Positions 1 to 64,000 of a stretch of DNA of 64,000 bases are shown here, in pieces (within the stretch, counting starts at the first letter, position 1; each line of letters begins with the position of its first letter). The position numbers and the translations under genes were made by a program. Origin of the DNA: Agromyces larvae (lineage in GTDB: Bacteria > Actinomycetota > Actinomycetes > Actinomycetales > Microbacteriaceae); NCBI RefSeq assembly GCF_022811705.1, contig NZ_CP094528.1, positions 3,720,001-3,784,000 of the forward strand, read 5' to 3'. The notes under the pieces were generated by a model. It was not told where the DNA came from and searched no databases. It worked only from the letters and a program-made list of their open reading frames with translations.

Positions 1-423
1 CACGGCGCCCCAGGCGGTGAGCGCGGCGAGCGGGATCGCCGCGGCCTCGACGAAGCCGAGCGATTCGGGCATGGGCGCGACGCTGAGCGAGGTGACGGCG
101 AGGTACTCGGCGTAGCTGCCCGGCACCCGCGGCACCCGGCCCATGCCGTACACCCGGTCGCCGGGTCGCAGCGGGTGCGCGGCGTAGGGCGCCTGTTCGA
201 CGATGCCCGCGAAGTCGAAGCCGAGCACGGCGGGCCAGGCGGCGAGCGCCCCGGACACGCCGCGGCCCGCGCGCGTCTTCGCATCGATCGGATTGACGCC
301 GGCGGCGATCACCCGCACCAGCACCTCGTCGAGCACGCGCTGCGGGCGCGGCGCATCGGCGAGGCGCAGTTCATCGGGTCCGCCGGTGCGGTCGAGGACG
401 AGGGCTCGCATCGTGTCGGTCAT
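1..423 (-). CDS. Quinone oxidoreductase-like MDR family protein, partial
   Basis: Only the first 141 codons are present; the 3' end lies beyond the window. The N-terminal GroES-like fold is recognisable: MRALVLDRTGG opening, VNPIDAKTR, LGFDFAGIVE, a PGDRVYG turn, GSYAEYLAV and the segment AAIPLAALTAWGA, typical of NADPH:quinone oxidoreductase/zeta-crystallin-like enzymes that lack the catalytic zinc. Family members reduce quinones or activated alkenes with NADPH in the cytoplasm. The ATG at 421-423 lies 45 bp after the hydrolase stop on the same strand, so it is probably the last visible gene of a three-gene minus-strand unit. Substrate cannot be inferred. Confidence 0.8.
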   Translation of the reverse strand, partial: MTDTMRALVLDRTGGPDELRLADAPRPQRVLDEVLVRVIAAGVNPIDAKTRAGRGVSGALAAWPAVLGFDFAGIVEQAPYAAHPLRPGDRVYGMGRVPRVPGSYAEYLAVTSLSVAPMPESLGFVEAAAIPLAALTAWGAV

Positions 424-468
424 GGATCCTCCCGGTGGGTGCGTTCGAGGTCGAGGGTGCGGCCGCGT

Positions 469-1242
469 TCACTCGGCGGCGAGGAAGCGGCCGACGACGG
501 CGTGGATGGCGCGGGTCTGCGCGGGCAGGCCGGCGTCGCGGGCCGGCACGGTGGCGAGCGGGGCGTCGAGCCCGGCGGCCCAGCGCTGGGCGATCGGCAA
601 CGGATGCACCGGATCGCGTTCGGCGCCGACGACCAGCGTGCGGATGCCGGCTCGGGCGGATGCGGCCAGTTCGGCGTCGTCGGCGAAGGCGCGGTTGCGG
701 GGGATCTCGACGAGTCGGATGGCGCGGGGCGCCGCGTCGGGCGCCGTGAACTGGGCGAGCAGCGCCCGACCCCCGGCCGGCGAGGCGTGCGCGACCCGCT
801 CGTACAGCTCGGTCGAGCGGAACAGTTCGGCGCCGTCGGGCCCGGCCTCGGCGAGCATCCCGCCGATGACGGGGAACGGGCGCAGATGGTCGGGCAGCGA
901 CCGGTCGTCGAACGACGGGCGCAGGTACACCGCTCGGCGGATGCGCAGGAGCCCGTCGAGCGCGAGCCGCAGACCGATCGCCGCCCCCATCGAGATGCCG
1001 ATGACGGTGAGCGGGCTGTCGTCGCCCTCGAGTTCGGGCAGGGCGCGCCGGGCCACGTCGTCGGCGAGCCGGTCGAGCCCGAAATCGGCGGGGGCGCCGA
1101 TCTCGGGGTGCGCGCCGTGCGCGCGCACGTCGAGCGCGAGCACGCGTTCGCTGCGCCCGGGGGAGGCGGCGAGCACGGGCGCGAGCAGGTCGAGCGGCTG
1201 GCGTCGGTCGGAACCGAGGCCGTGCAGGAGCAGCACCGTCAC
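469..1242 (-). CDS. Alpha/beta hydrolase
   Basis: A 257-residue alpha/beta-hydrolase-fold protein. The opening TVLLLHGLGSDRR holds the HG oxyanion-hole motif, GISMGAA is the nucleophile elbow (Ser), LVVGAERDPVHP carries the likely acid Asp, and the C-terminal TRAIHAVVGRFL supplies the His. The GTG start at 1240-1242 overlaps the stop of the upstream YqaJ gene (GTGA), implying translational coupling. No signal peptide is seen, so it should be cytoplasmic. The fold is clear; the substrate (ester, lactone or other) is not. Confidence 0.8.
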   Translation of the reverse strand: MTVLLLHGLGSDRRQPLDLLAPVLAASPGRSERVLALDVRAHGAHPEIGAPADFGLDRLADDVARRALPELEGDDSPLTVIGISMGAAIGLRLALDGLLRIRRAVYLRPSFDDRSLPDHLRPFPVIGGMLAEAGPDGAELFRSTELYERVAHASPAGGRALLAQFTAPDAAPRAIRLVEIPRNRAFADDAELAASARAGIRTLVVGAERDPVHPLPIAQRWAAGLDAPLATVPARDAGLPAQTRAIHAVVGRFLAAE

Positions 1243-1952
1243 GCGAGCGGCCCGGGCCGGTAGTAGGAGCGGTCGCGCCCGGCGGGCGCCGTGACGGATG
1301 CCGCGTCGGGGGCGATGGTCGCGAGCAGCTCGTTCGCCAGGCCGATGAGGATCGCGATCTGGTCCTCGTCGCGGTCGACCCAGCGGCACTGCGGTTCGCC
1401 GACGGGGACGAAGGCGTCGTGCTGTTCCCACACGACCAGGGTGCGCTCGGCGCCGAGCACGTACTGCTGCCACCACACCTGACGCAGATAGCCGCGCGGG
1501 ATGCCCCGCCACGGCTTGGAGGTGGTCTTGATCTCGCACAGCTCGACGGCGCCGCGCTCGGTGACGCGCAGCCCGTCGGGCGTCGCGAGGTGGCGCTGCT
1601 CGCCGTCGGCGTGGAACAGCAGCGTCGACGGATCGATGCCGTACTGCTCGCGCACCCACCCGGCGATGACGGGTTCGCGTTCGCGGCCGTGGTCGGTGAA
1701 TCGGCTGCCGCCGAACCCGCGCCCGCCGGTGCCGTGCAGTTTCTCCCATGCGGCGGTGCGCACCGAGTTGCGGCCGGCGAGCTTCGCGGCATCCGTCGCG
1801 GTGACCCCGCGCGACCGTGCGCGCAGCCAGGCGACCCGGTCGCCCGAGTCGGCCACGATGCGCCGCTCGTGCGGGTGCGGCCCGCGGATCGCGGCCGCGA
1901 CCGCCGGTGCACGCTCGTCGAGGTCGAAGAGGGCGAACGGCTGGTCGGTCAC
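1239..1952 (-). CDS. YqaJ-type viral recombinase-family nuclease
   Basis: A 237-residue protein of the YqaJ/lambda-exonuclease-like PD-(D/E)XK group. The N-terminal SRGVTATDAAKLAG segment, the conserved Glu in GREREPVIAGWV, the TPDGL turn and ELCEIKTT (the E-x-K metal/catalytic core) followed by YLRQVWWQQYVLG are the family signature. Members degrade or process DNA ends; bacterial chromosomal copies occur outside prophages and no other phage gene is near. The GTG start follows a TACCCT -10-like hexamer by six nucleotides (1953-1964), so the mRNA may be leaderless. First gene of the minus-strand trio. Confidence 0.8.
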   Translation of the reverse strand: MTDQPFALFDLDERAPAVAAAIRGPHPHERRIVADSGDRVAWLRARSRGVTATDAAKLAGRNSVRTAAWEKLHGTGGRGFGGSRFTDHGREREPVIAGWVREQYGIDPSTLLFHADGEQRHLATPDGLRVTERGAVELCEIKTTSKPWRGIPRGYLRQVWWQQYVLGAERTLVVWEQHDAFVPVGEPQCRWVDRDEDQIAILIGLANELLATIAPDAASVTAPAGRDRSYYRPGPLA

Positions 1953-1964
1953 CCTCCGAGGGTA
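1953..1964 (-). promoter_or_regulatory. Putative leaderless promoter -10 (YqaJ gene)
   Basis: On the minus strand TACCCT (1959-1964) fits the actinobacterial TANNNT -10 and ends six bases before the GTG start. The intervening CGGAGG could alternatively be read as a ribosome site that is too close to the start. Inference from spacing only. Confidence 0.35.
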
Positions 1965-2013
1965 CTCGCCGCCGGCCCCTGCCCCACGCCCGACGCCCCT
2001 GCCACGCCCGACG

Positions 2014-3201
2014 TCAGCGTGCCGCGAGCGCGTCGATGCCCTCGGGGCTGAGCGCGTGGTGGATCGCGAGCATGCTCGCGCCGAGCACCGCCGCGTTGCC
2101 GGCCGCGGCCGACTGCACGATCGCGAGGTGCTCGGTCGCGAGCGGCATCGACCGCGAGTACACGGCCTCGCGCACGCCGGCGATGAGGTGTTCGCCCGCG
2201 CGGGCCATCGAGCCGCCGATCGCGATGACCGACGGGTTCACGAGGCTGACGCACGCGGTCAGCACCTCGCCGATGTCGCGGCCCGCCTGGCGCACCGCTT
2301 GGATGGCCTCGAGGTCGCCGCGCTTGACCAGGTCGACGACGTCGTTGCCGCCGGATGCCTCGACGCCGCGTTCGCGCAGCGCCCGGGCGATGGCGGGGCC
2401 CGACGCGAGGGCTTCGAGGCATCCGCGATTGCCGCAGTGGCAGGGCACGTCCGCACCGCGCGCGACCTGGATGTGCCCGATGTCGCCCGCGATGCCCTGC
2501 GCGCCGCGCTGCAGCAGGCCGCCCGAGATGATGCCCGAGCCGATGCCGGTGGCGACCTTGACGAACACCAGATGCTCGACCGCGGGCCAGGCGAGTGCGC
2601 GTTCGCCGAGCGCCATGATGTTCACGTCGTTGTCGACGAGCACGGGCACCTCGAGGTGCTGCTGCACCCAGCCGGGCACGTCGAAGCGGTCCCATCCGGG
2701 CATGATCGGCGGGTTCACGGGGCGGCCCGTGGAGTGCTCGACGGGGCCGGGCACGCCGATGCCGACCGCGACGAGGTCGTGCCGGTCGCGGCCGAGGCCG
2801 TCGACGAGGGCGAGGCCCTGCTCGACCATCCAGCCGAGCACGCGTTCGGGGCCGTCGGCGATGTCCATCGGCTCGCCGTGCTGGGCGAGCACGGTGCCGG
2901 TGAGGTCGGTGACCGCGATGATCGCGTGCGAGGCGCCGAGGTCGGCGGCCAGCACCAGCCGCGACGCGGGGTTGAGGGCGAACTGCGACGGCGGCCGGCC
3001 GCCGGTGGAGGCGGCGTCGGCCACGGGCGAGATGAGGCCGAGGTTCATCAGCTCGTCCACGCGGGCCGCGATGGTCGATCGCGCGAGCCCGGTCGCCTGG
3101 GCGAGCGACGCCCGGGTGCGGGGCACGCCGTCGCGCAGCAGTTGGAAGAGCTCGCTCGCTCCCGAGCTGCCGAGCGCCGATCCGCGGCTGATGTCGACCA
3201 T
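2014..3201 (-). CDS. ROK-family transcriptional repressor
   Basis: A 395-residue ROK protein with an N-terminal winged helix (SLAQATGLARSTIAARVDEL, residues about 30-50) and a C-terminal sugar-kinase-like domain: GIGVPGPV, VLVDNDVNIMALGE, VATGIGSGIISGG and the zinc cluster CHCGNRGCLE. ROK repressors (NagC/XylR type) bind a sugar or sugar phosphate in the kinase-like fold and release DNA. The ATG at 3199-3201 gives MVDISRGS; an upstream in-frame ATG would add only poorly conserved residues. It is divergent from the sugar operon starting at 3318 and is the obvious local regulator. Confidence 0.88.
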   Translation of the reverse strand: MVDISRGSALGSSGASELFQLLRDGVPRTRASLAQATGLARSTIAARVDELMNLGLISPVADAASTGGRPPSQFALNPASRLVLAADLGASHAIIAVTDLTGTVLAQHGEPMDIADGPERVLGWMVEQGLALVDGLGRDRHDLVAVGIGVPGPVEHSTGRPVNPPIMPGWDRFDVPGWVQQHLEVPVLVDNDVNIMALGERALAWPAVEHLVFVKVATGIGSGIISGGLLQRGAQGIAGDIGHIQVARGADVPCHCGNRGCLEALASGPAIARALRERGVEASGGNDVVDLVKRGDLEAIQAVRQAGRDIGEVLTACVSLVNPSVIAIGGSMARAGEHLIAGVREAVYSRSMPLATEHLAIVQSAAAGNAAVLGASMLAIHHALSPEGIDALAAR

Positions 3202-3265
3202 GGCACCGAGTAAAGCACACGTACTTCGACGGGGCATTGATCACAGCAATGTCACGAAACCGACG

Positions 3266-3291
3266 ACTTTTGCCGACTGACTGGCAGAAGT
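3266..3291. promoter_or_regulatory. Inverted repeat, candidate ROK operator
   Basis: ACTTTTGCC (3266-3274) and GGCAGAAGT (3283-3291) are inverted repeats with 8 of 9 bases matching and an 8-bp spacer. They lie in the 116-bp gap between the divergent ROK gene and the Gfo/Idh gene, which is unusually AT-rich for this sequence. Position and symmetry suggest the repressor site; no binding evidence. Confidence 0.5.
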
Positions 3292-3317
3292 TGTGCAGCG
3301 TGTGTCAGCATGTGCCC

Positions 3318-4460
3318 ATGACAACGGATGTCACCGCCCGAGCCCGCACCCTGCGTGCCGGATTCGTCGGAGGCGGCTTCATGGCCGCCGTGCACTCCCG
3401 GGCGGCCCGGGCGGCCGGCGCGGCCCTCGAGGGGGCGGCCTCGTCCAGCCCCGCGGCATCCGCCACGGCCGCCGAGCGACTCGGTCTGGCGCAGGGCTAC
3501 GCCTCGCTCGACGACCTCATCGCCGACGTCGACGTCGTGCACGTCTGCACCCCCAACGCGACCCACGTCGAGATCGCCACCCGCGCGCTCGAGGCCGGCC
3601 GCCACGTGATCTGCGAGAAGCCCCTCGCCACCGACGCCGCGGGCGCCGAGGCGCTCGCCGCGCTCGCCGCCGACCGCGGCGTGGTCGCGGCGGTGCCGTT
3701 CGTCTACCGCTTCCACCCGATGGCCCGCGAGGCGCGGGCGCGGGTCGCCGCCGGCGAGACCGGTCGCCTGCTCGGCGTGCAGGGCGCCTACCTGCAGGAC
3801 TGGCTGGCCGCGCCCGACGACGACGACTGGCGGGTCGACAGCGCCCAGGGCGGCCCCAGCCGCGCGTTCGCCGACATCGGCTCGCACCTGGTCGACCTGC
3901 TCGAGTTCGTCTCGGGCGACCGCATCGTGCGCCTGAACGCCGCCACCCGCACCGCCTACCGGTCGCGTGCGACGAACACCGACATCGCCACCGAGGACCT
4001 GGTCGCCGTCGTCGTCGAGCTCGCGAGCGGCGCGATCGGCACCCTGCTCGTGTCGCAGGTGGCGCCCGGCCACAAGAACGGGCTCGTGCTCGAACTGTCC
4101 GGCACCGAGGCGAGCGTGCGCTTCGAACAGGAGCACCCCGAGACGCTGTGGATCGGGCGCACCGACGTCTCGAGCATCGTCGAGCGCGACCCCGCCCGGC
4201 TGAGTGCCGACGCGGCCCGGCTGTCGATCGTGCCCGCGGGGCATCCGATGGGCTACCAGGACGCCTTCAACGCGTTCGTCGCCGACGCCTACGCGGCGAT
4301 CGCGGCCGCGAGCGACGTCGGGGGCGTCGGGGCGAGCGACGCCGGGGGCGTCGCGCCCGACGGCCTGCCCACCTTCGCCGACGGGCTGCGGGCCGTGCGG
4401 GTGACCGAGGCGGTGCTCGCCTCGGCGGCGAGCGGCGACTGGGCGGAGGTGCGCGCATGA
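3318..4460 (+). CDS. Gfo/Idh/MocA-family oxidoreductase
   Basis: A 380-residue NAD(P)-dependent sugar or polyol dehydrogenase of the glucose-fructose oxidoreductase/inositol dehydrogenase family. The N-terminal Rossmann motif is GFVGGGFMAAVHS; HVICEKPLATD holds the conserved EKP lysine; ADIGSHLVDLLEFVSG is the usual catalytic-domain His motif. The ATG at 3318 is used because MTTDVTARARTLRAGF leads directly into the Rossmann strand. A short Gly/Ala-rich repeat (SDVGGVGASDAGGVA) near residue 330 is probably a local expansion. It overlaps the ABC ATPase by ATGA and is first in the ROK-facing operon. Confidence 0.87.
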   Translation: MTTDVTARARTLRAGFVGGGFMAAVHSRAARAAGAALEGAASSSPAASATAAERLGLAQGYASLDDLIADVDVVHVCTPNATHVEIATRALEAGRHVICEKPLATDAAGAEALAALAADRGVVAAVPFVYRFHPMAREARARVAAGETGRLLGVQGAYLQDWLAAPDDDDWRVDSAQGGPSRAFADIGSHLVDLLEFVSGDRIVRLNAATRTAYRSRATNTDIATEDLVAVVVELASGAIGTLLVSQVAPGHKNGLVLELSGTEASVRFEQEHPETLWIGRTDVSSIVERDPARLSADAARLSIVPAGHPMGYQDAFNAFVADAYAAIAAASDVGGVGASDAGGVAPDGLPTFADGLRAVRVTEAVLASAASGDWAEVRA

Positions 4461-6031
4461 CGGATGCCACGACCGCACCGCCGACCGGCGATGCGACCGC
4501 CGAGACGGCCCCCGTGCTGGTCGCCAGCGGCCTCGAGAAATCGTTCTTCGGCGTGCCCGTGCTGCACGGGGTCGGCCTCGAACTGCGGGCCGGCGAAGTG
4601 CACGGCCTCGTCGGCGAGAACGGCGCCGGCAAGTCGACGTTCATGAAGATCCTCGCGGGCGTGTACGAACGCGACGCGGGCACGGTCGAGCTCGGCGGCC
4701 GGCCGGTCGACTTCCACCACCCCGTCGAGGCGGCGCACGCCGGCCTCGCGACGGTGTTCCAGGAGTTCAACCTGCTGCCCGAGCGCACCGTCGCCGAGAA
4801 CGTGTTCCTCGGTCGCGAGCCGCGCCGGCGCGGCGTCGTCGACCGGCGCGGCATGCTGCGCCGGACGCGCGAGCTGCTCGCCGAGCTCGGCATCGATGCG
4901 ATCGATGCGGATGCCCCGGTGCGCAGCCTCACCGTCGCCGAGCAGCAGATCGTCGAGATCGTGAAGGCGCTGTCGACCGGGGCCCGGGTGATCCAGATGG
5001 ACGAGCCCACCGCGGCGCTCGCCGACCACGAGGTCGAGCTGCTCGCCGCGATCATCCGCAGGCTGCAGGAGCGCGGGGTCGCGATCCTCTACGTGTCGCA
5101 CCGGCTGAAGGAGATCTTCGACCTCTGCGACACCATCACCGTGCTGAAGGACGGCGCGCTCGTCTCGACGAGCCCGGCCGCCGACCTCGACACCGACGAG
5201 CTCGTGCGGCGCATGGTGGGCCGCTCCATCGAGACGTACTACCCCGACCCCGAGCCGGGCACCGAGCTCGGCGAACCGCGGCTCGAACTCCGCGGCGCGG
5301 GCAACGCCTACGTCGAGGGCGTCGACCTCGAGGTCCGGTCGGGCGAGATCGTCGGCGTCGCCGGGCTCCAGGGGTCGGGCCGCACAGAGCTCGTCGAGGG
5401 CGTCTTCGGCATCACGCCGTTCACCCGCGGGTCCATGCGCATCGACGGCCGCGAGCTGCGCATCGGCACCGCGCGGCAGGCGGTGAAGGCGGGGATCGCG
5501 CTCGTCGCCGAGGACCGCAAGGCGCAGGGCCTGGCCGTCAACCAGTCGATCGCCGACAACGCGCTGCTCGTCATCCGCTCGGTGTTCGCCCGCCGCACCC
5601 GCGAGGTCCGCCGGGAGCTGCCCGGCGTGCTGAGCTCGCTCGAGGTGGTCTCGCGCGGACTCGACCAGGAGGTGCAGTTCCTCTCGGGCGGCAACCAGCA
5701 GAAGGTCGTGCTCGCGAAATGGCTCGCCGCCGGGCCCCGCGTCGTGCTGTTCGACGAACCCACCCGCGGCATCGACGTCGGCGCGAAGGTCGCCGTCTAC
5801 CGCCTCATGCGCCGACTCGCGAAGGAGGGCGTCGCGATCCTCATGATCAGTTCCGAACTGCCCGAGGTGATCGGCATGAGCGACCGCATCGTCGTGATGC
5901 ACGACGGTCGCGCGTCGTCGGAGCTGCCGGCCAGAAGCGACGAGGCCACCATCCTCGCCGCCGCGACCGGCACGCTCCGGCTGGGGGGCGCCGGGGGAAC
6001 GGATGCCACGGATGCGGGGGGAGCGCGATGA
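4457..6031 (+). CDS. CUT2 sugar ABC importer ATP-binding protein
   Basis: A 524-residue double-NBD ATPase of the RbsA/XylG type that powers uptake of a sugar through the two permeases downstream. NBD1 has GENGAGKST (Walker A) and VIQMDEPTAAL (Walker B); NBD2 has the degenerate P-loop GLQGSGRTE, the signature LSGGNQQKV and [12 protein letters not shown]. Length and architecture are normal for the family. It overlaps the preceding dehydrogenase and the following permease by four bases each, so the operon is tightly coupled. Sugar identity is unknown. Confidence 0.92.
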   Translation: MTDATTAPPTGDATAETAPVLVASGLEKSFFGVPVLHGVGLELRAGEVHGLVGENGAGKSTFMKILAGVYERDAGTVELGGRPVDFHHPVEAAHAGLATVFQEFNLLPERTVAENVFLGREPRRRGVVDRRGMLRRTRELLAELGIDAIDADAPVRSLTVAEQQIVEIVKALSTGARVIQMDEPTAALADHEVELLAAIIRRLQERGVAILYVSHRLKEIFDLCDTITVLKDGALVSTSPAADLDTDELVRRMVGRSIETYYPDPEPGTELGEPRLELRGAGNAYVEGVDLEVRSGEIVGVAGLQGSGRTELVEGVFGITPFTRGSMRIDGRELRIGTARQAVKAGIALVAEDRKAQGLAVNQSIADNALLVIRSVFARRTREVRRELPGVLSSLEVVSRGLDQEVQFLSGGNQQKVVLAKWLAAGPRVVLFDEPTRGIDVGAKVAVYRLMRRLAKEGVAILMISSELPEVIGMSDRIVVMHDGRASSELPARSDEATILAAATGTLRLGGAGGTDATDAGGAR

Positions 6032-7257
6032 GCGCCGCGCCCGTGGCATCCGCCCCTTCCGCCCGCCGCCCCGCCCGCCGGCGCCGCCGGCTCGACGCGA
6101 CCCTGATCGTGGGCATCGCGCTCGTCGGGGTGATCGTGATCGGCGCGATCCTCGTCGCGACCGTGGGCCGCAACTTCTTCAGCCCCGGCAACATCCGCGA
6201 CATCCTCACCGGCATGAGCGTGCTCGGGTTCGTCGCGATCGGTCAGACCTTCGTCATCCTGGGCGCCTCGCTCGACCTGTCCGTGCCGTACGTGGTCAGC
6301 CTGTCCAGCCTGATCGCAGCCGACCTGATGCGCGGCAACCCGGCGAACATCCCGGTCGCGGTGCTCGCCGCCCTCGGCGTCGCCGCGCTCATCGGCCTCG
6401 CCAACGGGCTCATCGTCACGAAGCTGCACGTCAACGGCTTCATCGCGACGCTGGGCGTCGGGCTCATCATCAAGGGCTACCTCGACACGAACTACAAGGG
6501 CACCAGCGGCAACGTGCCGTGGGACTTCCAGCTCATCGGGGCCACCGGGCTCGGGCCGGTGCCCGTCTCGACGCTCATCATGTTCGGCGTGGCGCTGCTC
6601 GCCGCCCTGTTCCTCGCGCGCACCCGCACCGGCCACCACCTCTACGCGGTCGGCGGCAATGAGCAGGTCGCCCGGTTCAGCGGCATCCGCACCGCGCGGC
6701 CGCTCATCATCGCGCACATGCTCTGCTCGATCACCGCGGCGTTCGCCGGGCTCCTGCTCGCGAGCCGGCTCGGCGTCGGCAGTCCCACGGTCGGCACCCA
6801 GGGCGGCTACGACCTGCTGTCGATCGCCGCGGTCGTGCTCGGCGGCACCCTGCTGATGGGCGGTCGCGGGTCGATCTGGGGCACCATCGGCGGCGTCGCG
6901 ATCTTCGCGGTCGTCGACAACGTGATGAGCGTCATGCAGGTGAACCCGTTCCTGAAGGACGTGGTGCGCGGCGTCGTGATCGTCGCGGCCGTCGCGGTGT
7001 ACACGAGCCGACGGCTGGACCGTCGCCGGCCGCGGTTCGGCGTCGGAGCGCCGGCGGCCGCGCTCCCTGCGCCTGCCGCGCTCCCTGAGCCTGTCGAAGG
7101 GAGGCTCCCTGAGCCTGTCGAAGGGAGGCTCCCTGAGCTTGTCGAAGGGAGCAGGGCCGCTTCGACAAGCTCAGCGACCGAGCCCGGCTCAGCGACCGAG
7201 CCCGGCCCCGCGACCGGCGTCGGCGCGGCGACCGACTCGAAGGGAGGCGCGCGATGA
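6028..7257 (+). CDS. CUT2 sugar ABC importer permease 1, with repeat-derived C-terminal tail
   Basis: A 409-residue RbsC-like permease with about ten hydrophobic helices and the family motifs GASLDLSV, NGLIVTKLHVNGFIATLG and YAVGGNEQVARFSGI. The membrane domain ends near residue 340. The remaining ~65 residues are low-complexity (LPEPVEGR twice, LPELVEGS, ASTSSATEPGSATEPG) and are encoded by tandem copies of the dispersed 24-bp repeat described at 7080-7174. The tail should be cytoplasmic and is absent from ordinary family members. Overlaps the next permease by ATGA. Confidence 0.9.
   Translation: MSAAPVASAPSARRPARRRRRLDATLIVGIALVGVIVIGAILVATVGRNFFSPGNIRDILTGMSVLGFVAIGQTFVILGASLDLSVPYVVSLSSLIAADLMRGNPANIPVAVLAALGVAALIGLANGLIVTKLHVNGFIATLGVGLIIKGYLDTNYKGTSGNVPWDFQLIGATGLGPVPVSTLIMFGVALLAALFLARTRTGHHLYAVGGNEQVARFSGIRTARPLIIAHMLCSITAAFAGLLLASRLGVGSPTVGTQGGYDLLSIAAVVLGGTLLMGGRGSIWGTIGGVAIFAVVDNVMSVMQVNPFLKDVVRGVVIVAAVAVYTSRRLDRRRPRFGVGAPAAALPAPAALPEPVEGRLPEPVEGRLPELVEGSRAASTSSATEPGSATEPGPATGVGAATDSKGGAR
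7080..7174. repeat. Short palindromic repeat cluster inside permease gene
   Basis: Three head-to-tail copies of a 24-bp unit (GCTCCCTGAGCCTGTCGAAG plus GGAG) run from 7080 to 7151, the third with CTTGTC. An inverted copy begins at 7161. CTGAGCTTGTCGAA (7133-7146) and TTCGACAAGCTCAG (7161-7174) form a perfect 14-bp stem with a 14-nt loop. Same family as copies at 10682, 21103, 37697 and 63917. Confidence 0.85.
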
Positions 7258-8393
7258 CCGTCGCAGCCACCGAGACACGCTCCGCGGGGCAGCGCCTCGC
7301 CGAACTCGGCCGCGTGCTGGTCAGCCCCCGCGGCGCCGTGTTCCTGCTGCTCGCCGTGCTGCTCGTCGCGATCGTCGTGCTCAACCCGTCGTTCGCCGAA
7401 CCCGGGCAGTTCATCCGATTCGTCCAGCGCGTCGCACCCGTCGCGATCGTGGCGATCGGGCAGTACTTCGTGATCGTCGGCGGCGAGTTCGACCTCTCGA
7501 TGGGCTCCGTCGTCACCGCGCAGGTCGTCATCGCGGGCAACCTGATCGGCCAGGACGAATCGCGGTCGCTGCCCGTACTCGCCCTCATGCTCGCCTTCGG
7601 TGCGCTCGTCGGCCTGGTGAACGGGCTCATCGTCTCGTTCCTGCGGGTGCCGAGCTTCATCGCGACCCTCGGCATGATGCTCGCACTGCTCGGCGGCGTG
7701 CTCTACTGGACGGGCGGCGCGGCCACCGGCAACCCGGCCGACGGGTTCCGCGAGATCGGGCGCGGCGGCATCCGCGGCATCCCGGTGCTCGAGATCCTGC
7801 CCTGGTCGGTCGTCGTGCTCGCCGTGGTGCTGGCCGCCGCGATCTGGTTCACGAAGCGGCCGTTCGGCCGCACCGTCATCGCCCTCGGCGACAACCCCGT
7901 CACCGCGCGCTACTCGGGCACCCGCAGCTGGTGGGTGAAGACCGCGACGTTCATCATCTCGTCGCTGTCGGCGACGATCGCCGGCGTGCTGCTGGTCGGA
8001 TACGCGGGCGTGCACCCGTCGGTCGGCCGCGGCTACGAGTTCACCGCGATCACCGCGGTCGTGCTCGGCGGCGTGGTGCTCGGCGGCGGGCGCGGCTGGG
8101 TCGTCGCCGCCGCAGCCGGCGCGTTCTCGCTCGAGGCGCTGTTCACCCTGCTCAACTTCGCCGGCGTGCCGTCGACCTACCGAGACGCCGTCCAGGGCGC
8201 CATCATCATCCTCGCCGTCGCCTACTCGGCGACGGTGTTCCGCGCGCGCCGCCGAGGCCGCGCCACCCCGACTTCGCAGGCATCCGGAGCATCCGATGCG
8301 TCTGCGGAGGGGCCGGACGCAACCGCGCCGGCTCGTCCTGCACCCATTCCCTCGACGCCGAGGGCAGACAACGAAACCAAGGGAGGTTCGTGA
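7254..8393 (+). CDS. CUT2 sugar ABC importer permease 2
   Basis: A 379-residue RbsC-like permease with the family motifs GGEFDLSMGSV, NGLIVSFLRVPSFIATLGMM and ALGDNPVTARYSGTRS, and eight to ten hydrophobic helices. Two permeases of different sequence in a row imply a heterodimeric channel. The last ~45 residues (SQASGASDASAEGPDATAPARP) are low-complexity and probably cytoplasmic. Starts on an ATGA overlap with permease 1 and its TGA shares one base with the ATG of the lipoprotein gene. Confidence 0.9.
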   Translation: MTVAATETRSAGQRLAELGRVLVSPRGAVFLLLAVLLVAIVVLNPSFAEPGQFIRFVQRVAPVAIVAIGQYFVIVGGEFDLSMGSVVTAQVVIAGNLIGQDESRSLPVLALMLAFGALVGLVNGLIVSFLRVPSFIATLGMMLALLGGVLYWTGGAATGNPADGFREIGRGGIRGIPVLEILPWSVVVLAVVLAAAIWFTKRPFGRTVIALGDNPVTARYSGTRSWWVKTATFIISSLSATIAGVLLVGYAGVHPSVGRGYEFTAITAVVLGGVVLGGGRGWVVAAAAGAFSLEALFTLLNFAGVPSTYRDAVQGAIIILAVAYSATVFRARRRGRATPTSQASGASDASAEGPDATAPARPAPIPSTPRADNETKGGS

Positions 8394-9601
8394 TGCGACG
8401 CAGGCACACCACGGCCACTGCCATCGTCGGCGCGTTCGCGCTGATGGCGGCACTGGCCGGATGCACCACCGACCCCTCCGTGGCCCCGTCCGAGGAAGCG
8501 GCGGAACCCACGGAGGAGGCGATCGACTGGTTCGACCAGGCGCTCTTCGACAAGCAGGACGCCGAGCGCGACGTCGTGCCGGAGGGGCCCGACGGCCAGC
8601 CATGGCTCCAGTACATCAACGCCGAGTTCGTCGACACGGCGCAGTACGCGTCCGAGGGGGCGAAGAAGGCGTGCTTCGCGAACGCCTCGATCTCGAACCC
8701 GTGGCGGCAGACCGGCTGGATCACGATGAACGAACAGCTGAAAGTGCTGCAGGAGGCGGGCGCGATCAGCGAGATGGAGACCCGCGACGCGCAGGACTCG
8801 GATGACACGCAGATCGCCGACATCGACTACTTCATCAACGAGGGCGACTGCGACGTCTTCATCATCTCGCCGAACTCGACGGCGGCGATGACGCCGGCGG
8901 TGCAGCGTGCGTGCGACACCGGCAAGCCGGTGATCGTGTTCGACCGCGGCGTGCAGACCGACTGCCCGGTCACGTTCATCCACCCGATCGGCGGCTTCGC
9001 GTGGGGCATCGACACGGCCGAGTTCCTGATCGACCGGCTCGACGAGGGCGACAAGGTCGTGGCGCTGCGCATCCTGCCCGGCGTCGACGTGCTCGAACAG
9101 CGCTGGGCCGCGGCCGAGAAGCTGTTCGACGAGGCCGGCATCGACGCAGTCGACTACTTCACCGGGGCCGACCCGGCGGAGATCAAGAAGATCATCTCCG
9201 ACGAGCTCGCCAAGGGCGACGTCGCGGGGGTCTGGATGGATGCCGGTGACGGCGCCGTCGCGGCCATCGAGGCGTTCGAGGACGCCGGCGTCGACTACCC
9301 CGTGATGACGGGTGAGGACGAGATGAGCTTCCTGCGCAAGTGGAAGGAGACCGGGCTCGACGGCCTGGCCCCCGTCTACTCCAACTTCCAGTGGCGCACG
9401 CCGCTGCTGGCCGCGCAGATGATCTTCGCGGGCCAGCAGGTGCCGAAGGAGTGGGTGCTGCCGCAGGTGCCGATCGAGGCGGGCGAGCTCGACCAGTACC
9501 TCGCGCTGAACGAGAACATGCCCGACGGGCACTACGCGAAGTTCGGCGGCGAGGACCTGCCCGGGTACCCGCAGGTCTGGGAGGACCGCATCATCCCGTA
9601 A
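8393..9601 (+). CDS. CUT2 sugar-binding lipoprotein
   Basis: A 402-residue periplasmic-binding-protein-like lipoprotein. The signal sequence with lipobox LAGC (residues about 18-21) is followed by an acidic linker and a type I fold: ISPNSTAAMTPAVQRACDTGKPVIVFDRG and GVWMDAGDGAVAAIEAFEDAG are typical ribose-binding-like core segments. Longer than RbsB by about 100 residues, as in many actinobacterial CUT2 binding proteins of unknown ligand. It is tethered outside the membrane and should deliver substrate to the permeases at 6028-8393. Confidence 0.88.
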   Translation: MRRRHTTATAIVGAFALMAALAGCTTDPSVAPSEEAAEPTEEAIDWFDQALFDKQDAERDVVPEGPDGQPWLQYINAEFVDTAQYASEGAKKACFANASISNPWRQTGWITMNEQLKVLQEAGAISEMETRDAQDSDDTQIADIDYFINEGDCDVFIISPNSTAAMTPAVQRACDTGKPVIVFDRGVQTDCPVTFIHPIGGFAWGIDTAEFLIDRLDEGDKVVALRILPGVDVLEQRWAAAEKLFDEAGIDAVDYFTGADPAEIKKIISDELAKGDVAGVWMDAGDGAVAAIEAFEDAGVDYPVMTGEDEMSFLRKWKETGLDGLAPVYSNFQWRTPLLAAQMIFAGQQVPKEWVLPQVPIEAGELDQYLALNENMPDGHYAKFGGEDLPGYPQVWEDRIIP

Positions 9602-9636
9602 CCACCACAACCACCACCACCACCACCACAACCACC
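9602..9636. repeat. (ACC)n simple-sequence tract
   Basis: About 35 bp of near-perfect ACC/CCA triplets directly after the lipoprotein stop. Nothing indicates translation; it may be a slippage-prone spacer ahead of the 83-bp repeat. Confidence 0.7.
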
Positions 9637-9647
9637 GAGTACCCGGT

Positions 9648-9730
9648 ACGCAATTCAGGTGCGGAGGTGTGTCGCGGGCGGGAGCACCCGGTTGCCGCCC
9701 GCGACACGCCGGTGCGAACCTGAATTGCGT
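9648..9730. repeat. 83-bp palindromic repeat, copy A
   Basis: Perfect 13-bp ends ACGCAATTCAGGT (9648-9660) and ACCTGAATTGCGT (9718-9730), with a perfect 13-bp inner stem GTGTCGCGGGCGG (9669-9681)/CCGCCCGCGACAC (9695-9707) around a 13-nt loop. Exactly the same total length as copies B, C and D. Intergenic, between binding protein and epimerase genes. Confidence 0.9.
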
Positions 9731-9763
9731 TCAGGGGGTCGTGCCGAGGTTCAGGAGGCAAGC

Positions 9764-10633
9764 ATGCGCCGCACGATCGGCGTCAACACGTGGGTGTGGG
9801 TGTCGCCGCTCACCGACGACTCGCTCCGCGAAATCGCGGCGAAGGCGGCCGGCATGGGGTTCGGTGCGCTCGAGCTGCCGGTCGAGCAGCCGGGCGATTG
9901 GTCCACGGATGTCGCGAGCGACACCCTGGCCGAACACGGGCTGTCGGCCGTGGTCGTCGGGGCGATGGGGCCGGGGCGCAACCTCGTCGCGGCGCCCGGA
10001 TCCGAGGTCGTGGCGACCCAGAACTACCTGGTGCAGTGCGTCAAGATCGCCGAGCGGCTCGGTTCGCGCGTCGTCGCCGGCCCGTTCACGGCCGCCACCG
10101 GTCGCACCTGGCGGATGGATGCCACGGAGCGCGCCGAGCGCTATCGCGAACTGCGCACCGCGCTCGCACCCGTGGTGCGGCAGGCGGAGGAGCGCGGCAT
10201 CCGGCTCGCGATCGAACCGCTCAACCGGTACGAGACGAGCCTCGTGAACACCGTCGAGCAGGCGCTCGAGGCGCTCGGGCCGCTGCTCGGGCCCGGCCTC
10301 GGGCTCGCGCTCGACAGCTACCACCTGAACATCGAGGAACAGCGGATCGGCGACGCGATCCGCGCGGCGGGCGACCACCTCGCGCACGTGCAGGTGTGCG
10401 GCAACGACCGCGGCCCGGTCGGCGACGACCACACCGACTGGCCCGCGTTCCTCGACGCGCTCGACGACGTCGGCTACACCGGCCCGCTCGGGCTCGAGAG
10501 CTTCACGGGCGAGAACGCGACGATCGCGGTGGCCGCCTCGGTGTGGCGCCCGCTCGCGCCGTCGCAGGACGAACTGGCGGCACGGAGCATCCGCTACCTG
10601 ACCGCCCTCCAGGACGAAAGGGAAGCACGATGA
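9764..10633 (+). CDS. D-tagatose/D-psicose 3-epimerase-like sugar isomerase
   Basis: A 289-residue TIM-barrel enzyme with the full ketose 3-epimerase metal/catalytic set: Glu151 in IEPLNRYET, Asp184 in LDSYHLN, His208 in HVQVCGNDRG with the following Arg, and Glu245 in LESF. These positions are within three residues of those described for D-tagatose 3-epimerase (152, 185, 211, 246). Family members interconvert ketohexoses or related ketoses using Mn2+/Co2+. The ATG follows AGGAGGC with good spacing. It overlaps the next isomerase by ATGA and belongs to the ROK-facing sugar operon, although copy A of the 83-bp repeat sits between it and the transporter. Confidence 0.85.
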   Translation: MRRTIGVNTWVWVSPLTDDSLREIAAKAAGMGFGALELPVEQPGDWSTDVASDTLAEHGLSAVVVGAMGPGRNLVAAPGSEVVATQNYLVQCVKIAERLGSRVVAGPFTAATGRTWRMDATERAERYRELRTALAPVVRQAEERGIRLAIEPLNRYETSLVNTVEQALEALGPLLGPGLGLALDSYHLNIEEQRIGDAIRAAGDHLAHVQVCGNDRGPVGDDHTDWPAFLDALDDVGYTGPLGLESFTGENATIAVAASVWRPLAPSQDELAARSIRYLTALQDEREAR

Positions 10634-11766
10634 ACGCAGAGTCCCCCGAGCCCGCCTCGCTCCCTGAGCCCGCCTCGCTCCCTGAGCCTGTCGAAGGGAG
10701 CCCACTCGCTTCGACAAGCTCAGCGAGCCCGAGCCCGAGCCCGAGCCCGAACTCAGCGAGCAGCGGGCACCCCGTCACCCTGTTCACCGGCCAGTGGGCC
10801 GACCTGCCGTTCGCCGAGGTCGCGCGCCTCGCGGCCGAGTGGGGCTACGACGGGCTCGAGATCGCCTGCTCGGGCGATCACCTCGACCTGAAGCTCGCCG
10901 AGGAGGAGCCCGGATACCTCGACGAGCGCCGCGAGATCCTGCAGCGGCACGGGCTCGAGGTGTACGCGATCTCGAACCACCTCACCGGGCAGGCGGTGTG
11001 CGACGACCCCATCGACTTCCGGCACCGGGCGATCGTGCGGCCGTACACGTGGGGCGACGGCGGCCCCGAGGGGGTGCGGCAGCGCGCGGCCGAGGACATG
11101 AAGCGGTCGGCGCGGGTGGCGCGGGCGCTCGGGGTCGACGTGGTCGTCGGGTTCACGGGGTCGAGCATCTGGCCGTACGTGGCGGGGTTCCCGCCGGTGC
11201 CCGCCAGCGTGCTCGACGCGGGCTACCAGGACTTCGCCGACCGGTGGAACCCGATCCTCGACGTGTTCGACGCCGAGGGCGTGCGCTTCGCGCACGAGGT
11301 GCACCCGTCCGAGATCGCGTACGACTACTGGACGAGCGTGCGCACGCTCGAGGCGATCGACCGGCGCGAGGCGTTCGGGTTCAACTGGGACCCGTCGCAC
11401 ATGATGTGGCAGGGCATCGACCCGGTCGGGTTCATCGTCGAGTTCGCCGACCGCATCTACCACGTCGACTGCAAGGACACGCGGCTGCGGCCCGCGAACG
11501 GCCGCGCCGGTGTGCTGGGGTCCCACCTGCCGTGGGGCGACCCGCGGCGCGGCTGGGACTTCGTCTCGACCGGGCACGGGGACGTGCCCTGGGAGGACGC
11601 GTTCCGTGCGCTCGACGCGATCGGGTACACGGGCCCGATCTCGGTCGAGTGGGAGGACGCCGGCATGGACCGCCTGCACGGCGCCGCCGAGGCGGTCGGG
11701 TTCATCCGGTCGAAGCTGTTCCCGCGGCCGACCGCGTCGTTCGACGCGGCGTTCTCGAACCAGTAG
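10630..11766 (+). CDS. Sugar phosphate isomerase/epimerase (xylose isomerase-like TIM barrel)
   Basis: A 378-residue AP-endonuclease-2-fold sugar isomerase. Likely metal ligands are the Glu in AHEVHPSE, the Asp in NWDPSHMMW, the His/Asp in YHVDCKD and the Glu in SVEWEDAGMD. The barrel begins at about residue 47 (HPVTLFTGQWADLPF). Residues 1-46 are a repeat-derived, Pro/Ser-rich extension (SLPEPASLPEPVEGS, then ASPSPSPSP) encoded by a copy of the dispersed 24-bp repeat. A later start is possible but the ATGA overlap at 10630 favours the long form. Last gene of the operon. Confidence 0.85.
   Translation: MNAESPEPASLPEPASLPEPVEGSPLASTSSASPSPSPSPNSASSGHPVTLFTGQWADLPFAEVARLAAEWGYDGLEIACSGDHLDLKLAEEEPGYLDERREILQRHGLEVYAISNHLTGQAVCDDPIDFRHRAIVRPYTWGDGGPEGVRQRAAEDMKRSARVARALGVDVVVGFTGSSIWPYVAGFPPVPASVLDAGYQDFADRWNPILDVFDAEGVRFAHEVHPSEIAYDYWTSVRTLEAIDRREAFGFNWDPSHMMWQGIDPVGFIVEFADRIYHVDCKDTRLRPANGRAGVLGSHLPWGDPRRGWDFVSTGHGDVPWEDAFRALDAIGYTGPISVEWEDAGMDRLHGAAEAVGFIRSKLFPRPTASFDAAFSNQ
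10682..10723. repeat. Short palindromic repeat inside isomerase 5' end
   Basis: CTGAGCCTGTCGAA (10682-10695) and TTCGACAAGCTCAG (10710-10723) form a 14-bp stem with one mismatch and a 14-nt loop, the same geometry as the hairpin at 7133-7174. Degenerate partial units precede it from about 10649. Confidence 0.8.
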
Positions 11767-11777
11767 CCCCCACCCGG

Positions 11778-11810
11778 CCCCTCCGGCATTCGACGAATGT
11801 CGGGGAAGGG
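11778..11810. terminator. Hairpin between convergent genes
   Basis: CCGGCATT/AATGTCGG around CGACG, flanked by CCCC and GGGG tracts, lies between the isomerase stop and the convergent amidase stop. Likely a bidirectional terminator; no clean U-tract. Confidence 0.45.
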
Positions 11811-11821
11811 GGCGCAGCCGG

Positions 11822-12553
11822 CTACTCGGGGATGCTCCAGTAGTACGCGACGCCGCCGGGGTGGATCTCGTGGATCGCCTCGTCGACCGTGCGGTCGAAG
11901 GTCGCGTCGGTGTGCCCGGCGTACTCGATGGAGATCGTGCCGTCGGCGAGCGTGGTCACGCCGGTGACGATGCCGGTGTGGTCGCGGTCGCCCGAATCGT
12001 CCCAGTCGAACTGCACGATGTCGCCGACCTTCACCTGGTCGCGCTGGTCGTCGGTGAGCGCGGTCGCACGCTCGGGATGCGCGTCCAGGTAGTCGCGGAA
12101 GGCGGTGGAGCTGATCCACGCGTCGGAGCTCGCGTACGGGTCGCCGTCGGCGGTGTGCCACCACTCGTCGTCGACCTGCCACCCGCGGGCGAGCAGCGAC
12201 TGGCTCGCGAAGTTCACGCAGTCGCTCTCGTCGAGGTAGCCGAACTCGTCGTTCTCGGTGTCGCGCCAGTGCGCCTCGACGTAGGCGAGTTGCGCCGCGA
12301 CGGCGGCGGGCAGCACCTCGCCGCCGGCGGCCTCGGTCGCGCCTTCGGAGGTCGTGTCGGCGTCGTCGGCACCGCCGGTCACGGAGTCGCGCGCAGCGCG
12401 CGGAGCATCCGTCCCGCCCATCGCGGAGCCGAGCGCGACCGCGCCGACGGCGAGACCGGCGACCGCGAGCGCCGACGCGGCGATCATGAGGGCGCGGGGG
12501 CGGCGGGATGCCGGAGCGGACGTGGATTCGGGGGAGCGGCGGTGCTGAGACAT
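11822..12553 (-). CDS. Secreted amidase-domain (Amidase_6-like) protein
   Basis: A 243-residue exported protein. Residues ~20-45 form a signal-anchor (RALMIAASALAVAGLAVGAVAL), followed by an acidic/Gly linker and a C-terminal cysteine-amidase-like domain: ESDCVNFASQSLLARGW contains the nucleophile Cys, VGDIVQFDWDDSG and DHTGIVT supply the His region, and EYAGHT closes the domain. Family members are thought to act on peptide or amide bonds in cell-wall material. It is convergent with the sugar operon and separated from the exporter operon by a terminator, so probably monocistronic. Confidence 0.8.
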   Translation of the reverse strand: MSQHRRSPESTSAPASRRPRALMIAASALAVAGLAVGAVALGSAMGGTDAPRAARDSVTGGADDADTTSEGATEAAGGEVLPAAVAAQLAYVEAHWRDTENDEFGYLDESDCVNFASQSLLARGWQVDDEWWHTADGDPYASSDAWISSTAFRDYLDAHPERATALTDDQRDQVKVGDIVQFDWDDSGDRDHTGIVTGVTTLADGTISIEYAGHTDATFDRTVDEAIHEIHPGGVAYYWSIPE

Positions 12554-12641
12554 CCCGACCGACGGTAGGCGGCGAGCCTGTGCGAATCATCTGTTCCGGC
12601 TTTCGATCGGCTACGGATCGGACCCGTCCGCGGCGCACGCC

Positions 12642-12692
12642 GACGGCGGATGCCCCGGCTGGGGAGGGAGTCCCGCCGCGGCATCCGCCGTC
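12642..12692 (-). terminator. Terminator of the MacB-like exporter operon
   Basis: Perfect 13-bp arms GACGGCGGATGCC (12642-12654) and GGCATCCGCCGTC (12680-12692) with a 25-nt loop lie 39 bp past the ABC ATPase stop on the minus strand. Confidence 0.6.
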
Positions 12693-12730
12693 TTCGCGCA
12701 CCCGCCCGGAGCTGAACCGGCGGGACGTCT

Positions 12731-13525
12731 TCAGCGTTCGGTGACGACGCCGTTCTTGATGTGCAGGCGGCGTTCCGCCCGCTTCGCCACCGCGCTGTCG
12801 TGGGTGACGATGACGAGGGTGAGCCCGCGATCGCGCCAGAGCCCCTCGAGGAGGTTCAGGATCTCGTCGCGGGTCTCCTCGTCGAGCGCGCCGGTCGGCT
12901 CGTCGGCGAGGAGCACGACCGGCTCCTTCACGAGCGCGCGGGCGATCGCGACGCGCTGCTGCTGACCGCCGCTGAGCTCGCCGGGCACGTGCGAGGCGCG
13001 TTCGGCGAGGCCGACCGAGGCCAGCGCCTCGGTCGCGCGTCGGGTGCGCTCGGCGGCCGGGATCCCGAGCGGTTCGAGCGCGGTCTCGACGTTCTCCTGT
13101 GCGGTCAGGGTCGGGATCAGGTTGAAGCCCTGGAACACGAACCCGATCTCCTTCGCCCGGATCCTGCCGAGCTTGCGGTCGGGCAGGTGGCTGAGCTCGT
13201 CGGAGCCGAGCGTGATGGTGCCCGACGTCGGGCGGTCGAGGGCGCCGAGCATCTGCAGCAGCGTGGACTTGCCGCCGCCGGTCGGGCCCTGGATCGCGAC
13301 GAGCTGGCCTGCGGGGATCTCGAGCGTCACGTTCTTCAGCGCGGTCACCGTGCGCTTGCCGGTGTACTGCTTGCCGACGTTCTCCAGCCGGTACATGGCG
13401 CTGCCTCTCTCGGGTCGGGTGGGTGCTTCGGGCGCGCCGGATGCTCCGGCGGATGCCCCGGCGGATGCTCCGCTGGATGCCTCGGGCCGAACCGCCTCGG
13501 TCGCGGCGGTGTCGACGGCGCTCAT
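12731..13525 (-). CDS. ABC exporter ATP-binding protein (MacB/LolD-like)
   Basis: A 264-residue ATPase: Walker A GPTGGGKST, Q-loop VFQGFNLIPTLTAQENV, signature LSGGQQQR, Walker B VVLLADEPTGALD and H-loop IVTHD. Residues 1-43 are an Ala/Gly/Ser-rich extension (SGASAGASAGASG) produced by tandem GGATGC-type words; an internal ATG (MYRLENV) at 13394-13396 would give the usual family length. The upstream start is kept because it overlaps the permease stop (ATGA). Works with the FtsX-like permease upstream. Confidence 0.9.
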   Translation of the reverse strand: MSAVDTAATEAVRPEASSGASAGASAGASGAPEAPTRPERGSAMYRLENVGKQYTGKRTVTALKNVTLEIPAGQLVAIQGPTGGGKSTLLQMLGALDRPTSGTITLGSDELSHLPDRKLGRIRAKEIGFVFQGFNLIPTLTAQENVETALEPLGIPAAERTRRATEALASVGLAERASHVPGELSGGQQQRVAIARALVKEPVVLLADEPTGALDEETRDEILNLLEGLWRDRGLTLVIVTHDSAVAKRAERRLHIKNGVVTER

Positions 13526-15075
13526 GCGACGCTCCGCAGCGCCTCGGCCGGCCGCAGCCGGGATGCCCGCCAGCCGCCGATGGATCCGGCGACGAGGCCG
13601 CCGAGCACCGCGAGGCCGATGGCGATGAGGATGACGCTCACGGTCACGGGGGCGTTGAGCACGACCTCGGTGGTCGAGGTCGCCGCCTCGGCGATGCGGC
13701 CGAACGGTCCGCCGCCTCCGCCTCCGCCCAACTGCCCGCCGCCGGGACCGCCGGCGCCGCCGCCCGTCGCGCCGGCGCCGCCTGCGGCGAACGAGCCGGA
13801 GGCGGCGCTGCCGCCGAGGGTCGGGCCGATCAGGTTGATGATCCAGATGCCCGCGAGCCCGACGACCAGGCCCACGGCCCCGCCGATCAGACCCTGCACG
13901 AGCGACTCGCCCGCGACCTGGCCGACGATGCGGCCGTTCGACCAGCCGATCGCCTTCAGCGTGCCGAACTCGCGGGTGCGGCGGGTGACGCCCTGGATGG
14001 TGAACAGGATCGCGATGAGGAACGCCGCGGCGAGCACGGCGATCGACAGCCAGAGGCCCAGGTTCGAGACGAGGCTCGACGCGCTCGAGAGCGAGCCCGA
14101 GACCGTCGAGGCGAGGTCGGACTGCGAGCTCACCGTCGCGTCGGGCAGGGCCGCCTCGATGTCGGCCTGCACGGCGTCGATCCGGTCGGAGGAGGTGGCC
14201 TGCACGTAGACGCTCGAGACCATGCCGTCTTCGCCCGAGAGCGACTGGGCGAGGTCGAGCGGGATGTACGCGTTCGACGCGGTGGCCGCGTCGGCCGAGG
14301 TCGAGGTGACGGTGCCGACGATCTCGAAGTCGGTGCCGCCGATGTTCAGGGTGTCGCCGACGGCGAGTTCGGCGCTGGTCGCGTAGTCGGCGTCGAGCAC
14401 GACGACGGCTTCGCCGGCATCGGATGCCTCGAGCCCGCGCCCGTCGGCGAGTTCGACCGCCGACAGCGGACCGACCGCGTCACCCGACGGGTCGATGCCG
14501 AGCACGGTGAAGTTGTCGACGTCGAACGCGCTGCCTCCGGCGCCGTCGAAGCCGCCCTGCGGGGGCTGCTGCGGCTGCGCCTGGTCGGTCGGGCCCTGCT
14601 GGGCGGTGTCGCCGCCGTCGGTGCGCTGCTGGAAGTCGGGCAGCTCGCCCGAGAACGAGACGTTGTTCAGCGAGAGCGTCGCGGACGCCGCGGCGACGCC
14701 GTCGATGCCCTGCACGGTCTCGAGCGCCGAGGCGTCGAACGTCGACGACCCGAACCCGGCGGTGAGCCGCGACTGGCTGATGGCGGTCGACCCGTCGGCG
14801 GTCTGGCCGTCGTCCGCGCCGAACTCGAAGCGCTGGGGTCCGCCGCCGCCCTGACCCTCGTCGCCCTCCCCGGGCGGGGTCGGCGTGCGGCTGACGGTGA
14901 GGTCGGTGCCGACCCCGTAGACGGACTGGAGCACGGACGTCTGCGCGTCGCGCACTCCGACCGAGACGGCGTTCACGATCATGACGAGCGCGATGGCGAG
15001 CGCCATGCCGACCGCGATGATCGCGGTCTGCCTGCGGCGCCCGGCGAGCTCGCGCCGGAGGTAGGTGAAGAACAT
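13522..15075 (-). CDS. ABC exporter permease with MacB-like extracytoplasmic domain
   Basis: A 517-residue FtsX/MacB-type permease: one N-terminal helix (RRRQTAIIAVGMALAIALVMIV), a ~290-residue extracytoplasmic region and three C-terminal helices with RRTREFGTLKAIGWS and WRASRLRPAEALRS. MacB-like systems use mechanical coupling to expel peptides, antibiotics or lipoproteins. Odd features are a Gln/Pro-rich stretch near residue 180 and a very Gly-rich loop near residue 430 (GGGAGGPGGGQLGGGGGGG). First gene of the minus operon; its ATG lies seven bases after a -10-like hexamer. Confidence 0.88.
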   Translation of the reverse strand: MFFTYLRRELAGRRRQTAIIAVGMALAIALVMIVNAVSVGVRDAQTSVLQSVYGVGTDLTVSRTPTPPGEGDEGQGGGGPQRFEFGADDGQTADGSTAISQSRLTAGFGSSTFDASALETVQGIDGVAAASATLSLNNVSFSGELPDFQQRTDGGDTAQQGPTDQAQPQQPPQGGFDGAGGSAFDVDNFTVLGIDPSGDAVGPLSAVELADGRGLEASDAGEAVVVLDADYATSAELAVGDTLNIGGTDFEIVGTVTSTSADAATASNAYIPLDLAQSLSGEDGMVSSVYVQATSSDRIDAVQADIEAALPDATVSSQSDLASTVSGSLSSASSLVSNLGLWLSIAVLAAAFLIAILFTIQGVTRRTREFGTLKAIGWSNGRIVGQVAGESLVQGLIGGAVGLVVGLAGIWIINLIGPTLGGSAASGSFAAGGAGATGGGAGGPGGGQLGGGGGGGPFGRIAEAATSTTEVVLNAPVTVSVILIAIGLAVLGGLVAGSIGGWRASRLRPAEALRSVA

Positions 15076-15082
15076 GGCGGCG

Positions 15083-15131
15083 ACGATAGGCCGAGGCGCT
15101 ATGCCGCCCCTATCGCGTTCCTATGAACGGG
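15083..15131 (-). promoter_or_regulatory. Exporter promoter with three 11-bp repeats
   Basis: CTAT occurs at 15099, 15110 and 15121 on the plus strand, exactly 11 bp apart; read on the minus strand this is three CATAG/GATAG repeats leading toward the exporter gene. Ten bases after the last repeat lies TATCGT (15083-15088), then seven bases and the ATG. The geometry matches the facing promoter at 15173-15217 base for base. Confidence 0.65.
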
Positions 15132-15172
15132 CCATGAGGTGGCGTCCCCGGGGTCGGACGCGCCTCGACGAA

Positions 15173-15217
15173 GGCACAGGCGAGGCATAGGCGACGCATA
15201 GGGCGCTCACCGATACT
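15173..15217 (+). promoter_or_regulatory. Response-regulator promoter with three 11-bp repeats
   Basis: Direct repeats GGCACAGGCGA (15173-15183), GGCATAGGCGA (15184-15194) and CGCATAGGGCG (15195-15205) are followed, ten bases after the last GCATAG, by GATACT (15212-15217) and seven bases later the ATG. Eleven-bp spacing is typical for OmpR/PhoB-family dimers on one DNA face. Confidence 0.65.
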
Positions 15218-15224
15218 GGGACGC

Positions 15225-15965
15225 ATGACGAACGACCACGCCCACGCGCCCCAGCTCCAGAAGCCCGACGGCTCGATGGTGCGCGTGCTCGTCGTCGACG
15301 ACGAGGCATCCCTCACCGACCTGCTGAAGATGGCGCTGCGCTACGAGGGCTGGGATGTGCGCACCGCCGCCGACGGGCTCTCGGCCGTGAAGCTGGCGCG
15401 CGAGTTCCGCCCCGACGCGATCGTGCTCGACATCATGCTGCCCGACATCGACGGGCTCGAGGTGCTGCAGCGCGTGCGCGCCGACGGCAGCGAGGTGCCG
15501 GTGCTCTTCCTCACCGCGAAGGACTCGCTCGACGATCGCATCGCCGGCCTCACCGCGGGCGGCGACGACTACGTCACCAAGCCGTTCAGCCTCGAGGAGG
15601 TCGTGGCGCGCGTGCGCGGACTGATCCGCCGCTCGACCCTCACCCTCGCGCAGGAACGCGACCCCGTGCTGCGCGTCGGCGACCTCAGCCTCGACGAGGA
15701 CTCGTACGAGGTCGAGCGCGCCGGCACGCCGATCGAGCTGACCGCGACCGAGTTCGAACTGCTGCGGTTCCTCATGCGCAACCCGCGGCGTGTGCTGTCG
15801 AAGGCGCAGATCCTCGACCGGGTCTGGTCGTACGACTTCGGCGGCCGCGAGACGGTCGTCGAGCTCTACATCTCGTACCTGCGCAAGAAGATCGACGCCG
15901 GGCGCGCGCCCATGATCCACACCGTGCGCGGTGCGGGCTACATGCTGAAAGCGGCGACCGGATGA
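15225..15965 (+). CDS. OmpR-family response regulator
   Basis: A 246-residue two-domain regulator. The receiver starts at VRVLVVDDEASL, has phosphoacceptor Asp69 in IVLDIMLPD, and the conserved LFLTAKD and KPFS switch residues. The C-terminal winged helix contains LTATEFELLRFLMRNPRRVLSKAQILDRVW and ISYLRKKID. The ATG at 15225 sits seven bases after a -10 hexamer, so a leaderless message is likely; an internal ATG at 15276 would trim 17 residues. Overlaps the kinase gene by ATGA and is divergent from the exporter it probably controls. Confidence 0.92.
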   Translation: MTNDHAHAPQLQKPDGSMVRVLVVDDEASLTDLLKMALRYEGWDVRTAADGLSAVKLAREFRPDAIVLDIMLPDIDGLEVLQRVRADGSEVPVLFLTAKDSLDDRIAGLTAGGDDYVTKPFSLEEVVARVRGLIRRSTLTLAQERDPVLRVGDLSLDEDSYEVERAGTPIELTATEFELLRFLMRNPRRVLSKAQILDRVWSYDFGGRETVVELYISYLRKKIDAGRAPMIHTVRGAGYMLKAATG

Positions 15966-17485
15966 CCCGCCCCGGCGATCCCGGACACGCGGCGTCGGCG
16001 CGCGCGAAAGCGACGACGGGCGCGGTCCCGACCGCCGAAGCCGAGCCGGTCGTGCCGAACGGCCGCGCACCGTGGACCCTCCGCCGCCGCCTGCTGACCC
16101 TCGTCGCCGGACTCCTCATCGCGATGAGCGCCGTCGTCGGCGTCGCCACGGTCGTGCTGTTCCACGCCACCAGCGTCGAACGGCTCGACGCGAGCCTGCG
16201 GGCGGCCGCGTCCCGCGCCGACGAGGCGACCGGGCCCGGGGTGCCGAACGACCCCCGAGCGACCGTGATCACGTTCCTGAGCGTCCCGGGGCAGCCCGAC
16301 GGCACGGTCGGCGCGATCTTCGTCGGCCCCGAATCCGACTCGGCCTACATCTCGGACGGGCAGCTCATCTCCGCCGGCCAGGCGGCCACGGCCGCGCTCG
16401 CCGAGGTGCCGGCCGATCGGCGCGTGCACACCGTGGCCGTCGGCGGCCTGGGGGAGTACCGTTCGCTCGCGATCGACACCGCTCCCGAGGTGCGGATCGT
16501 GCTCGCCCTGCCGCTCGCCGAGGTGACCGCGCAGACCACCCAGCTCGCCGTGAGCGTCGCCGTCGTCGCCCTCGGCGGGCTCGTGATCGCCCTCGGGGTG
16601 GGCTCCTACGTCGTGCGCCGGTCGCTGGCGCCGCTCGAGCAGGTGACCGCGACCGCGCAGGCCGTGTCGGAGCGACCCCTCGACCGGGGCGACGTCGACC
16701 TCGACGAGCGGGTGCCGGTCGACGACCCCCGCACCGAGGTCGGCCGGCTCGGCACCGCGTTCAACCGCATGCTCGGGCACGTGGCCTCCGCGCTGTCCGC
16801 CCGTGAGCAGTCGGAGCGCAAGGTGCGCCGCTTCGTCGCGGATGCCTCGCACGAGCTGCGCACGCCGCTCGCGTCGATCCGCGGGTATGCGGAGCTCACC
16901 CGCTTGCACGGCGGCGCACTGCCCGACGACGTGACGCACGCGATCGGCCGCATCGAGTCGGAGTCGCTGCGCATGACCGAGCTCGTCGAGGACCTGCTGC
17001 TGCTCGCCCGCCTCGACGAGGGCCGCGAGCTCGAGCATCGGCCCGTCGACCTGCGGGCGCTCGTGGCCGACTCGGTCGCCGACGCGCAGGCCGCCGGACC
17101 CGATCACGACTGGTCGGCCGAGCTGCCCGACGAACCGGTCACCGTGCGGGGCGATGAGGCCAGACTGCGTCAGGTGCTCGCGAACCTGTTGGCGAACGCG
17201 CGGGTGCACACCCCGGCGGGCACCGAGGTCGCGGCACGCCTCGACGTCGACGACACCGGTGCCCGCCTGACCGTGGTCGACGACGGACCGGGCATCGACC
17301 CCGAGTTGCAGGGCCGCCTGTTCGAACGGTTCACCCGCGGGGACTCGTCGCGGTCGCGTCGAGCCGGCAGCACGGGGCTCGGGCTCGCCATCGTGAAGGC
17401 GGTGGTCGAGGCCCACGACGGCACGGTCGACATCGAGAGCGAACCCGGCCGCACCGCGTTCACCGTCACCCTGCCCGCGGCGTGA
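15962..17485 (+). CDS. Sensor histidine kinase
   Basis: A 507-residue membrane kinase. TM1 is about residues 41-66, an extracytoplasmic sensor about 67-195, TM2 about 197-220, then HAMP. The HisKA H-box FVADASHELRTPLASIRGYAEL places the phosphoacceptor at His297. N-box NLLANARVHTPAG, VVDDGPGID (G1), FERFTRGDSS (F) and GSTGLGLAIVKAVVEAHDG (G2) complete the ATPase domain. Architecture matches actinobacterial CutS/TcrY-type kinases. Its partner is the regulator overlapping at 15962-15965. Signal unknown; the exporter context suggests an envelope stress or antimicrobial. Confidence 0.92.
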   Translation: MTRPGDPGHAASARAKATTGAVPTAEAEPVVPNGRAPWTLRRRLLTLVAGLLIAMSAVVGVATVVLFHATSVERLDASLRAAASRADEATGPGVPNDPRATVITFLSVPGQPDGTVGAIFVGPESDSAYISDGQLISAGQAATAALAEVPADRRVHTVAVGGLGEYRSLAIDTAPEVRIVLALPLAEVTAQTTQLAVSVAVVALGGLVIALGVGSYVVRRSLAPLEQVTATAQAVSERPLDRGDVDLDERVPVDDPRTEVGRLGTAFNRMLGHVASALSAREQSERKVRRFVADASHELRTPLASIRGYAELTRLHGGALPDDVTHAIGRIESESLRMTELVEDLLLLARLDEGRELEHRPVDLRALVADSVADAQAAGPDHDWSAELPDEPVTVRGDEARLRQVLANLLANARVHTPAGTEVAARLDVDDTGARLTVVDDGPGIDPELQGRLFERFTRGDSSRSRRAGSTGLGLAIVKAVVEAHDGTVDIESEPGRTAFTVTLPAA

Positions 17486-17490
17486 GACCC

Positions 17491-17529
17491 GCCGGTCGAG
17501 GGGCGCCCGGCGGACGCCCCTCGACCGGC
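17491..17529. terminator. Bidirectional terminator hairpin
   Basis: GCCGGTCGAGGGGCG (17491-17505) and CGCCCCTCGACCGGC (17515-17529) form a perfect 15-bp stem with a nine-nt loop between the convergent kinase and RidA-like genes. Confidence 0.75.
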
Positions 17530-17536
17530 CGCGGAG

Positions 17537-17935
17537 CTACTCGCCTCGCGGGATCGCCGCGATCGCCTCGATCTCGACGAGCACGTCGGGCCGTGCCAGC
17601 GCGGAGACCTGTGCGCCCGTGATCGCGGTGGGGTGCATGCCCCAGATGGGGATGATCGCGGTGTACCCCTCTTGGAACGACTCGCCCGCCAGCAGCGTGA
17701 TGGTCAGGTGCACCACGTTCGTCTGATCGGCACCCGCGGCCTCGAGCACGGCGAGCACGTTGCGGATCGCCTGCGCCGACTGGGCGGCCAGCCCGCCGGG
17801 AACGATCTGCCCCGAAGCATCCGTGCCGTTCTGACCGCCCACGTAGAGCGTGTCGTGGTCGCCGCGCACGAGCACCCCCTGGCTGAACGCGGGATTGGTG
17901 TGCAGGGTCGGCGGATTCACATGCTCGATCTTCAT
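17537..17935 (-). CDS. RidA/YjgF-family protein
   Basis: A 132-residue protein with the RidA fold: FSQGVLVRGDHDTLYVGGQNG, the NVLAVLEAAGADQTNVVHLTITL core and VLVEIEAIAAI at the C-terminus. Archetypal RidA deaminates reactive enamines/imines and uses an Arg just before the VEIE strand; here that segment reads HPTAITGAQVSALARPDVLVEIE, so the canonical RPAR-type Arg is not in place and it may belong to another Rid subgroup with a different activity. Monocistronic between two hairpins. Confidence 0.85.
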   Translation of the reverse strand: MKIEHVNPPTLHTNPAFSQGVLVRGDHDTLYVGGQNGTDASGQIVPGGLAAQSAQAIRNVLAVLEAAGADQTNVVHLTITLLAGESFQEGYTAIIPIWGMHPTAITGAQVSALARPDVLVEIEAIAAIPRGE

Positions 17936-17973
17936 GTCACCGGTCTACCGGCGACCCCCGACATCGGCGCACG

Positions 17974-18009
17974 CGACCGGGGGCGGAGAGGCAACCCCGC
18001 CCCCGGTCG
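17974..18009 (-). terminator. Terminator of the MFS-MarR operon
   Basis: CGACCGGGGGCGG (17974-17986) and CCGCCCCCGGTCG (17997-18009) form a perfect 13-bp stem six bases after the MarR stop on the minus strand. Confidence 0.7.
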
Positions 18010-18014
18010 TCAGC

Positions 18015-18464
18015 TCAGGCTTGGCCGAGCGCGCGCAGCACGTCGGCGAGCACCAGCAGCTCGTCGACCGAGCGGCCCTCGAGGGTGCTGCGGAGCCGGG
18101 CCTGGTTGGCCAAGCGCACCTCGGCGACGCGCTCCTCGGCGAGCGGGGTGGCGACGAGCACTCTGGCCCGACCGTCGCGCTCGTCGGCGTGGCTCTCGAC
18201 GAGCCCCATCTCTTCGAGCTGGCGCACCTGGCGGCTCACCGCGCTCTTGTCCATGTCGAGCAGCTCGGCGAGCACGTGCGCGTTGGTCGACCCGGCGCGC
18301 ACGATGCTCGAGAGCAGCTTGTAGCCGGCGGGCTGCAACTCGGGGTGCACCTGCTTCGCCGACTCGAACCAGAGCGTCCTCGCCCGATTGAACACGAGGC
18401 CGAACTGCTCCTCGACCGACGCGATCGCGTGGTCGAGGGCAGCTTCGGCGGTCATGAGGGACAT
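18015..18464 (-). CDS. MarR-family transcriptional regulator
   Basis: A 149-residue winged-helix repressor. HVLAELLDMDKSAVSRQVRQLEEMGLVESHADERDGRARVL shows the recognition helix and wing; N- and C-terminal helices form the dimer domain. The ATG at 18462-18464 is one base after the MFS stop; an alternative ATG lies three codons in. Co-transcribed as second gene after the MFS pump, whose promoter carries a GTTGA/TCAAC palindrome over the -10, so it is probably an autorepressor released by pump substrates. Confidence 0.87.
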   Translation of the reverse strand: MSLMTAEAALDHAIASVEEQFGLVFNRARTLWFESAKQVHPELQPAGYKLLSSIVRAGSTNAHVLAELLDMDKSAVSRQVRQLEEMGLVESHADERDGRARVLVATPLAEERVAEVRLANQARLRSTLEGRSVDELLVLADVLRALGQA

Positions 18465-18465
18465 G

Positions 18466-20211
18466 TTATCGCCGGGCCTCCGAGGTGCCCCGCCCGTCGA
18501 CGGCGCCCATCGACCCGGTGACGGCGCCGACCGGCTCGCGCGAAGCATCCGTCTCGTCGAACTGCTCGGCCACCGACGCGACGGGCGCGCCGATCTCGGC
18601 CTCGGCCAGCTCGACGGCGGCGTTCTCGGCGTCCTCCGCCAGCTCCTCGGCGAGCTCCTGCGCCGCCGACTTGGTCGACAGCTTCCTGTTCGGCAGGAAC
18701 GCGATCGCGATCAGCGACAGCACGGCGAGCGGCACCGCGATCCAGAAGACCTCGGAGATGCCCTGGCCGTACGCGCCCTCGATGACCACGCGGATGGCAT
18801 CGGGCAGCTCGTGCACGTTCGGCAACGCGCCGCTCTGCAGGCCCTTCAGCGCCTCGATCTCCTCGGGGGACGACGGCACGAAGCCCTCGAACCCGTCGGC
18901 GATGTGCGTGGAGACCTGGGTAGCCAGCAGCGACCCCATGACGGTCACGCCGACGGTGCCGGCGATCGAGCGGAAGAAGTTCACGTTCGACGAGGCCGCG
19001 CCGAGCTGCGACACCGGGGTGTCGTTCTGCACGACGAGCGTGAGGTTCTGCATGACCATGCCGAGGCCGGCGCCGAGGACGACCATCGCGACGCTCACGA
19101 CGAGGTAGTCGGTGTCGTAGCGCAGGGTGGTCATGAGGAACGTGCCCGCGATCACGAGCAGTGCGCCTGCGACCATGAAGCCCTTCCACTTGCCGAACCG
19201 GCTGATCAGCGCGCCGACGATGATCGAGGCGCCCATCTGGCCGACGATCATCGGGATCGTCATGAGGCCCGACTCGGTCGGCGTGGCACCGCGCGCCAGC
19301 TGGAAGTACTGGGCGAGGAACACGCTGGTCGCGAACATCGCCACGCCGATGGCGATCGAGGCGATCACCGCGAGCGTGAAGGTGCGGTTCTTGAACAGCT
19401 TCATCGGCACGATCGGCTCGGCGACGAAGAACTCGACGATGACGAAGGCGATGAGCGCGGCCGCGGCCACGCCGATCATGACGAGGCTGGTCTTCGAGTC
19501 CCAGGCGAACTCCTTGTCGCCGAGGGTGACCCAGACGAGCGCGAGCGAGACGCCGACGGCCATGAGGATCGCACCGACGAAGTCGATCTTCACCGGGCGC
19601 TTGGGCAGCTTCGGCAGGTGCAGCGTGAACTGCAGCAGCAGCAGCGCGACGATCGCGAGCGGCAGCGGCAGGAAGAAGTTCGCGCGCCAGCCCCAGGCGT
19701 CGGTGATGACGCCGCCCAGCAGCGGGCCGCCGATGGTCGCGACGGCCATGATGCCGCCGACGAAGCCCATGTACTTGCCGCGCTCGCGCGGCGAGATGAT
19801 GAGCGCCACGATGATCATGACGAGCGACATCAGGCCGCCGGCGCCGAGGCCCTGCACGACGCGGACCGCGATGAGGGTCGTGGTGTCCTGTGCGAAGCCC
19901 GCGATCGCGGTGCCGACGACGAACAGTCCGATCGACAGCTGCAGCAGCACCTTTCGGTTCACGAGGTCGGCGAGCTTGCCCCAGATCGGGGTCGAGACGG
20001 CGGTGGCGAGCAGGCTGGCCGTGATCACCCAGGTGTAGGCCGACTGGTCGCCGCCGAGGTCGGCGATGATGCGGGGCATCGAGGTCGAGACGACCGTGCC
20101 GGAGAGCACGGCGACGAACATGGTGACGATGAGGCCCGAAAGCGCGATGAACACCTCGCGGGGGGTGCGCTCGGCCTCAGCCGGCGAGTGCGTGTCGGAG
20201 ACAGCAGACAA
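18466..20211 (-). CDS. MFS multidrug efflux transporter, DHA2 (EmrB/QacA) family
   Basis: A 581-residue transporter with 14 predicted helices. Motif A/C segments are visible: WGKLADLVNRKVLL, RVVQGLGAGGLMSL, and GPLLGGVITDAWGWRANFFLPLP. It expels drugs or detergents by proton antiport. The start chosen is TTG at 20209-20211 because a GGAGG lies seven bases upstream; longer in-frame extensions run through the promoter. The C-terminal ~80 residues are acidic and low-complexity, cytoplasmic. Followed one base later by its MarR regulator. Confidence 0.88.
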   Translation of the reverse strand: MSAVSDTHSPAEAERTPREVFIALSGLIVTMFVAVLSGTVVSTSMPRIIADLGGDQSAYTWVITASLLATAVSTPIWGKLADLVNRKVLLQLSIGLFVVGTAIAGFAQDTTTLIAVRVVQGLGAGGLMSLVMIIVALIISPRERGKYMGFVGGIMAVATIGGPLLGGVITDAWGWRANFFLPLPLAIVALLLLQFTLHLPKLPKRPVKIDFVGAILMAVGVSLALVWVTLGDKEFAWDSKTSLVMIGVAAAALIAFVIVEFFVAEPIVPMKLFKNRTFTLAVIASIAIGVAMFATSVFLAQYFQLARGATPTESGLMTIPMIVGQMGASIIVGALISRFGKWKGFMVAGALLVIAGTFLMTTLRYDTDYLVVSVAMVVLGAGLGMVMQNLTLVVQNDTPVSQLGAASSNVNFFRSIAGTVGVTVMGSLLATQVSTHIADGFEGFVPSSPEEIEALKGLQSGALPNVHELPDAIRVVIEGAYGQGISEVFWIAVPLAVLSLIAIAFLPNRKLSTKSAAQELAEELAEDAENAAVELAEAEIGAPVASVAEQFDETDASREPVGAVTGSMGAVDGRGTSEARR

Positions 20212-20233
20212 AGAGGATCCTCCGATGTGGATA

Positions 20234-20277
20234 AGTTGATACCGGTCAACTATAGACAGATGGTTGCATCGTGTCAA
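20234..20277 (-). promoter_or_regulatory. Sigma70-type promoter with MarR operator
   Basis: On the minus strand TTGACA (20272-20277), a 17-bp spacer and TATAGT (20249-20254) make a near-consensus promoter, rare in this sequence. The palindrome AGTTGA-N6-TCAACT (20234-20251) overlaps the -10. Additional GTCAACT half-sites occur near 20274 and 20291. Repressor binding would block RNA polymerase. Confidence 0.75.
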
Positions 20278-20333
20278 CTTTGGACAACAGTCAACTATTC
20301 CCGTGAGGTGTCGCATCTCGACATCCATGCGAT

Positions 20334-20362
20334 TTGGCCGGCCCCGTGGCATCCGGTAAGCT
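20334..20362 (+). promoter_or_regulatory. Candidate rplJ promoter
   Basis: TTGGCC (20334-20339), 17-bp spacer, TAAGCT (20357-20362). It stands about 200 bp before rplJ, leaving room for the regulatory leader. Confidence 0.5.
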
Positions 20363-20369
20363 GATCCGA

Positions 20370-20569
20370 GCCGAAGACCGCTGGTCGTCGATTTCGCATG
20401 CGAAACCGATCGAAGTCCTGTGAACGCAGGGGCCCGCGCAGGTGTGACGAAGACTTCCGGATTTCCGGCCGAGCTCCGCGCAACTGCGCCGGAGCTCTTT
20501 TCTTTGCTTCCAGCGCTCCGAGGCCGTGCATCGCCACCGCGATGCATGTTGAGTACACAAGGAGTGGCC
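20370..20569 (+). promoter_or_regulatory. rplJ (L10) mRNA leader with attenuator
   Basis: The 200-nt untranslated leader folds into several stems: TCG-A-TTTCGCA/TGCGAAA-C-CGA (20388-20409) and a terminator-like hairpin GAGCTCCG (20471-20478)/CGGAGCTC (20490-20497) followed by TTTTCTTTGCTT. In many bacteria L10 or L10-L12 binds the rplJ leader and represses the operon; location and structures fit this, but the Rfam consensus was not checked. Confidence 0.65.
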
Positions 20570-21085
20570 ATGGCGAACAAGGAAGCCGCGGTTGCCGAGC
20601 TCCAGGAGAAGTTCCAGAGCTCGACCGCCGTTCTGCTGACCGAATACCGCGGCCTCACTGTTGCGAAGCTCAAGGAGCTGCGCAAGTCCATCAGTGGGGA
20701 CGCGAGCTACGCCGTGGTGAAGAACACGCTGACCAAGATCGCGGCGAACAACGCCGGGATCACCGCGTTCGACGACCAGCTCGCTGGGCCGTCGGCCATC
20801 GCATTCGTGCACGGCGACCCGGTCGCCGTCGCGAAGAGTCTGCGCGACTTCGCCAAGGCGAACCCTCTCCTCGTGGTCAAGGGCGGCTATTTCGATGGCA
20901 AGCCCCTGACCGCCGAAGAGGTAGGCAAGCTCGCCGACCTCGAGTCCCGCGAAGTGCTGCTGGCGAAGCTCGCCGGTGCCTTCAAGGCCTCGCTGTTCGG
21001 AGCCGCATATCTGTTCAACGCACCGCTCTCGAAGGCCGTTCGCACGGTCGACGCGCTGCGTGAGAAGCAGGAGTCCGCTGCCTGA
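20570..21085 (+). CDS. rplJ: 50S ribosomal protein L10
   Basis: A 171-residue protein matching L10 throughout: [68 protein letters not shown] and [14 protein letters not shown]10 anchors L7/L12 dimers to the 23S rRNA stalk base through its C-terminal helix. ATG at 20570 follows AAGGAG. Leads the rplJL operon; secE/nusG/rplKA are not adjacent and no rpoB follows. Confidence 0.97.
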
Positions 21086-21102
21086 GCAGGCCCGGGGCCG
21101 TC

Positions 21103-21124
21103 GGTCCCTGAGCCTGTCGAAGGG
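21103..21124. repeat. Single half-unit of the short palindromic repeat
   Basis: GGTCCCTGAGCCTGTCGAAGGG lies in the 77-bp gap between rplJ and rplL, without the inverted partner. Same sequence family as 7080 and 10682. Confidence 0.75.
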
Positions 21125-21162
21125 CAAGCGGTGAGTAACCAGGAAATCTAAGGAGAAACATC

Positions 21163-21552
21163 ATGGCGAAGCTGTCCACTGAGGAGCTGCTCGAGCAGTT
21201 CAAGGGCCTCACCCTCATCGAGCTCTCGGAGTTCGTGAAGGCGTTCGAGGAGACCTTCGAGGTCACCGCGGCCGCCCCCGTCGCCGTTGCCGCCCCGGCC
21301 GCCGGTGGCGCCGGTGCCGCTGCCGAAGAGGTCGAGGAGAAGGACTCGTTCGACGTCGTCCTCGAGGCCGCCGGCGACAAGAAGATCCAGGTCATCAAGG
21401 TCGTCCGCGAGCTCACCTCGCTCGGCCTCGGCGAGGCCAAGGCCGTCGTCGACGGTGCTCCCAAGGCCGTGCTCGAGGGCGCGAACAAGGAGACCGCCGA
21501 CAAGGCGAAGGCCGCCCTCGAGGAGGCCGGCGCAACCGTCACCCTCAAGTAA
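21163..21552 (+). CDS. rplL: 50S ribosomal protein L7/L12
   Basis: A 129-residue acidic stalk protein: N-terminal dimerisation part ([20 protein letters not shown]), Ala/Pro/Val-rich hinge ([13 protein letters not shown]) and C-terminal factor-binding domain ([34 protein letters not shown]). It recruits EF-G, EF-Tu and IF2 to the ribosome. ATG follows AAGGAG. Codon use is strongly biased, as expected for a highly expressed gene. Confidence 0.97.
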
Positions 21553-21605
21553 TGCGCGCCCTCGAGGAGGGCGCTCACTTGAGGTGACCTGCGTCACCTG
21601 AACAC

Positions 21606-21646
21606 ACGGATGCTCCGTGCCGACACGTTCGGCACGGAGCATCCGT
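21606..21646 (+). terminator. rplJL terminator
   Basis: ACGGATGCTCCGTGCCGA (21606-21623) and its perfect complement (21629-21646) form an 18-bp stem with a five-nt loop, 54 bp after rplL. Confidence 0.8.
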
Positions 21647-21735
21647 CGTCTCCGCACCCTGTTCGGGGTCGCCGGTCGCCGCCTGCGGGCGCCGGAAGCG
21701 ACCACGAGCGTCCCCCGCGGCGCACTGGGGGAGGA

Positions 21736-21760
21736 TATATAGATAGTTTGGCTATATAAT
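21736..21760 (+). promoter_or_regulatory. MarR operator over leaderless promoter
   Basis: TATATAG (21736-21742) and CTATATA (21752-21758) are perfect inverted repeats with nine-bp spacing. The right arm overlaps a consensus TATAAT -10 (21755-21760), which ends six bases before the GTG start. AT-rich island in GC-rich surroundings; likely autorepression site. Confidence 0.75.
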
Positions 21761-21766
21761 CCTCTG

Positions 21767-22231
21767 GTGACGACACCTGAGCACCTCCCGCAGCTGCTCG
21801 GAGACCTGATCTCCCTCAGCAACCGCCTCACGCGCCTGGCCGCCACGGCGACCGGCAGCACCGAGTCGCCGGCGATCTGGCGCACCATCGCCGTGCTGCG
21901 CGACCACGGGCCGATGCGGCTCGGCGAGCTCGCCAAGGCGAGCCGCGTCAGCCAGCCGACGATGACGAAGCTCGTGCACGCGCTCGACGAACGCAACTGG
22001 GTGCGGCGCATCGCCGACGCATCCGATGCGCGGGCCTGGCTCATCAGCGTCGACCCGCGCGGGCTCGCCGCCCTCGACGCGTGGCGCCAGGAGATCATCG
22101 CCGTCGTCGCACCGCAGTTCGCCGATCTCGACCCGAACGAGATCGACGCGCTCGCGCGCGCGACCGCCATCCTCCGCGAACGGCTCGAGCGCGCCGACGA
22201 CCGAGACGACAGAAAGGGGTCCGTCGCGTGA
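21767..22231 (+). CDS. MarR-family transcriptional regulator
   Basis: A 154-residue MarR protein: MRLGELAKASRVSQPTMTKLVHALDERNWVRRIADASDARAWLISV forms the winged helix. GTG start at 21767 is set by the TATAAT six bases upstream. Overlaps the MFS gene at 22228 (GTGA), so regulator and pump are co-translated. Predicted repressor of its own operon, derepressed by a pump substrate. Confidence 0.87.
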   Translation: MTTPEHLPQLLGDLISLSNRLTRLAATATGSTESPAIWRTIAVLRDHGPMRLGELAKASRVSQPTMTKLVHALDERNWVRRIADASDARAWLISVDPRGLAALDAWRQEIIAVVAPQFADLDPNEIDALARATAILRERLERADDRDDRKGSVA

Positions 22232-23574
22232 CGACCACCCAACCCAGGCCCGACACGAGCTCGACTCCGGCGGTGCCGGCCGCAACGCCGCACGCAGGCG
22301 GGTCAGCGCACGCAGGCGGGTCAGCGCACGCGGCCCACGGCCACGGGTCGACGCAGTCGATCATGAAGCAGCCGATGGCGGTGTGGGCGGTGGCGTTCGC
22401 CGCGGTCGTGTCGTTCATGGGCATCGGCCTGGTCGACCCGATCCTGCCGGCGATCGCGAACGACCTGCACGCGACGCAGGTCGAGACCGAGCTCCTGTTC
22501 ACGACCTACCTGGCGATCACGGGTCTCGCGATGTTCTTCACGAGCTGGGTGTCGACGCGCATCGGCGCGAAGAAGACGCTGCTCATCGGCCTCGCCGTCA
22601 TCGTCGTGTTCGCCGCGCTCGCGGGCGCCTCGGGCTCGGTCGACCAGATCATCGGGTTCCGTGCCGGGTGGGGGCTCGGCAACGCGCTGTTCATCTCGAC
22701 CGCGCTCGCGACGATCGTGGGCGCGGCGTCGGGGGGTGCGGCCGCCGCGATCGTGCTCTACGAGGCGGCGCTCGGCCTCGGCATCGCGATCGGTCCGCTG
22801 CTCGGCGGGCTGCTCGGCAGCACGTCGTGGCGCGCACCGTTCTTCGGCACCGCCGTGCTGATGGCGATCGCGTTCATCGTGATCGTCGTCATGCTCCGCA
22901 CCGAGCCCGAGCGGCCGGCGCCGACCAAGCTCACCGCGCCGTTCCGCGCCCTCGCGACGCCCGGCCTCGGCGTGATGGCCGCAGCGGCGGTGTTCTACAA
23001 CATGGGCTTCTTCGTGCTGCTGGCGTGGAGTCCGTTCGTGCTCGAGGCGCACGGCATGGGATCGGCGATCACGCTCGGACTCATCTTCTGCGGCTGGGGC
23101 GTCGCGCTCGCGATCACCTCGGTCTGGGTCGCGCCCTTCCTGACCGCGCGGATGCGTCGCACCACCGTGCTGAAGGCGACGCTGCCGGCGCTGGCGGTCG
23201 TCATGCTGCTGGCGTGGGCGTTCGCCGAATCCGTTCCCGCGCTGATCGCGCTGATCATCGTCGGCGGCCTCCTGCTGGGCATCCTGAACACCGTCCTCAC
23301 CGAGTGCTCGATGGAGGCGACCGACCTTCCGCGACCGGTCGCGTCGTCGGCCTACTCGGGCGTGCGGTTCATCGGCGGCGCCGTGGCGCCGCCGCTGGCC
23401 GCGCTCGTCGCCGGGTGGTTCGGGCTCGCCACGCCGTTCGCCTTCGCCGCGATCGTGGTGCTCATCTCGGCCGCGATCGTCGTGTTCGGGTCGAAGGCGC
23501 TCCGCCGCGCCGACGGCGTCGAGATCGAAGAGCTCGAGAGCGCCGAGGCGATCGCACTGGGCGACGCCGACTGA
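22228..23574 (+). CDS. MFS transporter, DHA1-like, with His/Gly-rich N-terminus
   Basis: A 448-residue transporter with 12 hydrophobic helices; motif A-like SWVSTRIGAKKTLLIG and GIAIGPLLGGLLGSTSWRAPFF support a drug:H+ antiporter. Residues ~22-42 read HAGGSAHAGGSAHAAHGHGS, coded by an 18-bp tandem repeat, and carry six His residues on the cytoplasmic side, a possible metal-binding tail or merely a repeat expansion. Controlled by the MarR gene it overlaps. Confidence 0.87.
   Translation: MTTTQPRPDTSSTPAVPAATPHAGGSAHAGGSAHAAHGHGSTQSIMKQPMAVWAVAFAAVVSFMGIGLVDPILPAIANDLHATQVETELLFTTYLAITGLAMFFTSWVSTRIGAKKTLLIGLAVIVVFAALAGASGSVDQIIGFRAGWGLGNALFISTALATIVGAASGGAAAAIVLYEAALGLGIAIGPLLGGLLGSTSWRAPFFGTAVLMAIAFIVIVVMLRTEPERPAPTKLTAPFRALATPGLGVMAAAAVFYNMGFFVLLAWSPFVLEAHGMGSAITLGLIFCGWGVALAITSVWVAPFLTARMRRTTVLKATLPALAVVMLLAWAFAESVPALIALIIVGGLLLGILNTVLTECSMEATDLPRPVASSAYSGVRFIGGAVAPPLAALVAGWFGLATPFAFAAIVVLISAAIVVFGSKALRRADGVEIEELESAEAIALGDAD
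22291..22326. repeat. 18-bp tandem repeat (two units) in MFS gene
   Basis: CACGCAGGCGGGTCAGCG twice in tandem, followed by a partial third unit; each encodes HAGGSA. Confidence 0.85.
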
Positions 23575-23617
23575 GGGCTCGCCGTCGGGCACGCGCGCCC
23601 GGCCGGCGTCGCCGTGC

Positions 23618-24751
23618 TCAGGGACCGACGGCCCAGGGCGCGCCGAGCTCGGCGAAGGTCCGCCCCTCGGTGACGACGCGCTCGCTCCACGCCTCGACGT
23701 CGGCCACCACGAGGTGGTCGCCGTCGGGCGAGGCGGCGCGGGTCACGTAGGACGGGTCGATCCGACGCGGCTCGTCGGCGGTGCGCACGGCCTCGAGCAC
23801 GCGCATGAACGCGCCCGTGGCGGCCAGCGGCGCCAGGAGTGCCTCGCCGGCCACCGCGTGCTCGACCAGGTTCGCGAGCAGGTTCGTGCGGGCGTGCGAC
23901 GTGGTCCATGCCAGGTTCGATCCGGGCGTCGACACCTGCACGAGGTCGAGCGTGTACCAGAGCACGATGCGCCCCGCCGAGCCGTGCACGATCACGCACG
24001 GCTCGCTGCGCCGGGGGGCGGTGAGCACGAGCGCCCCCGCCAGGGTGCGCCCGCCCGGCAGCCCGGCGACGAACGACGACGTGTCGTCGGCCTCGATGGC
24101 GTTCGCGCGGTGCAGGTCGAGCCGCAGGCCGGAGACCGCGTCCTCCGCGGTCGCGCCGGCGACCGCGAGGGCGGTCGCGGTGGCGTGGGCGAGCGGGTTC
24201 GTCACGGCGCCGTCGACCACGGAGGAGCCGTCGAGCACGCGACGCCCGGCCCAGGGCGCGCGGGTCCAGTACGACTCGGTGCGCAGCCACGTGCCGAGCG
24301 CCCCGAAGCCCGTGAACTCGCCGATCGCGCCATCGGCGAGGAGCCCGCGCACGAAGGGCACCGCCTGCGAGCCGAGGCTCTGGAACCCCACCTGCACGGC
24401 GCGTCCGGTGCGCTCGGACGCCCCGACGAGCGCGTGGAAGTCGGCGCGGGTCGGCGTCGGCGGCTTCTCGAGCAGCACGTGCGCCCCGGCCTCGAGGGCG
24501 GCGCGCGCGAGCGGCAGGTGGGTGTGCATCGGCGTCGACAGCACTACGACGTCGAGGTCGGCTCGCGCGATCATGTCGGTTGCGTCGGTGAAGACGGCCA
24601 CGTCGCCGAGGTCGGCCTCGGGCGGGCGGTGATCGGCGACCGCGGCGAGGCGGGCGCGACCGGATGCCTCGAGCCCGCGCGCCGCGGCCACATGCGTGGC
24701 GCCGTGCCCGTGGATGCCCGCGACGCCGATCCGGGGGAGGGCGCCGCTCAT
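23618..24751 (-). CDS. Gfo/Idh/MocA-family oxidoreductase
   Basis: A 377-residue dehydrogenase. The Rossmann motif is GVAGIHGHGATHV (a variant of GxGxxG), and HVLLEKPPTPTRADFHALV contains the EKP lysine. The middle GALGTWLRTESYWTRAPWAGRR and the dinucleotide-distal NLLANLVEHAVAG segments resemble members that oxidise or epimerise sugars attached to other groups. Overlaps the stop of the LacI-DUF6807 fusion gene (ATGA); the pair likely acts on the same ligand. Last gene of the minus block. Confidence 0.82.
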   Translation of the reverse strand: MSGALPRIGVAGIHGHGATHVAAARGLEASGRARLAAVADHRPPEADLGDVAVFTDATDMIARADLDVVVLSTPMHTHLPLARAALEAGAHVLLEKPPTPTRADFHALVGASERTGRAVQVGFQSLGSQAVPFVRGLLADGAIGEFTGFGALGTWLRTESYWTRAPWAGRRVLDGSSVVDGAVTNPLAHATATALAVAGATAEDAVSGLRLDLHRANAIEADDTSSFVAGLPGGRTLAGALVLTAPRRSEPCVIVHGSAGRIVLWYTLDLVQVSTPGSNLAWTTSHARTNLLANLVEHAVAGEALLAPLAATGAFMRVLEAVRTADEPRRIDPSYVTRAASPDGDHLVVADVEAWSERVVTEGRTFAELGAPWAVGP

Positions 24752-26652
24752 GCCGAGGGAGCCGAGGTCGCGGCGTCGGACGCGGCGGATGCCGGCGGCG
24801 CGGCCGCCGCCGCGAGCGCTTCCAGCACGGCGGCGTCGGCGATCGCACGGTCGACGAGCACGGCGTCGAGCCCGAGCGCGAGCCGGCCGCCCTCGGGGAG
24901 CGTGCGCACCGCATCCCAGGCGACCGCCGGTCCGACCCCGAGGTACTCGGCGACCCGTGCGAACCACGGCAGGACCTCCCCGTCGGCGGGCTGGACGAGC
25001 AGCACGGTGACCTCACGGCCGGCGTCGACCACCGCGAGCCACGGGGACCGCGAGCCGTGCGCAGCATCCTCGCCCTCGCCGTCGCGGGTCAGCACCGTGG
25101 CATCCCACCGGGGGAACCGCCAGAAGACGCCGCCGTACCCGGCGCCCTCGCGACCGTTCGTGGCCGGCGATCCGAACGCGAGCGCGCCGAAGTTGGCGGT
25201 GAGCCGGCTCCGCCAGCCGAGCGCCCACGCGTCGGTCCCGGCCGCACGGAGCGGCCGGCCGTGCAGCGTGCGGACTTCGCTCAGCTGCGCCTCGCCGCGC
25301 TCGTCCAGCCAGGTCAGCCGCTCGGTGAGCGCCTCGCCGTCGATCGCGATCTCGTCGCGGCGCTGGCGGCCCTGGTTCTCGAGCATGATCGAGCCGATGC
25401 CCTGCACGTAGGTGCGGCCGCCCCAGTACGAGGTGCCGTTCACGTCCGGCAGTGCCAGGCCGATGCCGAAGTGGTGCAGGTGGTCGGTGGGGTGGCTGTC
25501 GGTCACGCGCACGCCCGCGAGCGTGGTGACCGGGTGCAGGAACGGGCGGGGCGAGAGCACCGAATCGATCGTGGTGCCCTCGTCGTACCGGGCGACGATG
25601 CCGTCGCCGATGCGCAGCACGGGGCGTCCGGGGCTGAGCCAGCCCGACGCCTCGGGCGCGGGGCCGGTGCTCTGGCGCACCTCGAGGATCGGCCGGTACG
25701 AGAGCGGATGCGTCGCCGGCGCCCCCGCCATCGCGTCGCGCAGGCGCCGCCAGGCCTGGGCGCCGATCTCGACGCGGGGCACCGACATGGTGGTGAGCGC
25801 GGGCGCCGAGAACCGCGCCAGCGGGATGTCGTCGACACCGGCGACCGAGATCTCGCCCGGCACGTCGACGCCGACCTCGCGCAGACGGGCGAGCAGGCCC
25901 AGCGCGACGAGGTCGTTGAACGCGATCGCGGCCGTCGCACCCGAGGCGAGCAGCGCATCGGCCGTGTGGTAGCCGTCCTCGACCTGCGAGCCTGCGGCGA
26001 GGTCGAGGATCTCCAGGCCCGGGTAGCGGCCGGCGACCTCGGCGAGTCCGCGACGGCGCATCCGGTCGGCGAACGCCTGCGGCGGCCCGGCGAGATACGC
26101 GATGCGGGTGTGCCCGAACGACGCGAGATGCTCGGCGAGGGTGCGGGCGGCGTGCTCGTAGTCGACCGAGAGCTCGGCCGCGGGGTCGCCCGCCACCGGT
26201 CGGTTCACCACGACGGCCGGCCCCGACCGGGCGATCAGGGCCTCGAGCCGGTCGCCCGGCATGCGCGGCGAGACCAGGACGAGCGCGTCGCACCGCGAGC
26301 GCGCCTCGATCGCGATCTCCTCCTCGTCGGCGACCCGTTCGGCGGTATCGGCGACGAGCACGCGGTACCCGTCGAGCGCCGCTTCGCGGCTGAGACCCTT
26401 CAGCACGCCCTGGAACATCGGGTTCTCGAGGTCGGGCACGACGAGTGCGACGGTGTTGCTGCGCCCGCTCACGAGGTTGCGGGCGGTCTGGCTCGGCGAG
26501 TAGTTCAGCTTCTCGACCGCGTCGCGCACCTTGGCGGCGATCGTCGGGTCGACGGTCTGGTTGCGGTTCAGGACCCGGGACACGGATGCCTGCGAGACGC
26601 CGGCGTATTCGGCCACCTGCGCGATGGTGACCTGACGGGGCGACTTGGGCAC
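24748..26652 (-). CDS. LacI regulator fused to DUF6807 (PmoA-like) domain
   Basis: A 634-residue two-part protein. Residues 1-~335 are a complete LacI-family repressor: HTH VTIAQVAEYAGVSQASVSRVLN, hinge YSPSQTARNLVSGRSNTVAL, and a periplasmic-binding-like effector domain ending VPRVEIGAQAWRRL. Residues ~345-620 match DUF6807, with RPFLHPVTTLAGVRVTD, HPTDHLHHFGIGLALPDVNG and SYWGG; this His-rich motif is the family hallmark. DUF6807 proteins occur in sugar clusters with Gfo/Idh enzymes; function is not established. GTG start follows GGAGG by five bases. The reading frame is uninterrupted, so this is a true fusion rather than an overlap. Confidence 0.82.
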   Translation of the reverse strand: MPKSPRQVTIAQVAEYAGVSQASVSRVLNRNQTVDPTIAAKVRDAVEKLNYSPSQTARNLVSGRSNTVALVVPDLENPMFQGVLKGLSREAALDGYRVLVADTAERVADEEEIAIEARSRCDALVLVSPRMPGDRLEALIARSGPAVVVNRPVAGDPAAELSVDYEHAARTLAEHLASFGHTRIAYLAGPPQAFADRMRRRGLAEVAGRYPGLEILDLAAGSQVEDGYHTADALLASGATAAIAFNDLVALGLLARLREVGVDVPGEISVAGVDDIPLARFSAPALTTMSVPRVEIGAQAWRRLRDAMAGAPATHPLSYRPILEVRQSTGPAPEASGWLSPGRPVLRIGDGIVARYDEGTTIDSVLSPRPFLHPVTTLAGVRVTDSHPTDHLHHFGIGLALPDVNGTSYWGGRTYVQGIGSIMLENQGRQRRDEIAIDGEALTERLTWLDERGEAQLSEVRTLHGRPLRAAGTDAWALGWRSRLTANFGALAFGSPATNGREGAGYGGVFWRFPRWDATVLTRDGEGEDAAHGSRSPWLAVVDAGREVTVLLVQPADGEVLPWFARVAEYLGVGPAVAWDAVRTLPEGGRLALGLDAVLVDRAIADAAVLEALAAAAAPPASAASDAATSAPSA

Positions 26653-26678
26653 GGGGACCTCCGGCTCTCGGTGATCGG

Positions 26679-26690
26679 GTACGAACGTAC
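26679..26690. promoter_or_regulatory. Palindrome upstream of LacI-DUF6807 gene
   Basis: GTACG-AA-CGTAC is a perfect inverted repeat 27 bp before the GTG start. Candidate autoregulatory operator; short, so weak evidence. Confidence 0.35.
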
Positions 26691-26744
26691 GCGGATGGGC
26701 GGGCGACCGCAGCGGAACGCGCCCGGATGCCACACGAAGTGGGG

Positions 26745-26780
26745 GAGCGGCTGCCGCGTCCGCGGACGCGGCAGCCGCTC
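26745..26780 (-). terminator. Strong terminator after CUT1 binding-protein gene
   Basis: GAGCGGCTGCCGCGTC (26745-26760) and its perfect complement (26765-26780) around CGCG make a 16-bp stem 33 bp past the lipoprotein stop. It should separate the transporter mRNA from the fusion-regulator gene. Confidence 0.75.
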
Positions 26781-26812
26781 GGGTGGGGAGGGGAGTGGGG
26801 ACGCCGGACCGG

Positions 26813-28147
26813 CTAGATCGCTGCGTCGTCGAGCGCGGTCTGCAACTCGTCGATGAAGCTCTTCGCCGCCTCCTCGGGGGTGAGCTCGCCGAACAGCACG
26901 CGCTGGGTGTGCTGGTCGATGATCGTCTCGATCGCACCGCCGCCCGGGGGCGTGGCGGGCGGTGCATCGCCGACGAGCGGGGCGAGGTCGTCGAGGAAGG
27001 TCACCACGGCCTGGTTCACCTCGTCGAGCTTCGGCGTGATGTACTCGCGGATCTTCTCGTTCGCCGGCACACCGCGCTCGGCGAGCAGCAGGTCGGCCGC
27101 CTCCTCGCTGTTCGACAGCCAGTCGAGGAACGTCGCGACCTCGGCCGGGTGCTCGGTCTTGGCCGACGCCGACCAGAACATCGAGGGCTTGTAGTAGGCC
27201 CATCCGTCGGGCGCGTCGTCGAGCGCGGGCACGCGCAGGGCCACCAGGTCCTTGCCGCTCGCGTCGCGCAGCGCCTGCACCTGGTTCGACCACCACGGGC
27301 CGAACGCCGACGCGTTGGTCGCGGTGAACGACTCGGCGAGGCCGCCCGTCTCCCGTTCGATGGTCGCCGCCGGGTCGGGCGTGGCGCCGGCCTCCGTGGC
27401 ATCCAGCAGGAACTGCCACCAGGACGCGAGGTCCTCCTCGGTGGCGGCCACGCCGCCGTCCGTGGTGTAGAGCGCGCTGCCGCGCTGACGCAGCCAGTTG
27501 TTCAGGCCGCCGTCCTCGAAGCCCCACGACTGGGTGCCGACGACCGAGCCGCCGGTCGCCTCCGACACCGCGAGCGCGGTGTCGATGAAGTCGTCCCACG
27601 TCCAGGTCTCGTCGTCGGGCAGATCGATGCCGTTCTGCTCGAGGATCGTCTTGTTGGCCATGATCGTGTACGAGTTGATGCCGATCGGGATGCCGTACTG
27701 GGTGCCGTCGAGGGCGCCGGTACCGAGCACCGCCGCGGGGAAGTCCTCGGTGCCGAGGATCGACGAGTAGCCGCCGAGGTCGGCGAGCACGCCGTTGGCG
27801 GCGTACGTCGAGAGCTGCTTCTCGTCCATCTGGATGATGTCGGGGGTGTCGCCTGCGGCGACCGAGGTCGACAGCTTGTCCCAGTAGCCCGCCCAGTCGG
27901 TGTACTGCGGTTCGATCGTGATGTTCGGGTACTCCTCCTCGAACGTCGCGATGAGCTCCTCGGTGATCGCGTGGCGGGTGTCGTTGCCCCACCACGTGAA
28001 CGAGAGCGTCACGGGTTCGTCGGAGAGGGTCAGCTCGGACTCGGTCGATCCGCCGGGGTCGCTGCCGGCGCACGACGTGAGCGCGAGCACGGACACCGCG
28101 CCGATGGCGGCGGCGATGCCGACCCGGCGGCGAGAGATGCCTCGCAT
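26813..28147 (-). CDS. CUT1 sugar ABC importer binding lipoprotein
   Basis: A 444-residue lipoprotein of the MalE-like family. Signal peptide with lipobox LTSC; core motifs TFEEEYPNITIEPQYTDW, AGDTPDIIQMDEKQL, YGIPIGINSYTIMANKTILEQ and TEHPAEVATFLDWLSNSEEAADLLL are typical of oligosaccharide-binding proteins. The ATG at 28145-28147 is favoured by AAGGA six bases upstream. Third gene after the two permeases on the minus strand. Ligand unknown; the linked Gfo/Idh and DUF6807 genes suggest a modified or oxidised sugar. Confidence 0.88.
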   Translation of the reverse strand: MRGISRRRVGIAAAIGAVSVLALTSCAGSDPGGSTESELTLSDEPVTLSFTWWGNDTRHAITEELIATFEEEYPNITIEPQYTDWAGYWDKLSTSVAAGDTPDIIQMDEKQLSTYAANGVLADLGGYSSILGTEDFPAAVLGTGALDGTQYGIPIGINSYTIMANKTILEQNGIDLPDDETWTWDDFIDTALAVSEATGGSVVGTQSWGFEDGGLNNWLRQRGSALYTTDGGVAATEEDLASWWQFLLDATEAGATPDPAATIERETGGLAESFTATNASAFGPWWSNQVQALRDASGKDLVALRVPALDDAPDGWAYYKPSMFWSASAKTEHPAEVATFLDWLSNSEEAADLLLAERGVPANEKIREYITPKLDEVNQAVVTFLDDLAPLVGDAPPATPPGGGAIETIIDQHTQRVLFGELTPEEAAKSFIDELQTALDDAAI

Positions 28148-28211
28148 GGTCATTCCTTTCGGTTGCGTGTGGTCGTGGTGCATGGGTGGTGATGCGGACC
28201 GGGGGAGCCGG

Positions 28212-29129
28212 TCACTTGATCCCCGTCGTCGCGATGCCCTTGATCAGGAACCGCTGGCCGAAGAGGAAGATCAGGAAGATCGGGATGAGCGACACGACGC
28301 TCATCGCGAACATCTCGCCGAAGTCGGTGGAGCTCTGCGCGTCCTGGAACGCATTGAGCGCGAGGGGGACGGTGTAGAGGCTCGGCTTGGTGAGGAAGAT
28401 GAGCTGACTGAAGAAGTCGTTCCAGGTCCAGATGAAGGTGAAGATCGTGGTGGTCGCGAGGGCGGGCACCATCAGCGGCAGGATGATCTGCAGGAAGATG
28501 CGCGGATGCCCCGCCCCGTCGATGCGCGCAGCCTCGTCGAGTTCGCGCGGGATGCCGCGGATGAACTGCACCATCAGGAAGATGAAGAACGCGTCGGTGG
28601 CGAGCAGCTTCGGCACGATCAGCGGCAGGAAGGTGTTGACCCAGCCGAGCTGGGAGAACATCACGTACTGCGGCACGATGATCACGTGGATCGGCAGCAT
28701 GATGCTCAGCAGCATGATGGCGAACCAGAACTTCTTGCCGGTGAACTCGAGCCGCGCGAACGCGTAGGCGGCGAGCGAGCATGACACCAGGTTGCCGACG
28801 ATGCTGCCGATGACGACGAGCCCCGAGTTCAGCAGGTACACGTTGAACGGGTAGGTCAGCGCGTTCCAGCCGTCGGTGTAGTTCGAGATCTCGAAGCTGT
28901 CGAGGATGATGCCCGGCTCGCGGAAGATCTCGTCGTTGGGCCGCAGCGAGCTGGCGACCATCCAGATCACCGGGTACAGCATGATGAGGGCCGCGACGAT
29001 GAGGAAGACGTGGCGGATCATCCTGGTGGCGGGCGTGCGCAGCGGGTTGCGGCGGCGGCGCTGCTCGCGGACCGCGCCGGTGGGGAGCCCGGTGACGACC
29101 GACTCGGTGAGCGGAGCGGGGTCGGTCAT
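28212..29129 (-). CDS. CUT1 sugar ABC importer permease (MalG-like)
   Basis: A 305-residue permease with six helices and the EAA loop ELDEAARIDGAGHPRIFLQIILPLMVPAL that contacts the ATPase. ATG at 29127-29129 is preferred to one at 29145 because it begins just after the upstream stop with CAGGA ahead of it. No ATPase gene is present in the cluster, so a shared MsiK-like ATPase elsewhere is needed. Confidence 0.9.
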   Translation of the reverse strand: MTDPAPLTESVVTGLPTGAVREQRRRRNPLRTPATRMIRHVFLIVAALIMLYPVIWMVASSLRPNDEIFREPGIILDSFEISNYTDGWNALTYPFNVYLLNSGLVVIGSIVGNLVSCSLAAYAFARLEFTGKKFWFAIMLLSIMLPIHVIIVPQYVMFSQLGWVNTFLPLIVPKLLATDAFFIFLMVQFIRGIPRELDEAARIDGAGHPRIFLQIILPLMVPALATTTIFTFIWTWNDFFSQLIFLTKPSLYTVPLALNAFQDAQSSTDFGEMFAMSVVSLIPIFLIFLFGQRFLIKGIATTGIK

Positions 29130-29133
29130 GGTG

Positions 29134-30063
29134 TCAGTCCTGGTCATCGTAGAAAACCCAATACTTGGAGGCCCAGAAGTTGATGGCCGTGAATGCGGCG
29201 ATGATGAGCAGGAGCAGCCACGCCATCGCCGATGCGTAGCCCATGTCGAGGTTCGTGAACCCCTTCTGGTAGAGGTACAGCGTGTAGAAGAGGGTCGAGT
29301 CGACCGGTCCGCCGGTGCCGCCCGAGACGATGAACGCCTGGGTGAACGACTGGAACGCGTGGATGATCTGCAGCACCAGGTTGAAGAAGATGATCGGCGT
29401 CAGCATCGGCAGCGTGATGCGCCAGAACTGCTGGCGACGGTTGGCGCCGTCGACGGCGGCGGCCTCGTAGTACATCGCCGGGATCTGCCGCAGGCCGGCG
29501 AGGAAGATCACCATCGGCGAGCCGAAGGTCCACACGTTCAGGAGGACCAGTGTGCCGAGCGCCGTGTCGGGGCTGGAGATCCAGCCCTGCCCCTCGATGC
29601 CGAACCAGCCGAGGACGACGTTCACGAGGCCGTCGACGCCGAAGATCTGCCGCCAGAGCATCGCGATCGCCACGGATGCCCCGAGCAGTGACGGCAGATA
29701 GAACGCCGACCGGTAGAACGCGAGCCCGCGCAGCCCGCGGTCGAGCACGACCGCGAGCAGCAGCGCGAGGGCGAGCTGCAACGGCACCGAGACGAACACG
29801 TACTGGAAGGTCACCCCGAGGGAGGTGTGCAGCCGCTCGTCCTCGAACATCTTCTCGATGTTCGCCAGCCCGGTGAACCGCGGCGGACTCAGCAGGTTGT
29901 ACTTCGTGAACGCCAGCACCAGCGACGCGATCATCGGGCCGACGGTGACGATCGCGAGGCCCAGGAACCACGGCGTGAGGAACACGAAGGCGGCGCGGTT
30001 CTGCTTCTTCTGGCGGGAGCCTCCCGCGCCTTTCAGGCTGCGGAGCTCGCCGAGCGCGCTCAT
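29134..30063 (-). CDS. CUT1 sugar ABC importer permease (MalF/UgpA-like)
   Basis: A 309-residue permease with six helices; N-terminal FVFLTPWFLGLAIVTVGPMIASL and EAA loop YYEAAAVDGANRRQQFWRITLPMLTPIIFF. First gene of the minus-strand transporter operon, four bases ahead of the second permease. The 238-bp upstream gap to the LacI gene holds its probable promoter. Confidence 0.9.
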   Translation of the reverse strand: MSALGELRSLKGAGGSRQKKQNRAAFVFLTPWFLGLAIVTVGPMIASLVLAFTKYNLLSPPRFTGLANIEKMFEDERLHTSLGVTFQYVFVSVPLQLALALLLAVVLDRGLRGLAFYRSAFYLPSLLGASVAIAMLWRQIFGVDGLVNVVLGWFGIEGQGWISSPDTALGTLVLLNVWTFGSPMVIFLAGLRQIPAMYYEAAAVDGANRRQQFWRITLPMLTPIIFFNLVLQIIHAFQSFTQAFIVSGGTGGPVDSTLFYTLYLYQKGFTNLDMGYASAMAWLLLLIIAAFTAINFWASKYWVFYDDQD

Positions 30064-30187
30064 CGGGCGGTTCCCGTGGTCGGGTGCGCAGCGGGGGGCG
30101 GTACGGATGGCGCGGGCGAGGGTGCCACGTGCGTCCTCCAGTCGATCGTCGTCGATGTCTCGAAGCGTCGAGCCAGAAAGCGCTATC

Positions 30188-30223
30188 TCGACGTGACTGG
30201 TTTTCTAGCAGCGGGAAACCGCA
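30188..30223 (-). promoter_or_regulatory. Candidate promoter/operator for CUT1 operon
   Basis: An imperfect inverted repeat GGTTTTC...GGGAAACC (about 30199-30220) overlaps a weak minus-strand -10-like TAGAAA. The rest of the 30064-30301 gap shows no clear structure apart from TGATCGCGCGATCA at 30291-30304, which overlaps the LacI stop. Confidence 0.3.
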
Positions 30224-30301
30224 TTCCACAACCCCTAGCTGCAAAATAGCTGGTCAGAATGGGGGTGTTTGCTCAGAAAGGGGTTTCTGGTGATCGCGCG
30301 A

Positions 30302-31327
30302 TCATCGGCGCGGTCGGCTCGTGCTGGACCGCACGACCAGCCGGGTCGGCAACGGGGCGCCCGAATCGGGCAGCGGGTCGGGGTCGTCGCCGCGGGCGAT
30401 CAGCCGGAGCACCACCTCCACCGCCAGCCGGCCCTGCTCCTCGGGGTACTGCTCCACCGTCGTGAGGCCGAACATCTCGGCGTACTCGTGGCCGTCGATG
30501 CCGATCACCGAGAGTTCGCCGGGCACGTCGATGCCGAGCCGCTCGGCGGCGCGCAAGGTGCCGAACGCCACCTCGTCGGAACACGCGACCACGGCCGTCG
30601 GGCGCACCCCCGGCTGGCCCAGCAACTGCAGCGCAGCCGCGTACCCGCCGGGCATCGTCATCGCGGACTCCACGATGTTCGACCGCCCGCCGGGCGCGAG
30701 CCCCGCGGCGGCCATCGCATCGAGGAACCCGTGCCGGCGCTCGCCGGGCACGCTGTGCGGCGACGCCGCCGCGCCCGAACCCGCGACGTGCGCGATGCGG
30801 GTATGGCCGAGGTGCAGCAGATGCTCGGTGGCCAGCTGCGCGGCGGCGCGGTCGTCGATCGCGAGCCGCGCCGCACCGGGGGCGCGGCCGCCGAGGCACA
30901 GCACCGGCTTGTCGCGCCGATCGAGCACCGCCACCTCGTGCTCGGCCAGGTCGACGCCGACGGCGATCACCGCGTCGACGCGCTTGCGCGCCAGGAAGAA
31001 GTCGAACACCTTCGCCCGCGCGTCGCCGCCGGGCGGCACGTTGTACAGCGTGAGGTCGTAGCCCGCCCCGATCAGGGCGCGCTCGATGCCCTCGAGCACC
31101 TCGCCGAAGAACCACGCGTTCACGAACGGGATCACGACGCCGACGTTCTTCGTGCGCCCCGTCACGAGGCTCGCCGCGTCGGGCGACGCGATGTAGCCGA
31201 TCTCGGCGGCCGCGCGCTCGACCCGCCGACGCGTGCTGTCGGCGACGTGCCCCTTGCCCGACAGCGCCCTCGACGCGGTCGCCTTCGACACGCCGGCCAG
31301 GCGCGCGACGTCGCCGATCGCAGCCAT
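30302..31327 (-). CDS. LacI-family transcriptional regulator
   Basis: A 341-residue repressor: HTH AAIGDVARLAGVSKATASRALSGKGHVADSTRRRVERAA, hinge IASPDAASLVTGRTKNVGVV, effector domain with HLGHTRIAHVAGS and VPGELSVIGIDGHEYAEMFGLTTVEQ. ATG preceded by GGAGG at eight bases. It faces the AglEFG-like operon, and TGGAACCGGTTCCA palindromes occur in the shared region, so it most likely represses both itself and that operon until an alpha-glucoside-type ligand binds. It could also affect the CUT1 operon downstream on the same strand. Confidence 0.88.
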   Translation of the reverse strand: MAAIGDVARLAGVSKATASRALSGKGHVADSTRRRVERAAAEIGYIASPDAASLVTGRTKNVGVVIPFVNAWFFGEVLEGIERALIGAGYDLTLYNVPPGGDARAKVFDFFLARKRVDAVIAVGVDLAEHEVAVLDRRDKPVLCLGGRAPGAARLAIDDRAAAQLATEHLLHLGHTRIAHVAGSGAAASPHSVPGERRHGFLDAMAAAGLAPGGRSNIVESAMTMPGGYAAALQLLGQPGVRPTAVVACSDEVAFGTLRAAERLGIDVPGELSVIGIDGHEYAEMFGLTTVEQYPEEQGRLAVEVVLRLIARGDDPDPLPDSGAPLPTRLVVRSSTSRPRR

Positions 31328-31360
31328 CGCGTCTCCCTCCGTCGGGGTCGCTCGAAGGCG

Positions 31361-31399
31361 AGCATAGCCCCGAAAGGGCTCGTCATGGAACCGGTTCCA
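31361..31399 (-). promoter_or_regulatory. LacI autoregulatory operator and -10
   Basis: TGGAACCGGTTCCA (31386-31399) is a perfect 14-bp palindrome with the central CG typical of LacI-family sites. On the minus strand a TATGCT -10 (31361-31366) lies one promoter spacer away, so the operator covers the -35. Confidence 0.7.
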
Positions 31400-31506
31400 G
31401 TCGTTCGTCGCGGTCTCCCGGCTGCCCGATGCATCCGGGCAGAGAGCGCTCTCCCCCTGCATCCGCCGAACGAGCGAGGAGTGTCCGAAACGTGACCCGC
31501 CATACC

Positions 31507-31562
31507 TTGCAGCGGTGCTCCGACCTGTCCTAGCGTGGGCAACTGGAACCGATTCCGGTTCC
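31507..31562 (+). promoter_or_regulatory. aglE promoter and LacI operator
   Basis: TTGCAG (31507-31512), 18-bp spacer, TAGCGT (31531-31536), then GGAACCG-ATTC-CGGTTCC (31545-31562) at the expected transcription start. The operator shares the GGAACCG half-site with 31386-31399. Confidence 0.7.
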
Positions 31563-31588
31563 CGTCCTGCACTCAACGAGGAGAAGAC

Positions 31589-32947
31589 ATGAGACTCACA
31601 CGGCATCGCCGATGGCTGGTCCCCGTCGTGGCGGCCGCCGCGGTCGGACTGACGCTCACCGCCTGCACGGGCGACATCGCAGACGAGGACGCCGCCGACG
31701 TCGACTGCGGCCCCTACGAGCAGTACGGCACGTTCGAGGGCAAGAACGTCACCATCTCGGGCACCATCCTCGACCTCGAGGCCGACCGCCTCGTCGAGTC
31801 GTGGAGCGACTTCGAGACCTGCACCGGCATCGAGATCGACTACCAGGGCTCGAGCGAGTTCGAGGCCCAGATCGCGGTGCTCGCCGAGGGCGGCAACGCA
31901 CCCGACATCGGCATCGTCCCCCAGCCCGGCCTGCTGCAGCGGCTCGCCGCCGGCGGCTGGCTGATCCCCGCTTCGCAGGCCGTCGAGGACAACGTCGACG
32001 AGTTCTGGAGCGAAGACTGGAAGCAGTACGGCACCGTCGACGGCACCTTCTACGCCGCGCCGCTGATGGCGAGCATCAAGGGCTACATCTGGTACTCGCC
32101 GAGCGAGTTCGAGGAGAAGGGCTACGAGATCCCGAAGACCCTCGACGAGCTCACCGCGCTCAGCGAGCAGATCGCCGCCGAGGGCGACCACAAGCCGTGG
32201 TGCGCCGGCTTCGAATCCGGCGACGCGACCGGCTGGCCGGGCACCGACTGGATCGAGGACTACATGCTGCGCCTGCACGGCGCCGACGTGTACGACCAGT
32301 GGGTCACGCACGGCATCCCGTTCAACGACCCGAAGGTGGCCGAGGCGTTCGACGCCGCCGGCGAGATCCTGCGGAACGACGAGATGGTCAACGGCGGCAT
32401 CGGCGATGTCTCCACGATCGTCAGCGAGGCGTTCCAGACCGCGGGTCTGCCCATCCTCGACGGCGAGTGCTCGCTGCACCACCAGGCCTCGTTCTACGAG
32501 ACCTTCTGGAACCCCGAGGGCGGCGACGAGAACACCGTGGCCAGCGACGGCACCGTGTTCGCGTTCCTGATGCCTCCGGTGAACGCCGACGACCCGCTGT
32601 CGGTCACCGGCGGCGGCGAGTTCCCCGTCGCGTTCCGTGACGCGGAAGAGGTCGAGGCCGTGCGCGCGTACCTCTCGAGCGACACGTGGGCGAACATCCG
32701 CGTGGGCCTCGGCGGCGTCATCAGCGCGAACAAGGGGCTCGACCCCGAGGTCGCCTCGAGCGAGCTGCTCGTGCAGTCGATCGAGATCCTGCAGGACGAC
32801 GAGACCACGTTCCGTTTCGACGGATCCGACCTCATGCCCGGTGCCGTCGGCGCCGACTCCTTCTGGAAGGGCATGGTCGCGTGGATCACGGGGCAGAGCA
32901 CGCAGGACACCATCGACACGATCGAGGCCAGCTGGCCCGCGAGTTGA
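31589..32947 (+). CDS. aglE: Alpha-glucoside-type ABC importer binding lipoprotein (AglE-like)
   Basis: A 452-residue lipoprotein with lipobox LTAC. Features resembling the AglE group are the YGTFEGKNVTISGTILD opening, APDIGIVPQPGLLQRLA, KPWCAGFESGDATGWPGTDWIEDYMLR and the C-terminal GGVISANKGLDPE. AglE-type proteins bind sucrose, trehalose, maltose or other alpha-glucosides. ATG at 31589 follows GAGGAG. First of three genes; two strong hairpins separate it from the permeases, consistent with higher expression of the binding protein. Confidence 0.82.
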   Translation: MRLTRHRRWLVPVVAAAAVGLTLTACTGDIADEDAADVDCGPYEQYGTFEGKNVTISGTILDLEADRLVESWSDFETCTGIEIDYQGSSEFEAQIAVLAEGGNAPDIGIVPQPGLLQRLAAGGWLIPASQAVEDNVDEFWSEDWKQYGTVDGTFYAAPLMASIKGYIWYSPSEFEEKGYEIPKTLDELTALSEQIAAEGDHKPWCAGFESGDATGWPGTDWIEDYMLRLHGADVYDQWVTHGIPFNDPKVAEAFDAAGEILRNDEMVNGGIGDVSTIVSEAFQTAGLPILDGECSLHHQASFYETFWNPEGGDENTVASDGTVFAFLMPPVNADDPLSVTGGGEFPVAFRDAEEVEAVRAYLSSDTWANIRVGLGGVISANKGLDPEVASSELLVQSIEILQDDETTFRFDGSDLMPGAVGADSFWKGMVAWITGQSTQDTIDTIEASWPAS

Positions 32948-32954
32948 TCAGCGC

Positions 32955-33019
32955 GCCGCCCGGCCGATCCGTCGGCCGGGCGGCATGATCGAGGGGCGGG
33001 GACGACGTTCCCGCCCCTC
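32955..33019 (+). terminator. Tandem intercistronic hairpins
   Basis: GCCGCCCGGCCGA/TCGGCCGGGCGGC around TCCG (32955-32984) and GAGGGGCGGG/CCCGCCCCTC (32991-33019) are both perfect. Placed between binding protein and permease genes they could stabilise the upstream mRNA or partly terminate. Confidence 0.7.
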
Positions 33020-33057
33020 GTCACCCCCAGAGCTCGACGACGACCCCGGGAGGCACG

Positions 33058-34026
33058 ATGACCACGGAAGACCTGCTCGGCAAGATCCTGCAGGTGGTGA
33101 TGGGGCTCGCGATCTTCGCCGCGATCATCGGCCTCCTCATCTTCTTCATCGACAAGGCGCCCAAGCGCGGGCGCGACTACTGGCAGCTCGCCGGATTCCT
33201 CACCCCGGCGCTGCTGTTCCTCATCATCGGACTCGTCTACCCGGCGATCCGCACCAGCATCCTCGCGTTCCAGACCAGCGGCGGCGATTGGACGCTCGAC
33301 AACTTCGTCTGGACCTTCACCCAGCCCGTCGCGCTGCGCACGCTGCTGAACACCATCATCTGGGTGCTCATCGTGCCGACCGTGTCGACCGCGATCGGGC
33401 TCGCATACGCCGTGTTCATCGACCGGTCCCGCGGTGAGAAGTACTTCAAGGTCGTGCTGTTCATGCCGATCGCGATCTCGTTCGTCGGCGCCGGCATCAT
33501 CTGGCGGTTCGTGTACGAGTACAAGTCGGCCGGCCGCGAGCAGATCGGCCTGCTGAACGCGATCGTGGTCGCGTTCGGCGGCGAGCCCGTGCAGTGGTTG
33601 CAGACCGACCCGCTCAACACGTTCCTGCTCATCGTCGTGATGATCTGGATCCAGACCGGCTTCGCGATGGTGCTGCTGAGCGCGGCGATCAAGGGCGTGC
33701 CGACCGAGCAGATCGAGGCGGCCCAGCTCGACGGCACCAACGCCTGGCAGCGCTTCTGGAACGTCACCGTCCCGGGCATCCGCGGCTCGCTCGTGGTCGT
33801 GCTCACGACGATCTCGATCGCCACGCTGAAGGTCTTCGACATCGTGCGCACGATGACCGCCGGAAACTTCAACACGTCGGTCATCGCCAACGAGATGTAC
33901 ACGCAGGCGTTCCGCGCCAGCGAGGTCGGGCGGGGCTCGGCGCTGGCGCTGATCCTCTTCGTGCTGGTGCTGCCGATCGTCATCTACAACATCAACATCC
34001 TCCGCAAGCAGAGGGAGATCCGATGA
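33058..34026 (+). CDS. aglF: Alpha-glucoside-type ABC permease (AglF-like)
   Basis: A 322-residue permease. The N-terminal extra helix (KILQVVMGLAIFAAIIGLLIFFI) before WQLAGFLTPALLFLIIG, and the EAA loop EQIEAAQLDGTNAWQRFWNVTVPGI, fit the AglF branch of MalF-like permeases. VFDIVRTMTAGNFNTSVIANEMY near the C-terminus is also typical. Overlaps the next permease by ATGA. Confidence 0.85.
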   Translation: MTTEDLLGKILQVVMGLAIFAAIIGLLIFFIDKAPKRGRDYWQLAGFLTPALLFLIIGLVYPAIRTSILAFQTSGGDWTLDNFVWTFTQPVALRTLLNTIIWVLIVPTVSTAIGLAYAVFIDRSRGEKYFKVVLFMPIAISFVGAGIIWRFVYEYKSAGREQIGLLNAIVVAFGGEPVQWLQTDPLNTFLLIVVMIWIQTGFAMVLLSAAIKGVPTEQIEAAQLDGTNAWQRFWNVTVPGIRGSLVVVLTTISIATLKVFDIVRTMTAGNFNTSVIANEMYTQAFRASEVGRGSALALILFVLVLPIVIYNINILRKQREIR

Positions 34027-35015
34027 GCAGCGTCGCCCCAGCCGATCTTCCCGTCGGCAAGGACCTCGGCTCGATCGAGGCCGCCGAGCAGGCCGAGTAC
34101 GGCCCCACCAAGACCGCGCGGGTCAAGAAGCGGCTCACCTCGCGAACCGCGACGATCATCTCCCTGATCATCGCGGTGCTCTGGACCATCCCGACGTTCG
34201 GGCTGCTCGTCTCGTCGTTCCGCCCGGGCGACCTGGTGCGCACCACCGGCTGGTGGACCGTCTTCCAGAACCCCGGGTTCACGCTCGACAACTACGCCGA
34301 TGTGCTGATCTCGCCGTCGCAGTCGTCGCCGCAGCTCGGCGCGTACATCGTCAACTCGATCGCGATCTCGCTGCTCGGCACGCTCATCCCGCTCGTGCTG
34401 GCGACCATGGCGGCCTACGCGTTCGCCTGGATCAAGTTCAAGGGCGCGAACGTGATCTTCATCCTCGTGTTCGCCCTGCAGATCGTGCCGCTCCAGATGG
34501 CCCTCGTGCCGCTGCTGCAGATCTTCTCGACCTGGCTGCGGCCGATGCAGGCCTGGCTGCACGACGTGATCCCGATCATCCCCGAGCAGAACTATGCGCC
34601 GGTCTGGTTGGCGCACTCGATGTTCGCGCTGCCGCTGGCGATCTTCCTGCTGCACAACTTCATCTCCGAGATCCCGAACGACGTGATCGAAGCGGCTCGC
34701 GTCGACGGCGCCACGCACGGGCAGATCTTCTTCCGCATCGTGCTGCCGCTCGCCACGCCCGCGATCGCGTCGTTCGCGATCTTCCAGTTCATCTGGGTGT
34801 GGAACGACCTGCTCGTGGCCCTGATCTTCTCGGGCGGCACACAGGACGTCGCCCCGCTCACCCAGCGATTGGCGGAGCTCGTCGGTTCGCGCGGTCAGGA
34901 ATGGGAACGCCTGACGGCCGGCGCGTTCATCTCGATGATCATCCCGTTGATCGTCTTCTTCAGCCTCCAGCGCTACTTCGTCCGCGGCCTGCTCGCAGGC
35001 TCGACGAAGGGGTAG
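34023..35015 (+). CDS. aglG: Alpha-glucoside-type ABC permease (AglG-like)
   Basis: A 330-residue MalG-like permease. SFRPGDLVRTTGWWTVF, the EAA loop DVIEAARVDGATHGQIFFRIVLPLATPAI and SRGQEWERLTAGAFISMIIPLIVFF are AglG-like. It ends the operon; no alpha-glucosidase or ATPase follows, so hydrolase and energy-coupling subunit must be encoded elsewhere. Confidence 0.86.
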   Translation: MSSVAPADLPVGKDLGSIEAAEQAEYGPTKTARVKKRLTSRTATIISLIIAVLWTIPTFGLLVSSFRPGDLVRTTGWWTVFQNPGFTLDNYADVLISPSQSSPQLGAYIVNSIAISLLGTLIPLVLATMAAYAFAWIKFKGANVIFILVFALQIVPLQMALVPLLQIFSTWLRPMQAWLHDVIPIIPEQNYAPVWLAHSMFALPLAIFLLHNFISEIPNDVIEAARVDGATHGQIFFRIVLPLATPAIASFAIFQFIWVWNDLLVALIFSGGTQDVAPLTQRLAELVGSRGQEWERLTAGAFISMIIPLIVFFSLQRYFVRGLLAGSTKG

Positions 35016-35049
35016 CGGACCCGAACTGCCGCTCCAGGCAGGGGGAGGT

Positions 35050-35079
35050 GGATGCCGCGGGTGGGGGCCCGCGGCATCC
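35050..35079 (+). terminator. Terminator of aglEFG-like operon
   Basis: GGATGCCGCGGG (35050-35061) and CCCGCGGCATCC (35068-35079) form a perfect 12-bp stem with a six-nt loop, 34 bp after the stop. Confidence 0.75.
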
Positions 35080-35128
35080 GTCTCCCCTGCCCCCGCCTTT
35101 CCCTCCTGCCTTTCCCTCCTGCCTCGGT

Positions 35129-35211
35129 ACGCAATTCAGGTGCGGAGGTGTGTCGCCGGGCCGACACGCCGTACGTGACCGCGACACGCCGAGCGCGAAC
35201 CTGAATTGCGT
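35129..35211. repeat. 83-bp palindromic repeat, copy B
   Basis: Ends ACGCAATTCAGGT (35129-35141) and ACCTGAATTGCGT (35199-35211) are perfect inverted repeats and pairing extends two bases further (GT/AC). The interior has GTGTCGC and two CGACACGCC words. Same length as copies A, C, D. Followed by GCGCAGC-type low complexity up to 35292. Confidence 0.9.
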
Positions 35212-35292
35212 ACACGCGCAGCGCGCAGCGCGCGGCGCGGAGCACGGGGCGCGTGGGGCGCAGCGCGCGGCACGGAGCCGGGAGGCGCCGGG

Positions 35293-36183
35293 TCAGTGGG
35301 CGAGTGCCGTGCGAACGGCGGCGATGACCACGTGCCACTCCTCCATCACGAGCCGGTAGTTGAACCGGAGCACCTGATACCCCATCGAGGTGAGCAGGGC
35401 GTCGCGACGGCGGTCGACGTCGTACTGTTCGGGGTCGAGGTGGGTGCGACCGTCCCATTCGATCACCACGCGCCCGTCGAGGACGAGATCGACCCGACCG
35501 ATGCCGGCGATCTCGACCTGATGCTCGCCCCGGATGCCGGCCCGCTCGAGCCGGACTCGCCCGATGCTCTCGAGGAAGCTGTGGCACAGCGGCTCCCGTC
35601 GGGGCAGCGCCTCGGCCACATACGGCGGAAGTGCGGCGACCCACGCTTCGACCTGATCGACCCGGCGAGGGTCGGCGGCCAGGAACGAGTCGAGCGCCGC
35701 GACCGCGAACTCGGGGGCCACGCAGTGGGCGACCTGCACCGCCGTCTCGAACTCGTCGGTGACGAGTCGCGTGCGCGACGGGCGATCGACCGGCGAGGCC
35801 CAGTGCACGATCAGATCGCGGGGCGCGTCGCGGCGCAGCCGGGCGGCGTTCTCGTGGACGACCACGTGCAACCCGTGCCGTTCGGGTGTGGCCCAGCCGT
35901 GGTACGCCGCGGCCGACACGCACGCGAGCCGGCCCCCGACACGAACGGCATCGCGCAGCGAGGCATCCGTATCGGGGAGGGCGTACCAGCCGCGCCGGAC
36001 CCGCAGCGCGACGCCGTGGTGCACGGCGGCGCTCAGGGTGCGACCGGGGATGCCCCGTGCGCGGAGCTCGGCGGTGGTCGCGACGCCATCGAGCGACGCG
36101 AGGTGCCTGATCAGGGGGAGGAATCCGGATGCCACGTGTCGAGGCTCATCGGTCGGTCGGCCTGGAGGGGGCGCGTCGCGCAT
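35293..36183 (-). CDS. AbiEi-like N-terminal domain plus DUF559 nuclease-like domain
   Basis: A 296-residue protein common in Actinobacteria. Residues ~15-75 (IRHLASLDGVATTAELRARGIPGRTLSAAVHHGVALRVRRGWYAL) form the winged-helix domain seen in AbiEi-type antitoxins. The C-terminal ~110 residues contain IGRVDLVLDGRVVIEWDGRTHLDPEQYDVDRRRDALL...GYQVLRFNY, the DUF559/Vsr-like PD-(D/E)XK core (Asp, E-x-D). No AbiEii toxin neighbour is present. ATG at 36181-36183 is a tentative start; a GTG at 36133-36135 would also fit. It is bracketed by copies B and C of the 83-bp repeat. Confidence 0.75.
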   Translation of the reverse strand: MRDAPPPGRPTDEPRHVASGFLPLIRHLASLDGVATTAELRARGIPGRTLSAAVHHGVALRVRRGWYALPDTDASLRDAVRVGGRLACVSAAAYHGWATPERHGLHVVVHENAARLRRDAPRDLIVHWASPVDRPSRTRLVTDEFETAVQVAHCVAPEFAVAALDSFLAADPRRVDQVEAWVAALPPYVAEALPRREPLCHSFLESIGRVRLERAGIRGEHQVEIAGIGRVDLVLDGRVVIEWDGRTHLDPEQYDVDRRRDALLTSMGYQVLRFNYRLVMEEWHVVIAAVRTALAH

Positions 36184-36246
36184 TCTGTGGAACGACGGCG
36201 GAGCCGATGCGCCTGGGGAGGAGAACTCCCACCCCCTGCACACCGT

Positions 36247-36309
36247 TCCCCGCACGCAACCCCCCGCGCGCAATTCCCCGTACGCAATGCCCCGTACGCA
36301 ATTCCCCGT
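36247..36309. repeat. Tandem 14-bp degenerate half-ends of the 83-bp repeat
   Basis: Four to five tandem units of CCCCGTACGCAATT (with GCACGC, GCGCGC variants) lead into copy C. They look like an expansion of the element's left terminus. Confidence 0.75.
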
Positions 36310-36392
36310 ACGCAATTCAGGTTCGCACTCGGCGTGTCGCGTGGCGGCTCGGCGTGTCGATGCCGCGACACGCCTCCGCTCCTGAATTGCGT
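36310..36392. repeat. 83-bp palindromic repeat, copy C
   Basis: ACGCAATTCAGG at 36310 and CCTGAATTGCGT ending at 36392. The interior carries GGCGTGTCG twice and CGACACGCC once. Lies between the DUF559 gene start and the ABC exporter gene, followed by (ACGC)n to about 36418. Confidence 0.88.
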
Positions 36393-36418
36393 TCACGCAC
36401 GCACGCACGCACGCACGC

Positions 36419-36456
36419 GGGCGGGCGGGCGGGTGGGCAGGCGGGTGGGTGGGGGG
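36419..36456 (+). repeat. G-quadruplex-capable GGG tract array
   Basis: Eight runs of at least three G separated mostly by one base (36419-36456), directly upstream of the ABC exporter's TAGGGT -10. Enough for two intramolecular G-quadruplexes on the coding strand. Confidence 0.7.
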
Positions 36457-36463
36457 TGCGGCG

Positions 36464-36476
36464 TAGGGTCGAGGGC
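36464..36476 (+). promoter_or_regulatory. Putative leaderless promoter -10 (ABC exporter)
   Basis: TAGGGT (36464-36469) followed by seven bases and the ATG, matching the spacing at 15083 and 15212. Confidence 0.45.
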
Positions 36477-38423
36477 ATGAGCATGCACGGCGGCGGCGGG
36501 CGCGGGAGCGCTGCGCGCGCGATGGGCGGCGGGGGCGCCGGAGGCCGCCGCATCGGCACGGCCGACGAGGAGGCGCAGCGCGCGATGAACGCCGGCGCGC
36601 CGAGGATCCCGCACCTGGTCCGCCGCATCGCCGGGTTGTTCGCGGCGCACCGGGCGGCGCTCATCACGACCGTCGTGCTGGTGTTCGCGGGAGCGGCGCT
36701 CAGCGTCGTGCCGCCGCTGCTCACCCAGCGGGCGTTCGACGACGGGCTGTTCCCGGTCGACGCGGGCGGCGAGGCATCCGGGCCGAACCTGCCGGTGCTC
36801 GCGGGCATCGTCGTCGCCATGATCGCCGTCTTCGTCGTGTCCGCCCTCATCGGCGTATGGCAGACCTGGCTCACCGCGAACGTCGGCAACAAGGTGATGG
36901 GCGCCCTGCGGGTGCGCCTCTTCAGCCATCTGCAGGCGATGGAGCTCAGCTTCTTCACCCGCACGAAGACGGGCGTCATCCAGTCGCGGTTGCAGAACGA
37001 CGTCGGCGGCGTGGCATCCGTGCTCACCAACACGGTGTCGAGCGTGCTCGGCAACACGGTCACCGTGATCAGCGCGTTCGTGGCGATGCTGCTGCTGAAC
37101 TGGCAGCTCACGCTCATCGCGCTGGTGCTGCTGCCGGTGATGGTGATCGCGCAGCGCCGGGTCGGGCAGGTGCGGGCGCGGATCGCGGCGAAGACGCAGG
37201 AGTCGCTGTCGGAGATGACCGCGATCACGCAGGAGACGCTGAGCGTGTCGGGCATCCTGCTGGCCAAGAGCTTCACCCGCCAGCAGAGCGAGATCGACCG
37301 CTACGCCGACGAGAACGGCAACCAGATCCGGTTGCAGGTGCGCCAGCAGATGACCGGCCAGTGGTTCTTCGCGATGGTGAACATCTTCATGTCGGCGATC
37401 CCGGCGATCGTGTACCTGATCGCGGGCTGGCTCATCACGGGCGGCATCGCCGACATCACGGCGGGCACGATCGTCGCGTTCACGACGGTGCAGGCCCGGC
37501 TGCTGTTCCCGCTGATGGGGCTCATGCGGGTCGCGCTGGATCTGCAGACCTCGAGCGCGCTCTTCGCGCGCATCTTCGAGTACCTCGATCTGCGGCCTTC
37601 GATCACGGATGCTCCGCAGGCGACGGATGTCCCGATCGGTCCTGCGCTGGGGCGAGTGGAGTTCGAGCACGTCTCGTTCCGGTATCCCGATGCCGCCGTT
37701 CGACAAGCTCAGGGGGCCGAGGAGCGGCCGACGCTCGACGATGTGTCGTTCACGATCGAACCCGGGCAGTACGCGGCGTTCGTCGGGCCGTCGGGCGCGG
37801 GCAAGACCACCGTGTCCTACCTCGTGCCGCGGCTGTACGAGGCATCCGGGGGTTCGGTGCGCTTCGCCGGGGTCGACGTGCGCGACCTGCGGCAGACCTC
37901 GCTCGTGTCGAACATCGGCATCGTGAGCCAGGAGACCTACCTCTTCCACGCCACCATCGCCGACAACCTGCGGTACGCGAAGCCCGACGCGACCGACGCC
38001 GAACTCGAGGCCGCCGCCCGGGCGGCGAACATCCACGAGACGATCGCGTCGTTCCCCGACGGCTACGAGACGGTGGTCGGCGAGCGCGGCTACCGGCTGT
38101 CGGGCGGCGAGAAGCAGCGCATCGCCATCGCGCGGGTGCTGCTGAAGGATCCGGCCGTGCTGCTGCTCGACGAGGCGACCAGCGCGCTCGACACCATCAG
38201 CGAACGCGTGGTGCAGGCCGCGCTCGACGACGCCTCGAAGGGCCGCACGACGATCGCGATCGCGCACCGGCTCTCGACCGTGGCATCCGCCGATGTCATC
38301 TTCGTCGTGGTCGCCGGGCGCATCGTCGAACGGGGCAGCCATGCCGAGCTCCTCGCCGCGGGCGGCGTCTACGCGTCGCTGTACCGCGAGCAGGCCGACC
38401 GGCCCGAGGTGCCCGCGAACTGA
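36477..38423 (+). CDS. ABC exporter, fused membrane and ATPase domains
   Basis: A 648-residue half-transporter of the MsbA/LmrA type. Residues ~60-380 hold six helices; the NBD has Walker A GPSGAGKTT, signature LSGGEKQR, Walker B VLLLDEATSALD and H-loop AHRLST. The first ~45 residues are Gly/Arg-rich. Between the FRYPDA strand and TLDDVSF the insert VRQAQGAEE (about residues 407-415) is coded by a copy of the dispersed short repeat, lying in the loop before the A-loop-to-Walker A segment. Functions as homodimer or with a partner not seen here. Probably multidrug, lipid or peptide export. Confidence 0.9.
   Translation: MSMHGGGGRGSAARAMGGGGAGGRRIGTADEEAQRAMNAGAPRIPHLVRRIAGLFAAHRAALITTVVLVFAGAALSVVPPLLTQRAFDDGLFPVDAGGEASGPNLPVLAGIVVAMIAVFVVSALIGVWQTWLTANVGNKVMGALRVRLFSHLQAMELSFFTRTKTGVIQSRLQNDVGGVASVLTNTVSSVLGNTVTVISAFVAMLLLNWQLTLIALVLLPVMVIAQRRVGQVRARIAAKTQESLSEMTAITQETLSVSGILLAKSFTRQQSEIDRYADENGNQIRLQVRQQMTGQWFFAMVNIFMSAIPAIVYLIAGWLITGGIADITAGTIVAFTTVQARLLFPLMGLMRVALDLQTSSALFARIFEYLDLRPSITDAPQATDVPIGPALGRVEFEHVSFRYPDAAVRQAQGAEERPTLDDVSFTIEPGQYAAFVGPSGAGKTTVSYLVPRLYEASGGSVRFAGVDVRDLRQTSLVSNIGIVSQETYLFHATIADNLRYAKPDATDAELEAAARAANIHETIASFPDGYETVVGERGYRLSGGEKQRIAIARVLLKDPAVLLLDEATSALDTISERVVQAALDDASKGRTTIAIAHRLSTVASADVIFVVVAGRIVERGSHAELLAAGGVYASLYREQADRPEVPAN
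37697..37716. repeat. Short palindromic repeat unit inside ABC exporter gene
   Basis: GTTCGACAAGCTCAGGGGG is the inverted-orientation unit of the repeat family at 7080/10682. It keeps the frame and adds about eight residues to a surface loop of the ATPase domain. Confidence 0.75.
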
Positions 38424-38504
38424 GGCGGGCTTCCGCTTCCGGTGGCCCCGCCGCGGATGTCTCGCTATCGTGAGGAACATCGCGGTCGGAGGGGGACGCC
38501 CGCC

Positions 38505-40697
38505 ATGGAAGACCAGCTCGCGCCCGCCACGGGTGCCGCACCGGCGGTCGAGGCATCCGCTCCGCCTGCGGCGACGTCTGCTCGCCGGCGCCGTCGGGGC
38601 ATCAGCATCCAGTCGAAGCTGCTCGTCATCCTGTTGGCGACCAGCCTGCTGTCGGCGCTCGTCGTCGGCGTCATCGGCTGGATCAGCGGCCGCGACTCGT
38701 TGCGGGCCGCCGCGTACGACGAGCTGACCACGATCCGCGAGTTCCGCAGCGCGGAACTGCGGCGCACCCTGCGCGACTTCGAGGCGGGCGTCCGGGTGGC
38801 CGCGGCGAACGCCAGCGCCGAGATCGCGTCGGTCGAGTTCAACGGCGCGTTCGCCGACCTCGAGCAGACCGAGATCTCGGAGGCCGACGCGCAGCGGCTG
38901 CTCGACTGGTACCAGACCTCGTTCGTGCCGAAGCTCGAGGAGCGATCGGACGACACGTTCGACGCGCGCACCCTGATCCCGTCGAGCCCCGCGGGGCAGT
39001 ACCTGCAGTTGCGGTACACCGTCCCGACCGATCCGTACGAAGACCAGACGGTCGCCACCGCCGTCGAGGACGCGGGCGACGGCAGCGCCTGGTCGGCGGT
39101 GCACGCTCGGTTCCACGACTACTTCACGCGGCTCGTCGACAACTTCGGGTACGTCGACGTGCTGCTCATCGACGATCGCGGCCGGGTGGTGTACACGGTC
39201 GACAAGGGCATCGACCTCGGCACCGACCTGCAGAGCGGGCCGTTCGAGCGCACCGCGCTCGCCGACGCGTATCGCGACGCGCTGCGGTCGGGCAGCACTA
39301 CGACGGTCGCGACGACCGACTTCGAACCCTATGTGCCGTCGCTCGACGTGCCCACCGCGTGGGCGGTGTCCCCGGTGGGCGACGCGGGGGACATCACGGG
39401 GGCGCTCGCCGTGCAGGTGCCGATCGCGACGATCGACGACGTCATGACCGGCGACGAGGGCTGGCAGCAGCAGGGGCTCGGCGAGACCGGGGAGGTGTAC
39501 CTCGTCGGCGCGGACGGGTTGATGCGCTCGAACTCGCGGCCGCTCATCGAGGATCCCGGCACGTACGCCGAACGGGTCATCGACCGCGGTACGCCGCCGC
39601 GCGTCGCCGAGCGGGTCGTCGCGGCGGGCAGCACCGTGCTGCTGCAGCCGGCGTCGTCGCCCGCGGTCGCTGCGGCGCTGGCCGGCGGCACCGGCGTCAT
39701 GTCGAGCCAGGAGTACATCGGCGGCACGAGCCTCGTCGCGTACGCGCCGTTCGACGCGGCCGACGTCGAGTGGGTGATGGTGGCGCGCATGGAGGCGAGC
39801 GAGGCCTTCGCGCCGGTCGACGACTTCACCCGCACCCTGGTGCTCACCACGCTCGGCATCATGCTCGTCGTGAGCCTGCTCGCGCTGCTGCTCGCGCAGG
39901 CGTTCACCCGGCCCATCCGCCGGCTCGGCGACGCCGTGCACCGCGTCGCCGCGGGAGATCTGGACGTGCGGGTGCAGTCGAACACGCGCGACGAGTTCGG
40001 CGACCTCGGTTCGGCGTTCAACGACATGGCGAAGAGCCTGCGCGTGAAGCAGGAGCTCATCGAGCAGCAGAAGGCCGACTACGACAAGCTGCTGCTCACG
40101 CTCATGCCCGCGTCGGTCGCGCAGCGGTATCGCAAGGGCGAGGATGCGATCGCCGAAGAGCACCAGGATGTCTCGGTGGTGTACGCGGAGCTCGTCGGCT
40201 GGGACGACTTCGCCGACGCCCTGGGCGGCGAGGCCGGCGTGTCGCGACTCGACGAACTGGTGCGCAGCTTCGACGAGGCGGCCGAGCGCATCGGCGTCGA
40301 GAAGGTCCGCCCGCTGCGGGAGGGGTACCTCGCGAGCTCGGGACTCATGGTGCCGCGCATCGACAACGTGCGCCGGGCCGTCGACTTCGCGGTCGAATTG
40401 CACGACGTCGTCGAGCGGTTCGACGCGCAGAACGACGCGAAGCTCGCGATGCGCACCGGGATCGCGACGGGCACGGTGACGGCGGGCCTCGTCGGGCGGA
40501 CCAGCCTCGCCTACGACCTGTGGGGTGCCGCGGTGAACCTCGCGCACCGGGTGCAGGCGGTCACCGGGGAGCCGGGCATCTTCGTGAGCCAGGGCGTGCG
40601 CGACGGCGTCGGGGATGCGATGCGGTTCGAGCAGGTCGGCACGGTCGATGCGAAGGACGGGCAGCAGGCGGTCTGGAAGGTCGTGCGGGAGACCTGA
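38505..40697 (+). CDS. Membrane receptor with dCACHE-like sensor, HAMP and class III cyclase-like domain
   Basis: A 730-residue protein. TM1 (~38-60), a ~380-residue extracytoplasmic Cache-like region (VDVLLIDDRGRVVYTVDKGIDLGTDL, GETGEVYLVGADGLMRSNSR), TM2 (~443-466), HAMP (RPIRRLGDAVHRVAAGDLDVRV) and a cyclase homology domain (~530-725). The domain keeps GIATGTVTAGLVG and the VNLAHR Asn/Arg pair, but both metal Asp positions are Glu (VVYAELVGW, REGYLASSGL), the substrate Lys is Arg (EKVRPL) and the base-selecting Asp/Thr are Ala (YDLWGAAVN). It may be catalytically altered or inactive. Two bases upstream of the CNBD-MscS channel gene. Confidence 0.83.
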   Translation: MEDQLAPATGAAPAVEASAPPAATSARRRRRGISIQSKLLVILLATSLLSALVVGVIGWISGRDSLRAAAYDELTTIREFRSAELRRTLRDFEAGVRVAAANASAEIASVEFNGAFADLEQTEISEADAQRLLDWYQTSFVPKLEERSDDTFDARTLIPSSPAGQYLQLRYTVPTDPYEDQTVATAVEDAGDGSAWSAVHARFHDYFTRLVDNFGYVDVLLIDDRGRVVYTVDKGIDLGTDLQSGPFERTALADAYRDALRSGSTTTVATTDFEPYVPSLDVPTAWAVSPVGDAGDITGALAVQVPIATIDDVMTGDEGWQQQGLGETGEVYLVGADGLMRSNSRPLIEDPGTYAERVIDRGTPPRVAERVVAAGSTVLLQPASSPAVAAALAGGTGVMSSQEYIGGTSLVAYAPFDAADVEWVMVARMEASEAFAPVDDFTRTLVLTTLGIMLVVSLLALLLAQAFTRPIRRLGDAVHRVAAGDLDVRVQSNTRDEFGDLGSAFNDMAKSLRVKQELIEQQKADYDKLLLTLMPASVAQRYRKGEDAIAEEHQDVSVVYAELVGWDDFADALGGEAGVSRLDELVRSFDEAAERIGVEKVRPLREGYLASSGLMVPRIDNVRRAVDFAVELHDVVERFDAQNDAKLAMRTGIATGTVTAGLVGRTSLAYDLWGAAVNLAHRVQAVTGEPGIFVSQGVRDGVGDAMRFEQVGTVDAKDGQQAVWKVVRET

Positions 40698-40699
40698 GC

Positions 40700-42121
40700 A
40701 TGGACGCGGGCATGGACACGGGCTGGGTGATCTGGGCGATCGCGATCGCGGTCGGGATCCCGCTCGTGCTCGTGGTGCTCACCGAGGTGCTCGCGGCGCT
40801 GACGCGGCGCGGCAATCCGGCCGCGGGGCCCGTGCGGTTCCTGCGGAACTGGGTGGTGCCCGTCGCCGCGGTGCTCGTGTTCCTGCTGTTCGCGGTGCAG
40901 CAGCCGACCGAGCAGGTCGGCGTGCGGCTGGTCGCGACGCTGTTCGGGTTCCTGCTGATCCTGCTCGTGCTCGCCGCGTTCAACGTCGCGCTGTTCCAGA
41001 ATGCGCGAGCCGGCACGTGGCGCGATCGCATCCCGAACATCTTCGTGTCGATCGTGCGGGTGCTGCTCATCCTCGTCGGCCTCGCGCTGATCTTCTCGTG
41101 GGTGTGGGGCGCCGACGTCGGCGGGTTCTTCACCGCGCTCGGCGTGACCTCGATCGTGATCGGCCTGGCGCTGCAGAACGCGGTGGGCAGCGTCATCTCG
41201 GGGCTGCTGCTGCTGTTCGAGCAGCCGTTCAAGATCGGCGACTGGCTCGACACCGGCGATGTGCGCGGGCGGGTGATCGACGTGAACTGGCGCGCGGTGC
41301 ACATCGAGACGCCGTCGGGCACGCGCATCGTGCCGAACGCCTCGCTCGCGGGCGGTTCGTTCACGAACCTCAGCCGGCCGGCGAACGGGTATCACGTGTC
41401 GGTCGACGCGACGTTCGGCACCGATGACGCGCCGTTCGACGTGATGGCGATGCTGGCCGAGGTGGCCGGTTCGCTGCCGATGCTCGCGCCCGGCGGGCGG
41501 CCGGTCGCGCGGTACAACGGGCAGAGCGCGTACACCGTCGATCTGCCGTTGCGCAGCCCGGCGGTGGCGGCCGAGGCGAAGGGGATGCTCCTCGCATGGC
41601 TCTGGTACGCCGCCCGCCGCCGCGGGCTCGCACTCGACGGCGACGCGACCGACCCGGTCGCCGATCCCGCGCGCCTGCGGGCGGCGGTCGAGCAGGTGGC
41701 GCCGCTGCTGCACCTCGACGGCCCGGCGATCGAGGCGGTGCTCGCCGACTCGCACCTCGAGCAGTACGGCGTCGGCGAGACCGTGCAGCGGGTGGGTGTC
41801 GTGCCCCGGCACCTGCGGGTCGTGATCGAGGGGCGCATGCAGCTCTGGGCGATGGCGGGCGACCAGCGGATCGACATCGCCGCGGCCGATGCGGGGGAGT
41901 ACGTCGGGCACACGTCCCTCACCCGGGAGGCCGCGTTCGTGGGCGCGACGGCGCTCGCCGTCACGACCGTGCTCGTCATCCCGCGGGCGACGCTCGACGC
42001 GCTGGTGCGCACGCACCCCGAGATCGCGCGCAGCATCGGCCGGGTGGTGGAGAAGAAGCGGCGCCTGGTCGAGCAGGCGGTCGCGACGGCGGGCGTCGCG
42101 AGCGGCAGCCTGCTGCGGTGA
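40700..42121 (+). CDS. MscS-like channel with C-terminal cyclic-nucleotide-binding-like domain
   Basis: A 473-residue membrane protein. Four to five N-terminal helices lead to the MscS pore and beta domain (GGFFTALGVTSIVIGLALQNAVGSVISGLLLLFEQPFKIGDWLDTGDVRGRV, NASLAGGSFTNLSRP). Residues ~330-450 resemble a cyclic-nucleotide-binding domain (LEQYGVGETVQRVGVVPRHLRVVIEGRMQLW, DAGEYVGHTSLTREAAFVGATALA). The phosphate-binding cassette has His where FGE has Glu and lacks the usual PR-x-A Arg. Such bCNG-type channels respond to ligand more than tension. Coupled to the receptor gene immediately upstream; together they look like a signal-to-channel unit. Confidence 0.83.
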   Translation: MDAGMDTGWVIWAIAIAVGIPLVLVVLTEVLAALTRRGNPAAGPVRFLRNWVVPVAAVLVFLLFAVQQPTEQVGVRLVATLFGFLLILLVLAAFNVALFQNARAGTWRDRIPNIFVSIVRVLLILVGLALIFSWVWGADVGGFFTALGVTSIVIGLALQNAVGSVISGLLLLFEQPFKIGDWLDTGDVRGRVIDVNWRAVHIETPSGTRIVPNASLAGGSFTNLSRPANGYHVSVDATFGTDDAPFDVMAMLAEVAGSLPMLAPGGRPVARYNGQSAYTVDLPLRSPAVAAEAKGMLLAWLWYAARRRGLALDGDATDPVADPARLRAAVEQVAPLLHLDGPAIEAVLADSHLEQYGVGETVQRVGVVPRHLRVVIEGRMQLWAMAGDQRIDIAAADAGEYVGHTSLTREAAFVGATALAVTTVLVIPRATLDALVRTHPEIARSIGRVVEKKRRLVEQAVATAGVASGSLLR

Positions 42122-42238
42122 GACGGCGGATGCCTCGACCGCGCGTTCCCCGGATGCGACGACGGATGCCGCGAACGGAATACGCTGCTGCGCGGCATCC
42201 GACCGGCTCGCGGTGGCATCCCACCCGCTCGCTATGGA

Positions 42239-42250
42239 TAGAGTGAACGG
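42239..42250 (+). promoter_or_regulatory. -10 of the cysteine leader
   Basis: TAGAGT (42239-42244) fits TANNNT and ends six bases before the GTG of the poly-Cys ORF, making a leaderless transcript likely. Confidence 0.6.
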
Positions 42251-42280
42251 GTGATCCGTCTCTCGTGTTGCTGTCGCTGA
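42251..42280 (+). CDS. Leaderless poly-cysteine leader peptide (VIRLSCCCR)
   Basis: Nine codons, GTG ATC CGT CTC TCG TGT TGC TGT CGC then TGA, with three consecutive Cys codons. It sits 67 bp ahead of the cystathionine beta-synthase gene and its GTG is six bases from a -10 hexamer. Poly-Cys leaderless short ORFs are known in mycobacteria as cysteine-responsive attenuators of sulfur-assimilation operons: ribosome stalling at Cys codons when Cys-tRNA is scarce changes downstream expression. By analogy this peptide should tune the cbs-metB operon. Too short for homology; the call rests on position, codon content and promoter spacing. Confidence 0.7.
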   Translation: MIRLSCCCR

Positions 42281-42347
42281 CCACCCCACCCGCGACCCCC
42301 GACATGAGCGGCGCAACGGCGCGCGCGAACCCAAAAGGACTGACCAC

Positions 42348-43715
42348 ATGCGCTATGCAGAGAACATCGCCGACCTCGTCGGCCGCACCCCCCTCGTCAA
42401 GCTGAACCGCGTCACCGCGGGCGTCACCGAGGCCACCGTGCTCGCCAAGGTCGAGTACCTGAACCCGGGCGGTTCGGTGAAGGACCGCATCGCGTCGCGC
42501 ATGATCGACGCCGCCGAACGCGAGGGCCTGCTGAAGCCCGGCGGCACGATCGTCGAGCCGACCAGCGGCAACACCGGTGTGGGCCTCGCGCTCGTCGCAC
42601 AGCAGCGCGGCTACCGCTGCATCTTCGTCGTGCCCGACAAGTTCGGCGAGGAGAAGCGCAACGTGCTGGCCGCCTACGGCGCCGAGGTGGTCGTGACGCC
42701 GACGTCGGTCGCGCCCGAGAGCCCCGAGTCGTACTACGGCGTCTCCGACCGGCTCGCCCGCGAGATCCCGGGCGCCTACAAACCGAACCAGTTCGCGAAC
42801 CCCAACGGGCCGCGCGCGCACTACGAGACGACCGGCCCCGAGATCTGGGCGGACACCGAGGGGCGCGTGACGCACTTCGTCGCCGGCATCGGCACCGGCG
42901 GCACCATCACCGGCACGGGCCGCTACCTGCGCGAGGTGTCGGACGATCGGGTGCGGGTCATCGGCGCCGACCCCGAAGGGTCGGTGTACTCGGGCGGCAC
43001 CGGGCGGCCGTACTTCGTCGAGGGCGTCGGCGAGGACATGTGGCCCGACACGTACGACCCGGCCGTGCCGAACGAGGTGCTCGCGATCAGCGACGCCGAC
43101 TCGTTCCGGATGACCCGTCGCCTCGCCCGCGAAGAGGGGCTGCTCGTGGGCGGCTCGAGCGGCATGGCGGTGGCCGCCGCGCTGCAGGCCGCGAAGGGCG
43201 CCTCGCCCGACGACGTCTTCGTGGTGCTGCTGCCCGACGGCGGCCGCGGCTACCTGGGCAAGATCTTCAACGACAAGTGGATGCGCGCGTACGGCTTCGG
43301 CAACGCGCCATCCGGTCACAGCGTCGCCGACCTGCTCGCGGCGAAGGCCGACCGCACCGCCCCGCTCGTCTACGCGCACCCGGCCGAATCGGTGCGCGAG
43401 GCGATCGACCGCATGACCGACACGGGCGTCTCGCAGCTGCTGGTGCTCTCGGCGGAGCCGCCCGTCGTGCTCGGCGAGGTGCGCGGAGCGGTGCACGAGA
43501 ACGAACTGCTCGAGCTCGTGTTCTCGGGCAAGGTGAAGCTCACCGACCCGGTCACCGCGGTGATCGGCGAACCGCTGCCGCTCATCGGCGTGAACGAGCC
43601 CGTCGCGGCCGCGCGCCAGGCCCTCGGCGACCGGCCCGCGCTGCTCGTCGCCGACGGCGGCAAGGCGCTCGGCGTCGTCACCCGATCCGACCTGCTCACC
43701 TACCTCTCCCACTAG
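42348..43715 (+). CDS. cbs: Cystathionine beta-synthase
   Basis: A 455-residue fold type II PLP enzyme: PLP lysine Lys45 in NPGGSVKDRIA, TSGNTG phosphate-side loop, GTGGTITGTGRYLRE and the C-terminal Ser in VGGSSGM. Residues ~340-455 form two CBS domains (AESVREAIDRMTDTGVSQLLVLS, VAAARQALGDRPALLVADGG). It condenses serine with homocysteine to cystathionine; length and CBS pair distinguish it from O-acetylserine sulfhydrylases. With the next gene it provides transsulfuration. ATG at 42348 after AAAAGGA. Likely under the poly-Cys leader. Confidence 0.93.
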   Translation: MRYAENIADLVGRTPLVKLNRVTAGVTEATVLAKVEYLNPGGSVKDRIASRMIDAAEREGLLKPGGTIVEPTSGNTGVGLALVAQQRGYRCIFVVPDKFGEEKRNVLAAYGAEVVVTPTSVAPESPESYYGVSDRLAREIPGAYKPNQFANPNGPRAHYETTGPEIWADTEGRVTHFVAGIGTGGTITGTGRYLREVSDDRVRVIGADPEGSVYSGGTGRPYFVEGVGEDMWPDTYDPAVPNEVLAISDADSFRMTRRLAREEGLLVGGSSGMAVAAALQAAKGASPDDVFVVLLPDGGRGYLGKIFNDKWMRAYGFGNAPSGHSVADLLAAKADRTAPLVYAHPAESVREAIDRMTDTGVSQLLVLSAEPPVVLGEVRGAVHENELLELVFSGKVKLTDPVTAVIGEPLPLIGVNEPVAAARQALGDRPALLVADGGKALGVVTRSDLLTYLSH

Positions 43716-43728
43716 GACGGACCCAGAC

Positions 43729-44895
43729 ATGAGCATTCCCGACCAGAGCGGGTTCGACACCCGCGCCATCCACGCCGGCCAGGAGTTCGACCCGACGACC
43801 GGTGCGGTCATCCCGCCCGTCTACCTCACCTCGACGTACGTGCAGGACGGCATCGGAGGCCTGCGCAACGGGTACGAGTACTCGCGCGGCGGCAACCCCA
43901 CGCGCACCGCACTCGAGACGCAGCTCGCGGCACTCGAGGGAGGCATCCGCGGCCTGTCCTTCGCATCGGGCCTCGCCGCCGAGGACGCGCTGCTGCGCAC
44001 CGTGCTGCGCCCGGGCGACCACGTCGTCATCGGCAACGACGTGTACGGCGGCACGCACCGGCTCATCCGCCGCATCTTCGGCGAATGGGGCGTGACGCAC
44101 TCGACCGTCGACACGAGCGACCTCGCCGCGGTCGAGGCGGCGATCGAACTCGGCACGACCAAGGTGCTCTGGGTCGAGACGCCCTCGAACCCGCTCATGA
44201 AGATCAGCGACGTCGCGGCGCTCGCCGAGATCGGCCAGGAGGCCGGGCTGATCACGGTCGTCGACAACACGTTCGCGAGCCCCGCGCTGCAGCAGCCGAT
44301 CGCGCTCGGCGCCGACGTCGTCGTGCACTCGACCACGAAGTACCTGGGCGGTCACTCCGACGTGATCGGCGGTGCGCTCGTGTTCGCCGCCGGGCAGGAG
44401 GAGCTGGCCGAGCGGGTCGCGTTCACGCAGTTCGCCGCGGGCGCGGTCTCGGGGCCGTTCGACGCGTTCCTCACCTCGCGCGGGATCAAGACCCTCGGTA
44501 TCCGGATGCAGCGGCACTCGTCGAACGCCCAGGCCCTGGCCGAGCGGCTCGTGGGGCACCCGGGCGTCGCGCGGGTGCTGTACCCCGGGCTGCCCACGCA
44601 CCCGGGGCACGAACTGGCGGCGCGGCAGATGTCGGGGTTCGGCGGCATGCTCTCGATCGAGCTCGCGGGCGGCGGCGTCGCCGCTCGGCGGTTCGCCGAG
44701 TCGACGCACGTGTTCCAGCTCGCCGAGTCGCTCGGCGGCATCGAATCGCTCGTGAACCACCCCTGGTCGATGACGCACGCGTCGGTGCGCGGCACCGAGG
44801 CGGAGGTGCCCGAGTCGATCGTGCGGCTCTCCGTCGGCATCGAGGACGTCGAAGACCTGCTCGCCGACATCGACGCCGCGCTCGGCGCGCTGTAG
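43729..44895 (+). CDS. metB: Cystathionine gamma-synthase
   Basis: A 388-residue fold type I PLP enzyme. HSTTKYLGGHSDVIGG contains the PLP lysine (Lys204); YEYSRGGNPTRTALE, LSFASGLAAEDALL and VDNTFASPALQQPI are family signatures, and HPWSMTHASV closes the active site. It joins cysteine with an activated homoserine to form cystathionine; gamma-lyase activity cannot be excluded by sequence alone, as the two families are close. Starts 13 bp after cbs, same operon. Confidence 0.88.
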   Translation: MSIPDQSGFDTRAIHAGQEFDPTTGAVIPPVYLTSTYVQDGIGGLRNGYEYSRGGNPTRTALETQLAALEGGIRGLSFASGLAAEDALLRTVLRPGDHVVIGNDVYGGTHRLIRRIFGEWGVTHSTVDTSDLAAVEAAIELGTTKVLWVETPSNPLMKISDVAALAEIGQEAGLITVVDNTFASPALQQPIALGADVVVHSTTKYLGGHSDVIGGALVFAAGQEELAERVAFTQFAAGAVSGPFDAFLTSRGIKTLGIRMQRHSSNAQALAERLVGHPGVARVLYPGLPTHPGHELAARQMSGFGGMLSIELAGGGVAARRFAESTHVFQLAESLGGIESLVNHPWSMTHASVRGTEAEVPESIVRLSVGIEDVEDLLADIDAALGAL

Positions 44896-44936
44896 CGCGC
44901 GGCGCGCCGGCGGTGCCTGCGCCGTCGCGCCCATCG

Positions 44937-45070
44937 CCGCCTGCGCGCTGCCGCCACGTTCTCCACCACCGCCTGCGCCACTTCGGCGCCCTCTGCACCA
45001 CCTCGGCTGGCGCGGAGGACGCCGAACTGGCGCAGCGGCGAGGTGTGGCGGCGAGGCCGGGCGCGGCGCG
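44937..45070. repeat. Long imperfect palindrome in intergenic region
   Basis: CTGCGCCACTTCGGCG (44973-44988) and CGCCGAACTGGCGCAG (45020-45035) pair at 15 of 16 positions; flanking CGCCGCC- and GGCGGCG-rich blocks can extend the fold to about 44937-45070. The rest of the 44896-45147 gap shows no ORF I trust. Terminator for metB, small RNA or decayed repeat are possible. Confidence 0.5.
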
Positions 45071-45147
45071 CGAGTGTGGCAGGATCTCGCCGAAGGCGGG
45101 CAGGACTGCCATCGTCCGGTGTCGGCGGGATGCCCCAGACTGATCGG

Positions 45148-46455
45148 GTGACCACGACGACGGATGCCCCGGCCACCGCGCCGACCGCGCACGGCGGTTC
45201 GCTCGGGCTCGGCCAGGGCACCGCGCTCTACGTCGCGAGCGTGCTGGGCACCGGCATCCTGGCGCTGCCGGGCCTCGCCGCGGCGGCCGCCGGGCCGGCC
45301 TCCATCGTGGCGGTCGCGGCCGTGCTCGTGCTCTCGATCCCGCTCGCGGGCACCTTCGCCGCCCTCGCGTCGCGATTCCCCGACCCGGGCGGTGTCGCGA
45401 GCTACGCCCGCCGCGTGTTCGGCGACACGGTCGCCCGCATGACGGGGTACTGGTTCTTCTTCGGCGTCTGCGTCGGCGCCCCGGTGGTGACGCTGCTCTG
45501 CGGCGAGTACGTGGTCGCCGCGCTCGGCGTCGACCGCTCGGCCGTGCCGTTCATCGCCGCGGCGATCTTCGTGCCGCCCTACGTGATCAGCTGGTTCGGC
45601 GTGCGCGTCGCGGGCTGGGTGCAACTCGTGCTGACGGGGCTGCTGCTCGCGGTGGTGGTCGGGGTCGTCGCGGTCACGTTCCCCCACGTCGAGGCCGAGT
45701 CGTTCACGCCGTTCCTGCCGCACGGCTGGGCGGGCGTCGGCACGGCGATCAGCCTGTTCGTGTGGGCGTTCGCCGGGTGGGAGGTCGGCACCCACATCGC
45801 CGGCGAGTTCAAGAACCCGCAGCGCATCATCCCCATCGCGACGGCGATCGCCATCGTCGTCGTCGGGCTCGGCTACCTCGCCCTGCAGGTCGTGACGGTC
45901 GGCGTGCTCGGCGACCGCGCGGGCGCAGGGGTGGTGCCGCTCATCGACCTCGTCGACGTCGTGCTGCCGGGTGTCGGCCCCGCGATCGTCGCCGCCATCG
46001 CGGTCATCGTCACCACCGGTGTGATGAACGCCTACCTGCCGGCGTTCGGCAACCTCGGCGCCGCGCTCGGCCGCGACGGCGACCTGCCGCGCTTCTTCGC
46101 GAAGGGCGCCGCGGGCGGCGAGGTGCCGCGCCGCGCGCTCGCGCTCTCGGGGCTCGTCAGCGCGGTGTACTTCGCACTCGTGGTCGCCAACGGCGGCGAG
46201 CTGTCGACGTTCATCCTCATCCACACGAGCAACATGGTGGCGATCTACTTCGTCGGCATGCTCGCCGCGACCCTGCTGCTGCGACGGTTCAGCGTCGGCT
46301 GGTGGCTCGCGGTCGTCGCGACCGTGCTCACCGCGGGGCTCCTCGTGCTCGCGGGCGGCAATCTGCTCGTGCCGGCCGTGCTGGCCGTGGCATCCGTGGT
46401 CGTCACCGTCGTCCGTCGCATCCGTCGCCCTTCCCCGAATCTGGAGACCGAATGA
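45148..46455 (+). CDS. APC-family amino acid permease
   Basis: A 435-residue permease with 11-12 helices: GTALYVASVLGTGILALPGLAAAAAGPASIVA is the APC helix 1 motif (GTGI), SRFPDPGGVASYARRVFGD follows, and WAFAGWEVGTHIAGEFKNPQR is the helix 6-7 signature. The GTG at 45148 is chosen because CAGACT lies six bases upstream; ATG at 45130 gives six more residues. Overlaps the cyclase-family hydrolase (ATGA), suggesting import of an amino acid or amine derivative linked to that enzyme. Confidence 0.85.
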   Translation: MTTTTDAPATAPTAHGGSLGLGQGTALYVASVLGTGILALPGLAAAAAGPASIVAVAAVLVLSIPLAGTFAALASRFPDPGGVASYARRVFGDTVARMTGYWFFFGVCVGAPVVTLLCGEYVVAALGVDRSAVPFIAAAIFVPPYVISWFGVRVAGWVQLVLTGLLLAVVVGVVAVTFPHVEAESFTPFLPHGWAGVGTAISLFVWAFAGWEVGTHIAGEFKNPQRIIPIATAIAIVVVGLGYLALQVVTVGVLGDRAGAGVVPLIDLVDVVLPGVGPAIVAAIAVIVTTGVMNAYLPAFGNLGAALGRDGDLPRFFAKGAAGGEVPRRALALSGLVSAVYFALVVANGGELSTFILIHTSNMVAIYFVGMLAATLLLRRFSVGWWLAVVATVLTAGLLVLAGGNLLVPAVLAVASVVVTVVRRIRRPSPNLETE

Positions 46456-47372
46456 CCGAGTACCGTGCCGTCTTCGACGCCGACGTCGCCTTCCTGAACG
46501 GCGGGGGCCTGCGCGCCGAGGGGTTCCGCCTGGATCTGCCCGCGCCCGACCTCGACGCCGACGAGATCGGGCGGCTGCTCGTGCAGCATCTGGGGCTCGC
46601 GATGGTCGGGCGGGTCGACCTGGCGAACCTCGAGGTGGTCGAAGAGGCGCACAAGGGCTCGCGCGGCATCGCTCCGACGAGCGAGCACCGAACGGATGCC
46701 GCGTCCGCCCGCCGGCTCGTCGACCTCAGCCACCCGATCCGCGAGGGGCTGGTGACGTATCCGGGCATCCCGGCGCCGACCTTCGCGCCGCACCTCACCC
46801 GCGAGGCGTCGCGTGCGGTGTACGCGCCGGGCACCGAGTTCGGGATCGACCTCATCACGATGGCGGGCAACACGGGCACCTACCTCGACAGCCCCTTCCA
46901 CCGCTACGCCGACGGCGGCGACCTCGCCTCGCTGCGGCTCGACACGCTCGTCGGGTTGCGCGCCGAGGTCTTCCGGTTGACGGATGCGACGGAGCGCGGC
47001 ATCCCGGCCGAGGTGTTCGCCGACCGGGTCGACGACCTGCGCGGCGCGGCCGTGCTGCTGCACACCGGGTGGGACGCGCACTTCGGCCGGCCCGAGTACG
47101 GGGTGGGTTCGCCGTTCCTCACCGGCGAGGGCGCGCGGTTCCTGGTCGACGCCGGTGCGGTGCTCGTGGGCATCGACGCGCTGAACATCGACGACACCGA
47201 GTCGGGCGGCGAACGGCCGGCGCACTCGATCCTGCTCGCGGCGGGCGTGCACGTGGTCGAGCACCTCACGGGGCTCGCCGGCGTCCCGCCGCGCGGCGCC
47301 CGGTTCAACGCGGTGCCGCCGCGCGTCGAGGGGTTCGGCACCTTCCCGGTGCGCGCCTTCGCCGAGGTCTGA
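46452..47372 (+). CDS. Cyclase-family (KynB-like fold) protein with N-terminal extension
   Basis: A 306-residue protein. Residues ~88-306 follow the cyclase/kynurenine formamidase fold: VDLSHPIREGLVTYPGIPAP, DLITMAGNTGTYLDSPFHRY, VGIDALNIDD and GVHVVEHLTGLAGVP. In canonical members the metal site is HxGTHxDxPxH; here it reads NTGTYLDSPFH, so two His are replaced by Asn and Tyr while Asp and the last His remain. About 85 residues precede the domain and are not recognised. Coupled to an amino acid permease; amide or lactone hydrolysis is possible, metal use uncertain. Confidence 0.78.
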   Translation: MTEYRAVFDADVAFLNGGGLRAEGFRLDLPAPDLDADEIGRLLVQHLGLAMVGRVDLANLEVVEEAHKGSRGIAPTSEHRTDAASARRLVDLSHPIREGLVTYPGIPAPTFAPHLTREASRAVYAPGTEFGIDLITMAGNTGTYLDSPFHRYADGGDLASLRLDTLVGLRAEVFRLTDATERGIPAEVFADRVDDLRGAAVLLHTGWDAHFGRPEYGVGSPFLTGEGARFLVDAGAVLVGIDALNIDDTESGGERPAHSILLAAGVHVVEHLTGLAGVPPRGARFNAVPPRVEGFGTFPVRAFAEV

Positions 47373-47381
47373 CCGCCCGCC

Positions 47382-47454
47382 CGCCGGTCGAGACGCGCCC
47401 GGTCGCGGGGTCTCGAGACGTGTCCCCACTGCGCGCCGGCGGCTTCGACCGGCG
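47382..47454. repeat. Inverted repeats after cyclase-family gene
   Basis: CGCCGGTCGA (47382-47391) and TCGACCGGCG (47445-47454) are perfect inverted repeats enclosing the palindrome GTCTCGAGAC (47410-47419). Possible terminator or dispersed element. Confidence 0.45.
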
Positions 47455-47507
47455 ACGGCAGGTGCGGCGCGGTGGCGAGCGGGACCGGTCTGGGTGAGGA
47501 TGGAGGA

Positions 47508-48338
47508 ATGATCGCTCCCGAGTACGCCCTGCGCGACGGCAACCGGATCCCGGCTCTCGGGCTCGGCACCTACGGCTTGAACGACGAGGCCGGCGTCGAC
47601 GCGGTGCTCACCGCGATCGATGACGGCTACCGCCTGCTCGACACGGCGTACAACTACGGCAACGAACAGGTCGTCGGCGACGCGGTCGCCCGCACCGATG
47701 TCGACCGCAGCGACCTCATCATCACCACCAAGCTGCCCGGCCGCCACCACGGGTACGACGAGACGCTGCAGAGCTTCGAGGAGTCGCGCCGCCGCCTCGG
47801 GGTCGAGTGGATCGATCTGTACCTCATCCACTGGCCGAACCCGAGCGTCGACAAGTACGTCGACACGTGGCGGGCGATGATCTCGCTGCGCGAGAAGGGG
47901 CTCGCCCGCTCCATCGGCGTCTCGAACTTCACCGAGCAGATGCTCACCCGGCTCGGCGACGAGACCGGCCTGCTGCCCGTCGTCAATCAGGTCGAACTGC
48001 ACCCGTACTTCCCGCAGGCGGCGCTGCGCGCCTTCCACGACGAGCACGGCATCCGCACCGAGAGCTGGAGCCCGCTGGGCAAGCGCAGCGCCCTGCTCGA
48101 CGAGCCGGTGATCACCGAGCTCGCCGCCCGCCACGGCGTCACGCCCGCCCAGCTGGTGCTGCGCTGGCACGTCGAGCTCGAGACCATCCCCATTCCGAAG
48201 TCGGCCGACGCCGCCCGCCGACGGGCGAACCTCGACGTGTTCGGGTTCACGCTCGCCCCCGAAGAGGTCGAGGCGATCTCCGCGCTCGAGCGCGGCCGCC
48301 TGTGGGGCGGCGACCCGAACATGCACGAGGAGTTGTGA
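47508..48338 (+). CDS. Aldo/keto reductase
   Basis: A 276-residue AKR with the full tetrad: Asp and Tyr in LLDTAYNYGNE, Lys in IITTKLPG and His in DLYLIHWPNP. NADPH site segments IPIPKSADAARRRANLDVF are present. Similar to 2,5-diketo-D-gluconate reductase-like enzymes that reduce carbonyls of sugars and aldehydes. ATG follows GGAGGA. Overlaps the MFS gene (GTGA). Confidence 0.9.
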   Translation: MIAPEYALRDGNRIPALGLGTYGLNDEAGVDAVLTAIDDGYRLLDTAYNYGNEQVVGDAVARTDVDRSDLIITTKLPGRHHGYDETLQSFEESRRRLGVEWIDLYLIHWPNPSVDKYVDTWRAMISLREKGLARSIGVSNFTEQMLTRLGDETGLLPVVNQVELHPYFPQAALRAFHDEHGIRTESWSPLGKRSALLDEPVITELAARHGVTPAQLVLRWHVELETIPIPKSADAARRRANLDVFGFTLAPEEVEAISALERGRLWGGDPNMHEEL

Positions 48339-49840
48339 CCTCGCACGACGAGCAGGCGACGGATGCCGCGGGGCCCGAGACATCCGACCGCCCCGCCGGG
48401 CTCGACGCCACGCACCCCGTGACCGAGCGTGCAGGCCGAGGCGCAGCCGAGCGCGTGGCCGAGCGCGCACGGCAGGGCGCAGCCGAGCGCGCCCGCGGGC
48501 CGCTCTCGCCGCCGTTCACCTGGCTGTCGATCGGCATGTTCGCGCTCATCTTCATCGCCGCGTTCGAGGCGATGGCGGTGACGACGATCATGCCGATCGT
48601 CGCGCGCGACCTCGACGGCGAGCAGCTGTTCGCGCTCGCGTTCGCCGTGCCGCTGGCCGCCGGCATCGTCGGCATGGTCATCGCCGGCAACTGGACGGAC
48701 CGCGCGGGCCCGCTGCCCTCGCTCGTGACGGCCGCGGCGCTGTTCGTGGTGGGGCTCGTGATCGCCGGCACCGCGACCGACATGGGCGTGTTCATCGCGG
48801 GTCGCTTCGTGCACGGGCTGAGCGGGGCCGCGGTCATCGTGCCGCTGTACGTGATCGTGGCGCGGGTGTACCCCGAGCGACTGCGTGCGCGGGTGTTCGC
48901 CGGGTTCGCGGCGGCGTGGGTGATCCCGTCGATCGTGGGGCCGGCGCTGGCGGGGCTCGTGGTCGAGGCGTTCACGTGGCACTGGGTGTTCCTCGGGGTG
49001 ATCGTGCTCGTGCTGCCGGCCGCGGCGATGGTGCTGCCGCCGCTGCTGCGCGTGCGCGATCAGGTGCAGGGCGACCGGTCCGTGCCGTGGAGCATCGGCC
49101 GGGTGGGCTGGTCGGTGCTCGCCGCGGCGGCCGCGCTCGGCGTCTCGGTCGCGAAGGAGTTCGGGCCGCCGTGGCAGTGGGCGCTGGCCGCGGCCGCGAT
49201 CGCGGTGGCGGCGGTGGCGATCCGCCCGCTCATGCCGCGCGGCACGTTGCGCGCGGCGCGCGGCATGCCGGCGACGGTGCTGCAGAAGCTCGTGGTCGCC
49301 GGTGCGTTCTTCGGCGCCGAGATCTACCTGCCGTACCTGTTCATGGAGCGGTACGACTTCAGTCCGAGCCTCGCCGGCGCGGTGCTCACCGGGGCGGGCA
49401 TCTCCTGGGCGGCCGCGTCGTGGCTGCAGGGGCGGCTCGGCGAGCGGGTGTCGAACACGCAGGCGATCGTGATCGCGGCGGTCGCCCTGGCGGTCGCGCT
49501 GGCGACGGTGTTCGCGGTGGCCCTGTTCACGATGCATCCCGCGATCGCGTTCGCCGGGTGGACGCTCGCGGGCGCCGCGATGGGGTTCATGTACCCCAGG
49601 TTCAACGTCGAGGTGCTGTCGCTGTCCAAACGCAGCGAGCAGGGGTTCAACTCGGCGGCGCTGACGATCGCCGAGTCCATCGGCGCCGCGACGGCGCTCG
49701 CAGTGACCGCGCTCGTGACGAGCGCCGTGGGTCAGGGGGTGTTCGAGGCCGACTTCGCGGTCACCCTCGCGATCGCGCTCGTGGCCGTCGCGCTCGCGCC
49801 GCGGGTGCGGCCGGCCGGCGGCGGGCCGGCGGGTCGGTAG
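48335..49840 (+). CDS. MFS transporter
   Basis: A 501-residue transporter with 12-14 helices; FEAMAVTTIMPIVARDLDGEQLFALAFAVPLAAGIVGMV resembles actinobacterial efflux proteins. Residues ~20-55 are an Ala/Glu/Arg-rich cytoplasmic stretch with repeated AERA units. GTG overlaps the AKR stop. Substrate unknown. Confidence 0.85.
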   Translation: MTSHDEQATDAAGPETSDRPAGLDATHPVTERAGRGAAERVAERARQGAAERARGPLSPPFTWLSIGMFALIFIAAFEAMAVTTIMPIVARDLDGEQLFALAFAVPLAAGIVGMVIAGNWTDRAGPLPSLVTAAALFVVGLVIAGTATDMGVFIAGRFVHGLSGAAVIVPLYVIVARVYPERLRARVFAGFAAAWVIPSIVGPALAGLVVEAFTWHWVFLGVIVLVLPAAAMVLPPLLRVRDQVQGDRSVPWSIGRVGWSVLAAAAALGVSVAKEFGPPWQWALAAAAIAVAAVAIRPLMPRGTLRAARGMPATVLQKLVVAGAFFGAEIYLPYLFMERYDFSPSLAGAVLTGAGISWAAASWLQGRLGERVSNTQAIVIAAVALAVALATVFAVALFTMHPAIAFAGWTLAGAAMGFMYPRFNVEVLSLSKRSEQGFNSAALTIAESIGAATALAVTALVTSAVGQGVFEADFAVTLAIALVAVALAPRVRPAGGGPAGR

Positions 49841-49865
49841 ATCGCCGACGCGCCCGCTGCCCGGT

Positions 49866-49881
49866 ATGTGACTCGTCACAT
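49866..49881. promoter_or_regulatory. LacI-type operator, class TGTGAC-NN-GTCACA
   Basis: ATGTGAC-TC-GTCACAT, perfect 7-bp arms, 26 bp past the MFS stop and upstream of the LacI gene at 49998. Same core as 55906-55925 and 57101-57124, suggesting cross-control between the two pentose clusters. Confidence 0.6.
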
Positions 49882-49946
49882 GGCCTGCCGGCCCGAGGCC
49901 GAGCGGTCGCGATCGGACCTCGTCGGAGTGCCTCGTCCGTTGTGTG

Positions 49947-49984
49947 CATAATGGAGTGCCTGTGCATGTGAACGTGAACATGCA
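49947..49984 (+). promoter_or_regulatory. LacI gene -10 and second palindrome
   Basis: An extended -10 TGTGTGCATAAT ends at 49952. TGCATGT-N8-ACATGCA (49963-49984), enclosing GAACGTGA, lies at the expected transcription start and overlaps an upstream in-frame ATG at 49980. Confidence 0.6.
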
Positions 49985-49997
49985 GGAGCGGGTCGCG

Positions 49998-51038
49998 ATG
50001 CCGGACACGGACGGAGGGCGCATGCCGAGCATGCGGGATGTGGCGCGACTCGCCAATGTGTCGCACCAGACGGTCTCGCGCGTCATCAACGAGCACCCGA
50101 GCATCCGGCCCGAGACCCGCCAGCGCGTCCTCGAGGCCATGGAGACCCTGCAATACCGGCCGAATCGGGCGGCGCGCGCCCTCGTGACGAGCCGCTCGCG
50201 CACCATCGGCGTGCTGCTCGGCACCCGCGGCGAGTACGGCCCATCGTCATCGGTCGCGGCGATCGAGGACGCGGCGCGCGAGGCCGGCTACCTCGTGAAC
50301 ACCGCGAACCTGGCCGATGGCTCGACCGAGGCGCTGTCCGAAGCGGTCGACCACTTGCTCGAGCAGGCGGTCGAGGGCCTCGTCGTCATCGCGCCCCAGG
50401 TGCGCGTGTTCGACGTGCTGACCGACCTCCGCGTCGGCGTGCCGTTCGTCAGCCTCCAGTCCGAGCCGGGCGAACTCCGCACCGAGTCCTCGGCTCACCA
50501 GATGCACGGCGCCCGGCTCGCGACCGAGCACCTGATCGCGCTCGGGCACCGCGAGATCGTGCACATCGCGGGCGCGCAGGACTGGATCGAAGCCGACAGC
50601 CGGATGCGGGGGTTCCTCGAGGCGATCTCCGACGCCGATCTGCGCACGCATCCGCCGGTGCTCGGCGACTGGACCGCCGACTTCGGCTACTTCGCGGGCC
50701 GTGAACTCGCTCGTCGACGTGACTTCACGGCGGTGTTCGCCGCGAACGATGTGATGGCGATCGGGCTCCTGCACGGGTTCCGCGACGCCGGGCTCGACGT
50801 GCCGCGCGCGGTCAGCGTCGTCGGGTTCGACGACATCCCGCTCGCTCCGCACGTCTGGCCGCCCCTGACCACGGTGCACCAGGACTTCCAGGCGCTCGGC
50901 CGTCGCGCGGTCGCGCTGCTGCTCGACGAGATGCACGGCACCTCGACGGCGTCGGAGTTCGAGGTCGAGCACCGGCTGGTCGTGCGGGCGTCGGCTGCGC
51001 CGCCGCTCGGTGTCGAGGGCGTCGCCAGGCGGACTTGA
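49998..51038 (+). CDS. LacI-family regulator of the first ChvE/MmsAB operon
   Basis: A 346-residue repressor: HTH PSMRDVARLANVSHQTVSRVINEHPSIRPETRQRVLEAM, hinge YRPNRAARALVTSRSRTIGVLL, effector domain with LGHREIVHIAGAQDWIEADSRM and VSVVGFDDIPLAPHVWPPLTTV. It is closely paralogous to the LacI protein at 55977 (shared ...VSHQTVSRV, HIAGAQDW/HLAGPQDW, WPPLTTV). ATG at 49998 has GGAG nine bases upstream; ATG at 49980 is an alternative. Directly precedes the importer operon and its operator. Confidence 0.87.
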   Translation: MPDTDGGRMPSMRDVARLANVSHQTVSRVINEHPSIRPETRQRVLEAMETLQYRPNRAARALVTSRSRTIGVLLGTRGEYGPSSSVAAIEDAAREAGYLVNTANLADGSTEALSEAVDHLLEQAVEGLVVIAPQVRVFDVLTDLRVGVPFVSLQSEPGELRTESSAHQMHGARLATEHLIALGHREIVHIAGAQDWIEADSRMRGFLEAISDADLRTHPPVLGDWTADFGYFAGRELARRRDFTAVFAANDVMAIGLLHGFRDAGLDVPRAVSVVGFDDIPLAPHVWPPLTTVHQDFQALGRRAVALLLDEMHGTSTASEFEVEHRLVVRASAAPPLGVEGVARRT

Positions 51039-51088
51039 CACGTGCCGCATCGGGATGCAAGATGGCACGCGCGATGTGAACGTTCACA
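51035..51088 (+). promoter_or_regulatory. Promoter and operator of first ChvE/MmsAB operon
   Basis: TTGACA (51035-51040), 17-bp spacer, CAAGAT (51058-51063), then the perfect palindrome TGTGAACGTTCACA (51075-51088) just downstream of the expected start. Confidence 0.7.
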
Positions 51089-51139
51089 CGGCTCATCGCG
51101 ATCACCACCGCCTGCACGATCATCGACAGCGAGGTCACC

Positions 51140-52687
51140 GTGAACCACACGCCCCCGATCCTCGAGATGCGCTCCATCACGAAGGAGTTCCCCGGGGTAA
51201 AGGCGCTCTCCGACGTCTCCATCACCGTGCGCGCCGGCGAGATCCACGCGATCTGCGGTGAGAACGGCGCCGGCAAGTCGACGCTCATGAAGGTGCTCTC
51301 GGGCGTCTACCCCTTCGGCACCTACACCGGCGACATCTGGTATCAGGGCGAGATCGTCGAGTTCAAGGACATCCGCGCGTCCGAGCGCGCTGGCATCGCG
51401 ATCATCCACCAGGAGCTCGCGCTCATCCCCGAGCTGTCGATCACCGAGAACATCTTCCTGGGCAACGAGATCGAGCACGGCGGGCGCATCGACTGGCGTG
51501 CGGCGAAGCTGCGCGCCATGGATCTGCTCGCCCGGGTCGGACTGGACGAGGACCCCGACACGCAGATCAAGCACCTCGGCGTCGGCAAGCAGCAGCTCGT
51601 CGAGATCGCCAAGGCGCTCGTGAAGGACGTCAAGCTCCTCATCCTCGACGAGCCGACGGCCGCCCTCAACGAGGACGACTCGCAGCACCTGCTCGACCTG
51701 ATCCGAGGGCTGAAAGCCAAGGGCATCGCCTCGATCATGATCAGCCACAAGCTCAACGAGATCGAGCAGATCGCCGACTCGATCACGATCATCCGCGACG
51801 GCCAGACCATCGAAACCCTCGACGTCGCCGCCGGCGGGGTCGACGAGGATCGCATCATCCGCGGCATGGTCGGCCGTTCGCTCGAGAGCCGCTACCCCGA
51901 TCGCACTCCGAAGATCGGCGAGGTGTTCTTCCGGGTCGAGGACTGGACGATCCAGCACCCGCAGGTGCCCGAGCGGCTCGTCGTGAAGGGTTCGAGCCTC
52001 GAAGTCCGCCGCGGCGAGATCGTCGGCATCGCCGGCCTCATGGGCGCCGGCCGCACCGAACTCGCGATGAGCATCTTCGGACGCTCCTACGGCACCTACC
52101 TCTCGGGCAGGATCATCAAGGACGGCGAGGAGATCGTCCTGAAGGACGTCGAGTCCGCCATCGAGCACGGCCTGGCCTACGTCAGCGAGGACCGCAAGCA
52201 GCTCGGCCTGAACCTGCTCGACACGATCAAGCGCTCGATCGTCTCGGCGAAGCTGAGGAAGATCGCACGGCGCGGCGTCATCGACAACTCACGCGAACAC
52301 GGCATCGCCGAGGACTACCGCAAGCGACTGCGCATCAAGACCCCCAGCGTCGAGGCCGGCGTCTCGAAGCTCTCGGGCGGCAACCAGCAGAAGGTCGTGC
52401 TGGCGAAGTGGATGTTCACCGACCCCGACCTGCTGATCCTGGACGAACCCACCCGTGGCATCGACGTCGGGGCCAAGTACGAGATCTACACGATCATCCA
52501 GAACCTCGCGGCGCAGGGCAAGGGCGTGATCCTCATCTCGAGCGAACTGCCCGAACTGCTCGGCATCGCCGACCGGATCTACACGGTCTTCGAAGGCCAG
52601 ATCACCGACGACATCCCCGCATCCCAAGCGACCCCGGAGAACCTCATGCGCAGCATGACCTCCGCAAAGAAGAAGGCGAACGCATGA
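51140..52687 (+). CDS. mmsA: Multiple-monosaccharide ABC importer ATPase (MmsA/GguA-like)
   Basis: A 515-residue double-NBD ATPase. NBD1: [50 protein letters not shown]2: [59 protein letters not shown] and [20 protein letters not shown] are features of the GguA/MmsA subgroup rather than RbsA. GTG start at 51140. Overlaps the permease by ATGA. Should energise uptake of pentoses/galactose-type sugars. Confidence 0.92.
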
Positions 52688-54039
52688 GCACGACGGCGAA
52701 CGACCCGGCCGCCCCGAAGAAGGGCGGGCTCTCCGACATCCGCAAGATCTTCGGAGGAGGTCAGTCCAGCCTCCGACAGTTCGGCATCCTCGGCAGCCTC
52801 ATCGTCATCATCGTGATCTTCCAGATCTGGACGAACGGTCTGACGCTCTCGCCGACGAACCTGATCAACGTCGTCAATCAGTACTCGTACATCCTGATCC
52901 TCGCGATCGGCATGGTGATGGTCATCATCATGGGGCACATCGACCTGTCGGTCGGCTCGGTGGCGGCCTTCACGGGCATCATCGTGGCGAAGTCGATGGC
53001 CGACTGGAACCTGCCTTGGCCGCTCGCGATCCTGCTCGGCATCGCCGTCGGCGTGGCGATCGGGGCCTGGCAGGGCTTCTGGGTCGCCGTCGTCGGGGTG
53101 CCCGCGTTCATCGTGACGCTCGCCGGCATGCTGATCTTCCGAGGCGGCAACCAGTTCATCGGCCAGTCGACCACGACCCCGGTGCCGCAGGAGTTCAGCG
53201 TCATCGGCGCCGGCTACCTGCCCGAGCTCGCCCTGCCGCTGCCGTTCAACGTGCTGACGATGGTGCTCGGCTTGCTGGGCGCGGGCTGGATCGTCTGGAA
53301 CGAGATCCGCCTGCGGAGCCAGCAGAAGAAGATGGGCTCCGACTCGGCGCCCGTGTGGGTGAGCATCATCAAGGTCGTCGTCCTGGCCGGCGTCATCCTC
53401 TGGGCCGCATGGCTGTTCGCCACGGGCCGCCCCGGCACCAGCTTCCCGATCTCGGGCATCATCCTCGTCGTCCTCGTGATCGTGTACTCGTTCGTCACCC
53501 GCAACACGATCTTCGGTCGGCACATCTACGCGGTCGGCGGCAACCGCCTCGCGTCGACCCTCTCCGGCGTCAAGGACCGCCGGGTGGACTTCTTCGTGAT
53601 GATGAACATGTCGGTGCTCGCCGCGGTCGCCGGCATGATCTACGTCGCACGTGCCACGGCCTCCGGCCCGCAGGACGGCAACGGCTGGGAGCTCGACGCG
53701 ATCGCGGCCGTGTTCATCGGCGGCGCGGCGGTCTCGGGCGGCATCGGCACCGTCATCGGCTCCATCGTCGGCGGTCTCGTGATGGCCTTCCTCAACAACG
53801 GACTCCAGCTCATCGGCGCCGGCGCCGATGTCGTGCAGATCATCAAGGGCCTCGTGCTGCTCATCGCGGTCGGCGTCGACGTGTGGAGCAAGCGCCAAGG
53901 TAGGCCGTCGATCATCGGAGTGTGGACGAGTCGCCGCAAGGCGCGTCTCGAAGCGCAGGCCCCTGAAGAGGCTCCGGCGGTCGCGCCCACGAGCCAGTCG
54001 AACGTGTCCTCGCAGCCTGAGGACCTGACCCGACGCTGA
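52684..54039 (+). CDS. mmsB: Multiple-monosaccharide ABC importer permease (MmsB/GguB-like)
   Basis: A 451-residue permease: [44 protein letters not shown] and [26 protein letters not shown] are the family core. Longer than RbsC because of an extra helical hairpin in the middle ([20 protein letters not shown]), typical of GguB, and a ~45-residue hydrophilic tail. Acts as homodimer in the membrane. Confidence 0.92.
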
Positions 54040-54130
54040 GACGGCTGCCGCGGCATCCGATCGAGCGTCACCAACCGAGAAACCCCAACCAAGAAATCCT
54101 TCGATCCCAACCCAAGAAAGTGAATGGTCA

Positions 54131-55246
54131 ATGAAGAAAATCACTCTGGCGGCCACCGCGGTCGCTGCGGTCGCAGCGCTCGCGCTGACCGGCTGCTCCT
54201 CGGACCGAGGCGGCGAGACGGGCGCTGAGCCCGCCGCGGCCGGCTTCGCCGCGGACGCCACGATCGGCATCGCCCTGCCCGACAAGACCTCGGAGAACTG
54301 GGTCCTGGCCGGCGGGCTGTTCGAGGACGGCCTGAAGGCCGCCGGGTTCAAGGGCGACGTGCAGTACGCGCCCGCCTCGAACACGGTCGCCGAGCAGCAG
54401 AACCAGATCTCGGCCATGGTCACCAACGGCGCCAAGGTCATCGTCATCGGCGCGAAGGACGGCAAGCAGCTGGGCACGCAGCTCCAGCAGGCCGCCGACG
54501 CCGGCGTGAAGATCATCGCGTACGACCGGCTCATCGAGAACACGCCGAACGTCGACTACTACGTCGCGTTCGACAACTACAAGGTCGGCCAGCTGCAGGG
54601 CCAGGCGCTGCTCGACGGCCTCGCCGAGCGCTCGGGCCACGACGCTCCGTGGAACATCGAGCTCTTCTCGGGCTCGCCCGACGACGCGAACTCGGCGGTG
54701 TTCTTCGACGGCGCCATGGAGGTGCTGCAGCCGAAGATCGACGACGGCACGCTCGTCGTGGTGTCGGGCCAGACCGAGATCGCGCAGACCGCGACCCAGG
54801 GCTGGGAGGCCGAGAACGCGCAGAGCCGCATGGACTCGCTGCTCGCCGCGAACTACGCCTCGGCGAACATCGACGGCGTGCTCTCGCCGAACGACAACCT
54901 CGCTCGCGCGATCCTCACCTCGGCGAAGCAGGCCGGCAAGGACATCGCGACGATCACGGTGACCGGTCAGGACTCCGAGGTCGAGTCGGTGAAGTCGATC
55001 ATGGCGGGCGAGCAGTACTCGACGATCAACAAGGACACCGCGCTTCTCGTGGAGCAGACGATCAAGATGATCCAGCAGCTCCAGCGGGGTGAGGAGGCCG
55101 ACGTCAACGACACCGAGCAGTACGACAACGGTGTGAAGGTCGTGCCGGCCTACCTGCTCGACCCGGTCATCGTGACCAAGGCGAACGCGGAAGAGGCGTA
55201 CGCGAACAACCCGAACCTCCTCGACATCGTCAAGCAGGCTCAGTAA
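54131..55246 (+). CDS. chvE: ChvE-like sugar-binding lipoprotein
   Basis: A 371-residue lipoprotein, lipobox LTGC. The ChvE pattern is clear: IGIALPDKTSENWVLAGGLFEDGL, QISAMVTNGAKVIVIGAKDG, IIAYDRLIENTPNVDYYVAFDNYKVG, IELFSGSPDDANSAVFFDGAMEVLQPKI and TVTGQDSEVESVKSIMAGEQYSTINKDT. ChvE homologues bind arabinose, galactose, xylose and glucose. The 91-bp gap before it is A-rich and unstructured with AAGAAAG as ribosome site. Last gene of the first importer operon. Confidence 0.9.
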   Translation: MKKITLAATAVAAVAALALTGCSSDRGGETGAEPAAAGFAADATIGIALPDKTSENWVLAGGLFEDGLKAAGFKGDVQYAPASNTVAEQQNQISAMVTNGAKVIVIGAKDGKQLGTQLQQAADAGVKIIAYDRLIENTPNVDYYVAFDNYKVGQLQGQALLDGLAERSGHDAPWNIELFSGSPDDANSAVFFDGAMEVLQPKIDDGTLVVVSGQTEIAQTATQGWEAENAQSRMDSLLAANYASANIDGVLSPNDNLARAILTSAKQAGKDIATITVTGQDSEVESVKSIMAGEQYSTINKDTALLVEQTIKMIQQLQRGEEADVNDTEQYDNGVKVVPAYLLDPVIVTKANAEEAYANNPNLLDIVKQAQ

Positions 55247-55265
55247 CCCTCACGCAGGGTGACGC

Positions 55266-55299
55266 GCGGCCCTCGCTCCGGTTCCGGAGCGGGGGCCGC
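55266..55299. terminator. Terminator after chvE
   Basis: GCGGCCCTCGCTCCG (55266-55280) and CGGAGCGGGGGCCGC (55285-55299) pair with one mismatch around GTTC; 20 bp after the stop, between convergent genes. Confidence 0.75.
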
Positions 55300-55337
55300 T
55301 TCGCTGCGCGCGGATGCTCCGGACGGATGCCACGGCG

Positions 55338-55877
55338 TCAGTTCGCGGCTCGCCGCGGGGGAGTGAGGCTGCGCCCGCCGAGGAACTCGATCATCTCGAT
55401 CGCCGTCGACTCGAGCACGCTGCCGCGCCCGAACTCCCAGCCGGCGTCCGTGGCGCGCAACGCGTGCTGGCGGATGACCGCGCGAATCTCGGTCGGCGCC
55501 GCCGTGGCCAGATAGAGGGCGACGGCGCCGCTGGTGATCGGGGCGAGCGTCGGCGTCCCGCCGGCTCGGCGAGCGAGGTCGAGGTAGACCAGCACGGCTC
55601 GGGCCAGGAGTCGCACGGGCACCTTGCGCCCGTTCCGCGCGTCGGCGGCGAGCGCACGCAACCGGTCGGGCAGCGCGTCGCCGGATGCCTCGGGGGCGCC
55701 TCGGGGGCGCAACCGGTCGAGGTCGCCCGCCGCGATGCCGGGCTCGGGGAGTCCGTCGGCGATGAGCGCGGCCTGCTCGAGCACCTCGGCGTACTCGATG
55801 CGACGGTCGGAGTGGACGCCGGACTCGTCGACCCGCTCCCGCCCGGAGAGCGGCAGATAGCGCATGAAGTCGCTCAT
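55338..55877 (-). CDS. Hypothetical protein
   Basis: A 179-residue protein I do not recognise. It is predicted soluble, Arg/Ala/Leu-rich and mainly helical; MRYLPLSGRERVDESG opens it and VRLLARAVLVYLDLARRAGG may be an amphipathic or weakly hydrophobic helix. No Cys, no clear motif. The ATG at 55875-55877 lies about 30 bp from a LacI-type palindrome that it shares with the divergent regulator gene, so it is probably part of the pentose regulon. Third-base composition is like its neighbours, supporting a real gene. Confidence 0.6.
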   Translation of the reverse strand: MSDFMRYLPLSGRERVDESGVHSDRRIEYAEVLEQAALIADGLPEPGIAAGDLDRLRPRGAPEASGDALPDRLRALAADARNGRKVPVRLLARAVLVYLDLARRAGGTPTLAPITSGAVALYLATAAPTEIRAVIRQHALRATDAGWEFGRGSVLESTAIEMIEFLGGRSLTPPRRAAN

Positions 55878-55905
55878 CCACCCATTATGGATGTGACCTG
55901 TCCGT

Positions 55906-55962
55906 GAATGTGACCCGTCACATTCGGGGCATACTGGTGCAGACGATGTGACCGAGCACATC
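55906..55962. promoter_or_regulatory. Two LacI-type operators between divergent genes
   Basis: GAATGTGAC-CC-GTCACATTC (55906-55925) has perfect 9-bp arms; GATGTG-N6-CACATC (55945-55962) follows 20 bp later, just upstream of the LacI GTG. A further GATGTGAC half-site lies at 55890. Likely autoregulation of the regulator and control of the hypothetical gene. Confidence 0.65.
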
Positions 55963-55976
55963 CGGAGCGAGGAACG

Positions 55977-56993
55977 GTGTCCGAGGAAGCCACGCGGGGC
56001 CGCGCCCCGAGCATCCGCGATGTCGCGCGCCTCGCGGGCGTCTCGCACCAGACCGTGAGCCGGGTGCTCAACCACCATCCGAGCATCCGGCCGGCGACGA
56101 AGCAGCGGGTGCTCGACGTGATGGCCGAGCTCCAGTACACGCCCAACCGGGCGGCGCGTGCGCTGTCGACCAGCAGGTCGCGCACGATCGGCATCCTCTC
56201 GTCGGCGACGACGCAGTACGGGCCCGCTTCGGCGATCACCGCGATCGATGCGGCCGCCCGTCGCGCGGGGTACTGGGTGAGCACCGCGAGCATCGAGTCG
56301 CCCGATTCCGACTCGATCTCGGCCGCGCTCGCGCACCTCGCCGCGCAGGGGGTCGAGGGGCTCGTGGTGATCGCCCCGCAGGCCCGAGTGTTCCGCACGC
56401 TCGAGCGCATGCAGATCGATGTGCCGTACGTCGCGCTGCAGACGACCGGTGACCCCGACCGGGCCATCTCGGTGGACCAGATCGAGGGTGCGCGCCTTGC
56501 GACCAGGCACTTGATCGAGCTGGGGCACCGGCACATCTACCACCTCGCCGGGCCCCAGGATTGGATGGAGGCCGAGGCTCGGATGCGGGGCTTCCTCGAC
56601 GAGATGGGCGCGCACGACGTGCCGATGACGGCGCCCATCCTCGGCGACTGGTCGGCGGCCTTCGGCTACCACGCGGGGCGCGAACTGCTCACGGTCCGCG
56701 ACTTCACCGCCGTGTTCGCGTCGAACGACCAGATGGCGCTCGGCCTCATGCACGCCGCGCGCGAGGCCGGGCTCGACGTGCCCCGCGACCTGTCGATCGT
56801 CGGCTTCGACGACATCCCCGACGCGGCGCACTTCTGGCCGCCGCTGACGACCGTGCGACAGGATTTCGCCGAGCTCGGCCGGCGCTGTGTGGCGGTGCTG
56901 CTGGGCGACCTCGACCCGTACCTCGAGGGAACGGCGGCGACGATCACGCCCGAGCTCGTGGTGCGCCAGAGCACGTCGTTCCCCGCGTTCTGA
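55977..56993 (+). CDS. LacI-family regulator of the AraD/second ChvE operon
   Basis: A 338-residue repressor paralogous to that at 49998: HTH PSIRDVARLAGVSHQTVSRVLNHHPSIRPATKQRVLDVM, hinge YTPNRAARALSTSRSRTIGIL, effector domain with LGHRHIYHLAGPQDWMEAEARM and LSIVGFDDIPDAAHFWPPLTTV. GTG start with GAGGAAC just upstream. Its recognition helix is nearly identical to the paralogue's, so both may bind the same operators, differing in ligand. Confidence 0.87.
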   Translation: MSEEATRGRAPSIRDVARLAGVSHQTVSRVLNHHPSIRPATKQRVLDVMAELQYTPNRAARALSTSRSRTIGILSSATTQYGPASAITAIDAAARRAGYWVSTASIESPDSDSISAALAHLAAQGVEGLVVIAPQARVFRTLERMQIDVPYVALQTTGDPDRAISVDQIEGARLATRHLIELGHRHIYHLAGPQDWMEAEARMRGFLDEMGAHDVPMTAPILGDWSAAFGYHAGRELLTVRDFTAVFASNDQMALGLMHAAREAGLDVPRDLSIVGFDDIPDAAHFWPPLTTVRQDFAELGRRCVAVLLGDLDPYLEGTAATITPELVVRQSTSFPAF

Positions 56994-57062
56994 GCGAGGC
57001 CGGCCGAGTCGGCCGACGTGCCGCGAGGCATCCGCGCGTTATCAACCCGTGACCCGCTCGGA

Positions 57063-57124
57063 TTGACAGACCAGGCGATCGTGCGGTTACGATGGCGGTC
57101 GTGAATGTGACCGGTCACATTCAC
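57063..57124 (+). promoter_or_regulatory. araD promoter and perfect 24-bp operator
   Basis: TTGACA (57063-57068), 18-19 bp spacer, TTACGAT (57087-57093), then GTGAATGTGACC and its exact complement (57101-57124), a perfect 24-bp palindrome covering the expected start site. The strongest member of the TGTGAC-GTCACA operator class here. Confidence 0.8.
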
Positions 57125-57153
57125 CGCTGATATCCCGCGACGAAGGAGTCCCA

Positions 57154-57876
57154 GTGCCTGCCGCCTCAGATGCCGCCCGCCTCGAGGTCGCGATCGCGCG
57201 CACCCGCGCCGATGTCGCGAAGCTCCACGCCGAGCTGGTGCGGTACGGGCTGGTCGTGTGGACGGGCGGCAACGTGTCGGGCCGGGTGCCGGGCGCCGAC
57301 CTGTTCGTGATCAAGCCGTCGGGTGTCTCGTACGACGAGCTCGCACCCGACAACATGATCCTCTGCGACCTCGACGGCACCGTCGTGCCGGGCACGCCCG
57401 GCGCCGAGCGCTCGCCGTCGAGCGACACCGCCGCCCACGCCTACGTCTACCGCAACATGCCCGAGGTCGGCGGGGTCGTGCACACCCACTCGACCTACGC
57501 GACCGCCTGGGCCGCACGCGGCGAGGAGATCCCCTGCGTGATCACGGCCATGGCCGACGAGTTCGGCGGGCCGATCCCCATCGGGCCGTTCGCGATCATC
57601 GGCGACGACTCGATCGGCCGGGGCATCGTCGAGACCCTGCGCGGGCACCGCTCGCGCGCTGTGCTGATGCAGAACCACGGCCCCTTCACCATCGGCGTCA
57701 GCGCGAAGGACGCGGTCAAGGCCGCGGTCATGGTCGAGGACGTCGCCCGCACGGTGCACCTCGCCCGCTCGCAGGGCGAGCTCATCCCCATCCCGCAGGA
57801 GTCGATCGACCGACTCTATGCGCGCTACCAGAACGTGTACGGCCAGGCGAGCGACGCTCGCCGGGAGACCACCTGA
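57154..57876 (+). CDS. araD: L-ribulose-5-phosphate 4-epimerase-like class II aldolase
   Basis: A 240-residue protein with the AraD pattern: [62 protein letters not shown] (zinc His pair), [11 protein letters not shown] and [16 protein letters not shown] (third His). AraD converts L-ribulose 5-phosphate to D-xylulose 5-phosphate, the last dedicated step of L-arabinose catabolism; related UlaF/SgbE enzymes use other pentulose phosphates. GTG start after GAAGGAG. First gene behind the strong operator, ahead of the second ChvE system. Confidence 0.88.
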
Positions 57877-57989
57877 GACTTGCCGACCCCGCCGGGGGAC
57901 GCGAGGGATGCGATCGGCATGGACGCGGCCGCATCCGACCTGTCACCAAGACAACGACGTCCATGACTGACACAGTGAAAGGACACATC

Positions 57990-59111
57990 GTGAAGATCAC
58001 GAAGAAGGTGCTCCTCGCCACGATCGCCGCGGGCTCGATGCTCGCACTTGCCGCCTGCTCGGGCAGCAACGGCGGCGGCGAGGGCGAGGGCGACGGCGGC
58101 CTCATCGGCGTCGCCATGCCCACCAAGTCGTCGGAGCGTTGGATCCAGGACGGCGACGCCGTCAAGGAGCAGCTCGAGGCGCAGGGCTTCAAGGTCGACC
58201 TCCAGTTCGCCGAGGACGACATCCCCACGCAGGTCTCGCAGATCGAGAACATGATCACCAAGGGCGCCGAGGCGCTGATCATCGCCTCGATCGACGGCAC
58301 CACGCTCAGCGAGGTGCTGCAGCAGGCGGCCGACAACGACATCCCCGTCATCGCGTACGACCGCCTCATCCGCGACTCCGAGAACGTCGACTTCTACGCG
58401 TCGTTCGACAACTACATCGTCGGCGTGCAGCAGGCGACCTCGCTGCTCTACGGCCTCGGCCTCACCGACCTCGAGGGCGAGCCCGCCGCCGACGCGTCGT
58501 CCGGGCCCTTCAACATCGAGCTGTTCGCCGGTTCGCCCGACGACAACAACGCCACGTTCTTCTGGAACGGCGCGATCGACACCCTGCAGCCGTACATCGA
58601 CGAGGGCACCCTCGTCGTGAAGTCGGGCCAGACCGACTTCGAGCAGGCCGCCATCCTCCGCTGGGACGGCGAAGTCGCGCAGGAGCGCATGGAGAACCTG
58701 CTCACCTCGACGTACTCCGACGGCTCGCAGGTCAACGCGGTGCTCTCGCCCTACGACGGCCTGTCGCGCGGCATCATCTCGGCCCTCACCGACGCCGGCT
58801 ACACGGTCGGCGACGGCTGGCCGATCATCTCGGGCCAGGACGCCGAGCTCGACTCGGTCAAGGCGATCAAGGCGGGCGAGCAGTTCTCGACCATCTTCAA
58901 GGACACCCGCAAGCTCGCCGAGGTGGCCGTGAACATGGCGACCGCGCTGCTGAACGGCGAGGAGCCCGAGGTCAACAACACGACCGACTACGACAACGGC
59001 GTGAAGATCGTCCCCTCGTACCTGCTCGAGTCGCAGATCGTCGTCAAGGACAACATCACCGAGGTCCTGGTCGACAGCGGCTACTGGACCGAAGCGGAGA
59101 TCGGCGGCTGA
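57990..59111 (+). CDS. chvE: ChvE-like sugar-binding lipoprotein (second copy)
   Basis: A 373-residue lipoprotein, lipobox LAAC. Core matches ChvE better than the first copy: [97 protein letters not shown] and [29 protein letters not shown] at 57990 is preferred because AAAGGA lies six bases upstream. Binding protein is first in this operon, whereas it is last in the paralogous operon. Confidence 0.92.
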
Positions 59112-59126
59112 ACCCGCTGAACCCGT

Positions 59127-59172
59127 GACCGCCCGGTGGGGGGAGCCACTAGGCTTCCCCCACCGGACGGTC
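59127..59172 (+). terminator. Intercistronic hairpin chvE-mmsA
   Basis: GACCG-C-CCGGTGGGGG-G-AGCC pairs with GGCT-T-CCCCCACCGG-A-CGGTC around ACTA, a ~20-bp stem with three mismatched positions. No U-tract; likely attenuates or stabilises so that chvE exceeds mmsA. Confidence 0.7.
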
Positions 59173-59201
59173 CTTCACTCGGCAACGAAGCAGGAGCAAG
59201 G

Positions 59202-60731
59202 ATGACTGACAACATTCTCGAGATGCACGGCATCACCAAGACCTTCCCCGGGGTCAAGGCGCTGTCGAACGTGAACCTCGGGGTCGCCCGCGGCGAAGTG
59301 CACGCGATCTGCGGCGAGAACGGCGCCGGGAAGTCGACCCTCATGAAGGTGCTGTCGGGCGTCTACCCGCACGGCACGTACGACGGCGACATCGTGTTCG
59401 AGGGCGAGACGGTCGAGTTCAAGGGGCTCTCGGACTCCGAAGCCGTGGGCATCGTCATCATCCACCAGGAGCTCGCGCTCAGCCCCTACCTGTCGATCGC
59501 CGAGAACATCTTCCTCAACAACGAGCAGAAGGGCCGCAACGGCCTGATCGACTGGAACCACACGAACTTCGAGGCGTCGAAGCTCCTGAAGCGGGTGGGC
59601 CTGCGCGAGAACCCCACCACCCGCATCATGGACATCGGCGTCGGCAAGCAGCAGCTCGTCGAGATCGCGAAGGCGCTCTCGAAGAAGGTGAAGCTGCTCA
59701 TCCTCGACGAGCCGACCGCAGCCCTCAACGACGAGGACTCGGACCACCTGCTCGACCTGATCCTCTCGCTGAAGGATGAGGGCATCACGTCGATCATCAT
59801 CAGCCACAAGCTCAACGAGATCCGCAAGGTGGCCGACACCGTCACGGTCATCCGCGACGGCAAGACGATCGAGACGATCGCCAAGCGGGACGTCACCGAA
59901 GACCGCATCATCAAGGACATGGTCGGCCGCGACCTCGAGCACCGGTACCCCGACCACACCCCCGAGATCGGCGAGGAACTGCTGCGCGTCGAGGACTGGA
60001 CCGCCCACCACCCGCAGGACCCGTCTCGCGTCGTCGTCGACAACGTGAACCTGCACGTGCGCGCAGGCGAGATCGTCGGCATCGCGGGCCTCATGGGCGC
60101 CGGCCGGACCGAGTTCGCGATGAGCCTGTTCGGCCACTCGTACGGCTCGAGGATCTCGGGCAAGGTGTTCCTCCGCGGCGCCGAGATCAAGACCCGCACC
60201 GTCGCCGAAGCGATCGAGCACGGCATCGCGTACGCGACCGAGGACCGCAAGACCTACGGCCTCAACCTCATCGAGGACATCAAGCGGAACATCTCGATGG
60301 CGTCGCTGAAGAAGCTCGAGAAGGCCGGCCTCGTAAACGACAACGAGGAGTACCAGGTCGCCAACGAGTTCCGGAAGTCCATGAACATCAAGGCGCCGAA
60401 CGTGCTGGTGCCCACCGGCAAGCTCTCGGGCGGCAACCAGCAGAAAGTCGTGCTGTCGAAGTGGATCTACTCCGACCCCGACGTGCTGATCCTCGACGAG
60501 CCGACCCGCGGCATCGACGTGGGCGCCAAGTACGAGATCTACACGATCATCAACCGCCTCGCCGCCGAGGGCAAGGGCATCATCGTCATCTCGAGCGAGC
60601 TGCCCGAACTGCTCGGCATCTGCGACCGCCTCTACGCCCTCTCCGAAGGGCGCATCACCGGTGAGCTGCCGATCGAAGAGGCGACCCCCGAGTCGATGCT
60701 CAAGCTCATGACCATGGAAAAGCCCCGCTGA
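59202..60731 (+). CDS. mmsA: Multiple-monosaccharide ABC importer ATPase (MmsA/GguA-like, second copy)
   Basis: A 509-residue double-NBD ATPase parallel to that at 51140: [104 protein letters not shown] and [11 protein letters not shown] mark the GguA subgroup. ATG at 59202 with GGAGCAAGG upstream. 25 bp from the permease gene. Confidence 0.92.
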
Positions 60732-60756
60732 CCGGCGGACCCATCAGGAGAATCCG

Positions 60757-62013
60757 ATGACCAACACCCCCACGCAGACCCCGACCGGCCCGGCCGGCGA
60801 GTCGCAGGCCGTCGGCGGCAACGTCAATCCCGCCGACAACAAGTTCACCAACTGGCTGACGCACGTGCTCAGCGACCTCGGCAAGAACGGCATCTTCATC
60901 GCGCTCGTCGCGGTGGTCGTGCTGTTCGCGGTGCTGACCGACGGCATCCTGCTGCGCCCGCAGAACATCTCGAACCTGATCGTGCAGAACGGCTACGTGC
61001 TCGTGCTCGCGATCGGCATGGTGATGGTGATCATCGCCGGGCACATCGACCTGTCGGTCGGCTCGGTCGCCGCATTCGTCGGCGCGTGCTCGGGCGTGTT
61101 CGCGGTGCACTGGGGGCTGCCCTGGTGGCTCGCGATCATCCTCTCCCTCGCCATCGGCGCGCTCGTCGGCATGTGGCAGGGCTTCTGGGTCGCGTTCGTC
61201 GGCATCCCGGCGTTCATCGTCACCCTCGCGGGCATGCTCATCTTCCGCGGCCTCGCGCTCGTCGTCCTCGGCAACGCGAACATCGGGTCGTTCCCGACGG
61301 AGTACCGCGCGCTCGGCAACGGCTTCCTCTCGAACGTGTTCGGCGAGTTCGAGGTCGACCCGCTGACCCTCGGGGTCGGCGCGATCGCGATCGTCCTGCT
61401 CGTCGTGCAGCAGCTCCGCACGCGCCGCGGCCGGCAGAAGTACGGCCAGGAGGTCGAGCCGATGGTGTGGTTCATCACCAAGCTCGTGCTCGTCTCGGCG
61501 GCGATCGGCTGGTTCGCGTACGCGCTCGCCCAGTACAAGGGCATCCCCGTGACGCTCATCGTGCTCGGCCTGCTCGTGCTGATCTACAGCGTCGTGATGA
61601 ACCGCACCGTGTTCGGCCGTCACATCTACGCGATCGGCGGCAACCGGCACGCGGCCGAGCTCAGCGGCATCAAGACCCGCCGGGTCGACTTCCTGCTGTT
61701 CGTGAACATGGGCCTGCTGGCGGCGCTCGCCGGCCTGATCTTCACCGCCCGACTGAACCTGGCCGGTCCGAAGGCGGGCGACGGGTTCGAGCTCGAGGCG
61801 ATCTCGGCGGCGTTCATCGGCGGCGCGGCCGTGCAGGGCGGCGTCGGCACGATCGGCGGCGCGATCATCGGCGGTCTCATCATCGGCGTCCTGAACAACG
61901 GCATGTCGATCATGGGCATCGGCATCGAGTGGCAGCAGGCCGTGAAGGGCCTCGTGCTGCTGCTGGCGGTGGCGTTCGACGTCTACAACAAGCGCCGCTC
62001 CGGCACCCACTGA
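60757..62013 (+). CDS. mmsB: Multiple-monosaccharide ABC importer permease (MmsB/GguB-like, second copy)
   Basis: A 418-residue permease with [70 protein letters not shown] and the GguB middle insertion (FITKLVLVSAAIGWFAYALAQ). Lacks the long C-terminal tail of the first copy. Last gene of the AraD-ChvE-MmsAB operon. Confidence 0.92.
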   Translation: MTNTPTQTPTGPAGESQAVGGNVNPADNKFTNWLTHVLSDLGKNGIFIALVAVVVLFAVLTDGILLRPQNISNLIVQNGYVLVLAIGMVMVIIAGHIDLSVGSVAAFVGACSGVFAVHWGLPWWLAIILSLAIGALVGMWQGFWVAFVGIPAFIVTLAGMLIFRGLALVVLGNANIGSFPTEYRALGNGFLSNVFGEFEVDPLTLGVGAIAIVLLVVQQLRTRRGRQKYGQEVEPMVWFITKLVLVSAAIGWFAYALAQYKGIPVTLIVLGLLVLIYSVVMNRTVFGRHIYAIGGNRHAAELSGIKTRRVDFLLFVNMGLLAALAGLIFTARLNLAGPKAGDGFELEAISAAFIGGAAVQGGVGTIGGAIIGGLIIGVLNNGMSIMGIGIEWQQAVKGLVLLLAVAFDVYNKRRSGTH

Positions 62014-62028
62014 CCCGAGGTTCCACCC

Positions 62029-62060
62029 GACGGGGCTCCGCCACCCGGCGGGGCCCCGTC
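62029..62060 (+). terminator. Terminator after second MmsB gene
   Basis: GACGGGGC-T-CCGCC pairs with GGCGG-G-GCCCCGTC around ACCC, 16 bp after the stop, followed by GTCTCTGC. Confidence 0.75.
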
Positions 62061-62114
62061 GTCTCTGCACCCCACCGGCACTGCGCCCCCCCCGGCACTG
62101 CGCACCCCACCTGT

Positions 62115-62197
62115 ACGCAATTCAGGTCGGGAGTCGGCGTGTCGCGCTGACACGCCGGGCGGATGCCACGACACGCCGGTGCGCTCCTGAATTGCGA
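62115..62197. repeat. 83-bp palindromic repeat, copy D
   Basis: ACGCAATTCAGGT (62115-62127) and CCTGAATTGCG (62186-62196) at the two ends; interior GGCGTGTCGCG and two CACGCC/ACACGCC words with an embedded GGATGCC. Located between the importer operon terminator and the FGGY kinase operators. Confidence 0.88.
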
Positions 62198-62235
62198 ACA
62201 GGCGGGGCGAGAGGGGCGGGTGGCGGGCGGGGTTC

Positions 62236-62270
62236 GTTAGCGCTAACATCAGGTGCTGTTCGCGCTAACA
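62236..62270 (+). promoter_or_regulatory. Tandem LacI-type operators of the kinase gene
   Basis: GTTAGCGCTAAC (62236-62247) is a perfect palindrome; TGTTCGCGCTAACA (62257-62270) is a second, imperfect site with centres 22 bp apart, two helical turns. The sequence differs from the TGTGAC class, implying another LacI-family regulator encoded outside the window. Confidence 0.7.
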
Positions 62271-62289
62271 GAGCCGAGGGAGTCCTACC

Positions 62290-63909
62290 GTGACCGACAC
62301 CGCCGCCGCCGAGGCGATCCGCGAGGGCCGCACGGCACTCGGCATCGAACTCGGGTCGACCCGCATCAAGGCGTGTCTGGTCGATGCCGACGATCCGGCC
62401 CGGGTGCTCGCGGTCGGCGGCCACGAGTGGGAGAACCGCTACGAGGACCGCGTCTGGACGTACTCGCTCGACGACGTCCGCACCGGGCTCCAGGCCGCGT
62501 ACGCCGACCTCGTCGCCGACGTCGCTCGACGCCACGGCGTGAGCCCGACGACCTTCGGCGCGATCGGCGTCTCGGCGATGATGCACGGGTATCTCGCATT
62601 CGATGCATCCGGTGAGCTGCTCGTGCCGTTCCGCACCTGGCGCAACACCTCCACGGGCGCCGCCGCGGCCGAGCTCAGCGAGGCGTTCGGGCTGAACATC
62701 CCGCTGCGCTGGTCGATCGCGCACCTGCACCAGGCGGTGCTCGACGCCGAGCCGCACGTGCCGCACCTCGCCTCGTTCACGACCCTCGCCGGGTACGTGC
62801 ACCGCCTGCTCACCGGCCGCGACGTGCTCGGCGTGGGCGACGCGTCGGGCATGTTCCCGATCGACTCGGCGACCGGCACGTACGACGAACGCCTCCTCGG
62901 CGTCTACGACGGCCTCCCGAGCCGGCAGGCGCACGCGCCCGCGCTGCGGGTCGCCGACCTGCTGCCCGAGGTGCTGCCCGCGGGCGCGCCGGCGGGCGAG
63001 CTGACCGCCGAGGGTGCCGCCCTGCTCGACCCGACCGGCGCGCTGCAGCCCGGCATCCCGTTCTGCCCGCCCGAGGGCGACGCCGGCACGGGCATGGTCG
63101 CGACGAACGCGGTCGCGCCGCGCACCGGCAACGTGAGCGCCGGCACGAGCATCTTCGCGATGGTCGTGCTCGAGCGCGCCCTCACCGCCGCCCACGAGGA
63201 GGTCGACCTGGTCACTACCCCCGCGGGCGACCCGGTGGCGATGGTGCACTGCAACAACGGGGCATCCGAGCTCGCCGCCTGGGTGGGCCTCTTCGAGCGG
63301 TTCGCGGCCGTCACCGGTTCGCCCGTCGCGGGCGACGCCGACGCCGTCTTCGGCGCGCTGTTCGCCGAAGCGCTCGGCGGCGAGCCCGACGCGGGCGGCC
63401 TCGTCGCCTACAACCACCTCGCCGGCGAGCCGATCGCCGGGCTCGACGAGGGCCGCCCGCTCGTCGTGCGCACCCCCGACAGCCGGCTCACGCTCGCGAA
63501 CTTCATGCGGGCGCAGCTCTACGGCGTGTACGGCACGCTCGCGCTCGGCATGCGCGTGCTCGCCGACGAGGGCGTCGCGATCGACCGGATGTTCGCGCAC
63601 GGCGGCATCTTCCGCACCGCGGGCGTCGCGCAACGGTTCCTCGCGGGCGCGCTCGACGCACCCGTCGCGGTCGGCGAGACCGCCTCGGAAGGCGGCGCGT
63701 GGGGCATCGCGGTGCTCGCGGCGTTCCTGCGCGCGCGGTCGGCGGGCGATGTGCTCGACCTCGGCGGATACCTCGACGAGCGCGTCTTCGCGGGCGCGGC
63801 GGTCGAGGTCGCCGAGCCCGATGCGGCGGATGTCGCCGGCTTCGCCGCCTACCTCGACCGTTACCGAGCCGGCCTCGCCGCCGAGGCCGCGGCGGTGGCC
63901 GCGATGTAG
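62290..63909 (+). CDS. FGGY-family pentulose kinase (ribulokinase/xylulokinase type)
   Basis: A 539-residue kinase. LGIELGSTRIKACLVDADD is the phosphate-1 motif, VSAMMHGYLAFD and FRTWRNTSTGAAA the sugar site, GDASGMFPID holds the catalytic Asp region, and GNVSAGTSIFAMVVL, FAHGGIFRTAGVAQRFLAGAL the ATPase-fold motifs. Actinobacterial L-arabinose operons use kinases of this branch as AraB, and the neighbouring AraD-like epimerase supports L-ribulokinase, but xylulokinase cannot be excluded. GTG start at 62290. Under its own tandem operators, so the cluster is split into at least two transcription units. Confidence 0.82.
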   Translation: MTDTAAAEAIREGRTALGIELGSTRIKACLVDADDPARVLAVGGHEWENRYEDRVWTYSLDDVRTGLQAAYADLVADVARRHGVSPTTFGAIGVSAMMHGYLAFDASGELLVPFRTWRNTSTGAAAAELSEAFGLNIPLRWSIAHLHQAVLDAEPHVPHLASFTTLAGYVHRLLTGRDVLGVGDASGMFPIDSATGTYDERLLGVYDGLPSRQAHAPALRVADLLPEVLPAGAPAGELTAEGAALLDPTGALQPGIPFCPPEGDAGTGMVATNAVAPRTGNVSAGTSIFAMVVLERALTAAHEEVDLVTTPAGDPVAMVHCNNGASELAAWVGLFERFAAVTGSPVAGDADAVFGALFAEALGGEPDAGGLVAYNHLAGEPIAGLDEGRPLVVRTPDSRLTLANFMRAQLYGVYGTLALGMRVLADEGVAIDRMFAHGGIFRTAGVAQRFLAGALDAPVAVGETASEGGAWGIAVLAAFLRARSAGDVLDLGGYLDERVFAGAAVEVAEPDAADVAGFAAYLDRYRAGLAAEAAAVAAM

Positions 63910-63916
63910 GCGGGGC

Positions 63917-63975
63917 GCTTCGACGGGCTCAGCGAGCGACAGGTTCAGGTCGCTTCGACGGGCTCAGCGAGCGAC
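63917..63975. repeat. Two units of the short palindromic repeat family
   Basis: GCTTCGACGGGCTCAGCGAG plus CGAC occurs at 63917-63940 and again at 63952-63975. A variant of the TTCGACAAGCTCAG unit, with further degenerate pieces to the window end. Confidence 0.75.
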
Positions 63976-64000
63976 GGGCTCGGCGAGCTTCAGCTCAGCG

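What the first reader, a model, noticed from the sequence alone, without database searches (positions are those of the whole stretch)
38505..42121. Receptor/cyclase-like gene paired with a CNBD-like MscS channel, both missing canonical residues
The two genes are 2 bp apart. The cyclase domain has both metal Asp changed to Glu, Lys to Arg and the base-selecting pair to Ala, while Asn/Arg for transition-state binding remain. The channel's nucleotide domain lacks the usual Glu and Arg of the phosphate-binding cassette. Correlated loss suggests the pair uses a different nucleotide, or that the cyclase-like domain now signals by contact. The architecture (external sensor, HAMP, signal domain, gated channel) would convert an external cue directly into ion or osmolyte flux.
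Basis: partly seen in the sequence, partly recalled or inferred. Interest (0 to 1): 0.75.

Follow-up and report, generated by a model that had tools for sequence, protein, structure and literature searches.

The report
Sensor-channel pair without cyclic-nucleotide chemistry
Many actinobacteria encode, side by side, an outside-facing sensor and a membrane channel that look like a cyclic-nucleotide maker and its receptor but have both lost the residues needed to make or bind cyclic nucleotides, so the sensor may open the channel by touching it.

Summary
The window encodes a double-Cache/HAMP/class-III-cyclase-like receptor (38505-40697) and, 2 nt on, an MscS channel ending in a cyclic-nucleotide-binding (CNB) fold (40700-42121). 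Both metal Asp are Glu and the base Lys is Arg, but the base-selecting Asp is intact. The loss is conserved, not decay: the receptor sits beside the channel in 73 of 73 orthologous loci and in all 22 channel-bearing genomes of 149 from the family; none of 242 receptor domains (overlapping sets) keeps five of six catalytic residues, whereas 25 of 25 unpaired class III domains of two other genomes keep both metal Asp. The cassette Glu is kept in 0 of 120 paired channels and in 120 of 120 ordinary MscS-CNB channels. A deep sister clade has receptor-channel-receptor operons with different losses. In the window's genome this is the only class III domain found. The lost residues serve every 3',5'-cyclic nucleotide whatever its base, so a merely different base is unlikely. 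Direct contact gating, a split ligand-gated channel, fits best but is unproven; a private non-cyclic ligand is the main rival. The mycobacterial pair Rv2435c/Rv2434c probably belongs here (recalled).

The parts
38505..40697 (+). Receptor gene: membrane helix, external double-Cache sensor, second membrane helix, HAMP, linker helix, cyclase-like domain (730 aa)
   Evidence: membrane helices read from the model and sequence
38700..39812 (+). External double-Cache sensor (about residues 66-436)
39888..40043 (+). HAMP domain (residues 462-513)
   Evidence: PF00672 E 2e-17
40152..40655 (+). Class-III-cyclase-like domain (residues 550-717), catalytic set incomplete
   Evidence: PF00211 E 2.4e-27; residues
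40188..40190 (+). E562 in place of metal Asp1
40308..40322 (+). R602 (base Lys), R605 (Gly) and E606 (metal Asp2)
40515..40550 (+). D671 (base Asp, kept), A675, N678 and R682 (transition-state pair, kept)
40700..42121 (+). Channel gene: MscS-type pore and C-terminal CNB fold (473 aa)
41180..41377 (+). MscS beta domain (residues 161-226)
   Evidence: PF00924 E 1.2e-19; MscS 2vv5 Foldseek E 2e-12
41762..42016 (+). CNB domain core (residues 355-439)
41906..41935 (+). Altered phosphate-binding cassette (residues 403-412): His for Glu, Ala for Arg, one residue shorter, with the family's invariant Thr408-Arg409

Best explanation
A conserved receptor-channel module. The external double-Cache sensor binds an unknown ligand; the signal passes through HAMP and the linker helix into a cyclase-like dimer that no longer cyclises nucleotides (a pseudocyclase). 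Its change of shape is passed to the CNB-fold domains below the MscS pore by direct protein contact and opens or closes the pore. It is thus a split, ligand-gated MscS channel without a cyclic-nucleotide messenger. Shown: two adjacent genes, their predicted folds, constant pairing, conserved loss of catalytic and cyclic-nucleotide-binding residues. Inferred: no catalysis, no cNMP binding, physical contact, ligand gating, ion or osmolyte flux.
For: Adjacency in 73 of 73 orthologous loci and in 22 of 22 channel-bearing genomes of 149; no third shared gene (none outside the pair in more than 22 of 73 loci). None of 242 receptor domains in overlapping sets keeps five of six catalytic residues; 25 of 25 unpaired class III domains in two other genomes keep both metal Asp. 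Cassette Glu 0 of 120 against 120 of 120, and Arg 0 of 120 against 119 of 120, in ordinary MscS-CNB channels. The deep clade lost different catalytic residues yet keeps the operon, as receptor-channel-receptor in 14 of the 15 loci where both sides can be seen. Both folds remain intact in the models. The only class III domain found in the window's genome.
Against: No contact was tested; complexes could not be predicted. In the Actinomycetia clade both altered pockets stay tightly conserved (R602 and D671 in 120 of 120, T408-R409 in 120 of 120), which also fits a ligand. A homodimeric or heterodimeric receptor must meet a channel that is presumably a heptamer like MscS, an unsolved symmetry mismatch. 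The window protein keeps a carboxylate at both metal positions and the Asn/Arg pair.
Confidence: 0.48

Rival explanations
1. The pair uses a private small-molecule ligand other than a 3',5'-cyclic mononucleotide: the receptor's altered site makes or binds a nucleotide-like compound and the altered cassette of the channel reads it.
Against: In the deep clade the cassette is not conserved in that form and the receptor's losses differ, although the operon is kept. Mycobacterial members have His or Asn at 602 and Gln at 682. The trypanosome signature (ribose-binding Glu kept) is not present here.
Confidence: 0.27
2. The receptor still makes some cyclic nucleotide with an unusual site (Glu at both metal positions) and the channel binds it weakly, so the pair is an extreme bCNG system.
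For: E562 and E606 could hold metal; base Asp, Asn and Arg are kept in the window protein; it is the only class III domain found in this genome.
Against: Most relatives have Gly at Asp2 (101 of 120), others Asn, Lys, Ser, Thr, Ala or Gln. The cassette residues that hold any cNMP are missing in 120 of 120. Deep-clade receptor A has lost Asp1 in 16 of 16.
Confidence: 0.1
3. The two proteins are co-transcribed but not coupled: the channel is an ordinary tension valve with a relic CNB domain and the receptor signals elsewhere.
For: The MscS part is well conserved. Titles seen only as references say bCNG channels can gate by tension (Malcolm et al. 2012).
Against: Constant adjacency over a patchy distribution (22 of 149 genomes), no third shared gene and strongly conserved cassette and receptor motifs are hard to explain without coupling.
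Confidence: 0.15

Closest known systems
Bacterial cyclic-nucleotide-gated (bCNG) channels of the MscS superfamily (Caldwell et al. 2010, pmid 20529663; Malcolm et al. 2012; seen only as references)
   Same: MscS pore with a C-terminal CNB domain; profile alignment over 441 columns with ordinary MscS-CNB channels
   Different: Cassette Glu and Arg are missing (0 of 120 each); always beside a cyclase-like receptor; forms its own clade against 20 ordinary ones (100/100)
Receptor-type class III nucleotide cyclases (Rv1625c-like, mammalian-type)
   Different: No member examined has a complete active site (0 of 242)
M. tuberculosis Rv2435c/Rv2434c
   Same: Recalled as a cyclase-like receptor beside a MscS-CNB gene; Rv2435c is called mammalian-type (PMC3961136, passage) with a double Cache (PMC4822843, passage); other Mycobacterium species carry clear orthologues of the window pair
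   Different: Sequence orthology not tested here. A 2004 survey (PMC2447327) mentions both genes by the search listing, but only its abstract could be read, so adjacency or residue loss may already be noted there
Pycsar (PycC with PycTM or PycTIR)
   Same: Class III cyclase fold plus a CNB-domain effector, one type of which acts on the membrane; weak PADLOC matches PycC 2.9e-6 and PycTIR-type 7.1e-4
   Different: Pycsar keeps both metal Asp and the CNB Gly-Glu/Arg (PMC11224242, passages); here they are lost, and the cyclase-like protein is a transmembrane receptor
KCNH/EAG potassium channels (recalled)
   Same: A CNB fold in a channel that does not use cyclic nucleotides and makes protein contacts; a functional parallel only
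   Different: Unrelated pore and no cyclase-like partner

Membership tests
Class III nucleotide cyclase (active enzyme) | Cyclase fold | tested here: met
Class III nucleotide cyclase (active enzyme) | Two metal-binding Asp | tested here: not met
   E562 and E606; Asp2 kept in 0 of 120 relatives
Class III nucleotide cyclase (active enzyme) | Base-recognition Lys (or Glu) and Asp (or Cys) | tested here: not met
   Lys is Arg in 120 of 120; the Asp is kept in 120 of 120
Class III nucleotide cyclase (active enzyme) | Transition-state Asn and Arg | tested here: met
   N678, R682 in the window protein; Asn 82 and Arg 114 of 120 in relatives
Class III nucleotide cyclase (active enzyme) | Catalytic activity | not testable with these tools
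   needs an enzyme assay
bCNG channel | MscS pore domain plus C-terminal CNB domain | tested here: met
bCNG channel | Cassette Glu and Arg that hold a cyclic nucleotide | tested here: not met
   0 of 120 for either, against 120 and 119 of 120 in ordinary MscS-CNB channels
bCNG channel | Gating by cyclic nucleotide | not testable with these tools
   needs electrophysiology
Pycsar | Metal Asp pair in the cyclase and Gly-Glu/Arg in the effector CNB domain | tested here: not met
   feature as described in PMC11224242 passages
Pycsar | Defence-island setting | not tested
   neighbours in the window are an ABC transporter and cysteine-pathway genes by reading only
Double-Cache receptor | dCache fold outside the membrane | tested here: met
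Rv2435c/Rv2434c orthologue group | Sequence orthology to the two M. tuberculosis genes | not tested
   those sequences were not fetched; loci of other Mycobacterium and Mycolicibacterium species were

The most novel reading that the evidence does not exclude
A superfamily of bacterial split ligand-gated channels: a Cache receptor whose cyclase domain has become a pure contact output works on a CNB-fold gating ring of an MscS channel, with no second messenger; in the deep clade two different receptors, A and B, form a pseudo-heterodimer around one channel and may integrate two outside cues.
Probability: 0.4. Interest if true: 0.87.

Novelty: new variant of a known kind. Interest (0 to 1): 0.68.

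Why it matters
Few bacterial channels are known to be opened by an outside ligand, and MscS-family channels are thought of as tension valves (general knowledge). If the receptor gates the channel directly, an outside cue becomes ion or osmolyte flux in one step. It would also be a natural case in which a cyclase domain and a CNB domain stayed partners after losing the chemistry that presumably once joined them, in genomes (this one and 20 of 21 others sampled) with no other class III domain found. Annotation pipelines call the receptor an adenylate/guanylate cyclase (names), which is probably wrong and matters for counts of cAMP enzymes in actinobacteria, mycobacteria included.

Tried and rejected
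A first residue tally of unpaired cyclases was discarded because loci of minus-strand matches had not been turned; one search repeats it. Decay of a pseudogene: rejected, frames are open and motifs conserved. A third operon gene: none; no frame outside the pair is shared by more than 22 of 73 loci (an earlier listing was swamped by frames lying over the pair). The window's own neighbours (ABC transporter, cystathionine-beta-synthase-like, cystathionine-gamma-lyase-like, named by reading) have matches in 14, 12 and 12 of 80 loci. A complete A/B active site as in mammalian C1/C2: not found in any locus where both domains could be read; L169 comes nearest, with both metal Asp in B and Lys and Asp in A, but without Asn and Arg. 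Covariation of single replacements between partners: follows lineage. Papers: in what searches listed I saw none that treats the pair as a receptor-channel unit; only top rows with abstract starts were shown and most subscription papers are not held. PMC4886424 (outline and passages) deals with other cyclase-like proteins; 'channel', 'MscS' and 'HAMP' do not occur in it. Rows dropped: L076 (stretch of X) and L039 (contig edge) from the residue tally, L062 and L039 from the pair table; L143, L178 from the tree. Fold searches list the best matches only and exclude nothing.
Full report

Residues. Against the solved domain 7yz9 (named Rv1625c) metal Asp1 is E562, the base Lys is R602, the Gly before Asp2 is R605 and metal Asp2 is E606. 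The base Asp (D671), Asn (N678) and Arg (R682) are present.

Is the loss conserved? In the 120 best receptor relatives listed (of 1284 found, the window's own included) position 562 is E 107, D 12, Q 1; 602 is R in 120; 605 is R 112, H 8; 606 is G 101, E 15, N 2, A 2; 671 is D in 120; 678 is N 82, S 38; 682 is R 114, Q 5, L 1. In the 120 best channel relatives listed (of 2283 found) the cassette Glu position is Q 100, H 19, L 1, and T408 and R409 are invariant. A profile-profile alignment puts the cassette Arg opposite position 412, which is T 79, S 21, A 20. Near it Arg does occur: 46 of 120 at 411, 3 at 413, 5 at 415, so no Arg is strictly conserved there under any register, but another alignment could place some members' Arg at the site. 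In the 71 pairs tabulated from the contig scan the Glu position is Gln, His, Leu or Ala, never Glu. Over five overlapping sets (120 + 71 + 21 + 16 + 14 = 242 domains) none keeps five or six of the six catalytic residues. Both metal Asp stand together only in L092 and L169_B, each of which lacks others.

Controls. In the 120 best relatives listed (of 1141) of an MscS-CNB channel from another bacterium (L078, no cyclase-like neighbour seen in its locus) the cassette Glu is 120 of 120 and the Arg 119 of 120. So the loss marks the pair, not the folds. Whether those 120 control genes have cyclase neighbours was not tested.

Pairing. A scan of genome contigs with the channel gave 80 loci (of 95 confirmed relatives); 73 are orthologous channels, in Microbacteriaceae, Mycobacterium/Mycolicibacterium and other actinobacteria, and 7 are distant MscS proteins. 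A receptor cyclase domain lies directly upstream on the same strand in 72 of 73, and the receptor's C-terminal end is visible in the last one, at a contig edge. In 149 genomes of the window's family the channel occurs in 22, patchily; all 22 have a PF00211 match that ends 36-159 nt before the channel match, and 21 of the 22 have no other PF00211 match. The five PF00211 matches without this channel (G048, G066, G069, G091 and a second one in G123) look like other subfamilies: four gave no BLAST hit to the window's cyclase domain at 1e-3, and one was 26% identical with an Asp at both metal positions. In the window's own genome the receptor holds the only PF00211 match; the only other CNB match lies in a protein that reads like a CNB-thioredoxin-reductase fusion; GGDEF and CYTH gave no match.

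A deep sister clade. A phylum-wide sample (46 of 396 genomes at E <= 1e-20, many of them partial MscS-only matches) and two class-wide samples (2 of 60 and 16 of 295 genomes) gave more distant full-length channels. Fourteen loci show receptor A - channel - receptor B; three are cut by contig ends (L143, L170, L178); one, L179, has receptor A and no receptor in the 2.9 kb after the channel. In L140-L142, where starts were located, the genes overlap by 4 nt or lie 2 nt apart. In L166 both receptor frames are interrupted and were read only as pieces. Of 16 receptor A domains, Lys is kept in 15, Asp2 in 13 and base Asp in 15, but Asp1 in 0, Asn in 0 and Arg in 2; of 14 receptor B domains (one cut by a contig end), Asp1 is kept in 2, Asp2 in 5 and none of the others. 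No A/B combination seen gives a complete site. None of 17 deep-clade channels has the cassette Glu. In a maximum-likelihood tree (midpoint root) the paired channels form one side of a 100/100 branch against 20 other MscS-CNB channels, and L179 groups with the single-receptor Actinomycetia (99/97), although its branch is long and its place therefore unsure.

Mechanism. The residues lost are those that serve any 3',5'-cyclic nucleotide: metal Asp for cyclisation, Glu and Arg for ribose and cyclic phosphate. Pycsar, which uses cUMP or cCMP, keeps the metal Asp pair and Gly-Glu/Arg (PMC11224242, passages). So a change of base is not what the sequence suggests. That two lineages lost different parts of the active site while the receptor-channel operon stayed intact is best explained if the output of the cyclase domain is its shape. 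I therefore favour direct contact gating (0.48). The main rival is a private ligand (0.27), because in the Actinomycetia clade both altered pockets are tightly conserved; trypanosome PKA shows that a CNB fold can swap cAMP for a nucleoside (PMC10959531, passages). Neither was tested physically. The receptor model has low confidence at residues 603-612, the altered Asp2 loop, which is only suggestive.

What is known. bCNG channels (references seen) are the family the channel resembles; it fails their cassette test. Rv2435c/Rv2434c of M. tuberculosis are probably orthologues (recalled, not tested); Rv2435c is described as a mammalian-type cyclase with a double Cache (PMC3961136 and PMC4822843, passages). 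PMC2447327 mentions both genes by the search listing, but only its abstract was readable, so part of this may have been noted there. In what searches listed I saw no paper on the pair as a unit.

Verdict. A real, conserved and, as far as these searches show, under-described receptor-channel module.

Noticed in passing
L002 1309-3054 (own genome, about C1:2073694-2075439): The genome's only other CNB match lies in a protein that reads like a CNB domain fused to a thioredoxin-reductase-like flavoprotein; many family genomes have a CNB match in a frame of about 550-720 aa, perhaps the same fusion.
   Followed up: partly
G069:C2, G123:C1, G066:C2: In three family genomes a class III domain that is not part of this module lies about 1-3 kb from a CNB match in a Crp-sized or similar short frame (248-372 aa), suggesting a separate cyclase-regulator pair.
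   Followed up: no
window 36231-36463: Short tandem repeats (14- and 28-base units with a CCGTACGCAA-like core, then CACG and GCGG runs) just before the ABC transporter gene.
   Followed up: no
L077 577-4050: A Desulfobulbaceae protein that reads like a periplasmic-binding-protein-type sensor fused to an MscS pore and a CNB domain whose cassette Glu and Arg are intact: a one-chain sensor-channel.
   Followed up: no
149 genomes of the window's family: 123 of 149 genomes have no PF00211 match at E <= 1e-5, so class III cyclases look rare in this family.
   Followed up: partly
L166 5397-10947: Both receptors of this deep-clade locus are split into separate open frames, perhaps sequencing errors; read only as pieces.
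   Followed up: no
G447: One genome carries two full-length copies of the channel on different contigs, which could show whether duplicated pairs keep their partners apart.
   Followed up: no
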